Positions 1 to 64,000 of a DNA stretch of 64,000 nucleotides are shown here, one piece after another. The notes beneath the pieces were generated by a model. That model was not told the DNA's origin, made no database searches, and worked only from the letters and a program-made list of their open reading frames with translations. Each line of letters begins with the position of its first letter. The first letter of the stretch is position 1. Source of the stretch: Oscillospiraceae bacterium (GTDB lineage Bacteria; Bacillota; Clostridia; Oscillospirales; CAG-272); assembly GCA_015064205.1 (NCBI GenBank), contig SVSR01000002.1:86567-150566 (forward strand), written 5' to 3'. The position numbers were made by a program, and so were the translations under genes.

Positions 1-402
1 GGAAGAAAGACTAAAACCGCCTCTTGTTCTTGTCAGCTTTCCGTAAAAGCGGTGAGTAGAGCCGCGCGGATAGCTTTTATCGGCATAGGTGCGGTTATAA
101 AATATTATCTCACAGCTTGCGCTGTTATCAAAGGCTTTAAATTTTGTAAGCGACAGATTCCCTCTTATCTTCACGCTTTTTGGGTCTGTGCCAACTGTAA
201 GTATAAGCGATACGGGTGTATCAAGAGGCGCGTCGGCAATAGTGTATATATTACCTCTGTTCTGGTATGCACGGGGAAAATGGTCTATGAGAGCCCCAAT
301 ATCGGTGATACCGAGTGAAGCAAAGCTTTTCTTTCGCACGGTGCTTATACCGGGTATATTTTCTATATCCGTTTTATTTGAAAAAGCTTCTCTTTTCTTC
401 AT
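1..402 (-). CDS. recG: ATP-dependent DNA helicase RecG, N-terminal part (runs off the left edge)
   Basis: Only the first 134 codons are in the window; the gene continues past position 1. The reading frame starts with M-K-K-R-E-A-F and has the RecG wedge-domain opening: an IPGIST...KKSFASLGI segment followed by DHFPRAYQNRG, then the OB-fold region. RecG branch-migrates and remodels stalled forks and recombination intermediates. Of two in-frame ATGs (402 and 408), 402 is preferred because the purine run GAGAGGGGG then sits about six bases upstream. It is the last visible gene of a minus-strand operon with murI 19 bases upstream. The helicase motor domains are outside the window, so identity rests on the N-terminus alone. 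Confidence 0.85.
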   Translation of the reverse strand, partial: MKKREAFSNKTDIENIPGISTVRKKSFASLGITDIGALIDHFPRAYQNRGNIYTIADAPLDTPVSLILTVGTDPKSVKIRGNLSLTKFKAFDNSASCEIIFYNRTYADKSYPRGSTHRFYGKLTRTRGGFSLSS

Positions 403-421
403 CTCCATCCCCCTCTCTTTT

Positions 422-1204
422 TTATTTCAGCTGACTAAGCAACCTCTTGCAAAGCTCTTCTTTATCGTCGTTTTCTTTTGTAAACAAGTACTCTATACGG
501 TGATCATCACTTTCGCAAAGAAGCCCTGCCGCTTCTATTCTGCGCTTTGCCTCTCTTGCGGTACCCGCCGCGCCGTCAAGGATAACGACATTATCTCCAA
601 GAAATTTTTCGAGCGTCTTTTTCACGAACGGGTAATGAGTACAGCCGAGAACTACGGCATCTATTTTTTTATCTCCAAGCGGTGCGAAGACATCGCGAAC
701 ATATGCGTCCACTACCTCGCCGTCGGTCTGCCCCGACTCTATTATTTCCATAAGTCCCGGGCATGCAAGCGGTATTATCTCCTCGTCGCTTGCAAATCGG
801 TCCATAAGGTTTTTGAATTTTTCCTCTTTCAGCGTCAGCGGTGTTGCCATAACAACTACTGTCGGATGCTCACATACGAGTGCCGCCGGCTTTATTGCAG
901 GCTCGATCCCGACTATCGGAAGGCTCGGGTACTTCTCCCTCATCACGCGCACCGCCGCGCTCGTTGCGGTATTACACGCAACGACAATCGCTTTTGCTCC
1001 CTCACCAAGCAAGATCTTTGTATTTTCAAGCATTATAGCAAGCACCTCATCGCGAGTCTTTACTCCGTAGGGCGCGTTTTTTGAGTCGGCAAAATATATG
1101 TAGCTCTCGTGCGGCATGATGCGCAAAAGCTCTGACAAGACCGATATTCCCCCAACTCCCGAATCGATTACGGCAATCGGAGCGTTTTTCTTATCTTTAC
1201 ACAT
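422..1204 (-). CDS. murI: Glutamate racemase MurI
   Basis: Converts L-glutamate to D-glutamate for peptidoglycan; cytoplasmic. Family hallmarks are present: AVIDSGVGG at the N-terminus with the first catalytic-face Ser, VVACNTATS with one catalytic Cys, and VVLGCTHYPF with the second catalytic Cys, in the right order over 260 residues, the usual length. I chose ATG at 1204 rather than the upstream in-frame start at 1225, because AGGAAGG lies five bases before 1204 and the longer form would overlap the upstream HAD gene. It sits between the HAD phosphatase (10 bases upstream) and recG, so it is probably co-transcribed from the promoter at 4016-4044. Confidence 0.95.
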   Translation of the reverse strand: MCKDKKNAPIAVIDSGVGGISVLSELLRIMPHESYIYFADSKNAPYGVKTRDEVLAIMLENTKILLGEGAKAIVVACNTATSAAVRVMREKYPSLPIVGIEPAIKPAALVCEHPTVVVMATPLTLKEEKFKNLMDRFASDEEIIPLACPGLMEIIESGQTDGEVVDAYVRDVFAPLGDKKIDAVVLGCTHYPFVKKTLEKFLGDNVVILDGAAGTAREAKRRIEAAGLLCESDDHRIEYLFTKENDDKEELCKRLLSQLK

Positions 1205-1214
1205 AATAACCTTC

Positions 1215-1865
1215 CTATATGGCAAATTCTCCGCTTTTTATTTTGTCTGAAAGCTCTTTCATACTGTCAAAAACAGGATACCCCGTTAACTCAAGCTTTT
1301 TTCTTGAGTGATGTGCGCAGACGAGCGCTATATCGATGTCAAGCTCCCTTGCTACCTCTGCATCGTGAGTTGTGTCGCCTATCATCAGATATTCTCGTTT
1401 ATCACGCGTATCGAAATATGCTATTGCTATGTCAAGCTTGCTGTGTGCATACACGTTATCAAGGGCGAGTATCTCCCCAAAGCAGTCTGAAATTCCAAGT
1501 TCAAAAAGCTTTGCTTCAAGCATCTCCCTCTCTGATGCCGAGAGGATCATCTGTTTAAGCCCAAGCTTGTCAAAATAGGCTATAAGCTCTCTTACTCCAT
1601 CTGTCATCTTTATTGAGGGCGAAAACCTTTTATAATTTTCTACCCATTCGTGCGCTATTTTCTCATACGGCTCTTTATCAAAATCAAAGCCGAGCGCGCT
1701 GTAATATTTGATTATCGGAAAAGTAAACTTTTCCCTGTATTCTTCAACAGAATCTATCGTTTTAAGTCCCCTTTTCTCAAGCAGAGGATTTACAGATTCT
1801 ATTCCGACTCCAACGTCGTCGATTATCGTTCCGTTGAAATCCCAGACGATATATTTATATTTCAT
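1215..1865 (-). CDS. HAD-superfamily hydrolase, phosphoglycolate phosphatase-like
   Basis: A 216-residue HAD subfamily I phosphatase. Motif I reads DFNGTI near residue 9, motif II is the ILSAS segment near residue 108, motif III the Lys of the SKLDIA region, and motif IV GDTTHD near residue 163. Between motifs I and II lies an alpha-helical cap. Motif I has Asn at the position of the general acid/base Asp (D-x-N instead of D-x-D). This is a recognised variant in some Gph-like HAD proteins, but the substrate cannot be predicted. It lies six bases after the U32 gene and ten before murI, consistent with one transcript. A small-molecule phosphatase for housekeeping repair of metabolites is the safest reading. 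Confidence 0.8.
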   Translation of the reverse strand: MKYKYIVWDFNGTIIDDVGVGIESVNPLLEKRGLKTIDSVEEYREKFTFPIIKYYSALGFDFDKEPYEKIAHEWVENYKRFSPSIKMTDGVRELIAYFDKLGLKQMILSASEREMLEAKLFELGISDCFGEILALDNVYAHSKLDIAIAYFDTRDKREYLMIGDTTHDAEVARELDIDIALVCAHHSRKKLELTGYPVFDSMKELSDKIKSGEFAI

Positions 1866-1870
1866 ACTGC

Positions 1871-3904
1871 TTATTTCCTTGCTATACGGCGGATATTGCC
1901 TGTGGGCTCTTTTCCCTCTTTGTACGCGTCAATGACACATTTAACGTCATCGGCACCCTCGTCGGTGAAAATATAGTGTCCGCAATATATATTTGCACGC
2001 TCAAGCTCGATTCTCTTGTCTGCCATATAGGTTACGCGGCTGTTATAGACTGTGTTTCTGTGCTTGTGCGTTTTGTAAACGGGGAATTTTTCACCCATTC
2101 TGTCAACAAGCTCTCCCTTACCCATTGAGCACTTGTCGCATCCCGACATGTCCTTAATAACGCATTTTTCAAGAAGCATCATCGGTATGCGGCCGTAAAC
2201 TACCGTGTTTTCTGATGCTTTGGGCAAAAGGTCTGCGATCTTGGCTAAAGTAAGCTCCGGCGAGGGAATTATATCTTCAAAACCAAGCTCGAGAAGCTTA
2301 TTAACAGTATATACATTCGTTGCATTGAGTCTGAAATCACCATGGCATATAAAGCCGTATTCGCGCGCAAGCGAAAGGTGCCCGATATTTGCAACAAGCG
2401 CGTGTACTGCTCCCTCTTTTTTTGCCTTTTCAAGCATGATCTTTATCTCGGAAACTTCCTTGTCAAAGATAACGGGTGGAAGTATCACTCCGTTTGCCGC
2501 ACCTTGCTCATATGCTTCGAGGGGCAGATATATTATACCGAAATATCCGCTTGCCGCATCAGGTATTTGCGCATTACTTAAAAATCTTGCGCTTTTTTTC
2601 GGGGTATACTCACCTGCGCCTGTAATTTCAGATATTTTCTTGTCATTCTGCCTGCGCTTTGGCATAAGCGCCTCTTCAATAGCCGCCACCGCATCGCGCC
2701 TTAGCGCATTTATCTTCGACACGGGCATGATAACGCCTGTATCAAGCTCGATTCTGGCTCTATTGCATACAAAATCGGTTGCGCCGAATTTGAGAATATT
2801 TTTTCTTACAGACTCCTCTGTCAGCGGCGTCCTTATCGCCCTCTCGGGCGCATCAGCATATGACGTCACGCTGATATTATTATCGCCGTCTGCAAGCGAA
2901 AGCGTTAAGCTTGCAGGCTCGCCAAGCTTTATTTTTGCAAAAAGCGAAAGCTCTCGCTTTTGATTTTTTATGTCAACATCATACTTTGGCACACTCAAAG
3001 CCTTATCGGCATCGGTCCGCACGCCGAGCATTGATGAGTTTATCCTGTTTTTAAAGTATCCGTCTGTAAAGCCGCTTCTTGAAAAGAGCGCGGCAAGCTC
3101 CTTCATTTCTTTAAAAGTTGCGTTTCTTTTCTCGTCTATGAGCCGCCTGTATATCGCCGTTGTTCCGTACACGTACTCGGGCGATTTCATTCTGCCCTCT
3201 ATTTTAAGCGATGCCGCGCCAAGCGCCAAAACGTCCTCAAAGCAGGAAGCAAGGCAGTTATCCTTAAGGCTCAGGGGATAAGCGCCCGAATATGGCAGAC
3301 GGCAGGGCTGGGCACACTCGCCGCGGTTTCCGCTTCTTGCGCCCACGAGTGAGCTGAACAGGCACTGCCCCGAATGCGACACGCAGAGCGCTCCGTGTAT
3401 GAACATTTCTGTTTCGATTGGAGAGTTTTTGCAGATTTCATAAAGGGTTTCACGGTCAAGCTCTCTTGCAACTACCACGCGGCTGAAACCGAGGCTTGCT
3501 AAAGCTTTTGCTCCCTCGGTATCATGAACAGACATCTGCGTGCTCGCGTGAAGCTCTATATCGGGAAATATCCGCCTTACCTCGCACGCGAGCCCGAGAT
3601 CTGCAATAATCAGCGCGTCTGCGCCTGCGTTATACAAAAATTCTATTTCGTCAAGAGCAGATTTTATCTCTCTGTCATATATGAGCGTATTGAAGGTGAT
3701 ATTCGAGCGAACACCGTAGTTGCGGCACTTTTCTATTGCTCTTTTTATATTCTCACGGTCAAAATTCTGAGCGTTCATTCGCGCATTAAAGGCAGATGAC
3801 CCGAAATATACAGCATCCGCACCGCCTGATATTGCCGCATCAAGCGCCTCCATGCTCCCCGCAGGAGCGAGAAGCTCGGGCTTTTTGTAAATAATCTTGC
3901 TCAT
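1871..3904 (-). CDS. Peptidase U32-family protein (RlhA/TrhP-like RNA hydroxylation enzyme)
   Basis: 677 residues with a U32 domain at the N-terminus (PELLAPAGSMEALDAAI, then GADAVYFG near residue 30) and the family's Cys cluster (GALCVSHSGQC...GNRGEC...QPC) around residues 170-205. A long C-terminal extension of the DUF3656 type carries a further Cys group (CVIKDMSGCDKC). Members of this family were first called collagenases. Characterised homologues (RlhA on 23S rRNA; TrhP/YegQ on tRNA) are needed for hydroxylation of cytidine or uridine, so an RNA-modifying role is more likely than proteolysis; the exact target is inference. First gene after the minus-strand promoter at 4016-4044, leaving a 5' leader of about 105 bases. 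Confidence 0.85.
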   Translation of the reverse strand: MSKIIYKKPELLAPAGSMEALDAAISGGADAVYFGSSAFNARMNAQNFDRENIKRAIEKCRNYGVRSNITFNTLIYDREIKSALDEIEFLYNAGADALIIADLGLACEVRRIFPDIELHASTQMSVHDTEGAKALASLGFSRVVVARELDRETLYEICKNSPIETEMFIHGALCVSHSGQCLFSSLVGARSGNRGECAQPCRLPYSGAYPLSLKDNCLASCFEDVLALGAASLKIEGRMKSPEYVYGTTAIYRRLIDEKRNATFKEMKELAALFSRSGFTDGYFKNRINSSMLGVRTDADKALSVPKYDVDIKNQKRELSLFAKIKLGEPASLTLSLADGDNNISVTSYADAPERAIRTPLTEESVRKNILKFGATDFVCNRARIELDTGVIMPVSKINALRRDAVAAIEEALMPKRRQNDKKISEITGAGEYTPKKSARFLSNAQIPDAASGYFGIIYLPLEAYEQGAANGVILPPVIFDKEVSEIKIMLEKAKKEGAVHALVANIGHLSLAREYGFICHGDFRLNATNVYTVNKLLELGFEDIIPSPELTLAKIADLLPKASENTVVYGRIPMMLLEKCVIKDMSGCDKCSMGKGELVDRMGEKFPVYKTHKHRNTVYNSRVTYMADKRIELERANIYCGHYIFTDEGADDVKCVIDAYKEGKEPTGNIRRIARK

Positions 3905-3940
3905 TTCACCGTTATGCTCCGTCTTTTTTCGTATTTGCTC

Positions 3941-3969
3941 TTGAAATATTTATAAATATAAAGTATAAT
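3941..3969 (+). promoter_or_regulatory. Sigma-A promoter for dut-maf-nth-cinA
   Basis: TTGAAA (3941-3946), 17-base spacer, TATAAT (3964-3969). Predicted start near 3976, giving a 5' leader of about 113 bases before dut. It points toward the minus-strand promoter at 4016-4044, so the first ~35 bases of the two transcripts would be complementary. Confidence 0.65.
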
Positions 3970-4015
3970 TATACTGTTATAGTGTTTGCCTTTGTATTTA
4001 TCTTATCTACGACTT

Positions 4016-4044
4016 ATTATAAACCATCGCTTGATTAAAGTCAA
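4016..4044 (-). promoter_or_regulatory. Sigma-A promoter for the U32-HAD-murI-recG operon
   Basis: On the minus strand TTGACT (4044-4039), 17-base spacer, perfect TATAAT (4021-4016). Predicted start near 4009. Good spacing and near-consensus hexamers make this one of the clearer promoters in the window. Confidence 0.75.
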
Positions 4045-4088
4045 CACAAACTTTAGGCGCGCACCCGCGCCCCGAAAGGATAAAAAGC

Positions 4089-4535
4089 ATGAAAACAGAA
4101 GTTAAAATAAAGAAAATGAGAGAGTCTGCAATCATTCCCGAATATGCAACAAGCGGTTCTGCCGCGCTCGATCTCAGATGCGCTGCAGACGAAAGCATCG
4201 TTATTCCTGCTCGCTCAAGAGCAGCTATACCGACGGGTATTGCCGTTGCGCCGGAGGACTCGTCGGTAGTATCTATCGTATGCGCAAGAAGTGGGCTTGC
4301 AACCAAGCACGGTATCGCGCTTGCCAACGGTATCGGCGTTATCGACAGCGATTACAGAGGTGAGATAATCGTATCCCTTATAAATAATTCGGACGTGGAT
4401 TTTACAGTCGAACCCGGCGACCGCGTTGCTCAGCTTATGTTCATGCCCGTTCTTACGGCAAATCTTATAGAATGCGTGGAACTTGACAAGACCGAGCGCG
4501 GCGCGGGCGGCTTTGGCTCAACGGGAGTTAAATAA
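4089..4535 (+). CDS. dut: dUTP diphosphatase (dUTPase)
   Basis: 148 residues, trimeric dUTPase family. It hydrolyses dUTP to dUMP and PPi, keeping uracil out of DNA and feeding dTMP synthesis. Motif 1 ALDLRCA, motif 2 ARSGLA, motif 3 GVIDSDYRGEI (catalytic Asp and uracil-binding Tyr), motif 4 PGDRVAQLMF and the Gly-rich C-terminal motif 5 GAGGFGSTG are all present in order, so the enzyme looks complete. First gene of a tightly packed DNA-maintenance operon; its stop overlaps the maf start by one base (TAATG). Confidence 0.97.
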   Translation: MKTEVKIKKMRESAIIPEYATSGSAALDLRCAADESIVIPARSRAAIPTGIAVAPEDSSVVSIVCARSGLATKHGIALANGIGVIDSDYRGEIIVSLINNSDVDFTVEPGDRVAQLMFMPVLTANLIECVELDKTERGAGGFGSTGVK

Positions 4536-5137
4536 TGGCAAAGCTCATTCTTGCCTCGGCATCAGTGCGCCGCCGGGAGATACTTTCGCATATCGGCCTT
4601 GACTTTACTGCCATCACCGCAGACGTTGACGAAGCCAGAGGCATACCCGACACTCCCGATAAAATAGTTGAGGAGCTTTCATTGCGAAAGGCAAATGCGA
4701 TACTGTCGCACTCCGATTACAGCACGGGCGACATAATTATCGGCTCTGACACCATAGTATATCATAACAAAAGCATACTGACAAAGCCGATCGACAAGGA
4801 CGATGCCGTGCGTATGCTAAAGGAGCTTTCAGGCTCATGTCACCAGGTTTATTCGGGCCTCTGTGTTACAGACGGAAAGAAAGTTGTATGCACGCACGCG
4901 ATGACAAGCGTGAAGATGAGAGAGATAAGCGAAGATGAAATTGCCGCCTACGTAAATTCGCTCGAGCCGCTTGATAAGGCGGGCGCTTACGGCATACAGG
5001 ATCTTGGCGGAATCTTCGTTGAAAGAATAGAGGGAGATTACTACAACGTTGTAGGCCTTCCGCTTGAAAAGTTATGTGTCATTCTCGATCGTGATTTCGG
5101 CTATAATGTCCTTGAAAAGAGGACAGACACCAAATGA
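4535..5137 (+). CDS. maf: Maf-family nucleoside triphosphate pyrophosphatase
   Basis: 200 residues starting LILASASVRRREIL, the Maf phosphate-binding signature, followed by the GSDTIV and DKAGAYGIQ motifs that complete the active site. Maf proteins hydrolyse dTTP/UTP or modified nucleotides to monophosphates and have been linked to septum control in Bacillus. It overlaps dut by one base and nth by four, so translational coupling is likely. Next to dut and nth it fits nucleotide-pool sanitation. Confidence 0.95.
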   Translation: MAKLILASASVRRREILSHIGLDFTAITADVDEARGIPDTPDKIVEELSLRKANAILSHSDYSTGDIIIGSDTIVYHNKSILTKPIDKDDAVRMLKELSGSCHQVYSGLCVTDGKKVVCTHAMTSVKMREISEDEIAAYVNSLEPLDKAGAYGIQDLGGIFVERIEGDYYNVVGLPLEKLCVILDRDFGYNVLEKRTDTK

Positions 5138-5796
5138 AAAAATTAACAAAAAATCAAAAGAAAACAAATATAAATGAAGCGTCAAAAATACTTGAGGGGA
5201 TATATCCCGATGCCGAGTGCGCTCTGAAATACGGCGGAGAGCCGTGGAAGCTTCTTATAATGGGCAGGCTTTCAGCACAGTGTACAGATGCGAGAGTCAA
5301 TATCGTTTGCGAAGACTTATTTCGTGTGTTTCCCACACTTGAGTCTGTTGCTTATGCAAAGGTTGAAGACATCGCTAAGATCGTGCGCCCGTGCGGACTG
5401 TACAACACAAAGGCACAGAATATTAAAGATGCATGCCTGATGCTAGTTAAAAAGTTTGACTCAGAGCTGCCGTCTTCGATGGATGAGCTGTTAAGCTTGC
5501 CAGGCGTTGGAAGAAAGATCGCAAATCTGCTTCTTGGCGACATCTTCGGCATTCCCGGCATAGTTGCGGATACTCATTGTATACGAATCTGCGGAAGGCT
5601 TGGTATGTATGATGAAGGACTGAAGGATCCAACGAAGGTTGAAAGGATACTTTCAGAGCTTGTAGAGTCTGAGTCACAAACAGATTTTTGCCACAGGATA
5701 GTACAGTTTGGCAGAGATATCTGCACGGCAAGGTCACCGAAGTGCGGCACGTGTCCGCTGTCGCACATCTGTTTAAAAAACATTAACAAGGAGTGA
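5134..5796 (+). CDS. nth: Endonuclease III (DNA glycosylase/AP lyase)
   Basis: 220 residues. Excises oxidised pyrimidines and cleaves abasic sites. The helix-hairpin-helix is LPGVGRKIAN, with the catalytic Lys in the helix-hairpin-helix region and the catalytic Asp in GIVADTHCIRI. The C-terminus has the four-Cys iron-sulfur loop (C at ICTARSPKC, then GTC and HIC). Length and motif order match the family. Start overlaps the maf stop by four bases; its own stop overlaps the cinA start region (GTGA). Confidence 0.96.
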   Translation: MKKLTKNQKKTNINEASKILEGIYPDAECALKYGGEPWKLLIMGRLSAQCTDARVNIVCEDLFRVFPTLESVAYAKVEDIAKIVRPCGLYNTKAQNIKDACLMLVKKFDSELPSSMDELLSLPGVGRKIANLLLGDIFGIPGIVADTHCIRICGRLGMYDEGLKDPTKVERILSELVESESQTDFCHRIVQFGRDICTARSPKCGTCPLSHICLKNINKE

Positions 5797-7064
5797 TATT
5801 TATCAAGATCACAACTGCGGAAATACTGTGCGTCGGCACAGAGCTTCTGATCGGCGATATTGTTAACACCAACGCCGCCTACATATCAAAGGCGCTTGCC
5901 GAAATGGGCATCAGCCAATATCATCAGAGCGTTGTCGGTGACAACGTAAACAGGCTCACGGAGGCGCTTGAGGAAGCTCTTTCGCGCTCTGATCTCGTTA
6001 TAACAAGCGGCGGACTCGGCCCGACTTATGACGATCTCACAAAGGAAACGGCGGCTAAGCTTATGGGTCGCGAGATGCACACCGACGCTGAGTCGCTTGA
6101 AGCAATAAAGACTTATTTTGAAAAAACGGGCCGAGTTATGACACCCAACAACGAAAAACAGGCGCTTGTTCCCGAGGGCTCTGTGGTTTTCAAAAACCCT
6201 AACGGTACGGCTCCCGGTATTGCTATCGAGGATTTTGAGAGGGGAAAGATCATAATCATGCTCCCCGGACCGCCCAGAGAGCTTGAGCCGATGTTCAGAG
6301 ATTCGGTGAAGCCCTACCTTCTCAAATTCACAGACAAGGTCATGCTCAGCCGCAACATCAACATTTTCGGGCTTGGCGAATCAAGCGTTGAAAATATCCT
6401 GAAGGATCTTATGAAGGTTTCAACAAATCCCACGGTTGCGCCATACGTTAACACGGGCGAGGTCAGGCTCCGCGTTACGGCAAGCGCTCCCACGTATGAG
6501 GAATGTGAAAAGCTTTGTAAGGATATGATTGAAAAAATACAGACAACCGAGGTTGGCAGGTATATATACGGAATCGATGCAGGCTCGCTTGAAAACGCGC
6601 TTTTATCAAAGCTTATTGAAAAGAAGCTAACCTTTGCAACTGCGGAAAGCTGCACGGGCGGTCTTATATCCAAAAGAATGACCGATCTTGCAGGCTCGTC
6701 GGCGGTATATCTGGGAAGTATAATTTCTTATGCAAACGAGGTAAAAGAAAAGTTTCTTGGAGTCAGCGCTGATACGCTTAAAGCTTACGGTGCAGTATCC
6801 GAAGAAACGGCGATTGAAATGGCAAGGGGCGCCAGAGAGCGCCTTGGCGCAGACATAGCCGTCAGCACGACGGGTATTGCGGGCCCCGGCGGCGGAACGG
6901 ATGAAAAGCCTGTCGGACTCGTTTACGTTGCCATCTCGTCAAAGCGCGGCGAGAGGGTAAAAAAATTAAATATAGCTCCGGGCAGAAGCGTTCGCGACTA
7001 CGTTCGCTATCTTGCGGCAAGCAACGCACTTTATCTTGCTCTTGAAGAAGCAAGCGAACTATAA
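5793..7064 (+). CDS. cinA: CinA family protein (NMN deamidase / ADP-ribose pyrophosphatase)
   Basis: 423 residues with the MoaB-like N-terminal COG1058 domain (AEILCVGTELLIGD; GGLGPTYDDLT) and the C-terminal CinA deamidase domain (AESCTGGLIS; TGIAGPGGGTDEKP). Acts in pyridine-nucleotide recycling; named for the competence-inducible pneumococcal gene upstream of recA, but here it is not beside recA. The start is uncertain: GTG at 5793 overlaps the AAGGAG that would be its Shine-Dalgarno sequence, and no ATG or TTG follows within reach. Either GTG is used by coupling to nth, or a rare start (ATA 5796 or ATC 5802) is used. Confidence 0.92.
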   Translation: MIFIKITTAEILCVGTELLIGDIVNTNAAYISKALAEMGISQYHQSVVGDNVNRLTEALEEALSRSDLVITSGGLGPTYDDLTKETAAKLMGREMHTDAESLEAIKTYFEKTGRVMTPNNEKQALVPEGSVVFKNPNGTAPGIAIEDFERGKIIIMLPGPPRELEPMFRDSVKPYLLKFTDKVMLSRNINIFGLGESSVENILKDLMKVSTNPTVAPYVNTGEVRLRVTASAPTYEECEKLCKDMIEKIQTTEVGRYIYGIDAGSLENALLSKLIEKKLTFATAESCTGGLISKRMTDLAGSSAVYLGSIISYANEVKEKFLGVSADTLKAYGAVSEETAIEMARGARERLGADIAVSTTGIAGPGGGTDEKPVGLVYVAISSKRGERVKKLNIAPGRSVRDYVRYLAASNALYLALEEASEL

Positions 7065-7095
7065 AATATTTTCCAAACGAAAGGAATTTAATATA

Positions 7096-8376
7096 ATGAC
7101 ATCTCTTGATCTTAAAAAGAAGTTATCCGAAAATGGTTTTGAAGAAATTTTCACCGTTTTATACGGAAAGGAAAATCTTTCAAAGGCAAACGAACGCTAT
7201 GCGCACGCAATTGATGAGTTCGAAAAGGAATTCGGCGAGGGCCATGACCTTGAACTGTTTTCGGTTGCAGGAAGAAGCGAGATCTCGGGAAACCACACAG
7301 ACCATAACTACGGTAAGGTTATCGCCGCGTCCATCGACCTTGATATAATCGCTGTTGCCTCAAAGAGAGAGGACATGCAGATAAATATAAAGAGCGAGGG
7401 CTTCCCGATAGATAAGGTTGACGTGTCTGATCCAAAGCCCTGCGAAAAGGAATTCTTCAAATCGGGCGCAATAATATCGGGTATGGCTCACGGTTTTCTG
7501 AATAACGGCTACAAAATCGGCGGTTATGACGCTTATACCACCTCAAACGTATTCAAGGGCAGCGGACTTTCCTCGAGCGCCGCGTTTGAAGACATGGTTG
7601 GTAATATACTCAACTATTTCTACAACGACGGCAAGGTTGAAAACCCGGAAATCGCAAAGATCGCGCAGTATGCCGAAAACGTTTTCTTCGGTAAGCCCTG
7701 CGGTCTTATGGACCAGACGGCTTGCGCAGTCGGCGGATTTGTTGCCATCGACTTCAAGGATCCCAAAAATCCCATTATCGAAAAGCTTGATTTTGACCTT
7801 ACGGGCGCAGGCTACTCGCTTTGCATCGTAAACACAGGCGGAAACCACGCTGATCTTAATGATGATTACGCTTCCGTTCCCGCTGAAATGAAGGCTGTTG
7901 CGGCTCATTTCGGAAAGAGCGTGCTTCGCGAGCTTGACGAAGATGAGCTTATTGCAGGCATTGGCGCGCTTCGCGAAAAGGTTGGCGACCGTGCTGTAAT
8001 GCGCGCACTCCATTTTATGGAAGAAAACAAGCGCGTTACATATCAGACAGAAGCGCTCAGAAAAAATGACCTTGCAACCTTCTTCAAGGGCGTTCACGAG
8101 TCGGGCTCTTCAAGCTTCAAGTATCTGCAGAACGTATATACGACCAAGAACGTTTTTGAGCAGGGGCTCTCTCTTGCTCTCTGCCTTGCAGAAAAGGTGC
8201 TTACAGGCAAGGCCGCGGCATGGCGCGTACACGGCGGCGGCTTTGCGGGAACTATTCAGGCGTTTATCAAAAACGAAGATATCCCTGCCTTCAGAGAAAT
8301 GCTCGACGGCGCGTTCGGCGAAGGCGCAACAACCGTATTAAAGGTCCGCCCGTACGGCGCTATAAAGATCTCCTGA
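7096..8376 (+). CDS. galK: Galactokinase (GHMP kinase family)
   Basis: 427 residues. Phosphorylates a sugar, expected to be galactose, at C1 (Leloir pathway). GHMP motifs: GRSEISGNHTDHN near residue 55 (sugar-binding signature of the Clostridial GalK type), the ATP-binding GSGLSSSAAFE, GLMDQTACAVGG, and the C-terminal WRVHGGGFAGT. ATG at 7096 is preceded by AAAGGAATTTAAT. A longer in-frame upstream start would overlap cinA and adds no recognisable residues. No galT or galE is nearby, so the gene stands alone in a DNA-maintenance neighbourhood. Related GHMP sugar kinases with another substrate cannot be excluded. Confidence 0.88.
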   Translation: MTSLDLKKKLSENGFEEIFTVLYGKENLSKANERYAHAIDEFEKEFGEGHDLELFSVAGRSEISGNHTDHNYGKVIAASIDLDIIAVASKREDMQINIKSEGFPIDKVDVSDPKPCEKEFFKSGAIISGMAHGFLNNGYKIGGYDAYTTSNVFKGSGLSSSAAFEDMVGNILNYFYNDGKVENPEIAKIAQYAENVFFGKPCGLMDQTACAVGGFVAIDFKDPKNPIIEKLDFDLTGAGYSLCIVNTGGNHADLNDDYASVPAEMKAVAAHFGKSVLRELDEDELIAGIGALREKVGDRAVMRALHFMEENKRVTYQTEALRKNDLATFFKGVHESGSSSFKYLQNVYTTKNVFEQGLSLALCLAEKVLTGKAAAWRVHGGGFAGTIQAFIKNEDIPAFREMLDGAFGEGATTVLKVRPYGAIKIS

Positions 8377-8792
8377 TGAAAGACAGAGCAAAAATAAACT
8401 CGTACAAGCTTATACTTTTAGTTATTCTTTGCATTGTATTTGCCGCAGTATATTTTGCTTCTCTTGATTTTGAAGAGGCGCGCGGATACACTAACAGTAT
8501 AATTATGCAGATCTATGCGTACGGCGACGCTGTATTGCTTGTACTTTTTGTAATATTAAACGGCGGTTTTTCCAAAGGTGCGCTGACTGTTGACATGATA
8601 GATAAAAGCGTTGACAAAGAAAAAGCCGAAAAGACGGTGGCACTTATTTCACATACAAAGAAGCTTGCAAAGCCTCTGATGTTTGTTATAATCCCCGTTA
8701 CTTTCACGCTTTTTGCCGACGTCATACTGCTTTTCTGGGGAGATATGATAAAAAGCGCTCTTGACGGTCTTAAATCGCTTCTCGGGTTTTAA
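8376..8792 (+). CDS. Small membrane protein of unknown function
   Basis: 138 residues, not recognised. Three hydrophobic stretches are visible (about residues 9-29, 48-65 and 104-126), joined by a charged cytoplasmic-looking loop rich in Asp/Lys (VDMIDKSVDKEKAEKTV). It begins inside the galK stop (ATGA overlap), implying translational coupling to galactokinase, and is followed 22 bases later by the walJ-like gene. There is no signal peptidase site and no catalytic motif. Alternative in-frame starts further upstream lie inside galK and encode Arg-rich shadow sequence, so 8376 is preferred. Confidence 0.7.
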   Translation: MKDRAKINSYKLILLVILCIVFAAVYFASLDFEEARGYTNSIIMQIYAYGDAVLLVLFVILNGGFSKGALTVDMIDKSVDKEKAEKTVALISHTKKLAKPLMFVIIPVTFTLFADVILLFWGDMIKSALDGLKSLLGF

Positions 8793-8814
8793 ATTTCTCA
8801 TGCGAGGGTAAAAT

Positions 8815-9600
8815 ATGTCCGATATTATCGCATATACTCTTTTTTCGGGCTCGAAGGGTAATTCTGCCCTGATAGCCACGAAAAACACACAGATACTCAT
8901 AGATGCAGGTGTGAGCGCGCGCTCACTTGAAGCCTCGCTCAACTCGCTTGGCACGTCGTTTGCAAATATAAGCGATATTTTCATAACGCACGATCACAGC
9001 GACCACACGAGAGGCCTTGAAACCATCTGCAAAAAATACGATGTGAGAGTTCACATGACAAAGGGCTCGGCAGAGGTAATACTCTCGGGCGCTCTTTCGC
9101 ATGAAATGCATGAAAAGGCACAGATACATGAGCTTATATACAACTACACGGCAGGCGATATCTCTGTTTCTTCCTTCAGAACTCCGCACGACAGCCGCGC
9201 AAGCGTCGGTTATATTATAAAAGCGGGCGGACACACTATCGGGTATGCAACGGACATCGGGCACGTGAATAACGCCATAAGAGAAAATTTAAGCCTTGCA
9301 GACTCGGTTATAATTGAAGCAAATCATGACGTGTCAATGCTAAAAGACGGGCCGTATCCCGAATTTTTAAAATCGCGCATACTTTCAAGATACGGGCATC
9401 TTTCAAACGAAGACTGTGCATCTCTTTGCGCATCTCTTTGCGAAGGCAGAGCAAAGAGAATACTGCTTGCGCATCTTTCAGAGCAAAACAACATTCCCGA
9501 AGAAGCGTTTTTCAGCGTATATTCGGCGCTTGGTAACATAGAGGCGCGCGGCATCACACTTGCTGTTGCCGAGCCTTTTACGCCGACAAGGCTTATATAG
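8815..9600 (+). CDS. MBL-fold hydrolase, WalJ/YycJ-like
   Basis: 261 residues of the metallo-beta-lactamase fold. The metal-binding signature THDHSDH is near residue 58, with further His/Asp ligands (PHDS, GYATDIGHV, IEANHD, LAHLS) in the order seen in YycJ/WalJ. In Bacillus WalJ is linked to the WalRK regulon and coordination of division with replication, and purified homologues act as DNA exonucleases. Here no walRK genes are nearby, but rlmH follows at once, as in the Bacillus walRKHIJ-htrC-rlmH neighbourhood. Function in this organism is inferred from homology only. Confidence 0.85.
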   Translation: MSDIIAYTLFSGSKGNSALIATKNTQILIDAGVSARSLEASLNSLGTSFANISDIFITHDHSDHTRGLETICKKYDVRVHMTKGSAEVILSGALSHEMHEKAQIHELIYNYTAGDISVSSFRTPHDSRASVGYIIKAGGHTIGYATDIGHVNNAIRENLSLADSVIIEANHDVSMLKDGPYPEFLKSRILSRYGHLSNEDCASLCASLCEGRAKRILLAHLSEQNNIPEEAFFSVYSALGNIEARGITLAVAEPFTPTRLI

Positions 9601-9609
9601 AGGTATGAT

Positions 9610-10089
9610 ATGACAGTTAATATAATATTCGTGGGCAACCTTAAAGAGAGCTTTTTCGAAGAGGCTGTCCGCGAATACGAAAAAAGACTTGGCGCGTACT
9701 GTAAGATAAACAATATTTACATCAAGGAGCAGCGCATGAGCGAAAAACCGTCTGAGGCTGAAATCGCCGCTACACTGAAAAAAGAGGGCGATCAGATACT
9801 TGCCGCGCTCCCTTCGCGCTCATACAAGATAGCGCTATGCGTTGAGGGAAAACAGTTAACGAGCGAGGGCTTCGCCGATGTATTTGAGTCGGCGGCCAAC
9901 AACGGCTATAATGAAATAAGCTTTATTATCGGAAGCTCGTGCGGTCTTTCCCACGAGGTGAAAGCCGCGTGCGATAAGCGCTTATCGGTTTCAATGATGA
10001 CCTTTCCTCACAGGCTGATGCGCGTTATACTGCTTGAACAGATATACCGTGCCCAGAATATTCTGGGCGGCGGAAAATACCACAAATAA
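9610..10089 (+). CDS. rlmH: 23S rRNA (pseudouridine-1915 N3)-methyltransferase RlmH
   Basis: 159 residues, SPOUT fold. Methylates pseudouridine 1915 in helix 69 of 23S rRNA in the assembled ribosome. The N-terminal FVGNLKESFF, the SAM-binding FIIGSSCGLS and the C-terminal signature RAQNILGGGKYHK are all present and the length is exactly typical. Nine bases after the walJ-like gene, with an AGAGG ribosome-binding site close to the ATG. Confidence 0.97.
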   Translation: MTVNIIFVGNLKESFFEEAVREYEKRLGAYCKINNIYIKEQRMSEKPSEAEIAATLKKEGDQILAALPSRSYKIALCVEGKQLTSEGFADVFESAANNGYNEISFIIGSSCGLSHEVKAACDKRLSVSMMTFPHRLMRVILLEQIYRAQNILGGGKYHK

Positions 10090-10099
10090 AGAGGGTTTT

Positions 10100-11272
10100 A
10101 TGAAAGAAATACTGCTTTTAAAATACGGCGAGGTCGTACTCAAGGGCGCTAACAAGAGCGTTTTTGAAAACGCGATGGTCCGTGATATAAAAAGAAAAGT
10201 GGCAGACTGCGGTAATTTCTCCGTAAGCCGCTGTCAGAGCACAGTTTTCGTTGAGCCGCTTGATGATTTTGCGGATATCGACGGCGCGCTTGAAGCCTGC
10301 AAAAAGGTTTTCGGTATAGTTTCTATCTGCCGTGCCGCCGTTTGCGACAAGGATATGGACTCGATACTTAAAACTGTGAAAGAATATATCCCGGAGTATC
10401 TCACGGGCTGCAGGACATTCAAGGCTGACGCCAAAAGAAGCGACAAAAAGTTCCCGCTTAAATCTCCTCAGATAGCGGCAGAGGTTGGCGGCGCTGTCCT
10501 TTCTGCTGCAGGCGGCATCAGAGTTGATGTGAAAAACCCCGACATTGTTGTTATGGTTGAGATACGCGAAACGTCCGCATACGTTCACGCAGGCAAGATA
10601 CGCGGCGCGGGCGGTATGCCCCAGGGCTCGTCAGGCAGAGGTCTTCTGCTTCTTTCGGGCGGTATCGACAGCCCCGTTGCAGGATATATGATGGCAAAGA
10701 GAGGCGTTGAGATCGAGGCGCTTCACTTTGAAAGCTTCCCGTACACCAGCGAGAGAGCACGCGAAAAAGTGTTCGAGCTTGCCCGTATACTCTCGGGCTA
10801 TACCTCGGGCATCAAGGTACACGTTATATCGCTGACAAAGATACAGGAAGAACTGAAAAACAACTGCGAAGAAGATTATTTCACTCTGCTTCTGCGCAGA
10901 TTCATGATGCATCTGGCACAAAGGGTTGCAGAATTATACAACTGCAAGGCAATAATAACAGGAGAAAGCCTTGCTCAGGTGGCAAGCCAGACGATGCAGG
11001 CAATAGCCGTTACCGATGCGGCTGTTGACATGCCCGTATTCCGCCCTGCCATCGGTCTTGATAAGGAAGAGATAATCCGTATTGCTCGAGAGATCGGCAC
11101 GTTTGAAACGTCGATTCTTCCGTTTGAAGACTGTTGCACGGTGTTTACTCCCCGTCATCCGCGTACAAAACCCGAGCTTGAAAAGGTTATGGCTCAGGAA
11201 AATCGCGTTGACTTCGCAACTCTTGCAGACGAGGCGTTTCAATCAATGTATACGGTAGAAATCAAGCCCTAA
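10100..11272 (+). CDS. thiI: tRNA 4-thiouridine synthase ThiI
   Basis: 390 residues. Adenylates and thiolates U8 of tRNA; also linked to thiazole synthesis. N-terminal ferredoxin-like/THUMP region, then the PP-loop ATP pyrophosphatase motif LSGGIDSPVAGYM near residue 190 and the C-terminal EDCCTVF segment. It lacks the rhodanese domain of the E. coli enzyme, as is usual in Gram-positives, so a partner Cys desulfurase delivers sulfur. ATG at 10100 follows AAAGAGGGTTTT. A start 66 bases upstream would overlap rlmH and is rejected. Confidence 0.95.
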   Translation: MKEILLLKYGEVVLKGANKSVFENAMVRDIKRKVADCGNFSVSRCQSTVFVEPLDDFADIDGALEACKKVFGIVSICRAAVCDKDMDSILKTVKEYIPEYLTGCRTFKADAKRSDKKFPLKSPQIAAEVGGAVLSAAGGIRVDVKNPDIVVMVEIRETSAYVHAGKIRGAGGMPQGSSGRGLLLLSGGIDSPVAGYMMAKRGVEIEALHFESFPYTSERAREKVFELARILSGYTSGIKVHVISLTKIQEELKNNCEEDYFTLLLRRFMMHLAQRVAELYNCKAIITGESLAQVASQTMQAIAVTDAAVDMPVFRPAIGLDKEEIIRIAREIGTFETSILPFEDCCTVFTPRHPRTKPELEKVMAQENRVDFATLADEAFQSMYTVEIKP

Positions 11273-11315
11273 ATGCAGAATTTTTATATTATATAATTTA
11301 GTTATAGTAACACTA

Positions 11316-11344
11316 TTGACAAAACGGGCAAATTTAGTTACAAT
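11316..11344 (+). promoter_or_regulatory. Sigma-A promoter for rny
   Basis: TTGACA (11316-11321), 17-base spacer, TACAAT (11339-11344); the leader to the rny GTG is about 80 bases. Confidence 0.7.
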
Positions 11345-11429
11345 TATAGTATGTGTAGGTATAAAATGAAGATAATATAAATTTTGACTGTCACATAAAT
11401 ACTATAACAATCCAAGGAGGTGTAAAGAA

Positions 11430-12986
11430 GTGGAATTCAATACTTTAACAGCAATCGCAGCCATCGTTGCCGTTATCGTAGGCCTGGGGCTCGGCTTTTT
11501 AGGCGGCGTTATATACCGCAAAAAGGTTGCCGAAGCTGAAATCGGCTCTGCCGAGGAACAGGCTAAGAGAATCGTTGACGACGGCTTTAAAGAAGCGGAA
11601 ACGCTAAAAAAAGAAGCTCTTCTTGAAGCAAAAGAAGAAATTCTCAAGCAGAGAAATGAATCAGAACGCGAAATAAAAGAGCGCAGAAGCGAGCTTTCAA
11701 AGCAAGAATCACGCGTTGCCAAGAGAGAAGAAACTCTTGAGCGCAAGATAGAAAGCCTTGAAGAAAAGGAAGAGGTTCTTTCTGCAAAGATAAAGGAAGC
11801 TGAAGACAAAGCAGAAGCTCTTGAAAAGCTAAAGGAAGAAGAACTCAAAACTCTCGAAAAGATCTCAGGACTTACCTCAGAGCAGGCTAAGGCAGAGATC
11901 ATCGCAAGGCTTGACGATGAGATCAGGCACGAAAAGGCTATGCGCCTTGCAGAATACGAGCAAGAGTTCAAAGACGAAGCCGATGAAAAGGCTAAGAACA
12001 TTCTTGCCCTTTCTATTCAGAGATGCGCCGCAGATCTTGTTGCCGAAGCAACGGTATCCGTTGTTGCTCTCCCAAGCGACGAGATGAAGGGCCGCATAAT
12101 CGGCCGAGAAGGACGTAATATCCACACAATTGAAGCTATGACGGGCGTTGACCTTATAATTGACGACACTCCCGAAGCAATCACTCTTTCAAGCTTTGAT
12201 CCGATAAGACGTGAGGTTGCAAGAATAGCTCTTGAAAAGCTTATCGGAGACGGACGTATCCATCCGGCAAGAATTGAGGAAACAGTTGAGCGTGCGCGCC
12301 GCGAGGTTGACGCAGTTATCAAGCAGGCAGGAGAACAGGCTACTTACGAAACAGGTATTCACGGTCTTTCACCCGAGCTTATCAAGCTTCTCGGCCGTCT
12401 TAAATACCGTACGAGCTACGGTCAGAACGTACTTAATCACTCGATCGAGGTGTCAATTCTTTCGGGCATCATAGCAGACGAGCTTGGTATAGACAGCATG
12501 CCTGCAAAGAGAGCCGGACTTCTGCATGATATCGGTAAGGCTCTTACCCAGGAAATCGAGGGCTCTCACGTACAGCTTGGTGTTGATATCGCCAAGAAAT
12601 ACAAGGAGCATCAGGAAATTATCCACGCAATTGAAGCTCACCACGGCGACGTTGAACCGACAACAATTACGGCAATCATCGTTCAGGCAGCTGACGCGAT
12701 TTCAGCCGCACGTCCCGGAGCGCGCCGCGAGGATCTTGAAAACTACATCAAGCGTCTTCAGAAGCTTGAAGAGATTACCAACAGCTTCAGCGGTGTTGAA
12801 AAATCATTTGCTATTCAGGCAGGCCGCGAGATCCGCATAGCCGTTAAGCCTGAAGAGGTTAACGACGATCAGATGATCGTTATCGCAAGAGAAATCGTTA
12901 ACAAAATTGAAAGCGAACTGCAATATCCCGGTCAGATAAAGGTACATCTGATACGCGAAAGCCGTGCAATAGATTACGCTAAGTAA
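11430..12986 (+). CDS. rny: Ribonuclease Y
   Basis: 518 residues, the standard length. Membrane-anchored endoribonuclease that starts mRNA decay in Firmicutes. One N-terminal transmembrane helix (about residues 5-27), a long charged coiled coil (30-200), a KH domain ([11 protein letters not shown] near 222), then the HD domain with HSIEVS and LHDIGKA providing metal ligands. The start is GTG at 11430, set by AAGGAGG ten bases upstream; there is no better ATG. Confidence 0.97.
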
Positions 12987-13078
12987 AACTTCGTAATGCG
13001 GCAGGGATTAAAGATATATATAGCTTAAACGCATATAACCGTCCGGATTTGCGGGCGTAAGTATATATCAAAATTTAT

Positions 13079-13105
13079 GGGGGAGGCGCATCTTGCGCCT
13101 CCCCC
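13079..13105 (+). terminator. Strong 12-bp GC hairpin after rny
   Basis: GGGGGAGGCGCA (13079-13090), loop TCT, TGCGCCTCCCCC (13094-13105): a perfect 12-bp stem. It lies 92 bases after the rny stop and about 40 before the CDF start. No U tract follows, only an AT-rich run, so it may be a terminator, an mRNA-stability hairpin or an extragenic repeat unit. Confidence 0.5.
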
Positions 13106-13146
13106 GTATAATAATATTATATAATTTATCCTACACGGAGGATATT

Positions 13147-14337
13147 ATGAATCTTCGTTTTCTTTCTCTTTTTGTAAATAATCTTAACGATAAAAGCCCG
13201 AAAGCAAAGCAGTCGGCAGGAAAAGCCGCAGGAATTATCGGAATTTTATCGAATGTTATCCTTTTTATAATAAAGCTTATTGTTGGTATAGCGTGCTCGA
13301 GTATTGCGATAACGGCAGACGCTATCAACAACATATCCGACGCAGGAAGCGCCGTGATATCTCTTATCGGCTTCAAGCTTTCGGAAAAGCCGGCCGATGA
13401 CGAGCACCCGTACGGCCACGCGCGGATAGAATATCTTGCAGGATTTATAGTTTCGCTTATAATAACCGTGCTTGGTGTACAGTTTTTCAAGGATTCGATA
13501 ATTGCGATAACAGACAAAGCAAGATCAGCATACAGTCTTGCGGCTATTATAATTCTCGTTATTTCTATTATCATAAAGCTATGGCAGGCAAGCTTTTATA
13601 AGGCTGTTGGCAAGCATATCGGCTCAAGCTCGCTTATTGCAACGTCGGCAGACAGCAGAAACGACGTTATATCAACCTCTGCCGTTCTTGTCGGGGCAAT
13701 TATATCAAAGTTTTTTGATATATCGCTCGACGGTTATCTCGGCGTTATCATAGCGGTATTCATCGTATATTCGGGAATCAGGCTTATAATAGAAACGGCA
13801 GACCCGATACTCGGAAGCGCGCCCGACGACGAGCTTGTTTGCGAGATCAGCGAAAAGATACTGTCGTACGAGGGGATTCTCGGTATTCATGACCTTATCA
13901 TACACAATTACGGTGAGGGCAGGAGATTTGCTTCGGTTCACTGCGAGGTTGATGCAAATGAGGATATTTTAAAAAGTCACGATATTATTGACAATATTGA
14001 ATTTGATTTTCTCAGAAACAAAGGAATTCAGCTTGTTATACACATGGACCCTGTTGTAACTGATGACGAAAGAGTAAATTCTCTCAAAAAAGCTGTCAGC
14101 GAGATTATTGCAAACTTGTCTTGTGAGATACATGAGCCTATATCGATGCACGATTTCAGGGTGGTTTTCGGTCAGACTCACTCGAATTTGCTTTTTGACA
14201 TACTGATAAATGCTTCGTGCAAGGCAGACTGCAAAACTATCTGCGAGAAAATAGAGGCTGAGATAAAGAAGTTATCAAGCGATTACAATGCGGTTATAAA
14301 CGTTGACAGGAATTATACAACCGTTAATGCGAAGTAG
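13147..14337 (+). CDS. Cation diffusion facilitator (CDF) transporter
   Basis: 396 residues. CDF proteins export divalent cations (Zn, Fe, Mn, Cd) by proton antiport. Six hydrophobic segments lie in the first ~215 residues. The metal-site residues of helix 2 (ADAINNISDAG) and helix 5 (SADSRNDVIST) and the DEHPYGHARIEY loop are intact. The soluble C-terminal half extends to about residue 396, longer than the minimal family, with the ferredoxin-like ZT-dimerisation domain near 240-320. Metal specificity cannot be read off. ATG at 13147 follows CGGAGGATATT. Confidence 0.9.
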   Translation: MNLRFLSLFVNNLNDKSPKAKQSAGKAAGIIGILSNVILFIIKLIVGIACSSIAITADAINNISDAGSAVISLIGFKLSEKPADDEHPYGHARIEYLAGFIVSLIITVLGVQFFKDSIIAITDKARSAYSLAAIIILVISIIIKLWQASFYKAVGKHIGSSSLIATSADSRNDVISTSAVLVGAIISKFFDISLDGYLGVIIAVFIVYSGIRLIIETADPILGSAPDDELVCEISEKILSYEGILGIHDLIIHNYGEGRRFASVHCEVDANEDILKSHDIIDNIEFDFLRNKGIQLVIHMDPVVTDDERVNSLKKAVSEIIANLSCEIHEPISMHDFRVVFGQTHSNLLFDILINASCKADCKTICEKIEAEIKKLSSDYNAVINVDRNYTTVNAK

Positions 14338-14385
14338 TTTTTTGAGACTGAATCTTGTCTAATAAAATCATTTGTTTGACAAGGT

Positions 14386-14413
14386 GTTACTTTCCGTGCG
14401 CACGGAAAGTAAC
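14386..14413. repeat. 28-bp perfect palindrome between CDF gene and alaS
   Basis: GTTACTTTCCGTGC followed directly by its exact reverse complement. It sits in the convergent gap, upstream of the bidirectional terminator. It has no loop, so cruciform or protein binding is as likely as an RNA hairpin. It resembles the arm style of Clostridial extragenic repeats with TTACTTTC...GAAAGTAA ends, but copy number is unknown from this window. Confidence 0.6.
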
Positions 14414-14461
14414 CAACGGTGCGTATAAGGGGAAGGCGGTTTGCCCGCGGGGGATACACGC

Positions 14462-14495
14462 AAAAAAGGATGTTGAAAAACCAACATCCTTTTTT
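14462..14495. terminator. Bidirectional terminator between CDF gene (+) and alaS (-)
   Basis: Six A, stem GGATGTTG (14468-14475), loop AAAAAC, stem CAACATCC (14482-14489), six T. U tracts are formed on both strands, suiting the convergent genes. Confidence 0.85.
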
Positions 14496-14510
14496 CTTAT
14501 ATCATTTATC

Positions 14511-17141
14511 TTACTTTACCATGCCTGCAAGTATGTCCTTCGCCGCTGCAAGCGCTTCTTCCATTTTCGAAGCATCTGCTGCACCTGACATAGCATTGTC
14601 TGGACGTCCGCCGCCCTTACCGCCTGCTATCGCGCTTATCTGCGAAAGAAGCTTGCCTGCATGCGCGCCTGCCGCTACTGCTTCCTTACCGCACGCCGCA
14701 ACAAAGTTTAACTTGCCTTCAAAGCTTGTTCCAAGCACTACTACAATGTCTGCATTGCTTGCCTTGAGCTCGTCGCATACGCTTCTTGCCGCATCGGGAG
14801 CCATTGCATCTGTCATCGCTGTTACGATTCTGACAGAACCTACCGCAACAGCGCCGCTCATAATATCTGCCGTCTTTGACGCCGCGATCTTTGAGTTGAG
14901 GCTTTCGATCTCGCCCTTCATACGCTTTATCTCGCTTTGAAGATGCGCCGCATGTGTTGCAATATCGCCTATCTTTGAAACTTTAAGCTCCTTTGCCGTA
15001 TCAGCAATAAGGCTTTCCTTTTCGCTTATATAATCAAGCACTCCCGTACCTGTTATACCTTCTATTCTTCTGACACCTGCCGCAACCGAGCTTTCTGCGA
15101 TTATCTTGAAAAGTCCCGCCTTGCCCGTGTTATCAAGGTGAGTTCCCCCGCAAAGCTCTGTTGAAAACTCGCCCATCTTTACAACTCGTACAACACTTCC
15201 GTACTTTTCGCCAAATAGCGCCATCGCGCCCATTTTGCGCGCACTGTCTATATCCGTTTCAGCCGTAACTACCGCTTCGCCTGCAAGTATGTGAGCGTTT
15301 ACTATTGCTTCAACACGGCGGATCTCATCTGTTGTGAGCGCCGCGAAATGAGTAAAGTCAAATCTCACTCTGTCGGGATCAACGTAGGAGCCTGCCTGCT
15401 CAACGTGCGTGCCAAGCACCTCTCTGAGAGCCGCCTGAAGTAAGTGCGCCGCCGAGTGATTACGTTTGATCGCGTCACGTCTTACCGTGTCTATCTCGGC
15501 ACTTACCGTGTCGCCAACGCTAACCTTTCCGCTTACAAGATTACAGATGTGGATATACACGCCGTCAGACTTCTTCGTATCTACAACCTCGATAGACAGA
15601 TTATCGCCACATATCACACCCGTGTCGCCTACCTGGCCGCCGCCCTCTCCGTAGAAAGGAGTTTTGTCAAGCACAAGTGTAAATTCTCCCTCGCTTACAC
15701 TTTCGCGCGCTTCATCTTCTGCGATAATTCCTATTACCTTTGCCTGCGTTGCAGTTTCGGTATATCCTGTAAAGATCGTCTTTTCAAAGCCTGTGAGAAG
15801 CGATTTTGATTCATCGCTCCAGCCGCTTATATTAGCTCTCGCGCTTCTTGCGCGCTCACGCTGGTCTGCCATGAGCTTCTTGAACGCTTCTTCGTCTGTT
15901 TCAAGTCCTTTTTCTTCAAGTATCTCGCGCGTAAGGTCGATCGGGAATCCGAATGTATCGTAAAGCTTGAACGCATCTTCGCCCGAAACTTTTTTGAGTC
16001 CGCTTGCCTTTGCCTTTTCGATGATAGTACCGAGGATCGAAAGACCTGCGTCGATTGTTGCATTAAAGCGCTCTTCTTCGATCGCTATTACCTTGAAGAT
16101 ATAATCCTTCTTTTCTTCAAGCTCAGGGTATCCTGCCTTGTTTCCGTTTATAACTCCCTCGCAAAGCTCGGTCAAGAACATTCTTTCAATACCGAGAAGC
16201 TTGCCGTGACGGCTTGCACGTCTGAGAATACGCCTGAGAACGTATCCGCGTCCTTCGTTTGAGGGAATAACGCCGTCGGATATCATAAAGGTTGCGCTTC
16301 TGATATGGTCGGTGATAACGCGTATGGAAACGTCGTTGTCCTTATCCTTGCCATACTCTTTTCCTGCGATTGCGCAAACCTCGTCGAGAGTTTTTCTTAT
16401 TGTGTCGACCTCGAACATGTTATCAACATCCTGCATTACGCATGCAAGTCTTTCAAGTCCCATGCCCGTGTCAATATTCTTCTGTGAAAGCTCTGTGTAA
16501 TTACCCTGACCGTCGTTGTTAAACTGCGAGAACACGTTATTCCATATTTCCATATAGCGGTCGCAATCGCAGCCCGGCTTACAGTCGGGTGAGCCGCATC
16601 CGTGCTTTATTCCGCGGTCGAAGTATATTTCAGAGCATGGACCGCAAGGACCTGTACCGTGTTCCCAGAAGTTATCCGCCTTGCCCATTCTTACAACACG
16701 CTCGGCGGGAACGCCGATATCCTCTGTCCATATCTTATACGCTTCTTCGTCATTTTCATATATGGACGGCCATAAAAGCTCTCCCGGAATCTCGAGAGTT
16801 TTAGTCAGAAACTCCCACGACCATGCGATAGCCTCATCCTTAAAATAATCTCCGAAGCTGAAGTTTCCGAGCATTTCAAAATAAGTACCGTGGCGCGCTG
16901 TGTGACCAACTCTTTCAAGGTCGGGCGTTCTGATGCACTTCTGGCATGTGGTTACTCTTTTTCTCGGGGGCTCAACCTCTCCCGTAAAGAATTTCTTCAT
17001 GGGGGCCATACCCGAGTTTATAAGAAGAAGAGATTTATCGTTTATCGGAACAAGAGGGTAGCTCGGAAGCCTGAGATGCCCCTTTGATTCAAAAAACGAC
17101 AGATACTTTTCTCTGAGTTCATTTAAGCCTGTCCACTTCAT
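14511..17141 (-). CDS. alaS: Alanyl-tRNA synthetase
   Basis: 876 residues, full length. N-terminal class II catalytic core (start MKWTGLNELREKYLSFF; GHTARHGTYFEMLGNFSFGDYF; GMGLERL), tRNA-recognition domain, then the editing domain with the zinc-type HSAAHLLQ and CGGTH motifs, and the C-terminal oligomerisation (C-Ala) domain. Charges tRNA-Ala and clears Ser/Gly mischarging. Its own promoter lies at 17204-17233. I looked for a T-box leader in the ~60-base 5' leader and found neither the T-box sequence nor room for one. Confidence 0.98.
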   Translation of the reverse strand: MKWTGLNELREKYLSFFESKGHLRLPSYPLVPINDKSLLLINSGMAPMKKFFTGEVEPPRKRVTTCQKCIRTPDLERVGHTARHGTYFEMLGNFSFGDYFKDEAIAWSWEFLTKTLEIPGELLWPSIYENDEEAYKIWTEDIGVPAERVVRMGKADNFWEHGTGPCGPCSEIYFDRGIKHGCGSPDCKPGCDCDRYMEIWNNVFSQFNNDGQGNYTELSQKNIDTGMGLERLACVMQDVDNMFEVDTIRKTLDEVCAIAGKEYGKDKDNDVSIRVITDHIRSATFMISDGVIPSNEGRGYVLRRILRRASRHGKLLGIERMFLTELCEGVINGNKAGYPELEEKKDYIFKVIAIEEERFNATIDAGLSILGTIIEKAKASGLKKVSGEDAFKLYDTFGFPIDLTREILEEKGLETDEEAFKKLMADQRERARSARANISGWSDESKSLLTGFEKTIFTGYTETATQAKVIGIIAEDEARESVSEGEFTLVLDKTPFYGEGGGQVGDTGVICGDNLSIEVVDTKKSDGVYIHICNLVSGKVSVGDTVSAEIDTVRRDAIKRNHSAAHLLQAALREVLGTHVEQAGSYVDPDRVRFDFTHFAALTTDEIRRVEAIVNAHILAGEAVVTAETDIDSARKMGAMALFGEKYGSVVRVVKMGEFSTELCGGTHLDNTGKAGLFKIIAESSVAAGVRRIEGITGTGVLDYISEKESLIADTAKELKVSKIGDIATHAAHLQSEIKRMKGEIESLNSKIAASKTADIMSGAVAVGSVRIVTAMTDAMAPDAARSVCDELKASNADIVVVLGTSFEGKLNFVAACGKEAVAAGAHAGKLLSQISAIAGGKGGGRPDNAMSGAADASKMEEALAAAKDILAGMVK

Positions 17142-17203
17142 AATTTATCATTCCTTTCACGGCGAAAAACTCGCCTCGCATACACATTTTTATCCATTAT
17201 TGT

Positions 17204-17233
17204 ATTATATCAAATCTGACAGGCCCATGTCAA
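17204..17233 (-). promoter_or_regulatory. Sigma-A promoter for alaS
   Basis: On the minus strand TTGACA (17233-17228), 18-base spacer, TATAAT (17209-17204): both hexamers are consensus. Confidence 0.75.
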
Positions 17234-17323
17234 TGATTTTAACAAAATTATATCTCCCCACACAAAAAAGTTCGTCTTTAATGGCGCTTTAATAAAAAAA
17301 TACTTTCTTTTTTCACGCTTTTA

Positions 17324-17332
17324 TGGTATACT
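17324..17332 (+). promoter_or_regulatory. Possible extended -10 promoter for the ComEC-like gene
   Basis: TGGTATACT (TG-N-TATACT) lies about 34 bases before the ATG at 17367. The -35 region 17 bases upstream (TTTCTT) is poor, so this relies on the extended -10. Confidence 0.4.
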
Positions 17333-17366
17333 TTCAGTAATAATTGCAGTATAATAAGGAGCTCAC

Positions 17367-18266
17367 ATGAAAAGATCCTCAAACAAGCGCTTAAATATCA
17401 TATCGGTAATACTCTTTGTTGTTATAATCATAGCCTTCTACGCTTTTTCGGGTAGCTTCAGAGACGGCGTCAATAAGCTTGTCGGCTTGCCCGTACCTTC
17501 CGTCAGTACAGAAGGCAATATAGAAATGCACGTTATTGACGTCGGACAGGGCGACTCGATTCTGATAAAAAGTGAAAAAAGCGCTCTCCTTATTGATGCC
17601 GGCCCGAACTCAAGCCAGGATAAGCTCGTTTCCTACCTCAAAGCTCAGGGCATAGACAAGCTTGACTGCCTTGTACTTACTCATCCTCACGAGGATCATA
17701 TCGGCGGCGCCGACCTTGTGCTTGAAAGCTTTATAACCGACACGGTCCTTATGCCGGACTTTCCCTCTTCAACAAAAGCTTTTGAAAATCTTCTTGATGC
17801 TATTGAGGCACGCTCGCTTAATATAACAATTCCCCGCCGGGGCGACAAATTTATTCTTGACAATGTAAACTACACCGTACTTTCTCCCTCTGAAAGCGGC
17901 TATGAAGAAACCAACGATTACAGTATCGGGCTCAAGATCGAGTTTGGCGAAACATCGTTTGTGCTCACGGGTGATGCAGAAACGCTCTCCGAGAGCGAGA
18001 TGCTTGAGCATTTCGGTGCAGATTTTCTCGGCTGCGACGTTTTCAAAGCCGCACACCACGGCTCCACAACTTCAAACTCCAAAAGGTTTATAGAAGCGCT
18101 CTCTCCCGACTACGTTGCGATCTCCTGCGGTCTTGACAACGATTACGGTCACCCTCACAAAGAGGTTCGCGAACTTTTTGAAGAACTGGGCATAACAGTC
18201 TACCGCACAGACTTTGACTCAAACATCGTTTTTGTATCAAACGGCAAAGAGGTAAGCGTAAGATAA
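17367..18266 (+). CDS. Membrane-anchored MBL-fold protein, ComEC/Rec2 C-terminal-like
   Basis: 299 residues: one N-terminal transmembrane helix (about residues 10-29), then an extracytoplasmic metallo-beta-lactamase domain. Motifs: VIDVGQGDSILI, LTHPHEDHIGG (metal ligands), LTGDAE and AAHHGST, the set found in the C-terminal domain of the DNA-uptake channel ComEC. The ComEC channel part is absent, so this is the stand-alone form common in Clostridia. Those proteins are annotated as competence-like hydrolases but are not proven to act in DNA uptake; an extracellular nuclease or phosphodiesterase is plausible. It precedes spoIIGA by 90 bases. Confidence 0.85.
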   Translation: MKRSSNKRLNIISVILFVVIIIAFYAFSGSFRDGVNKLVGLPVPSVSTEGNIEMHVIDVGQGDSILIKSEKSALLIDAGPNSSQDKLVSYLKAQGIDKLDCLVLTHPHEDHIGGADLVLESFITDTVLMPDFPSSTKAFENLLDAIEARSLNITIPRRGDKFILDNVNYTVLSPSESGYEETNDYSIGLKIEFGETSFVLTGDAETLSESEMLEHFGADFLGCDVFKAAHHGSTTSNSKRFIEALSPDYVAISCGLDNDYGHPHKEVRELFEELGITVYRTDFDSNIVFVSNGKEVSVR

Positions 18267-18296
18267 TCTTTTATAATATTTTTAATATCGGCGTAA

Positions 18297-18331
18297 TTGC
18301 GACTTTTTTCTCTCATACACGGCTGTATAAT
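18297..18331 (+). promoter_or_regulatory. Candidate spoIIG promoter with stretched spacing
   Basis: TTGCGA (18297-18302) and perfect TATAAT (18326-18331) are separated by 23 bases. The Bacillus spoIIG promoter is known for a similarly over-long (22-base) spacer that needs Spo0A~P to recruit sigma-A polymerase. I see no perfect 0A box (TGTCGAA), only a weak match overlapping the -35. Confidence 0.45.
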
Positions 18332-18356
18332 TCTAGTTAACGGCCAAAAAGGAGAG

Positions 18357-19205
18357 ATGAAGTTGACAATCTACGCCGATATTTTATTTCTCGTGAATTT
18401 AAGTCTTAACTGGTTTTCGCTTCTTCTGACTTCAAAAATAATGAAGCTGAAAAGCAAAGCATGGCGGATGCTTCTTGCCGCGTCCTGCGGTGCTCTTGCA
18501 GGTACGGCCTGCGTCTTTTTCACAAAGCCCGTGGCAACCATGATAAGCGAGGTTGCCGCAACCTTTCTTATGTGTGCTCTGTCTTTTCGTGCTTTCGGCT
18601 TTTGGGGATACATAAAAATATGCACCTGCCTTTTTGCCTCGGGTGTAACTCTCGGAGGCTCGCTAACGCTCATATATTCTTTTTTCAACCGCACAGGAAT
18701 AATGCTTCCTACACAAAGCGATCTTTCAAGCGCCGTTTTTATACTGCTTTCGCTTGCCGTGACTCTCACGGCGCTTGTATTCGAAAGGTTTTTAAACAGT
18801 TCAAAGAATACAAGACACGGCGAGATAATAATCGAATACGGCAAAAAAAGACTTTCAATGCCCTTTTTCTGCGACAGCGGTAATTTCCTTTGCGAGCCTA
18901 TAAGCGGCAGACCGGCTATTATTGTTGAAAAAGAAATGTTACACGGTCTTCTTGACGAAGATTTTCTGAATTTTGATCCGACTGTACCGGTTTTTAATAA
19001 AAATGACGATATATACAAAAAACTTCGCCTGATTCCTGCCAAAACCGTTTGCGCAAGCGGAGTCATGTCCGGATTTGTTCCCGATAAAATCACGCTTGTA
19101 TGGGAAAACGGGGCAAAGGAAGTTGATGCGGTTATCGCAATAGAAAATACTTTGCACCGAAATAAACTGCGAAAGAGCGCGATTGTGGGTCTATCTTTAT
19201 TATAA
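18357..19205 (+). CDS. spoIIGA: Sigma-E processing peptidase SpoIIGA
   Basis: 282 residues from ATG. Five hydrophobic helices fill the first half. The second half holds the aspartic-protease-like motif [12 protein letters not shown] with the catalytic Asp, the SGRPAIIVE segment and the substrate-side [12 protein letters not shown]. It cleaves the pro-sequence of sigma-E in the mother cell after a signal from the forespore. The gene immediately upstream of sigE is the diagnostic context. The Shine-Dalgarno AAGGAG lies only two bases before ATG 18357; TTG at 18363 has better spacing and gives the family-typical start [11 protein letters not shown], so the true start may be 18363. Confidence 0.92.
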
Positions 19206-19230
19206 AGCAAAACGTGAAAGGTTTAAAACA

Positions 19231-19959
19231 ATGAATAAAATATTTATGAAATTCGGATTTTTTATAACAAAGCTTTTGTCACATGTCTTTTCAAGAATTC
19301 TTCCCGACACGTCGGTAAACTATATCAACGGCGCAGATACCCTGCCTCCTCCTCTTTCGCAAGAAGAGGAATATGCCGTTATAGAAAGGCTTGCAGAGGA
19401 CTCACAAGGCGCGAGGCAGACTCTTATTGAACATAATCTGAGGCTTGTTGTTTTTATCGCAAAAAAATTTGAGAATACGGGAATAGGTATTGAAGACCTT
19501 ATATCAATCGGTACTATCGGCCTTATAAAGGCTATAAACACATTTAAAGCCGACAAAAATATAAAGCTTGCAACCTATGCATCAAGATGTATAGAAAACG
19601 AAATACTTATGTTTATAAGAAAAAACGGACAGCTTAAGGGCGAACTTTCAATAGACGAGCCGCTAAGCGTTGATTGGGACGGCAATGAGCTTTTACTTTC
19701 AGATATACTCTGCAGCGACGATGACAGTATTTTTGCCGATCTTGAAACACAAGAGGATAAAAAAATAATAAAAAGAGCGCTGATGGATCTTTCTGACAGA
19801 GAAAGAATGATAATATCTTTGAGATTCGGACTAGGGGGACTAAAAGAAAAAACGCAAAAAGAAGTTGCCGACATGCTCGGCATATCACAATCCTATATAT
19901 CCCGTCTTGAAAAGCGGATCATCTCCGATTTAAAGGAAAAACTCAAGCCTAAATACTGA
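19231..19959 (+). CDS. sigE: Sporulation sigma factor sigma-E
   Basis: 242 residues. Mother-cell-specific sigma factor made as an inactive precursor. The first ~30 residues form the hydrophobic/basic pro-sequence, followed by the processing region [18 protein letters not shown] that aligns with the Bacillus site. Region 2 ([38 protein letters not shown]) and region 4 ([23 protein letters not shown]) are near-identical to sigma-E rather than to sigma-K/F/G. ATG 19231 is preceded by GAAAGG. No sigG follows; rpmE does, from its own promoter. Confidence 0.95.
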
Positions 19960-20005
19960 TTTTTTCGAAAAATTATAAAAAATATAAGTTTTTTTCAAAA
20001 ATCTC

Positions 20006-20034
20006 TTGCAAAAACACTTTTTTTGTGATATACT
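20006..20034 (+). promoter_or_regulatory. Sigma-A promoter for rpmE
   Basis: TTGCAA (20006-20011), 17-base spacer, TATACT (20029-20034), 40 bases before the rpmE ATG. Confidence 0.65.
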
Positions 20035-20073
20035 AAAGTGCATTGTGAATACGTATACAGTGAGGTGTTAATA

Positions 20074-20280
20074 ATGAAGGAAGGAATTCATCCTAAGTAT
20101 GAAGAAGTTACGGTAAGATGCGCTTGCGGCGAAACTGTCGTAACTAAGTCTACCAAGGGCGATATGCGAGTTGATATCTGCTCCAAGTGCCATCCCTTTT
20201 TCACAGGCAAGCAGAAATTCGTAGACAGCGGCGGACGTGTTGATAAGTTCAATCAGCGTCGCAACAAGGCTGCCAAGTAA
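20074..20280 (+). CDS. rpmE: Ribosomal protein bL31 (zinc-binding type)
   Basis: 68 residues beginning [20 protein letters not shown]. Four Cys ligands (CAC, then CSKC in [15 protein letters not shown]) mark the zinc form (C+), used when zinc is sufficient. It bridges the small and large subunits. ATG 20074 follows GTGAGGTGTTAATA. It forms a single-gene unit with its own promoter and a strong terminator just downstream. Confidence 0.97.
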
Positions 20281-20321
20281 TAAGCTTGCGCAATCCGCTT
20301 TAGGAAACGACACAACAGAAT

Positions 20322-20359
20322 GGTGGGCAAATGCGCTAGTGCGCTTCTGCCCACCTTTT
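20322..20359 (+). terminator. Terminator of rpmE
   Basis: Stem GGTGGGCA (20322-20329) pairs with TGCCCACC (20348-20355), with an inner GCGC/GCGC stem, followed by TTTT. It lies 41 bases after the rpmE stop. Confidence 0.85.
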
Positions 20360-20424
20360 GTATATTCACAAAAAATATCAAATTCCAAAATCTGATTATC
20401 GGTGCCATAGCACACGGAGTTTTT

Positions 20425-21720
20425 ATGGAAATAAACGAACACATACTTGAAAAAGCTGTACTTGCGGCTGTTGATCTTCCCGAAATGGATGAAGGCGAAT
20501 GCGAGCGCTCGCTTGACGAGCTTGAAAGCTTGCTCGACACGGCAGGCGGAGAAGTTTTCGCGCGCGTTATTCAGGCTAAATCAAGCCCTGATTCACGCAC
20601 CTGCCTTGGAAGCGGAAAGATAAAAGAGCTTGCTGAGCTTTGCAAAAGCAATAATATTGACGTGGTTATATTTGATAACGAACTATCACCTGCTCAGATA
20701 AGAAATATAGAAAACGAGCTTGACGACACGAGAGTTATCGACCGCTCTATGCTTATACTCGACATATTCGCAAAGCACGCGGTAACAGGCGAGGGAAAAC
20801 TGCAGGTAGAGCTTGCTCAGCTTAAATATACGGCTCCAAGACTTACGGGTAAGGGCTCGGCTCTCTCGCGTCTGGGCGGCGGTATCGGTACGAGAGGACC
20901 CGGTGAGTCCAAGCTTGAAAGCGACAGACGTCATCTCAGGCGCAGAATGGAGCAGCTTGAATATGAGATACGCGAGCTTGACAAAACACGCCTTACCCAA
21001 AGAAAGGCGCGCGAGCGCTCGGGTATAAAGAAGATAGCCATCGTGGGTTATACGAACGCAGGAAAGTCAACGCTTTTGAATGCGCTGACAGGCGCGGGCA
21101 TACTTGCCGAAAACAAGCTTTTTGCAACGCTTGACCCAACAACGCGCAAATACACTCTTCCCTGCGGCGACGAGATCCTTCTTACCGACACGGTTGGATT
21201 TATCAGACGCCTGCCTCACCATCTTATTAAAGCGTTCAAGTCAACGCTTGACGAAGCGGTGTTTGCCGATATAATAATAATTCTTATTGACCATACCGAT
21301 CCCGAGCAGGAAGAAAAAACCGAGGTTTGCGAAAAGCTTTTAAATGAGCTTGGAGCAAGCGGCAAGCCGACTTTATTCGTATATAATAAGTGCGACCTTG
21401 AAGAGGGCACGGCCGTTTTTGAAAAGGGTGACGAAAACAGGCTCTTTATATCCGCTCACACGGGTATGGGTCTTGAATCACTCGTCGGACGTATCGAAGA
21501 GATTGTACACGAGGGTAAAACAAACGAGGTCTTTATTATTCCGAACGCCAAGCAGGGCATAATTTCAAGAATGTATGAATTTATGACGATAAATGACGTT
21601 GAGTATGGCGAAGACTGCGTAAAAGTAAACGCGGTTGCCGACGCTAAGGCGCGCGGTATGTTCTCGGAGTTTTTGCAAAACAAGCCCAAAAAAGTCGGGG
21701 AGGATGAAGAATGGCTGTAA
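20425..21720 (+). CDS. hflX: GTPase HflX
   Basis: 431 residues. Ribosome-splitting GTPase that rescues stalled 70S under stress. N-terminal HflX domain (GSGKIKELAEL; LDIFAKHA), Gly-rich linker with LGGGIGTRGPGES, coiled coil, then the G domain: GYTNAGKST (G1), DTVGFIRRLP (G3), YNKCD (G4). ATG 20425 follows CACGGAGTTTTT. A 35-residue upstream in-frame extension would run into the rpmE terminator and is rejected. Overlaps the next gene by ten bases. Confidence 0.95.
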   Translation: MEINEHILEKAVLAAVDLPEMDEGECERSLDELESLLDTAGGEVFARVIQAKSSPDSRTCLGSGKIKELAELCKSNNIDVVIFDNELSPAQIRNIENELDDTRVIDRSMLILDIFAKHAVTGEGKLQVELAQLKYTAPRLTGKGSALSRLGGGIGTRGPGESKLESDRRHLRRRMEQLEYEIRELDKTRLTQRKARERSGIKKIAIVGYTNAGKSTLLNALTGAGILAENKLFATLDPTTRKYTLPCGDEILLTDTVGFIRRLPHHLIKAFKSTLDEAVFADIIIILIDHTDPEQEEKTEVCEKLLNELGASGKPTLFVYNKCDLEEGTAVFEKGDENRLFISAHTGMGLESLVGRIEEIVHEGKTNEVFIIPNAKQGIISRMYEFMTINDVEYGEDCVKVNAVADAKARGMFSEFLQNKPKKVGEDEEWL

Positions 21721-22379
21721 ATTCAAATCTGCCTGCCCAGGATACAGAAATCAGAAAATACGTTACTCTTGAAAGGGAAGCAAGCGCTGAATTTATTGAA
21801 AAAAAGTCTGTTTTTATAGGTCATGCCAAGCCTGTTAAAACCGACGAGGAAGCGCTTGAATTTGTAAAGAAGATAAAAGAAAAGTACGCCGATGCAACGC
21901 ACAACGTATACGCATACTATCTGCGTGGCGGAGCTATGGCAAGATACAGCGATGATAACGAACCGCAGGGTACGGCAGGCCCGCCCGTTCTTGAGGTTAT
22001 CAAGAAAAGCGGGTGCGACGACTGTGCTGTTGTGGTAACAAGGTATTTCGGCGGAATACTTCTTGGAGCAGGAGGGCTTGTACGCGCTTATGCAAACGCG
22101 GCGTCTCTTGCGCTTGAAGCGGCGCACATTGTAACGTATGAAGAATATTCGGTCTATACCCTCTCGTGCGACTATGGGGAATACAACAAGATAAATTTCG
22201 AGCTTGAGGGTGCGCGCGCTATAATTGATAATCTGGATTTTGCAGATAAAGTTAATATGCGCTTTGCCGTAAGAAAACCGATAGCAGATGCACTTATCAG
22301 AAAGATCGCAGAGCTTTCGGGCGGCAAACTTACCCCCGATTTTATAGAATTGCGCTTTGATGCAGAGAAAAAAGGTTAA
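21711..22379 (+). CDS. YigZ/IMPACT-family protein
   Basis: 222 residues. The UPF0029/IMPACT N-terminal domain is clear (EFIEKKSVFIGHAKPV, DATHNVYAYYL, DDNEPQGTAGPPVLEV, VVVTRYFGGILLGAGGLVRAY), followed by the smaller DUF1949 ferredoxin-like domain. Bacterial members (YigZ, YvyE) are suspected to bind RNA or ribosome-associated factors; biochemical function is not settled. It overlaps hflX by ten bases, so co-translation with a ribosome-rescue GTPase is suggestive but not proof of a joint role. Confidence 0.92.
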   Translation: MAVNSNLPAQDTEIRKYVTLEREASAEFIEKKSVFIGHAKPVKTDEEALEFVKKIKEKYADATHNVYAYYLRGGAMARYSDDNEPQGTAGPPVLEVIKKSGCDDCAVVVTRYFGGILLGAGGLVRAYANAASLALEAAHIVTYEEYSVYTLSCDYGEYNKINFELEGARAIIDNLDFADKVNMRFAVRKPIADALIRKIAELSGGKLTPDFIELRFDAEKKG

Positions 22380-22483
22380 AAACTAATATAAATTGCGTGG
22401 AAAAAGAGGGTTTTTTGATTTTTTTGCGTATATTATTAAACAGATGCTATTAAACGGACACCGGAAACGATGATGGGGGCAGT

Positions 22484-23497
22484 ATGGAAAGAGCTATACG
22501 TGACATTATTACAGAACGCGAAAGAAATAATCTTTCAAAGTACGCTTTTCTCACAGAAAACACCAAAGGGCGCGAAAAGCCGTATACTCCCTGCGATATA
22601 AGAACCGAGTTCCAGCGCGACAGAGACAAGATCATTCACTGCAAGGCGTTCAGGAGAATGATGCACAAAACGCAGGTCTTTCTCTCGCCTCTTGAAGAGC
22701 ATTACCGCACAAGACTCACTCACACGCTTGAGGTCACGCAGATTGGCAGAATAATCTGCAGAGCGCTTCTTTTAAACGAGGATCTCTGTGAGGCGGCATG
22801 CATGGGACATGACCTTGGGCATACGCCGTTCGGACATACGGGCGAGGCGGCGCTTCAGGACTGCTTTTCAAAGGATTTCACACACTATAAGCAGAGCTTA
22901 CGCGTTGTTGAGTTTCTTGAAAACAACGGCGAGGGGCTTAATCTTACCTTCGAGGTCAAGGACGGTATCGTCAATCATCAGGGCGACAATATGGCGTCAA
23001 CACTCGAGGGTGTTATAGTTAAGTTTGCAGACAGAATAGCTTATATAAATCACGACATAGACGATTCTATCCGCGCAGGAGTTTTAAATATTGAGGATAT
23101 TCCGAAAGAGATAACCGAGGTGCTTGGGCGCGGCCACTCGGAGCGCATCAACAATATGGTGCGAAGCGTCATTTCCGCAAGCTTTGACAAAAACGAAATA
23201 ACAATGGAAAAGCACGTTGCAGAGGCTACGGCAAAGCTCAGAGCATTTCTTTTTGAAAACATATATACAAATCCAAAGGTAAAGAGCGAGGACAGCAAGG
23301 CAAGAGAGCTTATTGCATTCCTTTTCGATTACTTTGTCAAGCATCCCGATAAGATGCCTGAGTTTTTTAAAAACAACATGAAAAACGAGCCTGTTGAAAG
23401 ATGCGTTTGCGATTTTATTGCAGGCATGACGGACAGGCATGCAATAGAAGTTTATAAGGAAATTTACATACCAAACGTCTGGTCAGGCGGAAAATAA
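22484..23497 (+). CDS. dgt: dNTP triphosphohydrolase (dGTPase-like HD protein)
   Basis: 337 residues. HD-domain enzyme that removes triphosphate from dNTPs. The metal-binding set is intact: RLTHTLEV (H), MGHDLGHTPFGHTGE (HD plus second H), and the later D in IAYINHDIDD. It starts the classical Clostridial dgt-dnaG-rpoD operon; dnaG follows after 22 bases. Start ATG 22484 has GGGGG at suitable spacing. Substrate preference (dGTP only versus broad dNTP) cannot be told from sequence. Confidence 0.93.
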   Translation: MERAIRDIITERERNNLSKYAFLTENTKGREKPYTPCDIRTEFQRDRDKIIHCKAFRRMMHKTQVFLSPLEEHYRTRLTHTLEVTQIGRIICRALLLNEDLCEAACMGHDLGHTPFGHTGEAALQDCFSKDFTHYKQSLRVVEFLENNGEGLNLTFEVKDGIVNHQGDNMASTLEGVIVKFADRIAYINHDIDDSIRAGVLNIEDIPKEITEVLGRGHSERINNMVRSVISASFDKNEITMEKHVAEATAKLRAFLFENIYTNPKVKSEDSKARELIAFLFDYFVKHPDKMPEFFKNNMKNEPVERCVCDFIAGMTDRHAIEVYKEIYIPNVWSGGK

Positions 23498-23519
23498 TAA
23501 ATTAAAGGAGGAAGATTTT

Positions 23520-25285
23520 ATGATTTCACCCGAAATCGTTGAAGAAATAAAATTTCGAAGCGATATTGAAGAAGTTATATCCACGTATGTTACTCTTCGT
23601 CATGCAGGGTCAAATTTCAACGGTCTTTGTCCTTTTCACAATGAAAAAACTCCGTCATTTACGGTGTTCAGAGCTTCAAAGAGCTTTTACTGCTTCGGCT
23701 GCGGAGCAGGTGGTGACGTTATAACCTTTATAATGAGAGCAGAAAATTTAACTTACGTGCAGGCGCTTGAGTTCCTTGCTAAACGCGCAGGAATAACGAT
23801 ACCACAAAGCGCAGAAGAAGAAAGGGCGGGGGTTAAGCGCGAGCGTCTTATAGCGATGAACAAGGACGCGGCAAAATTTTTCCACTCCTGTCTGAGTCAT
23901 GAAACACAGGGTTCAGTTGCACGCGAATATCTCTATAACAAGCGCCGTCTTTCACGCGCTATCGTCAAGAGATTCGGGCTTGGTTATGCTCCCGCAAGCT
24001 TTGGGGCACTGCACGACCATCTTCGCTCTTTGGGCTACACAGACGAAGAAATGGTCTCAAACTTCTTATGCGGTGTCAGCAGAAAGACGGGCAAGCCGTT
24101 TGATATGTTCAGAAACAGGATAATGTTTCCGATAATCGACACCACGGGAAATATAATAGCTTTCGGCGGACGTGTTCTTGACGATTCACACCGAAATATC
24201 TAAACTCGTCTGATACGCCGGTGTTTAAAAAGAGCCGCAATCTGTTCGCTCTTAATTTTGCGAAATCAAACGCACAGGAAAGACTGATCCTTTGCGAGGG
24301 CTACATGGACGTTATCGCCCTTCACGCGGCAGGATTTGAAAACGCCGTTGCAACGCTCGGTACGGCTATAACGGGCGAGCAGGCGCGGATAATGGCAAAA
24401 TATACGAAAAAAGTAATAATTTCATACGACAGTGACGATGCAGGTCAGAAAGCGGCGGAAAAGGCGCTCGGCCTTCTTCACGAGGTTGGCATAGACGGTC
24501 AGGTATTAAAGATCCCCGGAGCCAAAGACCCTGACGAATTTATCCGCAAGCACGGTGCAGAGGGTCAGACAAAATTCAGATATTTGCTTGACAACAGTCA
24601 GTCAAGATTTAATTTCAGGATAGAAAACATAATAAAAAAATACGACCTTGCCGTACCCGATGATAAAATAAGAGCAAGTACTGAGGTCTGCGACATGCTT
24701 GCGCAGATATATTCAAGCGTTGAAAGAGATCTTGCGTGCACGGCGGCGGCAAACAGACTCTCGGTAAGCCGCGAAAGCCTGATGGCTGATGTTGAGAGGG
24801 CGATGCGAAAAAAGAATCGCGAGCAGACGCGCGAGGTAAAGCGCTCGATATATATGAAAACGGCGGGCTTTGGCGACAGGATAAACAGAGATGCCGTCAA
24901 AAACAAAACTGCGGCGGCTGCCGAGGAAGCGATACTCGGAATGCTTCTTCTTTTCCCCGAATATACGCTTAAAATAAAACAAGGGGCCATAGCGCTTTCA
25001 GCCGACGACTTTTTCACGGCTTTCGGCAAAAAAGTTTTTGAGAAAATAACAGAGCTTACAGACGAAGTCGGCAGATTTGAGTTTGGCATGCTCGGCGAAG
25101 TATTTTCGCCCGATGAAATGGGAAGAATAACCGAGCTTCGAATAAGAAGGGAAAAGCTTTCTCTTAATTCGGAGGAGGTTTTATCTGACAGTATCAACAA
25201 ACTCAAAAATGAAGCCCCAAAAACAAACAATGGGCTTTCAGACATCGAGAACATATTAAAGCAAAAGCGCTCAGACAATAACTAA
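23520..25285 (+). pseudogene. dnaG: DNA primase DnaG, interrupted by a one-base frameshift near 24190
   Basis: Synthesises RNA primers at the fork. Frame 1 (23520-24203) encodes the CHC2 zinc domain (CPFHNEKTPSF...FYCFGCGAGGD) and the first part of the catalytic core, then stops shortly after GGRVLDDSH. The next frame picks up exactly where the family continues: reading ..CA CCG AAA TAT CTA.. gives PKYLNSSDTPVFKKSRN. The TOPRIM motifs LCEGYMDV and SYDSDDAGQ and the helicase-binding C-terminus follow, ending at 25285. Restoring one base (CAC CCG instead of CA CCG, around 24190-24192) gives one 588-residue protein of normal size. The gene is essential, so a sequencing or assembly error in a C run is the most likely cause. 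Confidence 0.9.
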
Positions 25286-25327
25286 GTGCTTTTGCGGGGA
25301 CATTTTACATATAAAAACGGAGGAATT

Positions 25328-26425
25328 ATGGAAAACCATCAGGAACTCAATCTTCAGGAGCTTATCGAAAAAGGTAAGGCAAAGGGCTCTCTTACGAGTG
25401 CCGAGATACTCGAAGCCTTCCCGGATGAAAATCTTGATATTGAAACTATCGACAAAATTTACGAGGAGCTTGAAAACAACGGAGTTGAGATAAGCTATCT
25501 CGACGAAGAGCCCGTCGACCTTGATGATATCGAGGAAGACGTAGAGCAGTACGAAAGCGCCGAGGAAATGGAAAAAATGCTCATGCAGGGCGGTCTTTCG
25601 ATAGACGACCCTGTAAGAATGTATCTCAAAGAGATCGGAAAGGTATCTCTGCTTGATGCTGAAACCGAGCAGGATCTCGCTATAAAAATGGCGCAGGGCG
25701 ACGAAGTTGCAAAGGACAAGCTTGTTGAAGCTAACTTAAGACTTGTTGTAAGCATAGCAAAAAGATACGTTGGTAAGGGAATGTTCTTCCTTGATCTTAT
25801 ACAAGAGGGCAATCTCGGACTTATGAAAGCTGTTGAAAAGTTTGATTACAGCAAAGGATACAAATTTTCAACCTACGCTACATGGTGGATACGTCAGGCA
25901 ATAACACGCGCTATCGCAGACCAGGCGAGAACCATAAGAATACCCGTTCACATGGTTGAAACGATCCACAAGGTTTCAAGATATTCAAGACAGCTTCTCC
26001 AGGAGCTCGGCCACGAGGCAACTCCCGAGGAAATAGCAGAAAAAATGAATACCACTCCCGACAAGGTACGCGAGATCATGAAGATCGCGCAGGATCCGGT
26101 ATCTCTTGAAACCCCTGTTGGCGAAGAAGAGGATACACATCTTGGCGACTTTATACAGGACGACGATTCTCCGGCGCCGGCAGAAGCGGCTTCCCACGCG
26201 CTTTTAAAGGAAGCTATTGAGGGTGTGCTTGATACGCTGACTCCCCGTGAAGCTCTTGTGCTCAAGCTGAGATTCGGTCTTATAGACGGACGTATGCGCA
26301 CTCTTGAAGAAGTTGGTAAGGAGTTCAAGATCACACGTGAGAGAATCCGTCAAATTGAAGCAAAAGCTTTGAGAAAGCTCAGACATCCCACAAGGTCAAA
26401 AAAACTCAAAGATTTTCTTGAATAA
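25328..26425 (+). CDS. rpoD: Primary RNA polymerase sigma factor (sigma-A/RpoD)
   Basis: 365 residues. Short region 1.1-like acidic N-terminus, region 1.2 ([17 protein letters not shown]), region 2 ([53 protein letters not shown]), region 3 and region 4 ([39 protein letters not shown]): the housekeeping signature. ATG 25328 follows ACGGAGGAATT. The upstream in-frame extension would start inside the dnaG end and lacks a binding site. Third gene of dgt-dnaG-rpoD. Confidence 0.97.
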
Positions 26426-26587
26426 AATTTACCTTTTGACTCTTTCGCACAAAAATTCTGTTTTATTTTTTAAAAAAATATCGGTCTTATTGTGATTTTT
26501 ATACAAATTAAAAAATTTGCCGTATTTTTATTTTCACAACTTTTCGCCAAGCAGTATTTTTGCTTTTAATTATGGTGAAATTCAGCC

Positions 26588-26616
26588 TTGACATTAACAG
26601 TTTTTTGTTGTAAAAT
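26588..26616 (+). promoter_or_regulatory. Promoter for the 26676 lipoprotein gene
   Basis: TTGACA (26588-26593), 17-base spacer, TAAAAT (26611-26616), overlapping a further TATAAT five bases on. Leader of about 50 bases. The rest of the gap from 26426 is AT-rich and shows nothing else I recognise. Confidence 0.65.
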
Positions 26617-26675
26617 ATAATAGTAATTTTATACAATATTATTTGCTCTGATTTCCGGGAGGTTTCTTTAAAATC

Positions 26676-28334
26676 ATGAAAAAAAGATTACAATGTCTGT
26701 TCTTGACTTTAGTTCTTCTTGCATCCTGCTTTACTGTGGCTTGCTCTGAAGAAGAGAATGTTGACACTATAACTATAAACGACGGCTCAAATAAGAACCC
26801 CGCAACAACTGTTACGATCTGGGGTATCCGAGGCGAAAACACCACAGATGAAGCCGTTGCACTAGTTGAAAAAGAAATGAGTGCATTAACTCAGGCGGAG
26901 TTCAATACAGCACTTGATCTTAATCTCTACACAGAAGACGAGTATATAGCCGCGCTTGAAGAGCGTCTTGACGAGATCGCCGCTCAGAAAAAAGTTGAGC
27001 AGGCAGAAGCAGACCGTTTGGAGGCGATTGCAAAGCTTTATAAGAAAAACAAAGCAGAAGAAGAGTCCGAGACTATACCCGAGGATATTACTTCCATAAA
27101 CGAGATCGGTCTTGTTGAGGTTATCTACCCCGAGCCCGACCCCGCTCAGCTTGACATCTTCTATATCCCCGATTACGACACCTTTGTTAAGTATCAGGCA
27201 GACGGACATCTCAGCGCACTTGATACAGAGCTTTCTTCAACCGGTAAGCTTATGGTTTCGTACATTCATCCGAATATACTGAGTGCCGGTCAGCTTAACA
27301 ATACTACATATGCTATTCTCAACAACAAGCCAATTGGCGAATATACTTACCTGCTCTTAAACCGCGAGCTTCTCGATAAGTATTATTACGATGCTGACGA
27401 TATATCGATCTTCAGCGCGGCTGATGAATTTATAATGGACGTTGCTGCAAACGAGCCCGGTATCGTTCCCGTTCTCGGCGAATTTGATCCTATCGGTGTT
27501 AAGTATTTTTCTCCCGACGGTGAAGAATCTGTTGTTGGTAATATGCTTGCCGCAGGTGCAAAGAAGGGTAAATCGGCATATGCCGTTCCTACCGTTCTCT
27601 TTACAAAAACAAATTACGTTGACCACGTAAGACAGCTTAAGAAGTATCAGTCGCTCGGTTATCTTGGCGACGGAACTGCTGAAATAGGAAAGTTTGCTGT
27701 TGGCGTTATCCGCGGCGATGCTGCAGCTGCTGAAAAATATAAGAATAAGTATGAAGTTAAAATACTTCAGAAGCCTCACGTAGACAACAGCGTTTATGCA
27801 GATATGTTCGCTATTTCTTCCTATACAAAGAATATAACGAGATCAATGGAAGTGCTATGCGCCATTAACACCAACCCCGAGCTTCGTAATATTTTTGCTT
27901 ACGGTGTTCGCGACGTTCATTATACTCTTGATGAAAACGGTGTTGTTAAAAAGCTCAACAACGATTACGATACTCCCCTTGTTTATACGGGCAACATGCT
28001 CATAACTTATCCTCCCGAAGGCTCAACTCCCGACGTTTGGGAAGTATGTAAGGCTCAGAACCTTGAGCTTGTTGACAACCCCTACTTCGGATTCTTCTAT
28101 GAGGATCTCGTTGATGAAAAGCTTGTAAACGAAGTTAAAGAAATAAGCAAAGCTTACTTTGCCGAGCTTGATAACGTTAGTTATTACAATTTCGATGCAT
28201 GGATAGCGAATGCAGCTGAAGAGCTCAGAGCAAATCCCACTATTTCGGAATATACATCATTTGAAAATCAGGACGGCGTTGCGTTCCATTATAACGAATG
28301 GTTCTTCAGACTCTTCCCGGATGCAATGCTTTAA
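26676..28334 (+). CDS. Lipoprotein resembling an extracellular solute-binding protein
   Basis: 552 residues. N-terminal signal with Lys-Arg start, hydrophobic core and a lipobox ending at Cys 24 (FTVAC), so it is anchored outside the membrane. VTIWGIRGE near residue 48 resembles the first strand of ABC solute-binding proteins, and a later PTVLFTKTNYV plus DMFAISSYTKN segment fits the two-lobed fold. Unusually, residues ~85-135 are an E/K/A-rich helical segment inserted between the first strand and the rest. No ABC permease or ATPase is adjacent; the gene is monocistronic between its own promoter and terminator. Ligand unknown; binding-protein identity is likely but not certain. Confidence 0.65.
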   Translation: MKKRLQCLFLTLVLLASCFTVACSEEENVDTITINDGSNKNPATTVTIWGIRGENTTDEAVALVEKEMSALTQAEFNTALDLNLYTEDEYIAALEERLDEIAAQKKVEQAEADRLEAIAKLYKKNKAEEESETIPEDITSINEIGLVEVIYPEPDPAQLDIFYIPDYDTFVKYQADGHLSALDTELSSTGKLMVSYIHPNILSAGQLNNTTYAILNNKPIGEYTYLLLNRELLDKYYYDADDISIFSAADEFIMDVAANEPGIVPVLGEFDPIGVKYFSPDGEESVVGNMLAAGAKKGKSAYAVPTVLFTKTNYVDHVRQLKKYQSLGYLGDGTAEIGKFAVGVIRGDAAAAEKYKNKYEVKILQKPHVDNSVYADMFAISSYTKNITRSMEVLCAINTNPELRNIFAYGVRDVHYTLDENGVVKKLNNDYDTPLVYTGNMLITYPPEGSTPDVWEVCKAQNLELVDNPYFGFFYEDLVDEKLVNEVKEISKAYFAELDNVSYYNFDAWIANAAEELRANPTISEYTSFENQDGVAFHYNEWFFRLFPDAML

Positions 28335-28345
28335 TAAAAATAATA

Positions 28346-28375
28346 CGGCGGTGCTTATTGCACCGCCGCTTTTAT
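28346..28375 (+). terminator. Terminator after the lipoprotein gene
   Basis: CGGCGGTGC (28346-28354), loop TTATT, GCACCGCCG (28360-28368), tail CTTTTATT; 11 bases after the stop codon. Confidence 0.85.
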
Positions 28376-28450
28376 TGCGTTGTGTTGATGGAGGACTCGC
28401 GCCGTTTTATAGATTTCACGCAGCTAGTAGGCTTCGCCCCGCCTAAATCA

Positions 28451-28482
28451 AAAAAGAGCACTGCATTCGCGGTGCTCTTTTT
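28451..28482. terminator. Second hairpin, bidirectional, serving the minus-strand gene at 28491
   Basis: AAAAAGAGCACTGC (28451-28464), loop ATTC, GCGGTGCTCTTTTT (28469-28482), with one wobble pair. Reads as a terminator on both strands; it lies nine bases past the stop of the zinc-ribbon gene. Confidence 0.8.
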
Positions 28483-28490
28483 ATGTCTGA

Positions 28491-28931
28491 TTATTCTGCG
28501 CAGCCGGTGCAGCCTTCGCAATCTTCAGAAGAACATGCGTCTTCTGTAAGATCAAATTTCTTAAGGCATGCAGGGCATGTTACGCTTGAAGGATCGATAG
28601 TTTCGTCAAGATAAACTACTTCAGAACAGTGAGGACACATTACCTCGTAAAATTCTTCATCTTCGTCATAATCTTCGAAATCATCATCGTCATCATAATC
28701 TTCTTCGTCATCATCATACGCAATATCCTCTATTGCGGCAAGGTCTTCGTCGATCTCTTCGATGTATTCATCAAGTGCGTCAACCTCGTCTTCAAGATCG
28801 GCAACTGTAAGCGCCATATCTTCAAGAATATCTGCCATAGACTTGATTATCTTGCCCTCAGGCTTTGTTTCCTCCAGATCGAGTCCTTCTATAAGGCCTT
28901 TGAGATATGCTACCTTTTCTGTAAGTGTCAT
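28491..28931 (-). CDS. Acidic zinc-ribbon protein of the CD1247 N-terminal-domain type
   Basis: 146 residues. The N-terminal ~60 residues (TLTEKVAYLKGLIEGL) match the conserved Clostridial CD1247-type domain as I recall it. Then comes an extreme run of about 20 Asp/Glu (residues ~70-93), a zinc ribbon (CPHC and CPAC about 22 apart) and a short Cys-rich tail with four more Cys. Function unknown; the layout suggests a small nucleic-acid- or protein-binding adaptor. It lies 93 bases after efp with no clear promoter between, so probably read through from efp. Confidence 0.7.
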   Translation of the reverse strand: MTLTEKVAYLKGLIEGLDLEETKPEGKIIKSMADILEDMALTVADLEDEVDALDEYIEEIDEDLAAIEDIAYDDDEEDYDDDDDFEDYDEDEEFYEVMCPHCSEVVYLDETIDPSSVTCPACLKKFDLTEDACSSEDCEGCTGCAE

Positions 28932-29024
28932 ATTCGAAAACCACCTTTCATTTGAGCTTATAGCTTAACTTTTTAAAGCTTTGACCGTTTTTATATTTTT
29001 ATTCAGCAAAGCCTTATATTACAG

Positions 29025-29582
29025 TTATGCTCTTTCGAGATATTCGCCGGTACGTGTATCGATTCTGAGTACGTTACCTATTTCGATAAAGAGCGGAACC
29101 TTGATCTGAGCGCCTGTTTCAAGCGTGCATGGCTTTGTTGCGCCTGTTGCTGTATCGCCCTTGAATCCCGGTTCTGTATCTGTTACTTCAAGCTCTACGA
29201 AAATGGGGGGCTCTACGCTGAATACGTTACCCTTGTAGGAAACTACTGTGCAGTCCATATTTTCCTTAACGAACTTAAAGTTATCGTCAAGCTTGGACGC
29301 TTCAAGCGGAATCTGCTCGAATGTTTCGTTATCCATAAAATAATAAAGCTCGCCGTCGCTGTAGAGATACTGCATCTTCTTTCTTTCAACGATCGCGTTT
29401 TCGAACTTGTCAGTCGGGCTGAAAGTTCTTTCAATTACAGCGCCCGTAATTACGTTTCTGATCTTTGTTCTTACGAAAGCTGCTCCCTTTCCGGGCTTGA
29501 CATGCTGGAATTCAACGACCTGCATTACATTTCCGTCCATGTCAAAAGTTATTCCGTTTTTAAAATCTCCAGCTACTACCAT
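29025..29582 (-). CDS. efp: Elongation factor P
   Basis: 185 residues. Relieves ribosome stalling at polyproline. Domain I has the tip loop [10 protein letters not shown] with the Lys that is the usual modification site; domains II and III are complete, ending [12 protein letters not shown] 29582 follows GGAGG with seven-base spacing. A 20-residue in-frame upstream extension has no such site and is rejected. Confidence 0.96.
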
Positions 29583-29658
29583 GAGTAAACCTCCAATAAT
29601 TTTCGGATAATCTTCATCGCCGCATATTTTGCGCGTGTACATTATTCCATCATCTTAT

Positions 29659-29687
29659 ATTTTATAATAAATTTAGCTATTTTTCAA
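29659..29687 (-). promoter_or_regulatory. Promoter for efp, overlapping an 8-4-8 inverted repeat
   Basis: On the minus strand TTGAAA (29687-29682), 17-base spacer, TAAAAT (29664-29659). A perfect inverted repeat TAGCTATT-TTTC-AATAGCTA (29674-29693) overlaps the -35; it could be an operator or the weak terminator of the upstream nuclease gene. Confidence 0.5.
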
Positions 29688-29764
29688 TAGCTATATTCAA
29701 AAAAAGTGAAAAAACACAAAAAAACACATCATTTTAATGCCAAATAGTATATTTTTTTGTTATT

Positions 29765-30619
29765 TTAGTTAATTTCAAGGCACGATTTATAGTAATTTTT
29801 CATCACTAGCGCATCGTCTGCCATGCTTCCTGCCGACTCGCATATTATTCTCGGCTCAAGTCCCGACTTTGCAATATAGGAGCAAAGCGGCTCATAAGGC
29901 GGCTCAAATCCGATATCGCAAAATCTTACGTGTTTTTTCTCTCCTGCACCCGTATACTCTATTTTAGAAAAATGACAATGAAGAAATCTCGCATATTTAT
30001 CGCCAAGTTTTTCTCCTATAAGCTCAAAGGTACGCTTGTAATCGTCCTCGCACGTGTAGTATCCGCCGGTATTTCTTGAATTGAGATGCCCGAAATCAAC
30101 AACAGGGTAGTATATATCCGCCACCTTGCAGAGTTCTATCACCTCTTCAAGCGTTCCGAGCTGATTTATCTTGCCCATCGTTTCAATACCGAGATGGATA
30201 CTCTCGCCTGTAAACTCTTCTGCCGCACGGTAAAGCGTATCTGATGCAAGCCTCATCGCTTCTTCACGGCTTATTTTTGCGGCACTTCCGGCGTGTATTA
30301 CTATCGTATCTGCGCCGATAAGCCTTGCTACGTGCAGGCTCTTACGTATATAATCAAGGCTTTTGAGCCTTTTTTCAATATCAACTCCCGAAAGCGATAT
30401 AAAATAGGGCGTGTGAAGAGACATTTTTATACCGTTTTCCCTTGCTGCCTGACCTATTTTTTCAAAGGTCTCATCGCTTCCCATTATACCGTTTCCGGCC
30501 TGATATTCGTACGCGTCGAGTCCCTTTTTTACAAGCCAGGCAGGCGCCTGTGTTGTATGCTTATTGCCGTCAGCATAAAAGCTTTCGCTGTTGCCGCCCG
30601 GCCCGAACAATGCGCTCAT
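29765..30619 (-). CDS. Endonuclease IV-like TIM-barrel protein (AP endonuclease family 2)
   Basis: 284 residues, same length as E. coli Nfo. The metal-ligand series is largely visible in order: LHTPYF (His), VIHAGS (His), GIETMGK (Glu), VVDFGHLN (Asp, His), LHCHF (His), KKHVRF (His) and ICESAG (Glu). The Asp-x-His pair of Nfo reads Lys-x-His here, so one ligand may be replaced. Acts on abasic sites if a true Nfo. Sugar-phosphate isomerases share this fold, so I leave out the gene symbol. It overlaps yqeG by four bases (ATGA). Confidence 0.75.
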   Translation of the reverse strand: MSALFGPGGNSESFYADGNKHTTQAPAWLVKKGLDAYEYQAGNGIMGSDETFEKIGQAARENGIKMSLHTPYFISLSGVDIEKRLKSLDYIRKSLHVARLIGADTIVIHAGSAAKISREEAMRLASDTLYRAAEEFTGESIHLGIETMGKINQLGTLEEVIELCKVADIYYPVVDFGHLNSRNTGGYYTCEDDYKRTFELIGEKLGDKYARFLHCHFSKIEYTGAGEKKHVRFCDIGFEPPYEPLCSYIAKSGLEPRIICESAGSMADDALVMKNYYKSCLEIN

Positions 30620-31158
30620 TTGTCTTCTCCTTGTTTTTCTGTATGTATTTTACCCGTTTTTTCAAGCTCACGGTATTTTTTTATCAAAGGCTTTTCAAGA
30701 AGTCTTTTTACCTTGAAAAACAGGGTCGTTTTATCCTTTATTGGCGGTACGAGAAATGCGTGCGCACCGATGTTTCTCGCCGCCCAGACGTCTGTGAATA
30801 TCTGATCTCCGATGCTTGCGGCGTTCTCTGCCTTGACGCCCATGTTATCAAGCGCTCGTCCAAAGCCGTACGGCAAAGGTTTTTTTGCTCTGCTTACAGC
30901 AAAAAATCCAAGCTTTTTGTTAAATTTTTCAACCCGCGCAAGGCTTGAGTTGTTTGACACAAAAGATATCTTTATGCCTGCTTTTTTCATTCCTTCAAGC
31001 CACTTTATGACTGCCTCTGTCGGCTCTTCATCGTCGTACGTTACAAGAGTATTGTCAATATCAAGAAGCAACGCTTCTATGCCGTTTCCTATGAGATATT
31101 CGGGTGTTATCTGACCGAAATTTTCAAATATTCTGTCGGGAATAAGTTTTTTTATCAT
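30616..31158 (-). CDS. yqeG: YqeG-family HAD IIIA phosphatase
   Basis: 180 residues. HAD motif I LLLDIDNTL (both Asp present), motif II SFVSNNSS, motif III KKPLP, motif IV GDQIFTDVWAA: the YqeG arrangement. Related enzymes dephosphorylate phosphatidylglycerophosphate or small phosphates; the substrate of YqeG is not fixed. Usually next to yqeH-aroE in Bacilli; here it is sandwiched between murC (two bases upstream) and the endonuclease IV-like gene (overlap). Confidence 0.88.
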   Translation of the reverse strand: MIKKLIPDRIFENFGQITPEYLIGNGIEALLLDIDNTLVTYDDEEPTEAVIKWLEGMKKAGIKISFVSNNSSLARVEKFNKKLGFFAVSRAKKPLPYGFGRALDNMGVKAENAASIGDQIFTDVWAARNIGAHAFLVPPIKDKTTLFFKVKRLLEKPLIKKYRELEKTGKIHTEKQGEDK

Positions 31159-31160
31159 TT

Positions 31161-32555
31161 TTATTCTTCCTTAAGCATGCCGCAGACTTTGTTTATATCG
31201 CCTGCGCCCATTATTATTACCGTTTCGCCCTCTTTTACGTTTGCCCTGAGGTACATGACAATACCCTCAAAGCTGTCTATATAAACGGAGTTTTCGGTTT
31301 TATCCGCAAGGTCCTTTGAGCTGATGCCCGTTGTATTTGTTTCTCTTGCGGCAAAAATATCTGCAAATATTGTTTTTACTCCCCCAAACGAGCTTGTAAA
31401 CTCATCAAAAAGCTCTGCCGTTCTTGAATAGGTATGCGGTTGATATACGCACCATAACGTTCCTGCCGCAAGCTTTTTTGCACCTTTAAGAGTTGCGCGT
31501 ATCTCGGTGGGGTGATGGGCATAGTCTTCATACATATCGGCCTTGCCTGCGCATATTTTGCCCTTGTACTCCATTCTTCGTGCAGCTCCCGTATATTTTG
31601 CAAGCCCCATTCTGATACTTTCCTCTCCAATACCGCATATATCTGCAACGGCTGCGGCTGCAAGCGCGTTCATTATATTATGCTCGCCCGTTACACAAAG
31701 CTTTATATTCTCAATTGTACCGGCGGGCTTTTTTATGTCAAAAACGGGGTATGCGCCCTCATAACGTATATTTTCAGCCGTGTAGTCAAGCCCTTGACTC
31801 TCTCTGCCGAATTTTACAAGGCGGCCCTTATAGTCTCTGACCGTTTCGCGTACGTTTTCGTCGTCCCAGTTTACAACGGCGCATCCTTCGTCTGCGATAG
31901 ACACAAAACGCGAAAAAGAAGATTTTATCTGGTCAAGATCTTTGAAATAATCGGGGTGATCCATCTCAACATTGAGTACAACTGCTATATTGGGTGTAAA
32001 TGACAAAAATGAATCGCAGTACTCGCAGGCTTCCATGATAAAATGCTCCTTTGAGCCCGTTCTGTACGCTCCGCCCTCAAGCTGATTTAATTTTGCACCG
32101 GATACGACCGTCGGGTCAACACCTGCTTCAAGGAAGACAAGCGAGGTCATCGACGTTGCCGTGCTTTTTCCGTGCATACCCGAGATTCCTATTCTGTTTT
32201 TATGCTTACTCATGATATAGCCGAGATAATCGGCTCTGTATATTATTGGTATAGAATTCTCTCCTGCATACACAAGCTCGGGATTATCATCTCTTATCGC
32301 TGCGGTATATACAACCGCGTCAGCGCCCTTTACATTATCGGCACAATGCTTATAAAACACCTTTACGCCGCACTCTTCAAGCGCTTTTGTTACATCACTT
32401 TCAGTTCTGTCGCTTCCGCTGACGCAAAAGCCGCTTTTTGCCGAAATATGAGCAAGCGAAGACATGCTTACGCCGCCTATACCAATAAAAAATATGTTTT
32501 TTGAATTTTTAAGTATAGACTCGATCTCTTCTCTTGTGTGCATGCACTTATACAT
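31161..32555 (-). CDS. murC: UDP-N-acetylmuramate--L-alanine ligase
   Basis: 464 residues. Adds the first amino acid to the peptidoglycan stem. N-terminal Rossmann FIGIGGVSMSSLAH, ATP loop GMHGKSTATSM (Ser in place of the common Thr after Lys; still a P-loop), NVEMDHPDYF, then the C-terminal domain with YEDYAHHPTEI. ATG 32555 has AAAGG ten bases upstream; a second in-frame ATG follows four codons later. First gene of a three-gene minus-strand operon. Confidence 0.96.
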   Translation of the reverse strand: MYKCMHTREEIESILKNSKNIFFIGIGGVSMSSLAHISAKSGFCVSGSDRTESDVTKALEECGVKVFYKHCADNVKGADAVVYTAAIRDDNPELVYAGENSIPIIYRADYLGYIMSKHKNRIGISGMHGKSTATSMTSLVFLEAGVDPTVVSGAKLNQLEGGAYRTGSKEHFIMEACEYCDSFLSFTPNIAVVLNVEMDHPDYFKDLDQIKSSFSRFVSIADEGCAVVNWDDENVRETVRDYKGRLVKFGRESQGLDYTAENIRYEGAYPVFDIKKPAGTIENIKLCVTGEHNIMNALAAAAVADICGIGEESIRMGLAKYTGAARRMEYKGKICAGKADMYEDYAHHPTEIRATLKGAKKLAAGTLWCVYQPHTYSRTAELFDEFTSSFGGVKTIFADIFAARETNTTGISSKDLADKTENSVYIDSFEGIVMYLRANVKEGETVIIMGAGDINKVCGMLKEE

Positions 32556-32600
32556 TTTGCGCGTACCTTTCTTTGGTTTTTTTCCCGTTTTATATTATAT

Positions 32601-32618
32601 TTTCACACGTTTGTGAAA
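32601..32618. promoter_or_regulatory. Operator-like inverted repeat upstream of murC
   Basis: TTTCACA-CGTT-TGTGAAA, perfect 7-4-7 symmetry, between the divergent genes murC and spoVG and immediately downstream of the predicted murC promoter. Could bind a dimeric regulator or form a leader hairpin. Confidence 0.4.
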
Positions 32619-32638
32619 TACTATTATCGTACTGGTTT

Positions 32639-32667
32639 ATTTTACAGTAAAATTATATGATTTTCAA
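32639..32667 (-). promoter_or_regulatory. Promoter for murC-yqeG-endonuclease IV-like operon
   Basis: On the minus strand TTGAAA (32667-32662), 17-base spacer, TAAAAT (32644-32639). Confidence 0.55.
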
Positions 32668-32771
32668 GTAAAATTCAAAACAATTTTAAAAAAACGTGTA
32701 TTTTTATTTGCATAAACATCATAATTAAACTGTAGAATATATTTGATAAAAACACTTTAACGGAGGCTGTT

Positions 32772-33068
32772 ATGAAAATTACCGACATCAAAGTAAGAAA
32801 GTTATTTGACGACGGTCCTATGAAGGCTGTTGTTTCCGTCACCTTTGACGATCAGTTAGCTGTACATGATATTAAGGTTATAAATGCAAAGGACAAGTTC
32901 TTTATCGTTATGCCCAGCCGCAAAAACCCCGATAATACCTACCGCGATATCGTTCACCCGATAAATTCCTCTTTCAGACTTGAGCTTGAAGATGCGGTTA
33001 TAGACGCCTATAACAGAGAGCTTGCTCTTTATGAAGTCCAGTCTGCAGAAGAGGCATTCAGCGAATAA
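32772..33068 (+). CDS. spoVG: Septation/RNA-binding regulator SpoVG
   Basis: 98 residues starting MKITDIKVRKL, with the FIVMPSRK and YRDIVHPI motifs. SpoVG is a small nucleic-acid-binding protein affecting asymmetric septation in sporulation and many post-transcriptional effects. In Bacillus it is sigma-H dependent; here the AT-rich upstream stretch holds no convincing sigma-H site. Monocistronic, with a strong terminator 13 bases after the stop. Confidence 0.96.
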   Translation: MKITDIKVRKLFDDGPMKAVVSVTFDDQLAVHDIKVINAKDKFFIVMPSRKNPDNTYRDIVHPINSSFRLELEDAVIDAYNRELALYEVQSAEEAFSE

Positions 33069-33081
33069 GATTTGCTATTAC

Positions 33082-33110
33082 AACCGGTCGCAACGACCGG
33101 TTTTTTATTT
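33082..33110 (+). terminator. Terminator of spoVG, overlapping the mnmE stop
   Basis: AACCGGTCG (33082-33090), loop CAA, CGACCGGTT (33094-33102), then a T run. The last bases overlap the 3' end of mnmE on the other strand. Confidence 0.85.
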
Positions 33111-34490
33111 TCCGACACAGAAGCGGCCGAAAATATCGCCAACCACGTCTTCTCCAACACTTCTCGAATCAAGCTCGCCAACAGCGCTCATTGCGTTTTC
33201 TATATCCATTCCCGCAACGTCCTGAGTAAAGCCTGAATACAGCGAATCAAGCGCGCACCCTATAAACTCTTTTGCCTTTCTTATTGCCGTATGCTGACGC
33301 TTGTTTGCTATAACGGCAGACTTGGTGTAGTCTATCTCGCCGCTTATATAAAAGCTTTCTATAAGCTTAAATAATTCTGCCTTTTTATTTTCATGCTTCG
33401 CGCTCATCGCAAAAACGTGCTCAAAGCTTTTATAAAGTATTTTTTTGGTATCATCATTTGCCAAAAGGTCTGTTTTATTGATAATTGCAATTACCTTTTT
33501 GTCTTTACAGTTTTCTTTGATATACTTTATAAGCTCGGTATCTTCATTTTCAAGAGGAGCGCTTGAATCAAAGACTGCTAAAACAAGCTCGGCTGCGCTT
33601 AATTTTTCAAAAGCCCTCTCAACGCCTATTTTTTCAACCGCGTCAAGAGTCTTTCTTATTCCTGCCGTGTCGCAAAGGCGCAGTATTATACGGCCCGTTT
33701 TTACGCTTTCTTCAATAACGTCCCTCGTTGTTCCTGCAATATCGGTTACAATTGCGCGCTCCTCGCCAAGCATCGCGTTTAATAGCGAGCTTTTCCCGGC
33801 GTTAGGCTTTCCGACGATAGCTGTTGTTATACCCTCGCTGACCGCTTTACCCGTTTTATAGCTTTCATCAAGCGATGTCAGCTCCCCCTTTATCTCTTCA
33901 AGAGCGCGCAAAAGCTCTTCGCATGAAACGTCTGTGAGATCCTCGTCGGGATAGTCTATATACGCATACGTGCTTGACACGAGCGAGAGCATTTTTTTGT
34001 AGATCTCGTCTGCTCTTTTAGACAAAACTCCCCTTCTGTGTGAAGAAGCAAGTTTTATCTGTTCCTCAGTTTCGGCATCTATCAGATTCATAACCGATTC
34101 TGCTTCGGTCAGGCTGAGCTTTGAATTAAGAAAGGCTCTCTTTGTAAACTCGCCGGGGCCTGCATAGTCTGCACCCGCAAGTATTATAAGCTCAAGAACA
34201 CTCTGGGATAAAAGTATACCGCCGTGGCAGGATATTTCAACAACGTCCTCGCCCGTATATGATGCAGGCGCTTTGTATACTGTTGCAACTGCGTCGTCAA
34301 TAACTCCTGTTTCCGATACTATATCACCGTATACCGCGCTTCTGACCGTTTGCTTAGAGAGCGCTTTTTTGTTTTTGGGAATAAATACTTTTTCGCAAAC
34401 AGAAATTGCATTTTCTCCCGAAACTCTTATCAGCGCTACCCCCGCGCGTCCAAACGCCGTTGATATCGCCGCAACTGTATTTGTGAGCAT
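33105..34490 (-). CDS. mnmE: tRNA modification GTPase MnmE
   Basis: 461 residues. Works with MnmG to make (carboxymethyl)aminomethyl-U34 in tRNAs. N-terminal tetrahydrofolate-binding domain (TVAAISTAFGRAGVALIRVSG), G domain with GKPNAGKSSLLNAML, DIAGTTRD, NKTDL, and the C-terminal FCVGK with the functional Cys. Its partner gene mnmG, normally next door, is 25 kb away beyond the origin. Confidence 0.97.
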   Translation of the reverse strand: MLTNTVAAISTAFGRAGVALIRVSGENAISVCEKVFIPKNKKALSKQTVRSAVYGDIVSETGVIDDAVATVYKAPASYTGEDVVEISCHGGILLSQSVLELIILAGADYAGPGEFTKRAFLNSKLSLTEAESVMNLIDAETEEQIKLASSHRRGVLSKRADEIYKKMLSLVSSTYAYIDYPDEDLTDVSCEELLRALEEIKGELTSLDESYKTGKAVSEGITTAIVGKPNAGKSSLLNAMLGEERAIVTDIAGTTRDVIEESVKTGRIILRLCDTAGIRKTLDAVEKIGVERAFEKLSAAELVLAVFDSSAPLENEDTELIKYIKENCKDKKVIAIINKTDLLANDDTKKILYKSFEHVFAMSAKHENKKAELFKLIESFYISGEIDYTKSAVIANKRQHTAIRKAKEFIGCALDSLYSGFTQDVAGMDIENAMSAVGELDSRSVGEDVVGDIFGRFCVGK

Positions 34491-34524
34491 TTCAAACTCC
34501 GTTTCTCTGTGACTTTAATATAAC

Positions 34525-34551
34525 AAAGGCTGTTGCCAAGCAACAGCCTTT
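34525..34551 (-). terminator. Hairpin between jag and mnmE
   Basis: AAAGGCTGTTG (34525-34535), loop CCAAG, CAACAGCCTTT (34541-34551): 11-bp stem. On the minus strand it is followed by TTTGTTAT, a modest U tract, so it probably ends part of the rpmH-jag transcript before mnmE. Confidence 0.6.
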
Positions 34552-34603
34552 TTGAAGCTTTATTATTTCTGCGAGCGACTGTTTGATTAGCGCCTTTATT
34601 TAC

Positions 34604-35575
34604 TTATTCTGCAGTTTCTTCACTTTTATCTTTTTCTGCCGCTTTTGCTTCGCCCTGCGCTGCAAGACTTGCCATATGGCTTTCATATTCGGCAAAGCTT
34701 GAAAAACGCTTTGTGGGTTCTCTGAGGTATGCCGTTGACGAATAATCGCTCTCGTCATAATCGTCGATCTCAATCTTCGGCAGCTGCTTCTTTTCGATCT
34801 TGGGAAGAACTACCGATGAGCTTCTCTTTGATGCATATCCGCCCGATTTCTTTCTATCGCCGCGATCGCCTCTGCTTGAGTTTCTTCTGTCATTATCTCT
34901 TTCCATAGATTTCTGAAAGCCCGTTTCTTCAAGGAATATAACTACCTTACGGTTATTTTCAACGCCTATGGAATTTGTTGAAACTCCCTCTATACCCTGT
35001 ACTTCAGAGTGAATTATTCTTCTCTCGTAAGGAAGCATAGGCTCAAGAGTTACGCTTCTCTTATATTTGAGAACCTTTGTTGCCATTCTTCTTGCAAGCA
35101 CTCTGAGAGCCTGCTCTCTCTTTGCTCTGTATCCTGACACGTCAAGGGTTATATTCATGTATTCGCCCTTTTCGCCGTCTTCTTCCTTCTTGTTTACCGC
35201 AAGGTTGACAAGATACTGAAGAGCATCGAGTGTATCGCCGTGATGGCCGATAAGAACTCCGGTTTTATCTCCCTCTATACTGAGATTATATCTGTTCTGA
35301 GATCCTTTTTCAAATTTTACGTCTGCTTCTATTTCCATATGGTCAAGAAGATTTTTAACATAGTTTACTGCAATACCTTCGCCGTTTTTCTTTGATGTGT
35401 AAATTATCTTTATTTTAGCAGGTGCTGCGCCTATTCCGAGAATGCCCTTTTTTTCCTGTTCGATTACTTCATAGCTTACATTTTCTTTTTCAAGACCAAG
35501 CTCCATAAGTCCCGCTTCAAGCGCTTCTTCAACGTTTTTGCCTGTAAAGATCTTTTCGTTTTTCAAAACTTTCAC
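34604..35575 (-). CDS. jag: Jag/KhpB (SpoIIIJ-associated RNA-binding protein)
   Basis: 323 residues: Jag N-terminal domain (EALEAGLMELGLEKENV...KGILGIGAAPAKI), KH domain (LIGHHGDTLDALQYL), R3H domain (RREQAL..., MLPYERRIIHSEVQ), then a charged, disordered tail (RRNSSRGDRGDRKKSGG). Binds RNA with KhpA and affects cell envelope growth. As listed it starts at GTG 35575, which overlaps its own GAGGTG; TTG at 35566 has better spacing and gives the natural start KNEKIFTGK. Downstream of yidC as in most Firmicutes. Confidence 0.93.
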   Translation of the reverse strand: MKVLKNEKIFTGKNVEEALEAGLMELGLEKENVSYEVIEQEKKGILGIGAAPAKIKIIYTSKKNGEGIAVNYVKNLLDHMEIEADVKFEKGSQNRYNLSIEGDKTGVLIGHHGDTLDALQYLVNLAVNKKEEDGEKGEYMNITLDVSGYRAKREQALRVLARRMATKVLKYKRSVTLEPMLPYERRIIHSEVQGIEGVSTNSIGVENNRKVVIFLEETGFQKSMERDNDRRNSSRGDRGDRKKSGGYASKRSSSVVLPKIEKKQLPKIEIDDYDESDYSSTAYLREPTKRFSSFAEYESHMASLAAQGEAKAAEKDKSEETAE

Positions 35576-35586
35576 CTCTTTTACTG

Positions 35587-36768
35587 TCAGTCCTTTTTCT
35601 TATACTTTGTTTTAGAATCGTCCTTTATCTGAGGAATATCCTTGTTTTCAATTTCTTCTTTTATTTCTTCAGCTTTTTCTGATTCTACAATTTTATTTTC
35701 TTTAACTTCTTCGGTTTTATTTTCTTTTTTGGTGTTTTTCTTACCGTATATTTCTTCAAATTCATCATCGTCTATATGATGAAGCGAACGGCCTTTTGTG
35801 CCTGAAGATGCTGTTGTGCTTTTCTTCTTCTCTTTTTTATCCGCACCAACTGCTTTTTCTGCCGCTTTATAGTCTTCTTCCGTAAACTTCGGGTAGGGAT
35901 AAAGCTTGAAGAGAACAAACTGCTGGAGTATTGAAAGTACGTTCTGATAGATCCAATATACACCGATTGCCGCAGGTACTGTAAAGCAGATATAGGTACT
36001 GAGCAGAGGCATCGAATATTCCATTATCTTCATTGAAGGATTGTTCGCCATGTCCTGAGTTGAAGGAGCTTGGTATGAAAGCTTCTTTGTAATTCTGGTT
36101 GAAAGAAGCGTAAATACAAGAGTTAATATCGGAATAAGCACAAGCCAAGAAAGATTTTTTATGCTCGGTGTATATGAAAGGTTAAGTGCACCTGAGAAAA
36201 TTTCAAAATTAGGTATTACTTGTGCCGAAAAGCCTTCGATAGAAGCGAAATTTTCAAGTCCTATTTCCTTCATCTGCGTTATCGTTGTAATCTCCGCAGA
36301 ATAGCCTTTTGTTGCCTTTGTTATTGCTTCAGAACCGCCTGCTGACATAAATTCCGCTATCTTTGCGTTAATTGCCGCAACAGTTTCGGATGAAAACTGA
36401 CAGATATACGTAAGCGGCTGAGTTATAACTCTGTAAAGCGCGATGAGTATCGGAAACTGGATAAGAAGAGGAAGACATCCGCCCATTGGGTTAAAGTTTT
36501 CTTCCTGATAAAGAGCCATTATCTCTTCCTGCTGCTTCTGCTGAGTCTTCTGGTCGTTTCTTCCGGCATACTTCTTTCTTATAGCCATTTCACGCGGCCT
36601 GAGTTTTGCCTGCTTGACCATATTCTTCTGTTGCTTTATTCCGAACGGAAAAAGCACTACCTTCACAACAAGCGCAAATAAAAAGAGCGCTATAACGTAA
36701 TTGTTATTTGTTAGAGAATAACAAAATCTTATTACGTATCCAAGACCCTGATACAACCAATCAAACAT
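35587..36768 (-). CDS. yidC: Membrane protein insertase YidC/SpoIIIJ
   Basis: 393 residues. Five hydrophobic segments of the YidC1/Oxa1 core; the hydrophilic groove loop GIKQQKNMVKQAKLRP follows helix 2, and GGCLPLLIQFPILIALYRV marks the conserved core. A long Lys/Glu-rich cytoplasmic tail (last ~90 residues) may contact ribosomes. There is no lipobox at the N-terminus, unlike Bacillus SpoIIIJ. ATG 36768 has AAGGGAAATTAAT upstream; nine extra residues from an earlier start are rejected. Confidence 0.95.
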   Translation of the reverse strand: MFDWLYQGLGYVIRFCYSLTNNNYVIALFLFALVVKVVLFPFGIKQQKNMVKQAKLRPREMAIRKKYAGRNDQKTQQKQQEEIMALYQEENFNPMGGCLPLLIQFPILIALYRVITQPLTYICQFSSETVAAINAKIAEFMSAGGSEAITKATKGYSAEITTITQMKEIGLENFASIEGFSAQVIPNFEIFSGALNLSYTPSIKNLSWLVLIPILTLVFTLLSTRITKKLSYQAPSTQDMANNPSMKIMEYSMPLLSTYICFTVPAAIGVYWIYQNVLSILQQFVLFKLYPYPKFTEEDYKAAEKAVGADKKEKKKSTTASSGTKGRSLHHIDDDEFEEIYGKKNTKKENKTEEVKENKIVESEKAEEIKEEIENKDIPQIKDDSKTKYKKKD

Positions 36769-36797
36769 ATTAATTTCCCTTCTGCATAAATACAAAA

Positions 36798-37022
36798 TTA
36801 TTTTTTATTTTTTTCGGGCACCGGATCGTATCCTCCATTGCAAAAAGGATTGCATCTTAGTACCCTCCATACTGTAAGCGCCAGACCAACAAAAAATCCG
36901 CGCTTTGAAAACGCCTCTATTGCATAACTTGAGCATGTTGGCGTAAATCGGCAGCACGGTTTCTTTAGCGGTGATATATATTTTTGATATATTTTCAGTA
37001 TTATAATACAAATATTCTTCAT
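36798..37022 (-). CDS. yidD: Membrane protein insertion efficiency factor YidD
   Basis: 74 residues: [31 protein letters not shown] then [28 protein letters not shown], the full YidD signature with its Cys pairs. Amphipathic and membrane-associated; helps YidC. Start codon directly follows the rnpA stop. Confidence 0.96.
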
Positions 37023-37409
37023 TTATCCGTTATCTGTCTCTATCATCGACAGTTTATTCATAGCGTATAAAATATCGTTTTTAATATCCTGAGTTTTCTT
37101 ATCAGCTGCACAGTATTTTGCAACTATTACTATCAAATATCCCTTTTTAATACCGTATTGTTTATCTGTCTGCCTAAACGCTTCTCTTATTATTCTCTTG
37201 ATTCTGTTACGGGTAACGGCATTACCGTTCTTCTTTGTTACCGTCAGTCCTATTCTGTTGATTTCCTTCTTTTGTGGGTTTTCAAGGCGCAGTCTTTTCG
37301 ACGCATAATCTTTCAGCACGTATACTATTACGTTTTTCGCAACACACTTTTTTCCCTTATTATACGCCTTGAGATAAAGATGATTTTCGCTTATTGCCCT
37401 ATATTTCAT
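37023..37409 (-). CDS. rnpA: Ribonuclease P protein component
   Basis: 128 residues. Binds the RNase P RNA and pre-tRNA leader. The RNR motif region is AVTRNRIKRIIREAFRQ and the N-terminal KGKKCVAKNVIVYVL strand is typical. Lies between rpmH and yidD in the canonical order. Confidence 0.96.
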   Translation of the reverse strand: MKYRAISENHLYLKAYNKGKKCVAKNVIVYVLKDYASKRLRLENPQKKEINRIGLTVTKKNGNAVTRNRIKRIIREAFRQTDKQYGIKKGYLIVIVAKYCAADKKTQDIKNDILYAMNKLSMIETDNG

Positions 37410-37478
37410 ATCCGCAATAATTATACCTTTTTATTTTGTAGAAATACACGATATTTTGTTAATATTTCTCTATACAAC

Positions 37479-37533
37479 AAAAACCCCCGAAACGAAAAGC
37501 CAGAAGGACATTATCGAAATTCGGCGGTTTTTT
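37479..37533 (-). terminator. Possible attenuator between rpmH and rnpA
   Basis: Arms AAAAACCCCCGAA (37479-37491) and TTCGGCGGTTTTT (37520 onward) pair with one C/C mismatch around a 28-base loop. On the minus strand a T-rich end follows. It could reduce read-through from rpmH, which is needed in excess over RnpA. Confidence 0.4.
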
Positions 37534-37567
37534 GCGTCATTTTTTAATAAACCCGCATAACGGCTCA

Positions 37568-37702
37568 TTAATAGCTGAGTCTTGCTCTGCCCTTTGCACG
37601 TCTTCTCTTTAAGACTTTTCTTCCGTTAGCTGTTTTCATTCTCTTTCTGAAGCCGTGTTCAACCTGTCTCTGACGCTTTTTAGGCTGGTATGTTCTAAGC
37701 AT
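37568..37702 (-). CDS. rpmH: Ribosomal protein bL34
   Basis: 44 residues, [18 protein letters not shown] then [21 protein letters not shown] and RLSY: complete bL34. Very basic, buried in the large subunit. ATG 37702 has GGAGGTGCCCAG upstream. Its promoter diverges from that of dnaA, the classic landmark of the Firmicute origin. Confidence 0.97.
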
Positions 37703-37766
37703 CTGGGCACCTCCTTAATCTTACTTCTTTTTACTTCTTACGTATTTTCACATTACGACACCTAAT

Positions 37767-37796
37767 ATTATATACATACTTTTCTCCTTTTGTCAA
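37767..37796 (-). promoter_or_regulatory. Promoter of rpmH-rnpA-yidD-yidC-jag
   Basis: On the minus strand TTGACA (37796-37791), 18-base spacer, TATAAT (37772-37767), both consensus. Confidence 0.75.
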
Positions 37797-37867
37797 GTCT
37801 TTTTCTAATTATTTTAATTTTCTGACAACCCTTTTTTTAATTAAATTGTTAAAAATTCAATTTGCTA

Positions 37868-37896
37868 TTGAAATTTTTATATTCGTGTGCTATAAT
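37868..37896 (+). promoter_or_regulatory. Promoter of dnaA
   Basis: TTGAAA (37868-37873), 17-base spacer, TATAAT (37891-37896). Transcript start near 37903, leaving a ~107-base leader that contains the palindrome at 37943-37960. Confidence 0.7.
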
Positions 37897-37942
37897 GTTT
37901 GATAAGTATATATATTTATATATTATATATATTAGAGTTACG

Positions 37943-37960
37943 CACGCGCACGTGCGCGTG
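37943..37960. promoter_or_regulatory. 18-bp perfect palindrome in the dnaA leader
   Basis: CACGCGCACGTGCGCGTG, an island of GC in an AT-rich leader, 49 bases before the dnaA ATG. Could be an operator for autoregulation or an RNA stem limiting initiator synthesis. Confidence 0.6.
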
Positions 37961-38009
37961 ATATTTGCTAAATGTAGATTTAAATTTTTGTAAAGGAACG
38001 GTTTTATAA

Positions 38010-39374
38010 ATGGATCGCTTGGATGAAGTCTGGTCTTTGGTTTATGAAAAATTAAAGCAGGATATAAACGAAAGTACTTTCAAATTATGGTTTGAAGATC
38101 TCTCTCTTTGTGAGCTTGATGAAAAAAGAGCCGTTCTTTCGGCAAAAACGGTTTTCAAAAAAAGAATACTTCAGTCTTCATTTTTAGGTAAGCTTGAAGA
38201 TTATTTTGAAAAGACACTCGGATTTCGTGTCGAGATCGCTATAACAGCTCCCGGCGACACAAATGAAGCTGATACTTCTTCAAATGAGGTTACATCCGAT
38301 AATACACCTGTTGAAGAAAAAAAAGAAAGTATCGAACACGAAGAGATTTCATTCTTCTCATCAAATGCAGAATACACTTTTGAAAACTTCATTGTCGGCA
38401 ACTCAAACAAGCTTGCGCATGCCGCGTGTATTGCCGTTGCCAATAATACGGGCTACGATTATAACCCCCTTTTCATATACGGACCAAGCGGTCTTGGTAA
38501 AACACATCTTCTTCATGCTATAACAAATCATGCAAAAAAGAAAAATCCTAAAATAAATATCGTATACGTAACAAGCGAAGATTTCACAAATCAGCTTATA
38601 GAAAGTATTTCAAATAAAACCACAAAAGAATTCAGAAATAAGTTTCGAAAAGCCGATATGCTCATGATAGACGATATTCAGTTTATCGCATCAAGAGAGA
38701 ATACCCAGGAAGAAATATTTCACACGTTCAACGCGCTCTATGAAAACGGTATACAGATAATACTAACGTCCGACAGACCTGCAAGAGATATAAAGCATCT
38801 TGAAGACAGGCTGCGCACTAGATTTGACTGGGGCGTTACTGCAGACATAAATCCCCCCGATTTTGAACTTCGTGCCGCTATACTTTCAAGCAAAGCAAAG
38901 ACTCGCGGAATTGAACTTTCCTCAGATATAATAAATCTTCTTGCCGAAAATCTTACAAGCAATATAAGGCAGCTTGAGGGTGCTGTTAAAAAGCTTTGCG
39001 CAATAAAGCTTTTATCCGATAAAGAATTAACTCTTGAGGTTGCAAAACAGGCTATTTCCGATATTGTTAAAGATAAAGTTTCTGTTAACGTAACGATTGA
39101 CAAGATACTTGATGCAGTTTCAAAAAAATACGGTGTTACAACCGAAGAATTAAAAAGCAAATCCAAGGCAAGCAATATTGCAACACCCCGTCAGATCGCA
39201 ATGTACGTTTTAAGAAAAACGACAGATCTCTCACTTCCTAAAATAGGAAAGATATTCGACAGAAATTATTCAACGGTGATCCCGTCTATAAAAAAGATCG
39301 AAAACGAGATAAAATGCAATTCTCTTTTTGAAATTGACGTAAACGAACTCATAAAAGAAATTATGACTTTATAA
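38010..39374 (+). CDS. dnaA: Chromosomal replication initiator DnaA with altered recognition helix
   Basis: 454 residues. Domain I, an acidic linker (~80-115), then the AAA+ domain: Walker A GPSGLGKTHLLHA, Walker B MLMIDDIQFIA, sensor region RLRTRFDWG. Domain IV has QIAMYVLRKTTDLSLPKIGKIF, then residues 417-425 read DRNYSTVIP. The almost universal DnaA signature at this place is RDHTTV-x-HA or RDHSTV-x-HA, whose Asp and His contact bases of the DnaA box in the E. coli structure. Here they are Asn 419 and Tyr 420, and HA is Pro-Ser. The frame is intact, so this is a change of specificity rather than damage. Confidence 0.97.
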   Translation: MDRLDEVWSLVYEKLKQDINESTFKLWFEDLSLCELDEKRAVLSAKTVFKKRILQSSFLGKLEDYFEKTLGFRVEIAITAPGDTNEADTSSNEVTSDNTPVEEKKESIEHEEISFFSSNAEYTFENFIVGNSNKLAHAACIAVANNTGYDYNPLFIYGPSGLGKTHLLHAITNHAKKKNPKINIVYVTSEDFTNQLIESISNKTTKEFRNKFRKADMLMIDDIQFIASRENTQEEIFHTFNALYENGIQIILTSDRPARDIKHLEDRLRTRFDWGVTADINPPDFELRAAILSSKAKTRGIELSSDIINLLAENLTSNIRQLEGAVKKLCAIKLLSDKELTLEVAKQAISDIVKDKVSVNVTIDKILDAVSKKYGVTTEELKSKSKASNIATPRQIAMYVLRKTTDLSLPKIGKIFDRNYSTVIPSIKKIENEIKCNSLFEIDVNELIKEIMTL

Positions 39375-39644
39375 TTTTCAACATATGTTGATCATATATG
39401 TTGAAAACATATTTTTTATCTGTCACATACTTTTTGAATTATATGTTTGATTTTTTGTGGTTTTATTTAAAAAAAACAAGTTATTTTTATTACAACATAT
39501 ACTCCACAGCAAAATAAAATGGATAATATACGAAATATTGCCATATATTCAGGATTTTGAGTAGATCAAACATTTTCAACACCCCCTACTACTACTATTT
39601 ATTATTTTATTTTCTTTTTATAAATAAAAAAGGAGACTTTCAAA
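39375..39644. other. Candidate replication origin (oriC) between dnaA and dnaN
   Basis: 270 bases, very AT-rich. Three exact copies of the 9-mer TTTTCAACA: 39375-39383 (+), 39399-39407 (-) and 39573-39581 (+). The first two form an inverted repeat that could also be a dnaA terminator hairpin. The third borders a C run and a triplet array (next entry). The canonical TTATCCACA is absent; TACTCCACA near 39510 is a two-mismatch relative. Position between dnaA and dnaN, with leading-strand genes diverging around it, supports oriC. Confidence 0.7.
39573..39604 (+). other. Origin unwinding element: box, C run, DnaA-trio-like triplets
   Basis: TTTTCAACA (39573-39581), CCCC (39582-39585), then CTA CTA CTA CTA TTT ATT (39586-39603) leading into an AT tract. 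On the other strand, read 3' to 5', this is GAT four times then AAA, TAA. The first five fit the published DnaA-trio rule (G or A, then A, then T or A), and the array follows a GC-rich spacer next to a DnaA box, as in Bacillus oriC. Confidence 0.7.
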
Positions 39645-40784
39645 ATGAAGATCGTTTTTAAGAAAAATGTACTTATAGAGGCAGTAAGCTATGCTCTTTG
39701 CGCAGTATCAAATAAAAATATGGGAACTAGCGTTCAGGGTATTCTTATAGAAACTTTAGCTGATAATATATGCCGTCTTTCTTCCTATGACTATGATAAA
39801 GGACTTAATATAACGATAGAAGCAAACGTTATTGAAGAAGGAAACTGCATTATAAATGCACAAAGACTTAATCAAATAATAAGGATCTTACCCGAAAGTG
39901 AGATAGAAATATCACTCAGCGGAAATATTGCTTGTGTTAAAAGCGGAAAAAGCGAGTTTGAGGTTGCTTCTCAAAGAGGAGATGAATTTCCCTCTATGCC
40001 CGAGCTTGATACAGAATCGGGTTTTACAATAAAGCAGAAGGTGTTATTCAAGAGTATATCACAAACTCTCTTTGCTGTACCTCAGAATAATCAAAGACAG
40101 GTGTTTACGGGATCACTTTTTAAAATAGACGGAAGAAAGATGACCGTTGTCGGATGCGACGGATACCGTCTTGCAGTTAAAGAATCTCTCTGCGATATGA
40201 AAAATGCGCCTGAAAATATAAATCAGAGAGTAATAATACCGGGAAAAACACTTTCCGAGCTTATGAAGATAATCGGCGATAATGACGATGATATTACAAT
40301 CAAGGCTTCAAACAAGCATATTGTATTTGAAGTTAAAAAGAAAAATCTTTTATTCTTCTCAAGGCTTCTTGACGGAGAGTATATAGATTATGAAAGAATA
40401 CTTCCAAGGCATTTTGAAACTTTTGTTATTGCTGATAACGATATTTTGTTATCAGCTCTTGAAAGAGCTGCACTCGTTAGCGAAGAAAGCACATCAACGG
40501 GAACAAAGTCATATGTAAGACTGAGTATTAAACAGGATGATCTCGTTATTTCGTCTGTTTCAGCAAAGGGAAAGGTAAAGGACGAGCTTACTATTGAAAA
40601 AGAAGGTAAGGACATTGAAATACTTTTCAATTGCCGCTACCTTATAGATTCGCTCAAGGCTTGCGACAGTACTAAGGTTAAGATTTCTCTTGAATCACCT
40701 AAGATCGGTATAATAATTGAGCCTGAAGAAGCTAAGGAAAACGAAAAGCTTACAGTATTCGTTCTTCCTGTTATGATAAAATGA
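39645..40784 (+). CDS. dnaN: DNA polymerase III sliding clamp (beta subunit)
   Basis: 379 residues forming the three-fold clamp domain repeat; typical segments ILIETL, GDGYRLA and the C-terminal VFVLPVMIK. Tethers the polymerase to DNA. Good GGAGAC site before ATG 39645. Stop overlaps the recF start (ATGA). No yaaA (S4-domain) gene lies between dnaN and recF, unlike Bacillus. Confidence 0.97.
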   Translation: MKIVFKKNVLIEAVSYALCAVSNKNMGTSVQGILIETLADNICRLSSYDYDKGLNITIEANVIEEGNCIINAQRLNQIIRILPESEIEISLSGNIACVKSGKSEFEVASQRGDEFPSMPELDTESGFTIKQKVLFKSISQTLFAVPQNNQRQVFTGSLFKIDGRKMTVVGCDGYRLAVKESLCDMKNAPENINQRVIIPGKTLSELMKIIGDNDDDITIKASNKHIVFEVKKKNLLFFSRLLDGEYIDYERILPRHFETFVIADNDILLSALERAALVSEESTSTGTKSYVRLSIKQDDLVISSVSAKGKVKDELTIEKEGKDIEILFNCRYLIDSLKACDSTKVKISLESPKIGIIIEPEEAKENEKLTVFVLPVMIK

Positions 40785-41884
40785 CGGTTGAAAAAATAAA
40801 GTATAAGGGTTTTCGCAATATTGAAGACCAGACTTTGTTATTTGATAAAGGTGTAAATATACTTTTCGGAGAAAATGCGCAGGGCAAGACCAATGCGCTT
40901 GAAGGAATATATTTATTTGCTCACGGAAAGAGCTTTCGTACTCAGAATGACAGAGATATGGTAAGCTTTAAATCAAAAAATACATCTCTTGAAATGGTAT
41001 ATGACGAAGACGACAGAAAAAGAGAGCTTTATTTTGAGCTTTATAAAACGAAAAGACGCGTTTGTAAAATAAACAAAGCGCCTGCTAAATTATCTGAGGT
41101 AATAGGGCTATTCAGGGCAGTTTTATTTTGCCCGGATCATCTTTCTATCGTTAAAGAGGGTCCTGCGTACAGGAGAAGTTTTTTAAACTCAGCTATATGT
41201 CAGTTAAGGCCAGTTTATTTAAAAAGTCTTCAGAGATATAACAAGATACTTGAGCAAAGAAATGCGCTTATAAAGCAGTCGGAGGATAATCCAAACAGAT
41301 ATAAGGGTGTTATTGATATATATTCTGAATCTCTTGCAAAGGAAGCGGCGTTTATTTATCTTACAAGACGTGATTATACTGAAAAGCTATCTTTGATTCT
41401 GACAGAATTTTTCAAGGAAATGTCGGAAAACGAAAAAGTAACTCTTAAATATAAAAACAGTTTCAAAGATTTTAATGAAAGTGACTCAAAGCTTATAGAA
41501 GAAAAATACTATGAGCTATTTTGCAAAGACAGAGAGCGTGAGATAGTTCTCGGCTCAACGCTGCACGGAATACACAAAGATGATATAGAAATATATCTTG
41601 ACTCAAGAGAAGCGCGTCTGTATGCCTCGCAAGGTCAGCAGAGAAGTATTGCGCTGGCACTTAAGCTTGCAGAGGGAGAAATATCAAAAAATATAACGGG
41701 AAAATATCCTGTATTTCTTTTTGACGACGTTTTAAGCGAGCTTGATAATAAAAGGCAGAGATTCGTTCTTAAGAATCTTTCTGATAAGCAAGTTATTATA
41801 ACTTCCTGCGATATTTCGGGATTTAATAATGATATGCTTGGCAAATCAAAGCTTATAAACGTTAAAAGCGGAGTTTATTATTGA
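40781..41884 (+). CDS. recF: Recombination mediator RecF
   Basis: 367 residues. SMC-like ATPase that loads RecA at gaps. Walker A GENAQGKTNALEG, signature SQGQQRSIALALKLAE, Walker B VFLFDDVLSELD are all intact. Four-base overlap with dnaN indicates coupled translation. Confidence 0.96.
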   Translation: MTVEKIKYKGFRNIEDQTLLFDKGVNILFGENAQGKTNALEGIYLFAHGKSFRTQNDRDMVSFKSKNTSLEMVYDEDDRKRELYFELYKTKRRVCKINKAPAKLSEVIGLFRAVLFCPDHLSIVKEGPAYRRSFLNSAICQLRPVYLKSLQRYNKILEQRNALIKQSEDNPNRYKGVIDIYSESLAKEAAFIYLTRRDYTEKLSLILTEFFKEMSENEKVTLKYKNSFKDFNESDSKLIEEKYYELFCKDREREIVLGSTLHGIHKDDIEIYLDSREARLYASQGQQRSIALALKLAEGEISKNITGKYPVFLFDDVLSELDNKRQRFVLKNLSDKQVIITSCDISGFNNDMLGKSKLINVKSGVYY

Positions 41885-41896
41885 TAGGAATAAATT

Positions 41897-42151
41897 ATGT
41901 ATCTTCATATAGGAAACTTTTTTACTGTTAGAAAAAAGGATATTATAGGAATTTTTGATTTTGATAAGTCAACTGTTGAAAAAACGACGAGTGCTTATTT
42001 AAAAAGAGCGGAGGACTCAGGTAATCTTATCAATACGTGGGAGGAATTTCCGAAATCCTTTGTTGTTGTAAACGACAGGGGAGAGATAAAGGTTTTTGTT
42101 TCGGATATATCTTCAAACACATTACTTTCAAGAGTAAATCAATTATTTTAA
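41897..42151 (+). CDS. remB: RemB/YaaB (DUF370) family protein
   Basis: 84 residues, MYLHIGNFFTVRKKDIIGIFDFDKS-like start with later KSFVVVN and ISSNTLLSR. Relative of RemA, a DNA-binding biofilm-matrix regulator in Bacillus; the RemB paralogue sits between recF and gyrB across Firmicutes, as here. Role in this organism not known. Confidence 0.92.
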   Translation: MYLHIGNFFTVRKKDIIGIFDFDKSTVEKTTSAYLKRAEDSGNLINTWEEFPKSFVVVNDRGEIKVFVSDISSNTLLSRVNQLF

Positions 42152-42190
42152 TCATAAAGACACAAATTATGAAAGGAATCGGCAAATCTA

Positions 42191-44119
42191 ATGGCGGAAA
42201 ACATCAAAAACCAGACAACCGGTAACTATGACGAAAATCAGATTCAGGTGCTTGAAGGGCTTGAAGCTGTAAGAAAGCGCCCCGGTATGTATATCGGTAC
42301 AACTTCGGAAAAGGGACTTCATCATCTTGTATATGAGATAGTTGATAACTCTATTGACGAGGCGCTTGCGGGGCACTGTGATACTATTACTGTAACACTT
42401 CATAAGGATAATAGTGTATCAGTACAGGATAACGGCCGCGGTGTACCGAGCAGAATGCATCAAAAAATGGGAATACCAACGCTTGAGGTAGTATTTACCG
42501 TACTTCACGCCGGCGGTAAATTCGGCGGCGAGGGTTACAAGATCGCCGGAGGACTGCACGGTGTTGGTGCGTCGGTTGTTAATGCGCTTTCAGAGTGGAT
42601 GGAGGTTGACAACTGCTTTGACGGACACCGTTATACAGAAAGATTTGAACGCGGCAAGGTAGCAAGAGAATTCAAGGACGAGGGAGATGCATGCGGCAAG
42701 CACGGTCTTTACGTTCGCTTCAAGCCTGACCCTGAGATTTTTGAAGAAACGGTATTTAACGTTGAAACACTTGCAAAGAGAGTCAGAGAGCAGGCATTCT
42801 TAAATGCGGGAATAAGAATTATTCTTATTGACGACAGAAAGGACGAGCCTGAAGAATTTGATTTCTGCTACGAGGGCGGCCTTAAGAGTTACGTTGAATA
42901 TCTCAACAATGAGAAAAAAGCCGATCCTATTCATGAAGACGTTATCTACATGAAAGAAGAAAAGAATACAAGCACTGCTGAGGTTGCGCTTCAGTTTAAC
43001 GACAGCTACTCGTCCGTTATAATGAGCTTTGCTAACAATATGAACACTATTGACGGCGGTACTCATGAAATCGGTTTCAAGACGGGTATAACCAAGGTTA
43101 TAAATGATTACGGGCATGAGAAAAATATACTGAAAGAAAAAGAAAAGCTTACAAGCGACGATATTATGGAAGGTATATGCGTTGTTATAAGCGTAAAGCT
43201 TGTTGACGCTCAGTTTGAAAGCCAGACGAAAGCAAAGCTTGGTAACTCTGAGATACGCTCACTCGTTTATTCCATGGTATTAAAGAAGCTTGGTGAGTAT
43301 CTTGAAGAAAATCCGAAATCTGCAAAGATAATAATAGAAAAATCAATAAGCTCGTGCAGAGCAAGAGAAGCTGCAAAACGCGCAAGAGAGCTTGCAAGAA
43401 ACAGCGCAGGTCCTGCAGGAGGCGGAAGACCTGATAAGCTTGCCGACTGCCACGAAAAGAGAAAAGAATTTACAGAGCTTTATCTTGTCGAGGGAGATTC
43501 TGCGGGCGGTACTGCAAAAACGGGACGTGACAGTCAGTATCAAGCTATCCTTCCTCTTCGCGGTAAGGTACTTAACGTTGAAAAAACAAGACTTGACAAG
43601 GTTTATTCAAACCAGTCTCTAATACCTATAATACAGGCGCTCGGCTGCGGTATCGGCGAGGATTTTGACATTGAAAAATTAAGATACGGCAAGATCATAA
43701 TAATGGCCGATGCCGACGTTGACGGATCTCATATCAGAATACTTCTCTTAACTTTCTTCTTCAGACATATGAGAGAGCTTATAGACAGAGGACATATATA
43801 TCTTGCACAGCCACCGCTTTACAAGATGGAAAAGGGCAAGCAGATACGTTATGCCTTCAGCGATGAAGAAAGAGATCAGATATTAGAAGAAATGGGAGGT
43901 AACATCAAGGCAGACAGATATAAAGGTCTTGGTGAAATGAATGCAGAGCAGCTCTGGGAAACAACGATGGACCCCGAAACACGTACTATACTCAAGGTAA
44001 CTGTTGAAGATGCGATGGAATGCGACAAGACGTTCTCGCTTCTGATGGGTGACAAGGTTGAGCCCAGACGTGAATTTATCGAAGCAAACGCGAAATACGT
44101 AACCAATCTTGATATTTAA
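42191..44119 (+). CDS. gyrB: DNA gyrase subunit B
   Basis: 642 residues. GHKL ATPase (VYEIVDNSIDEA, GRGVPS, GLHGVGASVVNALS), transducer, TOPRIM (VEGDSAGGTAK; IMADADVDGSHIR) and the C-terminal gyrA-binding KGLGEMNAEQLWETTMDP. Introduces negative supercoils with GyrA. It follows remB closely and ends at the 9-mer cluster. Confidence 0.97.
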   Translation: MAENIKNQTTGNYDENQIQVLEGLEAVRKRPGMYIGTTSEKGLHHLVYEIVDNSIDEALAGHCDTITVTLHKDNSVSVQDNGRGVPSRMHQKMGIPTLEVVFTVLHAGGKFGGEGYKIAGGLHGVGASVVNALSEWMEVDNCFDGHRYTERFERGKVAREFKDEGDACGKHGLYVRFKPDPEIFEETVFNVETLAKRVREQAFLNAGIRIILIDDRKDEPEEFDFCYEGGLKSYVEYLNNEKKADPIHEDVIYMKEEKNTSTAEVALQFNDSYSSVIMSFANNMNTIDGGTHEIGFKTGITKVINDYGHEKNILKEKEKLTSDDIMEGICVVISVKLVDAQFESQTKAKLGNSEIRSLVYSMVLKKLGEYLEENPKSAKIIIEKSISSCRAREAAKRARELARNSAGPAGGGRPDKLADCHEKRKEFTELYLVEGDSAGGTAKTGRDSQYQAILPLRGKVLNVEKTRLDKVYSNQSLIPIIQALGCGIGEDFDIEKLRYGKIIIMADADVDGSHIRILLLTFFFRHMRELIDRGHIYLAQPPLYKMEKGKQIRYAFSDEERDQILEEMGGNIKADRYKGLGEMNAEQLWETTMDPETRTILKVTVEDAMECDKTFSLLMGDKVEPRREFIEANAKYVTNLDI

Positions 44120-44120
44120 G

Positions 44121-44239
44121 TTTTCAACAATGTTATTAATTATGTTGAAAACTCGGTTGAAAAGTGTTGTTTAAAAATAATTTTTATTATAAAATAACGC
44201 TTTACACGGTTGAAAAAATTATCTGCATCCTGTTGAAAA
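44121..44239. repeat. Cluster of TTTTCAACA-type 9-mers between gyrB and gyrA
   Basis: Three exact copies, at 44121-44129 (+), 44143-44151 (-) and 44231-44239 (-), plus two TTTTCAACC variants on the minus strand at 44155-44163 and 44208-44216. The first two form an inverted repeat just after the gyrB stop and could also act as its terminator. Same 9-mer as in the dnaA-dnaN gap. Confidence 0.6.
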
Positions 44240-44282
44240 ACAGAATTGCTTGTTTAAAAACTGACAGATCAGGAGAAAAGAT

Positions 44283-46772
44283 GTGGAAAGAAAAAATATG
44301 AACTACGAGTTTCCTAATCAGAAGATCGTAGATATTGAAATTGACAGAGAAGTTAAAAAATCATTTATAGACTACTCGATGAGCGTTATAATGTCGCGTG
44401 CGCTTCCTGACGTAAGAGACGGTCTTAAGCCTGTTCACAGACGTATTCTTTACGCTATGTATGAGGACCATCTTACGTATGACAAGCCGTTTCGTAAGTC
44501 GGCAACGACAGTCGGTAACGTGCTCGGTAGATACCATCCGCACGGCGACACGGCAGTTTACGATACGATGGTAAGACTTGCTCAGCCCTTCTCTATGAGA
44601 TATATTCTCGTTCAGGGTCAGGGTAACTTCGGCAGCATCGACGGTGACGGCGCGGCTGCATACCGTTATACGGAAGCAAGAATGGCACGCCTTGCTGATT
44701 CGCTTCTTGTTGATATTGAAAAGGATATAGTAGATTTTGTACCTAACTTTGATAACAGCCGTCAGGAGCCTTCGGTTCTTCCTGCAAGATTCCCGAACCT
44801 TCTTGTTAACGGTTCTGTTGGTATTGCCGTTGGTATGGCAACCAATATACCTCCGCACAATCTTGGCGAGGTTATTGACGGTACGATATTCGTTATGGAA
44901 AATCCCGACTGCAGTGTCAGCGAGATAATGCAATACATCAAGGGACCCGATTTTCCGACAGCTGCAACTATTTACGGCACGTCGGGAATAATTGAGGCAT
45001 ATACGACGGGACGCGGAAAGATAACTGTTCGGGCAAAGGCCGAAATTGACGAAGACAATTACAGAATCATAGTTTCTGAGATACCGTATCAGGTAAATAA
45101 GAGCACGCTCGTCGGCTCTATATACGATCTTATAAAGGAAAAGCGCATAGAGGGCCTTATGGAAGTGCGCGATGAATCAGGCCGCGACGGTATGAGAATA
45201 GTTCTCGAATACCGCCATGATGCAAACGCGCAGGTAATACTTAACAAACTTTATAAGTATACACAGCTTCAGGATACATTTGCGGCAAATATGGTAGCGC
45301 TTGTTGATAACGTTCCTCAGGTGCTCGGCATAAAGCCGATACTTGAAGCTTATATAAAGCATCAGGAAGACGTTATCGTCAGAAGAACTAACTTTGATCT
45401 TAAAAAAGCACGCCATGAGCTTCATATAAATGAAGGTTACAGCCGTGCTATCGACCATATTGATGAGATAATAAAAACGATCAGAGCAAGTGATTCCGTT
45501 GCCGATGCAAAGGTAAACCTTGTTGAAAAGTTTGAGTTTTCTGAACTTCAGGCTCAGGCGATAGTTGAAATGACTCTCGGACGTCTTTCCGGTCTTGAAA
45601 GACAGAAGATCAATGACAGAATAGCACAGCTTACAGAAAAGATAGGCGAGCTTGAGGCTATTCTTGCCGATGAAAACAAGGTTAAAGAGGTTATCAAGGA
45701 AGAGCTTCTTGCGATCAAGGACAGATTTAACGACGAAAGACGTACAGAAATCGTTGAAGCAGAGGACGATATTGATATAGAGGACCTTATCGAGCGTCAC
45801 ACATGCGTTATAACAATGACAAATTCGGGTTATATCAAGCGCCAGCGCTCAGACGTATATTCTGCTCAGCGCCGCGGCGGTAAGGGTATAATCGGTATGA
45901 CAACTAAGGAAGAAGATTTTGTTGAAAATGTTATAGCCTGCAACAGTCACTCTTATTTGCTTATATTTACGTCAAACGGTAAGGTACACATGCGCAAGGC
46001 ATACAGAATACCCGAGGCCGGCAGAACGGCAAAGGGTACTAATATCGTTAACATACTCGAGCTTGCGGATAACGAAAAGATAACGTCGATCATATCTGTT
46101 GGCGGCTTCTTTGAAAACGAGTATCTCACGATGATCACAAGAAACGGTGTTATCAAGAGAACCAACCTTTCCGCATTCGAATATCAGCGTAAGGGCGGAA
46201 AGATAGCGATCGATCTTGACGAGGGCGACGAGCTATTATACGTTAAGCATACAGACGGAAACAGAAACATTATTCTTGCAACTCATGACGGTATGGCGGT
46301 ACGTTTTGACGAAAATGACGTACGTGTTATGGGCAGAACGGCAAGAGGTGTTCGCGGTATAAGACTTTCAGAAGGAGACTATGTTGCAGGGGCAACGATA
46401 GTTGAAGATGACAAGACTCTTATAACTATTACAGAAAACGGCTTTGGTAAGAAGTGCGACTTTGATAACTACACTTGCCACAACAGAGGCGGTAAGGGTG
46501 TAACCTGCCATAATATCACCGAAAAAACAGGTAAGCTTGCCGGAATAATGGCAGTTGAGGAAAATGACGACCTCCTTATGATAACAAATGAAGGAACGAT
46601 GATAAGAATCCCCGTCCAGGGAATACCCGTATACAGCAGAACTGCAAGCGGAGTTATTGTTATGCGTCTTGATGAGGGAGCAAAGGTTGTTAACTTCACA
46701 AAGGTATCAAAGGACGAAGACGACGTTGAAGAAGCATCTGATACTGAAGGCGCTGAGGAAATATCAGAATGA
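44283..46772 (+). CDS. gyrA: DNA gyrase subunit A
   Basis: 829 residues. Catalytic core with active-site Tyr 129 in AAAYRYTEARM, quinolone region HPHGDTAVYDT (Thr at the E. coli Ser83 position, Asp kept), and the C-terminal beta-pinwheel with the GyrA box QRRGGKG, so gyrase rather than topoisomerase IV. Start is GTG 44283, seven bases after AGGAG; an ATG 15 bases later is possible. Acidic tail. Stop overlaps the following lipoprotein gene by four bases. Confidence 0.96.
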   Translation: MERKNMNYEFPNQKIVDIEIDREVKKSFIDYSMSVIMSRALPDVRDGLKPVHRRILYAMYEDHLTYDKPFRKSATTVGNVLGRYHPHGDTAVYDTMVRLAQPFSMRYILVQGQGNFGSIDGDGAAAYRYTEARMARLADSLLVDIEKDIVDFVPNFDNSRQEPSVLPARFPNLLVNGSVGIAVGMATNIPPHNLGEVIDGTIFVMENPDCSVSEIMQYIKGPDFPTAATIYGTSGIIEAYTTGRGKITVRAKAEIDEDNYRIIVSEIPYQVNKSTLVGSIYDLIKEKRIEGLMEVRDESGRDGMRIVLEYRHDANAQVILNKLYKYTQLQDTFAANMVALVDNVPQVLGIKPILEAYIKHQEDVIVRRTNFDLKKARHELHINEGYSRAIDHIDEIIKTIRASDSVADAKVNLVEKFEFSELQAQAIVEMTLGRLSGLERQKINDRIAQLTEKIGELEAILADENKVKEVIKEELLAIKDRFNDERRTEIVEAEDDIDIEDLIERHTCVITMTNSGYIKRQRSDVYSAQRRGGKGIIGMTTKEEDFVENVIACNSHSYLLIFTSNGKVHMRKAYRIPEAGRTAKGTNIVNILELADNEKITSIISVGGFFENEYLTMITRNGVIKRTNLSAFEYQRKGGKIAIDLDEGDELLYVKHTDGNRNIILATHDGMAVRFDENDVRVMGRTARGVRGIRLSEGDYVAGATIVEDDKTLITITENGFGKKCDFDNYTCHNRGGKGVTCHNITEKTGKLAGIMAVEENDDLLMITNEGTMIRIPVQGIPVYSRTASGVIVMRLDEGAKVVNFTKVSKDEDDVEEASDTEGAEEISE

Positions 46773-47335
46773 TAAAACGAATTGTTCTTTTAATACTCGC
46801 AATAGCTCTTACTTTTTCACTTCTGTCATGCTCGGGTGCTGACAACGAGGCTCTTATGGAAGAGCTTCCCGGGCTTATACAAGAGGGAAGGGAGCTTCTT
46901 GATATCGTGTACGGCAAGGGACTGACGACAGATGCTGAGAGGGCAGAGTCTATAAGAGAGGGATACGTTTGTGTATCGGAGAATGCCCCGTATCAGTCAA
47001 CCGGAGAGCTGAAGGTAGCTTTTGCAAAGGTTTTCTCAAAGGAATATGAGACCGTACTTTACATGACGGCTCTTAATAATATAACCTATGAGGGCGGAGA
47101 TATATCCCCAAGGTATCTTGAATCAAAAGAGGGACTTCTTTTCGTTGACAGCTCGTATGAATCGCAGATACTTGAAAGGGAGCCGTTATATAACAGTATA
47201 AAAATTATCAAGTCAAACAGATTTATGGCAGAGATAGAAATTACGATGATCTATAACGACGGCAGAGAAGAAGCGGAAACGTTTGTTGTTGTTAACGAAG
47301 ACGGCAAGTGGAAGCTTGATTCGTCAGTACTCTGA
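46769..47335 (+). CDS. Small lipoprotein of unknown function coupled to gyrA
   Basis: 188 residues, not recognised. N-terminal MIKRIVLLILAIALTFSLLSC is a lipoprotein signal with Cys 21 as the lipid site. The mature part is acidic, with a helical first third (EELPGLIQEGRELLDIVYGKG), then beta-rich sequence ending FVVVNEDGKWKLDSSVL, which recalls NTF2-like or DUF4878-type folds. It starts within the gyrA stop (ATGA), a tight link that is odd for an exported protein. Confidence 0.75.
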   Translation: MIKRIVLLILAIALTFSLLSCSGADNEALMEELPGLIQEGRELLDIVYGKGLTTDAERAESIREGYVCVSENAPYQSTGELKVAFAKVFSKEYETVLYMTALNNITYEGGDISPRYLESKEGLLFVDSSYESQILEREPLYNSIKIIKSNRFMAEIEITMIYNDGREEAETFVVVNEDGKWKLDSSVL

Positions 47336-47362
47336 CCGTTTATAATGAAAGGGAAATAACAG

Positions 47363-48481
47363 ATGGCTAAGGAAAAAAAGCAAACATCTAAAAAGCCTGA
47401 ATCGCTTGATGCAGCAGGAAAGAAAAAAGCTCTTGAGAGCGCAATTTCACAAATAGAGAAGGATTTCGGCGAGGGCGCTATTATGAGAATGGGAAGCGCG
47501 GCTATGGACGTACAGGTTGTACCGACAGGCTCGCTGACACTTGACCTTGCACTTGGAGTCGGCGGTATTCCGCGCGGCAGGATCATAGAAGTATTCGGCC
47601 CCGAATCATCAGGTAAGACAACCGTTGCGCTTCATATGGTAGCCGAGGTGCAGAAAACCGGCGGTGAAGCGGCGTACATTGACGCTGAGCATGCGCTTGA
47701 CCCGATATATGCAAAAAATATCGGTGTTGATATTGACAATCTTCTCGTAAGCCAGCCTTCAAGCGGTGAAGACGCGCTTGAAATTGCAGAAAAGCTCGTG
47801 CTTTCGGGTGCTATTGACATTATCGTTGTAGACTCGGTTGCGGCGCTTGTAACTCAGGCGGAGATCGACGGCGATATGGGCTCGTCGCACGTTGGTCAGC
47901 AGGCAAGGCTTATGTCGCAGGCTATGAGAAAGCTTGCGGGTATCGTTTCCAAATCAAACTGTATAATAATCTTTATAAATCAGCTTCGTGAAAAGATAGG
48001 CGTTATGTACGGTAACCCTGAAACAACAACGGGCGGACGTGCGCTTAAATTCTACACATCTGTAAGAATAGACATAAGAAAATCAGACGTTATCAAAAAC
48101 GGCTCGGAGATAATAGGAAGCCGCGTTAAATGCAAGGTTGTTAAAAACAAGGTTGCGGCGCCCTTCAAGACTGCGGAATTTGATATTATCTACGGTAAGG
48201 GTGTGTCAAAGACGGGCGAGGTTGTTGACGTGGGATGCGAGCTTGGCATTATTGCAAAAAGCGGTTCATGGTTCTCATATGAGGGCGAGAGGATCGGTCA
48301 GGGACGTGAAAACGTAAAGAAGTATTTTGAAGCAAACCCCGAAAAGCTTGCGGTTGTTGAAGCGGCTATAAAAGAGAGAATGAGCCAGAAGGCTTCTCTT
48401 GGCGAGCAGTCGTTTGGTAATAATGATTACGATGACGAGTTTGATATAAAGCTTCTTGAAGCCGGCGAAGATATTGAATAA
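47363..48481 (+). CDS. recA: Recombinase RecA
   Basis: 372 residues. Walker [22 protein letters not shown], Walker [13 protein letters not shown]2 loop [20 protein letters not shown], acidic C-terminus. Homologous recombination and SOS coprotease. GAAAGGGAAATAACAG precedes ATG 47363. I found no Firmicute LexA operator (CGAAC-N4-GTTCG type) upstream. Followed by recX. Confidence 0.98.
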
Positions 48482-48492
48482 ATATCATACAT

Positions 48493-48990
48493 ATGAAAGA
48501 AATTGATTTTACTCTTGAGGGTATATACAAAGAATCCGAGTCTTTTTGCCGCGTTCGCGAAAAGGCAATGGTCTATCTTTCCTATTCGGATCATACCTTG
48601 AAATCAATGCGTGAAAAGCTGAGTGAAAACGGCTTTGAAAGCGACGAAATAAACGAGGTGTTAAAATACCTTGTTAAGCGCGGGTATATCAACGAAAAAG
48701 CCTATTTTGAGAGATTTTGCAATTATTGTGCGCTCAAAAAGGGCTGGGGAAGTCGCCGCATTGAGACGGAGGCTTATAAAAAAGGCTTTGCCAAAAAAAC
48801 GGTTGAAGACAATTCGGAGGCAGTTTTTGGTGCTATTGACTTTGATGAGATATGCCGTGAGCAGCTTATAAAGAAAAAAACCGACTTTTCAGATAAAAAA
48901 TCAAGGGATAAGGCAATATCATCGCTTATTCGTCTGGGATTTACACTTTCTCAGATAAAAGAAGCAATAAATAATATAAAAGAAGAATAA
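48493..48990 (+). CDS. recX: Regulatory protein RecX
   Basis: 165 residues of three-helix repeats, including AMVYLSYSDHTLKSMREKL and VLKYLVKRGYINEKAYFERF, and ISSLIRLGFTLSQIKEAI near the end. Modulates RecA filaments. Directly after recA, as usual. Confidence 0.93.
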   Translation: MKEIDFTLEGIYKESESFCRVREKAMVYLSYSDHTLKSMREKLSENGFESDEINEVLKYLVKRGYINEKAYFERFCNYCALKKGWGSRRIETEAYKKGFAKKTVEDNSEAVFGAIDFDEICREQLIKKKTDFSDKKSRDKAISSLIRLGFTLSQIKEAINNIKEE

Positions 48991-49018
48991 AACAAATACC
49001 ATAATTACCCGGAAAGGA

Positions 49019-50377
49019 ATGGTTATATTGAATAATAAAGTAAACGAGCCCCTAAAGGTTGGTTTTGTATCGCTCGGTTGCCCGAAAAATCAGCTTGATA
49101 CCGAAGTAATGTTAAAAGAGCTTTACGATGAGGGCTATGAGATCGTTTCCGAGGAGACCGAGGCAGACATTATTATTATCAACACGTGCGCGTTTATTGA
49201 AAGCGCAAAAAAAGAAGCTATCGACAACATACTAGACATAGCGTGGCTCAAACAGCATCATACACTAAAGGGAATAGTTGTTACGGGTTGTCTTGCAGAG
49301 AGATACAGAGATGAGATCTTCAAGGAGCTTCCCGAGGTTGACGCCCTGCTTGGCGTTGGCTCGATACATTCTGTCTGTAAGGCTGTTAGCGAAGTTGCAA
49401 AGGGAAGAAAATTTTCCGAATACAATGATAAAAACACAGTGGCGCTCGGCGGAGAAAGAATAATCACAACACCTGAATATACGGCATACTTAAAGATATC
49501 CGAGGGCTGTGATAACAAGTGCAGCTACTGCGCGATACCTTCTATAAGAGGCAAATTCAGAAGCAGGCCGATGGAAGACATACTTGCCGAGGCAAAAGAG
49601 CTATGCGAGAGCGGAGAGCTTAAGGAGCTTTGCATCGTTGCGCAGGACACTACCAGATACGGAGTTGACCTTTATGGTAAATACGCGCTTGCAGAGCTTT
49701 TGCAAAAGCTTTGCGATGAAACAACTGTGCCGTGGATAAGAATTCTTTACTGCTACCCCGATAAGATCACCGACGAGCTTATCGAGGTTATAAAGAAAAA
49801 TGATAAAATAGTAAAATATATGGATCTTCCGATACAGCATTTCTCCGATCCTGTGCTAAAAAGAATGAACAGGCATGGAGACAGCGCGCTGATTCGTGAG
49901 GTTTTTGAGAAAATACGACGCGAGATACCCGATATAGTTATAAGAACGACAGCAATAGTAGGCTTCCCCGGTGAAACCGACGAGGATTTTACAAAGCTTT
50001 GCGAGTTTGTTAAAGAAATGAAGCTTGAACATTTCGGCGCATTTACCTATTCAAGAGAAGAGGATACGCCGGCGTACGATCTTGAGGATCAGATAGACGA
50101 GCAACTAAAGCAGGACAGATACGATATTATAATGAAAATGCAGCTTGAAATTAACGCGGCTGTTAATGAAAAGCGCAAGGGACAAGAGCTTAAAGTGCTT
50201 GTTGAGGGCTATGACGAGGTAGCAGAGGCGTATGCGGCACGAAGCTATGCGGACGCGCCCGATATAGATTCCAAGGTTTATTTCGTTGCAAAGCGCGGAC
50301 AGTACACACCCGGAGATTTCGTCAGGGTAAAGATCACAGACGTTTGCGATTACGACCTCGTTGGCGAAGTATTGTGA
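49019..50377 (+). CDS. rimO: Ribosomal protein uS12 methylthiotransferase RimO
   Basis: 452 residues. Radical-SAM enzyme adding a methylthio group to an Asp of uS12. UPF0004 domain with three Cys (SLGCPKNQ, INTCAF, VTGCLAER), radical-SAM CDNKCSYCAIP, and the C-terminal TRAM domain. RimO rather than MiaB is favoured by GCPKNQLDTE and IRGKFRSRP. ATG 49019 abuts the GGAAAGG site; TTG 49028 has better spacing and may be the true start. Confidence 0.94.
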   Translation: MVILNNKVNEPLKVGFVSLGCPKNQLDTEVMLKELYDEGYEIVSEETEADIIIINTCAFIESAKKEAIDNILDIAWLKQHHTLKGIVVTGCLAERYRDEIFKELPEVDALLGVGSIHSVCKAVSEVAKGRKFSEYNDKNTVALGGERIITTPEYTAYLKISEGCDNKCSYCAIPSIRGKFRSRPMEDILAEAKELCESGELKELCIVAQDTTRYGVDLYGKYALAELLQKLCDETTVPWIRILYCYPDKITDELIEVIKKNDKIVKYMDLPIQHFSDPVLKRMNRHGDSALIREVFEKIRREIPDIVIRTTAIVGFPGETDEDFTKLCEFVKEMKLEHFGAFTYSREEDTPAYDLEDQIDEQLKQDRYDIIMKMQLEINAAVNEKRKGQELKVLVEGYDEVAEAYAARSYADAPDIDSKVYFVAKRGQYTPGDFVRVKITDVCDYDLVGEVL

Positions 50378-50391
50378 GAGGGGGAAGGTTT

Positions 50392-50976
50392 ATGAAAATG
50401 AATTTACCAAACAAATTATCAATTTTCCGTATAATTCTCGTTCCCTTCTTTATGTTTTTCATAGCATGCCCCGTACTTGGAGAGGGCATTTCGAGAATAG
50501 TGGCGGCGGCGATTTTCGTTATCGCGTCGCTGACGGACATGATAGACGGAATGATCGCCAGAAAATACAATCTTATAACAAATTTCGGAAAATTCATTGA
50601 TCCTCTTGCCGATAAATTTCTCGTTTTCGGCGCGCTGATCACGATGCTTGCTAGATATACCTATTTAAAGGGGTTTGTTATAGTTGCAACCGTCGTTTTC
50701 TTCCGAGAGCTTGCGGTAACGTCGATGAGGCTTTTGGTTGTAAAGGGCAGCGGCAAGGTAATAGCGGCAAGCTGGCTTGGCAAGGTCAAAACTGTTTCGC
50801 AGATAGTTTGTATCGTAACACTTTTGACAGAGCCGGTCATATTTGGCAAAATCCCGTTTTTCGAGGCGTATCACCCTCTGTCATATATAACAATGACTGT
50901 AATGACTGTCATGACACTCTGGTCGGGAATCGACTATCTTTCAGCCTATCTTCCCGGTATTGACTCAAACGATTAA
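50392..50976 (+). CDS. pgsA: CDP-diacylglycerol--glycerol-3-phosphate 3-phosphatidyltransferase
   Basis: 194 residues, multi-pass membrane enzyme of phosphatidylglycerol synthesis. The CDP-alcohol phosphotransferase motif D-G-x2-A-R-x8-G-x3-D-x3-D is complete in DMIDGMIARK...FGKFIDPLADK. Start at ATG 50392 after GGGGAAGG; six bases later another ATG is in frame. A 16-residue upstream extension inside rimO is rejected. The rimO-pgsA order is common in Firmicutes (often near recA). Confidence 0.95.
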   Translation: MKMNLPNKLSIFRIILVPFFMFFIACPVLGEGISRIVAAAIFVIASLTDMIDGMIARKYNLITNFGKFIDPLADKFLVFGALITMLARYTYLKGFVIVATVVFFRELAVTSMRLLVVKGSGKVIAASWLGKVKTVSQIVCIVTLLTEPVIFGKIPFFEAYHPLSYITMTVMTVMTLWSGIDYLSAYLPGIDSND

Positions 50977-51007
50977 GTAAATTATAAAGCACAGAAAGGA
51001 AAAAATC

Positions 51008-52120
51008 ATGAAAAAATTAACTTTTGCACTTTTTGTTTCTCTTATCGTAGCGCTCCTTTTAGTAACGAGCGTATCTGCTGCCTCCGTTAAATACGAGGGT
51101 ACGACGGGAGATCTATCTTGGAAGGTATACGATGACGGCGAGCTTGTTATAAGCGGCAGCGCCGAGATGCCCGACTATGAGCTTTCATCAAGCAAGAGAG
51201 CCCCCTGGTACTCATACAGAAGCTTAATTACTGAAATTACAATTAAAAGCGGCGTAAAGTCAATTGGTGACTATGCTTTTTACAGCCTTACAAAGGCAGA
51301 AACAGTAACCGTTCCGAGAACGGTAAAGTCGGTTGGCGACCGTGTTTTCGCTGAATGTAAATTACTTGAAGCGGTAACTTTCCCCAATACTGTTACAACT
51401 TTTGGAACGTACGTTTTTGAAAACTGTGCGGCGCTTGAAGAAGTAACTCTCCCCAGCGGACTTAACGCTATTAATACCGGAACATTCTACGGCTGCACAA
51501 GTCTTATAGATGTCGTGCTCCCCGACGAACCGTCAAAGATACGCACTAAAGCATTTTACGACTGTGCTTCTCTCTATGATATCGTAATCCCCTATTCTGT
51601 TGTTGAGATCGGGGAAGAAGCGTTTGTCGGATGCGTTGACCTTGAAGAAATGTATTTCCTTGGTGACGCGCCCACACTTAAGGCGTCATCAGGAAAATCA
51701 GTTTTTGAAGATAACGATGATCTTTACATCTACTACATGGACGGTGCGTCAGGCTTTACAAAGGGCACATGGAGAACGCTCAACGTTGAAAAATATGACG
51801 GAGATGACTTTGAATACGGTGTTGCTGAAGATGAAGACGATAGCGATGAGGACGATTGGATAAGCGATAACACACCCGGCAATACAAATTCAAGTTCAAG
51901 CAGCAAGGGCGATCTTGGCGACCTTAATGAAGACGACAAGATAAACTCAGCAGACCTCAGAATTCTCAGAAACTGCCTCTCCGGTCAGAAAAATTATGAT
52001 ATAGATGACTATAAAAAGAGAGCAGACGTTGACGATGACGGTAAGGTGACTGTTATCGATTACATTATCCTTGCAAGATATATCGACGGCTGGAAGGGCT
52101 ACGACGAACTTCCGTACTGA
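51008..52120 (+). CDS. Secreted BspA-like leucine-rich-repeat protein with C-terminal type I dockerin
   Basis: 370 residues. Signal peptide ending near residue 25 (TSVSAAS), then BspA-type repeats (~60-230) with SIGDYAFYSL, SVGDRVFAEC, TFGTYVFENC, INTGTFYGC, IRTKAFYDC and IGEEAFVGC units. A Ser/Asp-rich linker (270-300) leads to a dockerin: GDLNEDDKINSADLRILRNCL and ADVDDDGKVTVIDYIILARYI, two calcium-binding loops. Dockerins plug into cohesins on scaffoldins, so this protein may be displayed on a cellulosome-like complex or the cell surface. No cohesin lies in this window. The repeats suggest protein or host binding rather than catalysis. Confidence 0.88.
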   Translation: MKKLTFALFVSLIVALLLVTSVSAASVKYEGTTGDLSWKVYDDGELVISGSAEMPDYELSSSKRAPWYSYRSLITEITIKSGVKSIGDYAFYSLTKAETVTVPRTVKSVGDRVFAECKLLEAVTFPNTVTTFGTYVFENCAALEEVTLPSGLNAINTGTFYGCTSLIDVVLPDEPSKIRTKAFYDCASLYDIVIPYSVVEIGEEAFVGCVDLEEMYFLGDAPTLKASSGKSVFEDNDDLYIYYMDGASGFTKGTWRTLNVEKYDGDDFEYGVAEDEDDSDEDDWISDNTPGNTNSSSSSKGDLGDLNEDDKINSADLRILRNCLSGQKNYDIDDYKKRADVDDDGKVTVIDYIILARYIDGWKGYDELPY

Positions 52121-52143
52121 TTATAAATAAAAAGAAGCCAAAT

Positions 52144-52175
52144 AAAAAAAGGATGCCGATCGGCATCCTTTTTTT
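52144..52175. terminator. Bidirectional terminator between the dockerin gene (+) and MORN gene (-)
   Basis: Seven A, palindrome GGATGCCGATCGGCATCC (52151-52168), seven T; U tracts on both strands. Confidence 0.9.
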
Positions 52176-52187
52176 ATTGCTATTATC

Positions 52188-53036
52188 TTAAGCGGCAGAG
52201 TCCGCGCTTACTGTTATACCTTCGGTTTCGCTTGCACGTACTATAACGCCGTTTTCAAAATAACCGCTGTATTCGCGGCCGCTCGGCCATGTGTACTTGC
52301 CCTGACCGTGAAGCTTGTTGTTTAAAAACTCGCCTTCGTATATCTCACCGTTTGCCCAGGTGTATACTCCGTGTCCTGTACGTACATCATCTTTGAAATC
52401 GCCAACGTATTTGTCTCCGTTGGGAAAAACGTATGTTCCCGTACCGTTTCGTTTATCGTCAAGGTACTCACCGTCATATATAGAACCGTCGCTCCAGACG
52501 TATTTCCCGTGTCCGTTCTTGCGGTCGTTTGCATACATGCCTTCGTAAACCGAGCCGTCTGTCCAAACGTATTTGCCCATACCTTCTTTTTTGCCCTTGA
52601 CGAAATTACCTTCGTAAGTATCGCCGTTTGCAAACTTGAATACACCGTATCCGTCAAGAGCGTTGTTTTTAAACTCTCCCTCGTAGTAATCGCCGTTAGC
52701 GTAGGTTATCTTACCGCTGCCGTCTTTTCCGAGGTTTTCTATGTTGCCGTTGTATACGTCACCGTTGGAATAGGTGATAACACCGTCTATTCCGTCAACC
52801 TTGGCTGTGATCCCGTCAGAATAATAAAGCTTTCCGCTGACAAGCGCCCCCTCGGAGTTGACTTTTCCAAAGTATTTTACCGTACCGCCGTCATCGGTTT
52901 TTATTCTTATATATCTCGTTCCGCTTAAGTATATGCATATAATAAGGAAAAGCAGACATATTGCGGCGGCGGCGATTATTGCGAGAATAATGTTAAAAGT
53001 ACCGCCCTTCTTATTTTTGCTTGTGTTATTATCCAT
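52188..53036 (-). CDS. Membrane-anchored MORN-repeat protein
   Basis: 282 residues. Short basic N-terminus, one transmembrane helix (about 15-40), a beta-rich segment, then about eight tandem 23-residue MORN repeats (pattern YEGxFxxxxxxGxGxYxWxxGxx) from residue ~113 to 270. MORN arrays form elongated beta sheets that bind lipids or other proteins. The orientation suggests the repeats are outside the cell. Partner unknown. It has its own GGAG site and lies next to an unknown membrane protein gene. Confidence 0.85.
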   Translation of the reverse strand: MDNNTSKNKKGGTFNIILAIIAAAAICLLFLIICIYLSGTRYIRIKTDDGGTVKYFGKVNSEGALVSGKLYYSDGITAKVDGIDGVITYSNGDVYNGNIENLGKDGSGKITYANGDYYEGEFKNNALDGYGVFKFANGDTYEGNFVKGKKEGMGKYVWTDGSVYEGMYANDRKNGHGKYVWSDGSIYDGEYLDDKRNGTGTYVFPNGDKYVGDFKDDVRTGHGVYTWANGEIYEGEFLNNKLHGQGKYTWPSGREYSGYFENGVIVRASETEGITVSADSAA

Positions 53037-53092
53037 AAGCGTTAAGCTCCTTTCTTGTAAGAAAACAAAGGATAAGTATAGTATAATTATGG

Positions 53093-53626
53093 TTAATTTG
53101 AGCCGCCTTTAATCATCGCAGCAAAGTTTTCTGCCATTTGTATAAGCTCTGGCAGAGCAATATATGCTATAGCGGCAAGAATTATGAGTAAAACAAAGGA
53201 AATTATGACGGAAAATGGGCTCGCTCCGTTCTTAACGTAAAGCTTTTGTGCTCTTTGAAGGTTTTTTTCGGGTATGTAGTATCTGCGCTTCATTATATCC
53301 GCTTTGTCCGTATCTTCTGTGATAACGAGCTTTGATAAAAGACTGTTTGATGAAAGCGCACGCCTTATAAAGAAATTGGACACACCCGAGGCCGACAAAG
53401 GCAGAGCCTTTTCGGGCAAGTCGGCGCCGCCCCGTATAAGGTATGATACGAATCTTCCGATTAATAAGCGGTTATATAGGCATACGACTGCGGCTATTGC
53501 AAAGCCTGCGATAATAGCCCATATAATTATACTTCCACTGACTATCGGACCGCCGAAATTAAGTTCGGCCGAGAAAAACGCCTTTATATCGTCAAATATC
53601 GCTTTGAAAAAATCAATTATTACCAT
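53093..53626 (-). CDS. Two-helix membrane protein of unknown function
   Basis: 177 residues from ATG 53626 (a GTG start at 53641 would add five). Not recognised. Hydrophobic helices at about 29-51 and 139-160, with a cytoplasmic-looking middle rich in Lys/Arg (RRALSSNSLLSKLVITEDTDKADIMKRRYYIPEKN) and a short C-terminal segment ending KGGSN. Between serS and the MORN gene; its 3' end is 56 bases upstream of the MORN start. No catalytic motif seen. Confidence 0.65.
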   Translation of the reverse strand: MVIIDFFKAIFDDIKAFFSAELNFGGPIVSGSIIIWAIIAGFAIAAVVCLYNRLLIGRFVSYLIRGGADLPEKALPLSASGVSNFFIRRALSSNSLLSKLVITEDTDKADIMKRRYYIPEKNLQRAQKLYVKNGASPFSVIISFVLLIILAAIAYIALPELIQMAENFAAMIKGGSN

Positions 53627-53691
53627 ATTTGTGTACTGCACCTTTCTGAAAGCACGGTTTTGTGCTAAACAGATCTATATTACAGTGTCAA

Positions 53692-54963
53692 TTACTTAAT
53701 AACGTCAACGCCCATATATTTTCTGAGCGCATCGGGCACTGTTACGGAACCGTCGGCATTCTGATAATTTTCAAGAATTGCCGCAACAGTTCTACCGACT
53801 GCAACGCCTGATCCGTTAAGAGTATGGACAAATCTTGCTTTGCCTTTAGAGTCGCCTTTGAACTTTATGTTAGCTCTGCGAGCCTGATAATCAACAAAGT
53901 TCGAGCATGAGCTTATCTCAACGTAACGATTATATGAAGGCATATACACTTCAATATCATATGTCTTTGCAGAGGAGAATCCCATGTCGCCTGTTGAGAG
54001 GCAAACAACACGGTGTGGAAGTCCAAGTCCCTTGAGTACATTCTGCGCATCGAGTGTGAGGCTTTCAAGCTCGTCATATGAGGTTTCGGGCGAAGTAAAC
54101 TTAACCAGCTCAACCTTATTAAACTGGTGCTGACGGATAAGTCCGCGTGTGTCTCTGCCTGCACTTCCGGCTTCAGCTCTGAAGCAAGCGGAATATGCGC
54201 AGTACTTTATGGGAAGAGATGCACCTGTCAGAATTTCGTCGCGGTGCATATTTGTAACGGGAACTTCCGCTGTAGGAATAAGGAAGTAATCGTTGTTTGT
54301 AACCTTGAAAGCATCCTCCTCGAACTTAGGAAGCTGACCTGTTCCGCGCATTGATGCTCTGTTTACCATGTATGGAGGAAGTATTTCCGTATAGCCTGCA
54401 TCAACGTGACTGTCGAGAAAATAGCTGATTATTGCGCGCTCGAGCTTTGCGCCTAGCCCTCTGTAGAAGTGGAATCTTGCGCCGGTTACCTTTGCGGCGG
54501 TTTCGGGATCGAGTATGCCGAGCTTTGCGCCGATATCCCAGTGAGCCTGAGGCTCAAAGTCGAACGTGGGAACGTCGCCCCACTTGCGGATCTCAACGTT
54601 TTCGCTGTCGTCCTTGCCTATCGGAACAGACTCGTCGGGCATGTTCGGGATGCAGAGAAGTGTGTTTTCGATCTCAAGATCAAGCGCGTTTATTTTATCT
54701 GTATCAGCCTTTACTTTTTCAGAAAGCTCCTTCATTTCTGCGAATATTGCTGAAACGTCCTTTCCTTCCTTTTTTAACATAGGGATCTCTTTGGAAACTG
54801 AGTTCTGGCGAGCCTTCTGAGCTTCCGTATCGGCGATAAGCGCTCTTCTTTCTTCGTCAAGAGAAAGTATACGGTCGATCTCTTCGCTGTAATCCTTGCC
54901 GCGTGTAAGCAGGCGTTCTTTTACGTATTCTTTGTTTTCCTTAATAAATTTGATGTCTAACAT
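53692..54963 (-). CDS. serS: Seryl-tRNA synthetase
   Basis: 423 residues. N-terminal tRNA-binding coiled-coil arm (residues 30-105), class II core: motif 2 [21 protein letters not shown], motif 3 [18 protein letters not shown]. 16 bases after parB, GGAGG before ATG 54963. No T-box leader fits in that space, unlike serS of many Firmicutes. Confidence 0.98.
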
Positions 54964-54979
54964 TTTCTTTTCCTCCGGT

Positions 54980-55876
54980 TTATTTTATATCGTCAAATAT
55001 TGCGGTTGTACACAGCTTTATTAAAATATCCTCAAGCTCCTCTGTGCTTGAAAAAGCTATCGAAATACTTTTGCTTCTTGAAGAATCTGAAATCTTTACG
55101 CGGCTGCCGATATGTGCTGTTGCTTTGTTCTCGATTGCCTTGTAATACTCTCTTAGCTGAAGCTTTTCTGCGCTTGGGGACTTTACTTCTTGGCTTTTTT
55201 TTGAATTGAGACGTCTTACCGCTTCTTCTGTTGCGCGCACGCTCAGCGATTCATCTGCGATTCTCTTTGCAAGAGGCAGCAGATCATCGGGATTTTTTAG
55301 CCCGAGCAGCGCTCTTGCGTGCCCCGTTGAAATGCTCTCGTCTGAAACAAGGTGTAAAATCTCGTCGGGCAGATCGAGCAGGCGCAGGAAATTCGTTATG
55401 CTGACTCGGCTTTTGCCGACTGTTGCGGCAAGATCGGCCTGAGTCATATCGTATTCGTCTATAAGCGCTTTGTAAGCTCTCGCTTCTTCGATAGGATTTA
55501 AGTCTTTTCTCTGAATATTCTCTATCAAAGCAAGCTCTGCGGCTTTTTTATCATCAATATCAAGTATAATGACCGGTATTTCCGATAAACCTGCCATTTT
55601 TGCGGCTCTCCAGCGGCGTTCGCCGGCAATTATCGTAAAATATCCCTCATTTTGCGCCGGCCTTACCGCTATCGGCTGAATAACGCCGTTTTTTGCGATA
55701 GAATCGGCAAGCTCGGTTAATAATTCAAGATCAAATTCGCGCCTTGGCTGATCAGGATTTGGTTCGATCTTTGATAATCGCAGGGTTTTTGAGCGTTCAC
55801 TCTCTTCCTGCTCAATAGTATTATCAAGAAACAGCGTATCAAATCCGCGGCCGAGTGAAGACTTCTTTTTTGCCAT
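54980..55876 (-). CDS. parB: Chromosome-partition protein ParB (Spo0J)
   Basis: 298 residues. CTPase and parS-binding clamp. [26 protein letters not shown] (CTP-binding box), [17 protein letters not shown], helix-turn-helix with [14 protein letters not shown], and a C-terminal dimer domain. GRGFDTLF near the N-terminus is the ParA-stimulating peptide. GAGGAG before ATG 55876. Confidence 0.96.
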
Positions 55877-55905
55877 ATAATAGATCTCCTCTTTGCTTTA
55901 ATGCG

Positions 55906-56670
55906 TTAATCAAGACGTTCTGTCAGTTCTTTTGCGATATCCGCGTATGCCGCAGCTCCCTTGGAGTTCTTATCGTAGTAAAGTATCGGTTCGCCGAAGC
56001 TTGGAGCCTCCGAGAGCCTTACGTTTCTGGCAACAACCGTTTTGAAAAGCTTATCGGCATAGTATTTTTTCAGCTCGTCCATAACCTGAGTTGTCAGATT
56101 AAGGCGGCCGTTATACATCGTTATAAGTATACCTACGATATCAAGTGCGCTGTTATAATGCTTTTTTACTAGCTTTATGGTCAAAAGCAGCTGCGTAAGC
56201 CCCTCGAGCGCGAAATATTCGCACTGCATCGGGATTATGACTCCCGAGCTTGCCGTCAGCGCGTTTATAGACAAAAGCCCAAGTGACGGCGGGCAGTCTA
56301 TAATCATATAATCGTAGTCGTCTTCAAGAGTTTTGAGCGCATCCTTGATCCTCGATTCACGTCTGTCGGCATCCGCGAGCTCAAGCTCGGCTCCGGCAAG
56401 CGTTATATGCGAGGGAATGACCGACAAATTCCTGAAATTTGTTGTTATAACGGCATCTTTCGCCTCGCAGTTTCCAATTATAACGTCGTATATCGAGTGC
56501 TCGATGCCTTTTTTTCTTATTCCGACACCGCTTGTTGCGTTCCCTTGTGGGTCAGAGTCAATAAGAAGCACCCGTTTACCCATATCACCGAGCGCGGCAG
56601 CTATATTTACTGCGGAGGTGGTTTTGCCAACACCGCCTTTTTGGTTTACAAGTGATAAAATATGTGCCAA
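55906..56670 (-). CDS. parA: Chromosome-partition ATPase ParA (Soj)
   Basis: 254 residues. Deviant Walker A QKGGVGKTTSAVN with the signature Lys, DSDPQGNAT, Walker B YMIIDCPPSLG. Drives origin segregation with ParB and, in Bacillus, regulates DnaA. The start is TTG at 56670, fixed by GGAGG seven bases upstream; no ATG is available. Confidence 0.96.
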   Translation of the reverse strand: MAHILSLVNQKGGVGKTTSAVNIAAALGDMGKRVLLIDSDPQGNATSGVGIRKKGIEHSIYDVIIGNCEAKDAVITTNFRNLSVIPSHITLAGAELELADADRRESRIKDALKTLEDDYDYMIIDCPPSLGLLSINALTASSGVIIPMQCEYFALEGLTQLLLTIKLVKKHYNSALDIVGILITMYNGRLNLTTQVMDELKKYYADKLFKTVVARNVRLSEAPSFGEPILYYDKNSKGAAAYADIAKELTERLD

Positions 56671-56716
56671 AACGTATCCTCCGTAAAATCTGGTTAATAC
56701 AAGTTATTACCTTAAC

Positions 56717-56745
56717 ATTATATCACTCATAGACTTCAATGTCAA
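56717..56745 (-). promoter_or_regulatory. Promoter of parA-parB-serS
   Basis: On the minus strand TTGACA (56745-56740), 17-base spacer, TATAAT (56722-56717). The two parS sites lie 54-104 bases upstream of it, so ParB spreading could influence transcription. Confidence 0.75.
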
Positions 56746-56798
56746 GGAAATATTGACACAAGAGAGCATAAGAGAAGATTATTTAACCGTATAGCAAA

Positions 56799-56814
56799 TG
56801 TTTCACGTGAAACG
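56799..56814. other. parS centromere site 1
   Basis: TGTTTCACGTGAAACG, one mismatch (last base) from the palindromic parS consensus TGTTTCACGTGAAACA. Confidence 0.92.
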
Positions 56815-56833
56815 TTTGCAAGGAAAAGAATAA

Positions 56834-56849
56834 TGTTTCACGTGAAACA
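56834..56849. other. parS centromere site 2
   Basis: TGTTTCACGTGAAACA, perfect parS palindrome; it directly abuts the stop codon of the noc-like gene and is 35 bases from site 1 (start to start). Confidence 0.96.
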
Positions 56850-57653
56850 TTATTTGGTGACACTTATAGTGTAGCTGATCCCTCCTTCCAGATCCTGCTT
56901 TGCTATTTCTGCCTTTGCGCCGTTTTTTTCAATAAGACCGGTAAGCTTTGAGATAGAGTTGTCAATAAGCTTGAAATTAAAGCCGAACGACCGCTTTTCT
57001 GCTTTTTTCGTCAATTCAGCTATCTTTTTTATATTCGGGCGGTTTTTAATAAGATAATCTATAACCGCTTTGCGCACCTCGTTGTTTTCAAGCTCGGATA
57101 TTTCAATGCACACGGCTTCTGTCATCTGAGAAATGAGCAAAAGCCTGCGTTCTTCCCAAGTCAGCTTATTAAGCTTTAACAGATTGTTTATCCTATTAAA
57201 TGGCAGACCCGATTTTGATACCAGCTCACTTATGCTGTAGTCTCTCGTTTTTATAAGAAATTCAAGTGCGGCTGCTGATCTGAACGGATCGGACGGGTTG
57301 CTTAAGCAATATTCGGCAAGAATTATAGCATCTCGAGTTTCTATATCGGTTACAACGTGGCAGAGTACACGGCTTCGCTCAAGAAGAGACATCGCCGAAA
57401 ATCTCCTCTCTCCGCTGATTATACTGTATTCGTCAAGTGCATTATCGTAATATACTCGTATGGGCGAAAGCAGACCGAGGCTTCGAATGCTCTGCGCCAT
57501 TGTAATTATTTCTCCGTCGGCAACGGGTGACGGCGGAATTATGTGTCTTAGCCTGTTTTTATCAATATATTTTATGTACGCGCTCTTAACAATCTTTTGT
57601 TTTTCTGCTTTTTCTTTGTTTTCTTCAACTTTGACGTTTTTCTTAAATAACAT
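56850..57653 (-). CDS. noc: ParB-family paralogue, Noc-like
   Basis: 267 residues. ParB/Noc fold: HIIPPSPVADGEIITMAQSIRSLGLLSPI, CTP-box SGERRFSAMSLL, then helix-turn-helix SELVSKSGLPFNRINNLLKL. In Bacillus Noc occupies separate sites, anchors DNA to the membrane and blocks division over the nucleoid; its basic N-terminus (MLFKKNVKVEENKEKAEKQK) is short but could be membrane-active. ATG 57653 sits behind GAGG; 11 extra residues upstream are rejected. Second ParB-like gene beside parAB, as in Bacilli; DNA target unknown. Confidence 0.82.
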   Translation of the reverse strand: MLFKKNVKVEENKEKAEKQKIVKSAYIKYIDKNRLRHIIPPSPVADGEIITMAQSIRSLGLLSPIRVYYDNALDEYSIISGERRFSAMSLLERSRVLCHVVTDIETRDAIILAEYCLSNPSDPFRSAAALEFLIKTRDYSISELVSKSGLPFNRINNLLKLNKLTWEERRLLLISQMTEAVCIEISELENNEVRKAVIDYLIKNRPNIKKIAELTKKAEKRSFGFNFKLIDNSISKLTGLIEKNGAKAEIAKQDLEGGISYTISVTK

Positions 57654-57773
57654 TTTCCTCATCCTTTCGCATAAGTTTCTTTGCACTTACATAATATCAG
57701 CAAAAAGGCGAAAAAAGTGTCGAATTCAGTCAATAAACTCTAAAAAATTACCATTTATTGTAAATTATTATTA

Positions 57774-57809
57774 AAAAACACCCGATTTTCAAAATAATCG
57801 GGTGTTTTT
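57774..57809 (-). terminator. Terminator after rsmG
   Basis: AAAACACCCGATT / AATCGGGTGTTTT (57775-57787 with 57796-57808), loop of eight, A/T runs outside. It separates the prmC-rsmG operon from the noc gene. Confidence 0.85.
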
Positions 57810-57856
57810 GTTCTAAAATGAAATTATCTCTGTATATCACGTATCTTTTTATTTTC

Positions 57857-58600
57857 TTACAGAGGCTTTTTTGTGATTTTTGCGTATGCACGCGGATATT
57901 TAATCGGAGTTGGCGAGTTTTTTTCTATACGGATCAGATATCTTTGATAAGCTTCACCTGAAAGATCTGTCAAACTAAGGCTTTTTGAAGAAATAACGTT
58001 GCCGCCAAGCTCATTGATACCGCTTTTTGCTTCGTCAAGCTCCCTTTCGCCGTCCTTGGCCTTGAGCGCGATGAAGCTGCCGCCGGGTTTAACAAAGGGA
58101 AGGGCAAGCTCTGAGAGTATATTTAACCTTGAAACGGCGCGCGCAGTTGCAAAATCATAGCTTTCACGCTTGCCTTCGAGATTTACAAACTCTTCAGCCC
58201 TTGCGCAGACTGCCGTTATATTGCCAAGACCTAATTTTTTAGCCGTATCTTTTACAAAATCGATCTTTTTTCCCGTACTGTCAAGCGCGGTAATCCAAAG
58301 ATCAGGTCTAATAATGGCAAGCGGGAGTGATGGAAAGCCGGCTCCGCAGCCGATATCTATAACAGATGCGCTTGGAGTAAAGTAATCATATGCAAGCAGG
58401 CTGTCTGCATAGTGCTTTAATATTATTTCCGCCGTGTCGTTTATCGCGGTTAGGTTAGTTTTCACATTTGCCTCGGTTAGAAGAACTGTCAGCTTGTAAA
58501 ATTTATCTGTATTTTTATCGCAAATAAGCGTGTTCAGGCCGTTTGCAGAGAAGATTTTCTCAAAAGCTTGTGAAAACTCGCATGTATTTATATCGGGCAC
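57857..58600 (-). CDS. rsmG: 16S rRNA (guanine-527 N7)-methyltransferase RsmG
   Basis: 247 residues. SAM-binding IDIGCGAGFPSLPLAI, then TARAVSRLNILSEL and FIALKAKDGERELDEA. Modifies G527 in the 530 loop. Follows mnmG by 24 bases, the standard pairing. Confidence 0.96.
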   Translation of the reverse strand: MPDINTCEFSQAFEKIFSANGLNTLICDKNTDKFYKLTVLLTEANVKTNLTAINDTAEIILKHYADSLLAYDYFTPSASVIDIGCGAGFPSLPLAIIRPDLWITALDSTGKKIDFVKDTAKKLGLGNITAVCARAEEFVNLEGKRESYDFATARAVSRLNILSELALPFVKPGGSFIALKAKDGERELDEAKSGINELGGNVISSKSLSLTDLSGEAYQRYLIRIEKNSPTPIKYPRAYAKITKKPL

Positions 58601-58624
58601 CTTTTGGCTTCCTTTCTTTGTAGA

Positions 58625-60529
58625 TTACTGGTTTTTATGCTTTAAATTCTCGAAATATATAAGTAATACCGATATATCCGCAGGAGATACGCCGCTTATT
58701 CTTGAAGCTTGTCCGATATTATGCGGTTTTACTTTGTTAAGTTTTGATATAGCTTCAAGTCTTAGTGCTGTTATCTGACTGTAATCGAAATCAACGGGGA
58801 GCTTTCTTTTCTCAAGCTTTGCCATTTTTTCAACCTCGATAAGCTGACGCTTGATATATCCTGCGTATTTTACCTCAATTTCTGCGCAGAGAACTACTCT
58901 TTCGCAAAGATCCGGACGCTCTTTATCAACGGGCGCGAGCTTTTTATAATCAAGCTCAGGTCGCCTTAATAATTCTCCAAGCTTTATACCCGTAGTTGTC
59001 AGCGTGGAGTTGCTTTCTTCAAGTATCTTTTCGAGTGTTGGACTTGGAGCTATATTTGTTTTTTCTATTCTTTTAACTTCGTCCTTGATTGCTTTTTCTT
59101 CAAGCAAGAATGCCTCATAATCTTCTTTGGAAACAAGTCCAACCTCATATCCGAGCGGCAAAAGCCTGGAGGGAGCATTATCCTGCCTTAAAAGAAGCCT
59201 GTATTCACTTCTTGAAGTCATCATACGGTAAGGCTCGTTTGTGCCTTTTATAACAAGATCATCGATGAGCGTACCGATATACGAAGAAGAACGTGCAAGA
59301 ATGAGAGGCTCTTTTCCGCTTATCTTTAAATATGCGTTTATTCCGGCAATAAGTCCCTGAGCTGCGGCTTCCTCGTAACCCGACGTACCGTTGAACTGTC
59401 CCGCACCATAAAGACCGGAAAAGTCTTTGAATTCAAGCGTGTGCGAAAGCTGAGTAGGGTCTATGCAGTCGTACTCGATAGCGTATGCGCTTCGCATCAT
59501 CTGTGCATTCTCAAAGCCTTCGATACTGTGAAGCATCTCAAGCTGTACTTCTTCGGGAAGAGAAGAACTGAAACCCTGCAGATAGATCTCTTTTGTGTCA
59601 CTTCCCATAGGCTCAGCGAAAAGCTGATGCCTCGCTTTATCGGCAAAACGCACGACCTTGTCTTCAATACTTGGGCAATATCTGGGTCCAACACCTTCTA
59701 TTACGCCTGAATACAATGGGGAGCGGTGCAGGTTGTTTCTTATGATTTCATGGGTTTTTTCGTTTGTATAGGCTATATAACAGGGGAGCTCGGGTCTTTT
59801 TATGAGCTCATTCTTGTCTGTTTTGCGTGAAAAAGGAAGAATTTCACTATCTCCCGGGTGAAGCTCAAGCTTTGAATAATCAATACTGTCCATGTGTATG
59901 CGCGGCGGTGTTCCCGTTTTGAAGCGCATAAGCTTTATTCCTTCTCTTAAAAGAGCGCCTGAGAGCTCTGTTGCAGGCAGCGAACCGTCGGGCCCTGAGC
60001 TGTATGCGGCCTCACCCGTTATAACCTTGCCGTTTAAATAGGTACCCGAGCATATTATGGCGGCAGAAACCTCCCAGCGTGCGCCAAGCGAGGTAACAAC
60101 CTCTTTAACTTGTTTTTTTTCACACTCGGAAGAGAACCTTATATCAACGATCTCTGCCTGCTTAATCTGAAGATTTTTGGTGTTTTCCAAGGTCTGCTTC
60201 ATTATCTGATGGTAAAGCATACGGTCTGCCTGTACTCTTTTGGAGTGCACGGCCGGGCCTTTGCTTGAATTTAGCACCCTGCTCTGGAGCATGACGCGGT
60301 CGGCGGCAAAACCCATCTCCCCGCCGAGCGCATCTATTTCATAAACTATCTGGCCCTTGCCCGTTCCGCCGATCGACGGATTGCAGGGCATGTTTCCGAT
60401 AGCGTCAAGATTTATCGTGAAAAGCACGGTTGACAGACCGAGCCTTGCACACGCGAGAGCCGCCTCTATTCCGGCGTGCCCCGCACCGATAACGGCAACG
60501 TCTGCCTTTGCTGCAAGATATTCCTTCAT
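58625..60529 (-). CDS. mnmG: tRNA uridine-34 modification enzyme MnmG
   Basis: 634 residues. FAD-binding [46 protein letters not shown], and the C-terminal helical MnmE-binding part with [18 protein letters not shown]. Partner of MnmE. Here separated from mnmE by about 25 kb and the origin. Confidence 0.97.
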
Positions 60530-60545
60530 ATTATCCCTCTGTTTG

Positions 60546-61016
60546 CTATATGCTTTTGCAAACGTCTATCCACGCCTCGGCACATGATGCCTTTTCAAGC
60601 TCGTCGGGTGAAAGACGGACACAGCTGCTTGATGAGCCGGCAGCCGGCAGGATAGTGTCATAACGCTTCATGGAAATATCAAGATAGGTTTTTACGTCTT
60701 TGTTTGCAAGCGCAAAGGGGCAAACACCGCCAACTGCATGGCCTGTGTATTCAATTGCTTCGTCAAAGGTCAGCATTTTTGCCTTTGTGCCAAATATCTG
60801 CTTGTATTTTGAGTTGTCTATCTTTGTGTCTCCCGAAGTTACGATAAGTATGGCAGAGTCGCCAAGCTTGAATGAAAGCGTTTTTGCAATCATTGCAGGT
60901 ATAACGCCGGCCGCTTTTGCGGCAAGCTCAACCGTGGCGCTTGAAACTGAAAACTCTTCAACACGGCCGTCAAGACCAAAATCCTTTAAATACTCTCTGA
61001 CTTTTTCAACTGACAT
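60546..61016 (-). CDS. YbaK/EbsC-type aminoacyl-tRNA deacylase
   Basis: 156 residues. [55 protein letters not shown] and [19 protein letters not shown] match the YbaK/ProX editing family that hydrolyses mischarged tRNAs (for example Cys- or Ala-tRNA-Pro). Which mischarged tRNA it acts on is not fixed by sequence. ATG 61016; the longer in-frame extension to 61235 lies inside ddl and is rejected. Confidence 0.9.
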
Positions 61017-61048
61017 GATTTTTTTCTTCCTTATAATTATATATGTAG

Positions 61049-62110
61049 TTAATGTGTTGATACATCCGCAAGGCCAATCAGCCTGTCGATTATCTCGCTG
61101 TATGTTAATCCTTCGTGTATAAACAGCTTCGGGTACATGCTTATATCGGTAAATCCCGGCAGGGTGTTGATCTCGTTGAATACTATTCTGCCGTTTTCGC
61201 ACACGAAAAAGTCTACTCTTGAAAGGCCCTTGCAACCGAGATGTTTATAGATCCTTCCTGCATATTCACGAACCTTTTTCGCAATATCCTCGGGGATGTT
61301 TGCAGGAATATGCGCTGTTGAAGTGTTATTTTTATATTTGGTATCGTAATCATAGTAATCGCTTCCTGGGTCGATCTCGCCGCACTCTGATACGGTGATA
61401 TCATCGTTTCCCATAACGGCAACTTCTATTTCCTTTGCAACGATGTACTCTTCTGCTATGATCTTGCTGTCATATTTAGCTGCGTTGATAAGGGCGTTCT
61501 TCAGGCTGAACGTATCGTTTGCTTTTCCTGTACCGATAGAGGAGCCGGCGTTTGACGGCTTTATAAATATAGGATAATCAAATTTTTCTTCAAGTACAGC
61601 AACGCATTTATCGGCGTTCTTGGCAATTTCATAATCGTGGAAGAATATATGCTCTGCCTGAGGTATTCCGAAATTATTAAGTATCAGCTTTGTATAGACC
61701 TTATCCATAGAAACTGCTGAAGAAAGGCAACCGGGGCCGACGTAAGGTATTCCGCTTATCTCAAAAAGGCCCTGAAGTGTTCCGTCCTCGCAGTATGCGC
61801 CGTGCATAACCGGCCATACAACGTCGATATCTACGTATTTAGCAGGACTTGTGCCAACAAAAAGCTTTCTGCTTCCGGCATCGGGCACAAGCATCGCAGA
61901 AACTACATCTTTTTGGTGCCATGTATCGTTTTTTATGCTCTCGATGTCGCCCGTGTAGTAAAGCCATCTGCCGTCACGTGTGACGCCCACGGTGATTATA
62001 TCGTATTTCTGCCTGTCTATGTTTGAAAGAATCGAATAAACGGAGCTGAGAGAAACCTCATATTCTGTGGATTTTCCGCCAAACATACATAAAAGCGTTG
62101 TTTTTTTCAT
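61049..62110 (-). CDS. ddl: D-alanine--D-alanine ligase
   Basis: 353 residues, ATP-grasp. MFGGKSTEYEVSLSSV at the N-terminus, YVGPGCLSSAVSMDK, FIKPSNAGSSIGT (ATP loop), and the C-terminal EINTLPGFTDISMYPK. Makes D-Ala-D-Ala for peptidoglycan. The PGFT...MYP form differs from PGMT...SLVP of E. coli Ddl and leans to the clade that also holds VanG; no van genes are near, so the normal ligase is the reasonable call. Confidence 0.9.
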   Translation of the reverse strand: MKKTTLLCMFGGKSTEYEVSLSSVYSILSNIDRQKYDIITVGVTRDGRWLYYTGDIESIKNDTWHQKDVVSAMLVPDAGSRKLFVGTSPAKYVDIDVVWPVMHGAYCEDGTLQGLFEISGIPYVGPGCLSSAVSMDKVYTKLILNNFGIPQAEHIFFHDYEIAKNADKCVAVLEEKFDYPIFIKPSNAGSSIGTGKANDTFSLKNALINAAKYDSKIIAEEYIVAKEIEVAVMGNDDITVSECGEIDPGSDYYDYDTKYKNNTSTAHIPANIPEDIAKKVREYAGRIYKHLGCKGLSRVDFFVCENGRIVFNEINTLPGFTDISMYPKLFIHEGLTYSEIIDRLIGLADVSTH

Positions 62111-62172
62111 AGAAAATGTCCTTTCGGATTGTTTTTACATTTATATTATATGCAAGCCGCGTTTTGGGTGTA

Positions 62173-62991
62173 CTATACCCGTATTATTGCAACGCGGTCG
62201 TTTTTGGAGTAGTCTTTTTTGATCTCGCATTTAAAACCAAGGCTTTGGGACAGCTCGGTGATTTGTCTTGCCTGATCAAAACCGATCTCGAAGGCGAAAA
62301 AACCGCCTTTTTTCAACATAGGTGAGTAGGATCTTAAAAACTTATTGTAAAATATCATGCCGTCAGCGCCTCCGTCAAGAGCAGCTTTCGGCTCACAAAG
62401 CACCTCTTTGCTGAGATTATCGAGCTCGCTTGTCGGAATGTACGGCGGATTTGATACGATAGCATCGTAAGCCGCAATATTATCATTGGCACAAAGGTCA
62501 AGAGCATCGGCGCATCTTATATCAAGTCTGGCTGACGAAATGTTGTTAAGCTCGCGGTTTTCAATAGCAAGCTTTGCCGTTTTTTCAAAAAGCTCAATGC
62601 TTTCGCACGTTACGTCGCCGCGATTATTGAGTATCGCTATCGGAATACACCCCGAGCCTGTGCATAACTCAAGAAAATGCGCATTGTCGGGTAATAAATC
62701 AATGACAGCTTCGCATAAAAGCTCGGTGTCGCTTCTGGGAATAAGGCAGTCGGGGGAAACTTTTATTCGGGCGCCGTAAAAAAATACTCTTCCTATTATA
62801 TATTGTACAGGTTCGCCGCTCAAGCGTCTTTTCAGGACGGTGTTGATCGCATCGTCAGAAAAATCGGTATCGGGATTTAAGAGGATATCAGAGTATTTTA
62901 AATCAAAAAGCTCGCTTATTATAAGCTTTGCCTCGCTTTGCGGCTCATCAGAGATATATTTGAGGGCATTGACTATTCCGGAATATGTCAT
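62173..62991 (-). CDS. prmC: Release-factor glutamine methyltransferase PrmC
   Basis: 272 residues from ATG 62991, chosen because GGAG lies six bases upstream (two earlier in-frame ATGs overlap that site). SAM domain FLELCTGSGCIPIAIL, catalytic NPPYIP, N-terminal helical release-factor-binding domain. Methylates the GGQ Gln of RF1/RF2. First gene of the prmC-ddl-ybaK-mnmG-rsmG operon; prfA is not in the window. Confidence 0.94.
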   Translation of the reverse strand: MTYSGIVNALKYISDEPQSEAKLIISELFDLKYSDILLNPDTDFSDDAINTVLKRRLSGEPVQYIIGRVFFYGARIKVSPDCLIPRSDTELLCEAVIDLLPDNAHFLELCTGSGCIPIAILNNRGDVTCESIELFEKTAKLAIENRELNNISSARLDIRCADALDLCANDNIAAYDAIVSNPPYIPTSELDNLSKEVLCEPKAALDGGADGMIFYNKFLRSYSPMLKKGGFFAFEIGFDQARQITELSQSLGFKCEIKKDYSKNDRVAIIRV

Positions 62992-63023
62992 ACACATCTC
63001 CGCTTTCAACATTATAATATTAT

Positions 63024-63051
63024 ATTATATCATAATTTTATTAAATTGCAA
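63024..63051 (-). promoter_or_regulatory. Promoter of the prmC operon
   Basis: On the minus strand TTGCAA (63051-63046), 16-base spacer, TATAAT (63029-63024), with a very short leader. Confidence 0.6.
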
Positions 63052-63103
63052 GGGGGACGGGTGGAGATTTTTGATTTGCACAGATTTCACGCGCGAATTG
63101 CCC

Positions 63104-63117
63104 GCCCGTGCACGGGC
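63104..63117. repeat. 14-bp palindrome upstream of the rRNA promoters
   Basis: GCCCGTGCACGGGC in the otherwise plain prmC-rrn gap; possible remnant of an extragenic repeat or an upstream protein site. Confidence 0.4.
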
Positions 63118-63192
63118 CGAGTGTATATTTGAGTAAAAAAGGGAAATAATCAATAAAGAGAAAATATGTATAAATTTTCTTTCAAAAAGCCC

Positions 63193-63221
63193 TTGACAAA
63201 GGCTCCCATGAGTGCTATAAT
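63193..63221 (+). promoter_or_regulatory. rRNA promoter P1
   Basis: TTGACA (63193-63198), 17-base spacer, TATAAT (63216-63221): full consensus. Confidence 0.85.
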
Positions 63222-63294
63222 ATCATTCGCGACCTAAAAAGTCGCTATCGCATCAAAAAAATAAAACTTCTTGAAAAAACTTTTGAAAAAGGTA

Positions 63295-63324
63295 TTGACA
63301 AGGGGGAGTAAGATGTGATATAAT
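63295..63324 (+). promoter_or_regulatory. rRNA promoter P2
   Basis: TTGACA (63295-63300), 18-base spacer, TATAAT (63319-63324): second full-consensus promoter, 102 bases after P1. Confidence 0.85.
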
Positions 63325-63553
63325 GGTCAAGCTGTCGCGGGAAGCGGTAGCGGGAGACGGTCCTTGAAAATTGAACAACAGACGAGGAAGTACAAAGCGT
63401 GTGAAGCGTCTCGAGAGAGATGAAGATACGTAAAGATACGACCAAGCACAAGAGAACTCGACAATTCTTTTGACAAAGTAAAAAGAAGCAAGAATTAAAA
63501 ACTCTAAGTAAGCTATGTAAGCACCAAGTAAATTGGTGAGTATATAAACAAAA
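63325..63553 (+). other. rRNA operon leader
   Basis: About 230 bases between P2 and mature 16S. CCTTGAAAATTGAACAAC (from 63362) resembles the boxA-like antitermination sequence of Clostridial rrn leaders. The stretch 63420-63550 should hold the RNase III processing strand that pairs beyond 16S. An antisense open frame here (63245-63556) is considered chance. Confidence 0.6.

Positions 63554-64000
<447 letters not shown>

Follow-up and report, generated by a model that had tools for sequence, protein, structure and literature searches.

A DnaA initiator with an Asn-Tyr recognition helix beside an A6-box origin in an Oscillospiraceae bacterium

Introduction

Which boxes does a DnaA initiator use once the residues of its recognition helix that contact the DNA have been replaced? 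In the Proteobacteria and Actinobacteria studied in PMC5043019, the Asp-His dyad of this helix is reported to be highly conserved. The question is raised by a 64,000-nucleotide stretch of genomic DNA from an Oscillospiraceae bacterium (hereafter the window), in which the dyad is replaced and the boxes beside dnaA depart from the canonical form. A preliminary description of this DNA proposed that initiator and origin had co-evolved to a different specificity, making the origin orthogonal to ordinary DnaA. An open literature search found no paper on DnaA boxes or domain IV co-evolution in the order to which this bacterium belongs. We analysed the locus, its relatives across the order and the box content of their origins.

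Results

The dnaA gene and its recognition helix

The dnaA gene of the window (38010-39374, + strand) encodes a protein of 454 amino acids, recognised from its open reading frame, from matches to PF00308 and PF08299 and from alignment to the solved DnaA structures 8btg and 1j1v. As in a DnaA initiator, domains I, III (AAA+) and IV all score above cut-off (PF11638, PF00308 and PF08299, respectively), domain IV with a match to the full profile (positions 1-69 of 69, 90 bits), and the gene adjoins dnaN (39645-40784, + strand, by open reading frame and Pfam) with the rnpA side upstream (dnaN and rnpA by Pfam). The GC skew in the window flips sign at 38-40 kb, as expected of an origin.

Residues 417-425 read DRNYSTVIP (codons 39258-39284, + strand), with Asn419 (AAT) and Tyr420 (TAT) at 39264-39269, exactly as the preliminary description had reported. 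The recognition helix of domain IV is RNYSTVIPS, compared with RDH[ST]T in most relatives, and alignment to 1J1V places Asn419, Tyr420 and Pro425 at the contact positions D433, H434 and H439 of E. coli domain IV. The equivalent of Arg399, which we take to be its residue number in 1J1V, is Lys386, and the same change is found in relatives with an RDH helix, e.g., P0003. Base-contact residues of domain IV, as listed in the relevant passages of PMC7561715 and PMC5043019, are therefore altered in this protein, a feature shared with Thermotoga-like orthogonal DnaA.

Among the best 120 of 8000 scored proteins, RNYSTVIP is shared only by P0001 (95% identical) and P0002 (86%); P0003 (81% identical) has RDHSTAIS, and P0005-P0007 have RDYSTVIA. 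A quick tree that excluded domain IV, and in which long outgroup branches were flagged, groups the three RNYSTVIP proteins in one (starred) clade nested among RDHST and RDYST relatives. Origin DNA accompanying an RNY helix was read in the window alone (n=1).

Anatomy of the dnaA-dnaN gap

Three exact copies of TTTTCAACA, a box with adenine at position 6 (A6) in place of the canonical cytosine (C6), lie between dnaA and dnaN, in agreement with the preliminary description. The first (39375-39383, + strand) abuts the dnaA stop codon and forms an inverted pair with the second (39399-39407, - strand); the third lies at 39573-39581 (+ strand). This compares with 0.05 copies expected, and none of 2000 dinucleotide shuffles reached three. 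The canonical word TTWTCCACA is absent from the window, where TTWTNCACA has six matches, none with C at position 5. The assertion that the gap lacks a canonical box holds in this strict form, though a loose canonical-core site, TACTCCACA, is present at 39500-39508 (+ strand) as the sole TCCACA of the gap.

The third copy of TTTTCAACA is the trio-proximal box, with a BUS scan score of 19.6 compared with 12.8 for the best of 20 base shuffles. It is followed by a CCCCC spacer (39582-39586, + strand), in a layout like that described in PMC8287927, and by the DnaA-trios TAC TAC TAC TAT (TACTACTACTAT; 39587-39598, + strand), identified by sequence and BUS scan, from which A+T-rich DNA extends to dnaN. 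We read the region as a BUS origin because of this layout of box, short spacer and at least three trios (39573-39598), three trios being the minimum given for a BUS in PMC8287927. The distal position of the tandem pair (39564-39572, + strand) is occupied by GATCAAACA, a weak match in the BUS scan, unlike most relatives. Another word, ATGTTTGAT / ATCAAACAT, occurs three times around dnaA (37895-37903, 39443-39451 and 39565-39573, the last overlapping the distal BUS position) and is possibly a second site type.

The gyrB-gyrA gap and same-genus genomes

Three more copies of TTTTCAACA, beyond those listed in the preliminary description, are located between gyrB and gyrA. That at 44121-44129 (+ strand) is kept in the congener G003, whose gyrB-gyrA region is 83% identical to that of the window; that at 44143-44151 (- strand) is replaced in G003 by TTTTCCACA at the same site; and the counterpart of that at 44231-44239 (- strand) is disrupted in G003, with its last match lost. 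Within the genus, C6 and A6 boxes thus swap at a single position of the gyrB-gyrA gap, the G003 helix being outside the assembled sequence. Indeed, dnaA was not found in the same-genus assemblies G001, G002 and G003 (51-77% complete), probably as a result of incomplete assembly and not of gene loss; the G003 contig carrying gyrB-gyrA stops before dnaA.

Besides the three exact copies, the gyrB-gyrA gap of the window (44120-44282) contains the near-copies GGTTGAAAA and TGTTTAAAAA. The gap could be read in 38 rows (G003 twice, the window once), and C6 or A6 boxes are present in 10 of them, with both forms in L131, L132, L135 and L139; the gaps without boxes among the 38 rows are mostly short. 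Some relatives likewise have clustered boxes in this gap.

The inverted pairs just after dnaA and just after gyrB could suit a dimeric repressor, and the TTTTCAACA sites might then serve a DNA-binding protein other than DnaA. We regard this as highly improbable, given that the copy at 39573 stands at BUS box spacing ahead of the trios and that C6 and A6 forms occupy shared places in relatives.

Genome-wide counts

In the genome of the window, TTTTCAACA occurs 106 times compared with 24 for the reversed pattern, and TTWTCCACA 38 times compared with 46. We rejected the genome-wide excess of TTTTCAACA as a sign of DnaA use, since TTTTCAACA exceeds its reversed control in 80 of the 80 genomes of the order searched, canonical-helix ones included. 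The raw excess tells little because coding words contribute to it; the preliminary description had cautioned that TTTTCAACA also arises in coding DNA. In the intergenic DNA defined by our own open reading frame calls (about 41 kb in 444 kb of the 1.65 Mb genome), TTTTCAACA was found ten times, six of them in the dnaA-dnaN and gyrB-gyrA gaps, and TTTTCCACA once.

Two box forms across the order

We collected a first set of 210 dnaA loci (30 + 100 + 80), reduced to 188 by dropping 22 with a duplicate protein, and a second set of 90 (30 + 60), reduced to 74 by dropping 16 with an identical protein, giving 262 loci in total. The gap was set to 600 bases after dnaA wherever dnaN was not found. Boxes were counted by the definition TTNTNNACA, which boxes like GTTTCCACA (L071) escape, and looser definitions were counted separately.

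The 146 Asp-His origins of the first set contain 412 copies of the C6 box TTNTCCACA (7.1 expected) and 172 copies of the A6 box TTNTCAACA (13.2 expected), the latter a 13-fold enrichment second to that of TTNTCCACA. The G6 and T6 forms are not enriched in these origins (11 with 6.5 expected, and 4 with 5.3 expected, respectively). As only C6 and A6 are enriched beside Asp-His helices, the order has two box forms, and the earlier premise that C6 is normally fixed fails here. The two forms also share the trio-proximal position: where a BUS was called at an Asp-His locus (n=53), this box is A6 in 12 and C6 in 33. BUS calls passed in 77 of 186 gaps, with the caveat that in 36 of the 186 the highest-scoring of 20 base shuffles likewise attained 14.5, so that weak calls are unreliable. 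Relatives share the layout and spacing of the window, as in L052 (ATTTCCACA-GTTTGCACA-GCCCC-TACTACTAC).

Exceptions to a simple pairing of helix and box occur both ways. Nine Asp-His loci (L091, L111, L117, L184, L194, L199, L289, L299 and L303) have at least two [TA]TCAACA and no [TA]TCCACA, and five Asn loci (L056, L070, L082, L087 and L187) have at least two [TA]TCCACA and no [TA]TCAACA.

Helix residue and box position 6

The position of E. coli Asp433 is occupied in the 262 loci by Asp (214), Asn (26), His (17), Gln (3), Lys (1) and Ser (1). Loci in which TTNTCCACA or TTNTCAACA occurs at least once were called informative; 6 of the 26 Asn and 22 of the 214 Asp loci have neither and were dropped. 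By this definition TTNTCCACA is missing in 9 of 20 Asn loci, compared with 16 of the 192 loci with Asp (p=7e-5 by Fisher's test), and in 8 of 19 Asn loci once the window is excluded (p=3e-4); among His and Gln loci, those that lack it number 2 of 13 and 0 of 3, respectively. The association weakens with looser box words: with [TA]TCCACA / [TA]TCAACA in both flanks, C6 is missing in 6/22 Asn and 14/197 Asp loci (p=0.008), and with TCCACA / TCAACA in the dnaA-dnaN gap alone, in 6/23 and 17/195 (p=0.02). On an approximate FastTree tree of the AAA+ domain, nine independent Asp/Asn pairs, too few for significance, split into 3.6 that fit the expected direction, 0.1 that oppose it and 5.2 ties; FastTree trees of this domain also served for the other pair tests.

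The link between helix and box is a bias and not a rule. The co-variation put forward in the preliminary description stands in so far as Asn goes with the absence of TTNTCCACA, and falls short of significance in the independent pairs. We rejected a rule by which Asn419 would specify CAACA: the five Asn loci cited above keep C6 boxes only, so the box is not determined by Asn alone. Lys382, a hit of a column scan, was likewise rejected as a second determinant, since in the larger set the column contains many kinds of residue and independent pairs show nothing; the position that corresponds to Arg399 is 386 and not 382. Concerning Tyr420, RDY loci (n=8) have a mean A6 fraction of 0.51 and 0.55, compared with 0.31 and 0.32 in RDH loci (p=0.08 and 0.03), the corresponding pair test is not significant, and L280 (RHYSTVIS) has three TTNTCCACA despite its Tyr.

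These data bear on two alternative explanations. In the first, there is no functional link: A6 boxes would result from base-composition drift, the helix change would be tolerated drift, and the two would coincide in this lineage by chance. The A6-only origins beside Asp-His helices are consistent with such a coincidence, as are the non-significant pair test and the frequent variation of the helix positions across the order, which parsimony on the approximate tree puts at about 30 steps for 433 and 17 for 434. We nevertheless consider it unlikely, for the loss of C6 boxes goes with Asn and not with His or Gln, and the effect persists without the window and under two other box definitions.

The second alternative is the orthogonality of the preliminary description, whereby ordinary DnaA would not fire the window's origin, nor the window's DnaA ordinary origins. 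Two dyad residues are altered together within one clade, the window has no TTWTCCACA, all six exact boxes of the two gaps are A6, and Asn is associated with the absence of TTNTCCACA; moreover, orthogonality does occur in the Thermotoga domain IV, according to the account in PMC6669920. The box form is, however, not exclusive to non-ordinary DnaA, TTNTCAACA being enriched in the 146 Asp-His origins. Canonical-helix relatives with the same boxes, which the preliminary description itself had named as a refutation, were found many times. With both forms mixed in a congener and Asn loci with only C6 boxes in existence, orthogonality is not supported and appears quite unlikely to us.

Other helices with apparently rewritten boxes

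Several other helices of the order accompany unusual boxes. The dnaA flanks of L119 (RKHSTVKS) have four copies of TTTTCTACA and no TTNTCCACA, with T6 beside Lys at the Asp433 position. Those of L203 (KSHSTVHH) have six TTTCGA[AC]A and neither TTNTCCACA nor TTNTCAACA; a BUS pair, ATTTCGAAA-CTTTCGACA, precedes the trios of this locus. L029 (MHHSTVMS) has four copies of TTTTCCGCA, two of them in tandem ahead of the trios, and L311 (MHHSTVMT) has one, at the distal BUS position. The words of L119, L203 and L029 are each above all 1000 base shuffles, and judging from these sequences, the boxes look as if they had been rewritten along with the helix.

The loci L193, L195 and L200 (Ruminococcus bromii strain YE282) encode [KR]HYST helices and have no TTNTCCACA. 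Their flanks contain 4, 4 and 5 copies of [AT]TTAACA, i.e., 13 sites, all in three of the five HY loci, and the density of this word over the five HY loci is 2.7 per kb compared with 0.59 in Asp-His loci. The proximal BUS boxes of this group are CTTTTAACA and ATATTAACA. The word TT[ACGT]TACTA[AC], considered as a box for [KR]HYST, was rejected as not above shuffles.

One could imagine that in this order box position 6 is read, in a one-letter code, by the residue at the Asp433 position (C with Asp, His or Gln, A with Asn, and single loci suggesting T with Lys and G with Ser), and that the RNYST clade represents a recent, finished switch from D to N and from C to A, with an origin on which its own DnaA would be a markedly better initiator than an RDH DnaA. 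This combined proposal seems doubtful to us. In the five strong BUS calls with His at 433, the proximal box is A6 in four and the distal box C6 in four, counter to a one-letter reading.

Discussion

We propose the following reading of the window, in which an RNYST DnaA is paired with a BUS-like origin. Every exact box of this origin is TTTTCAACA, one of two forms also present in canonical-helix relatives, and the A6 form has likely become fixed in this lineage as the helix shed or altered its requirement for C6. We give this reading a probability of about 60%. In such an origin, DnaA would dock on the TTTTCAACA sites, and the molecules bound at 39573 would seed a filament onto the trios and open the A+T-rich stretch before dnaN. 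In the most economical history, the boxes would have drifted first and the helix would have followed, the Asp-His dyad being freed to become Asn-Tyr; we favour this order of events because A6 boxes already accompany Asp-His helices. In our chemical reading, Asp would be a natural acceptor for the amino group of cytosine, and Asn a classical partner of adenine. The Asn of the window's helix may not depend on C6, and adenine is probably tolerated or favoured there. Two predictions can be made: binding of the RNYST DnaA to TTTTCAACA should be no weaker than to TTATCCACA, and ordinary DnaA should still bind TTTTCAACA usefully, which would make the origin biased and not orthogonal.

The dyad has changed repeatedly in this order, beside origins where many of the boxes are legible at a constant position ahead of the trios. 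Such loci provide a natural series of helix-box pairs for testing the recognition code of DnaA and the way in which an essential initiator may change its site without cell death. Such a change could plausibly pass through a standing alphabet of two box forms, C6 and A6.

The closest counterpart of the origin in layout is the BUS of Bacillus subtilis oriC, which, as presented in PMC6669920, PMC8287927 and PMC10721633, has in common with the window its tandem box positions, a short G/C-rich spacer, DnaA-trios and a location in the dnaA-dnaN gap. It differs in that the consensus box of B. subtilis, also described as the most critical, is box #6 (PMC10721633), whereas in the window the trio-proximal box is the better match and the distal position is the weakly matching GATCAAACA.

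The A6 box itself is already known. The consensus of Mollicute DnaA boxes is given in PMC3322544 as TT(A/T)TC(C/A)ACA, both forms serving there, and TTTTCAACA is one of them; the three exact boxes near dnaA in the window fit this consensus, a match in form and not in kinship; Mollicutes are a different lineage, compared here through their boxes. In Epsilonproteobacteria, helix-5 residues and the box consensus (TTCAC core) have changed together and a rare C-to-A change at position 6 is tolerated, according to the corresponding sections of PMC5043019; the hallmark there is T at position 5, with the dyad kept, whereas in the window it is the dyad itself that differs, and the box position involved is 6. 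Finally, the DnaA of Thermotoga maritima, which uses a 12-bp box, has had contact residues of domain IV replaced, as in the window (PMC6669920, PMC7561715). The T. maritima box is reported in PMC6669920 not to be recognised by B. subtilis DnaA, whereas the box of the window is also present in origins that accompany a canonical helix.
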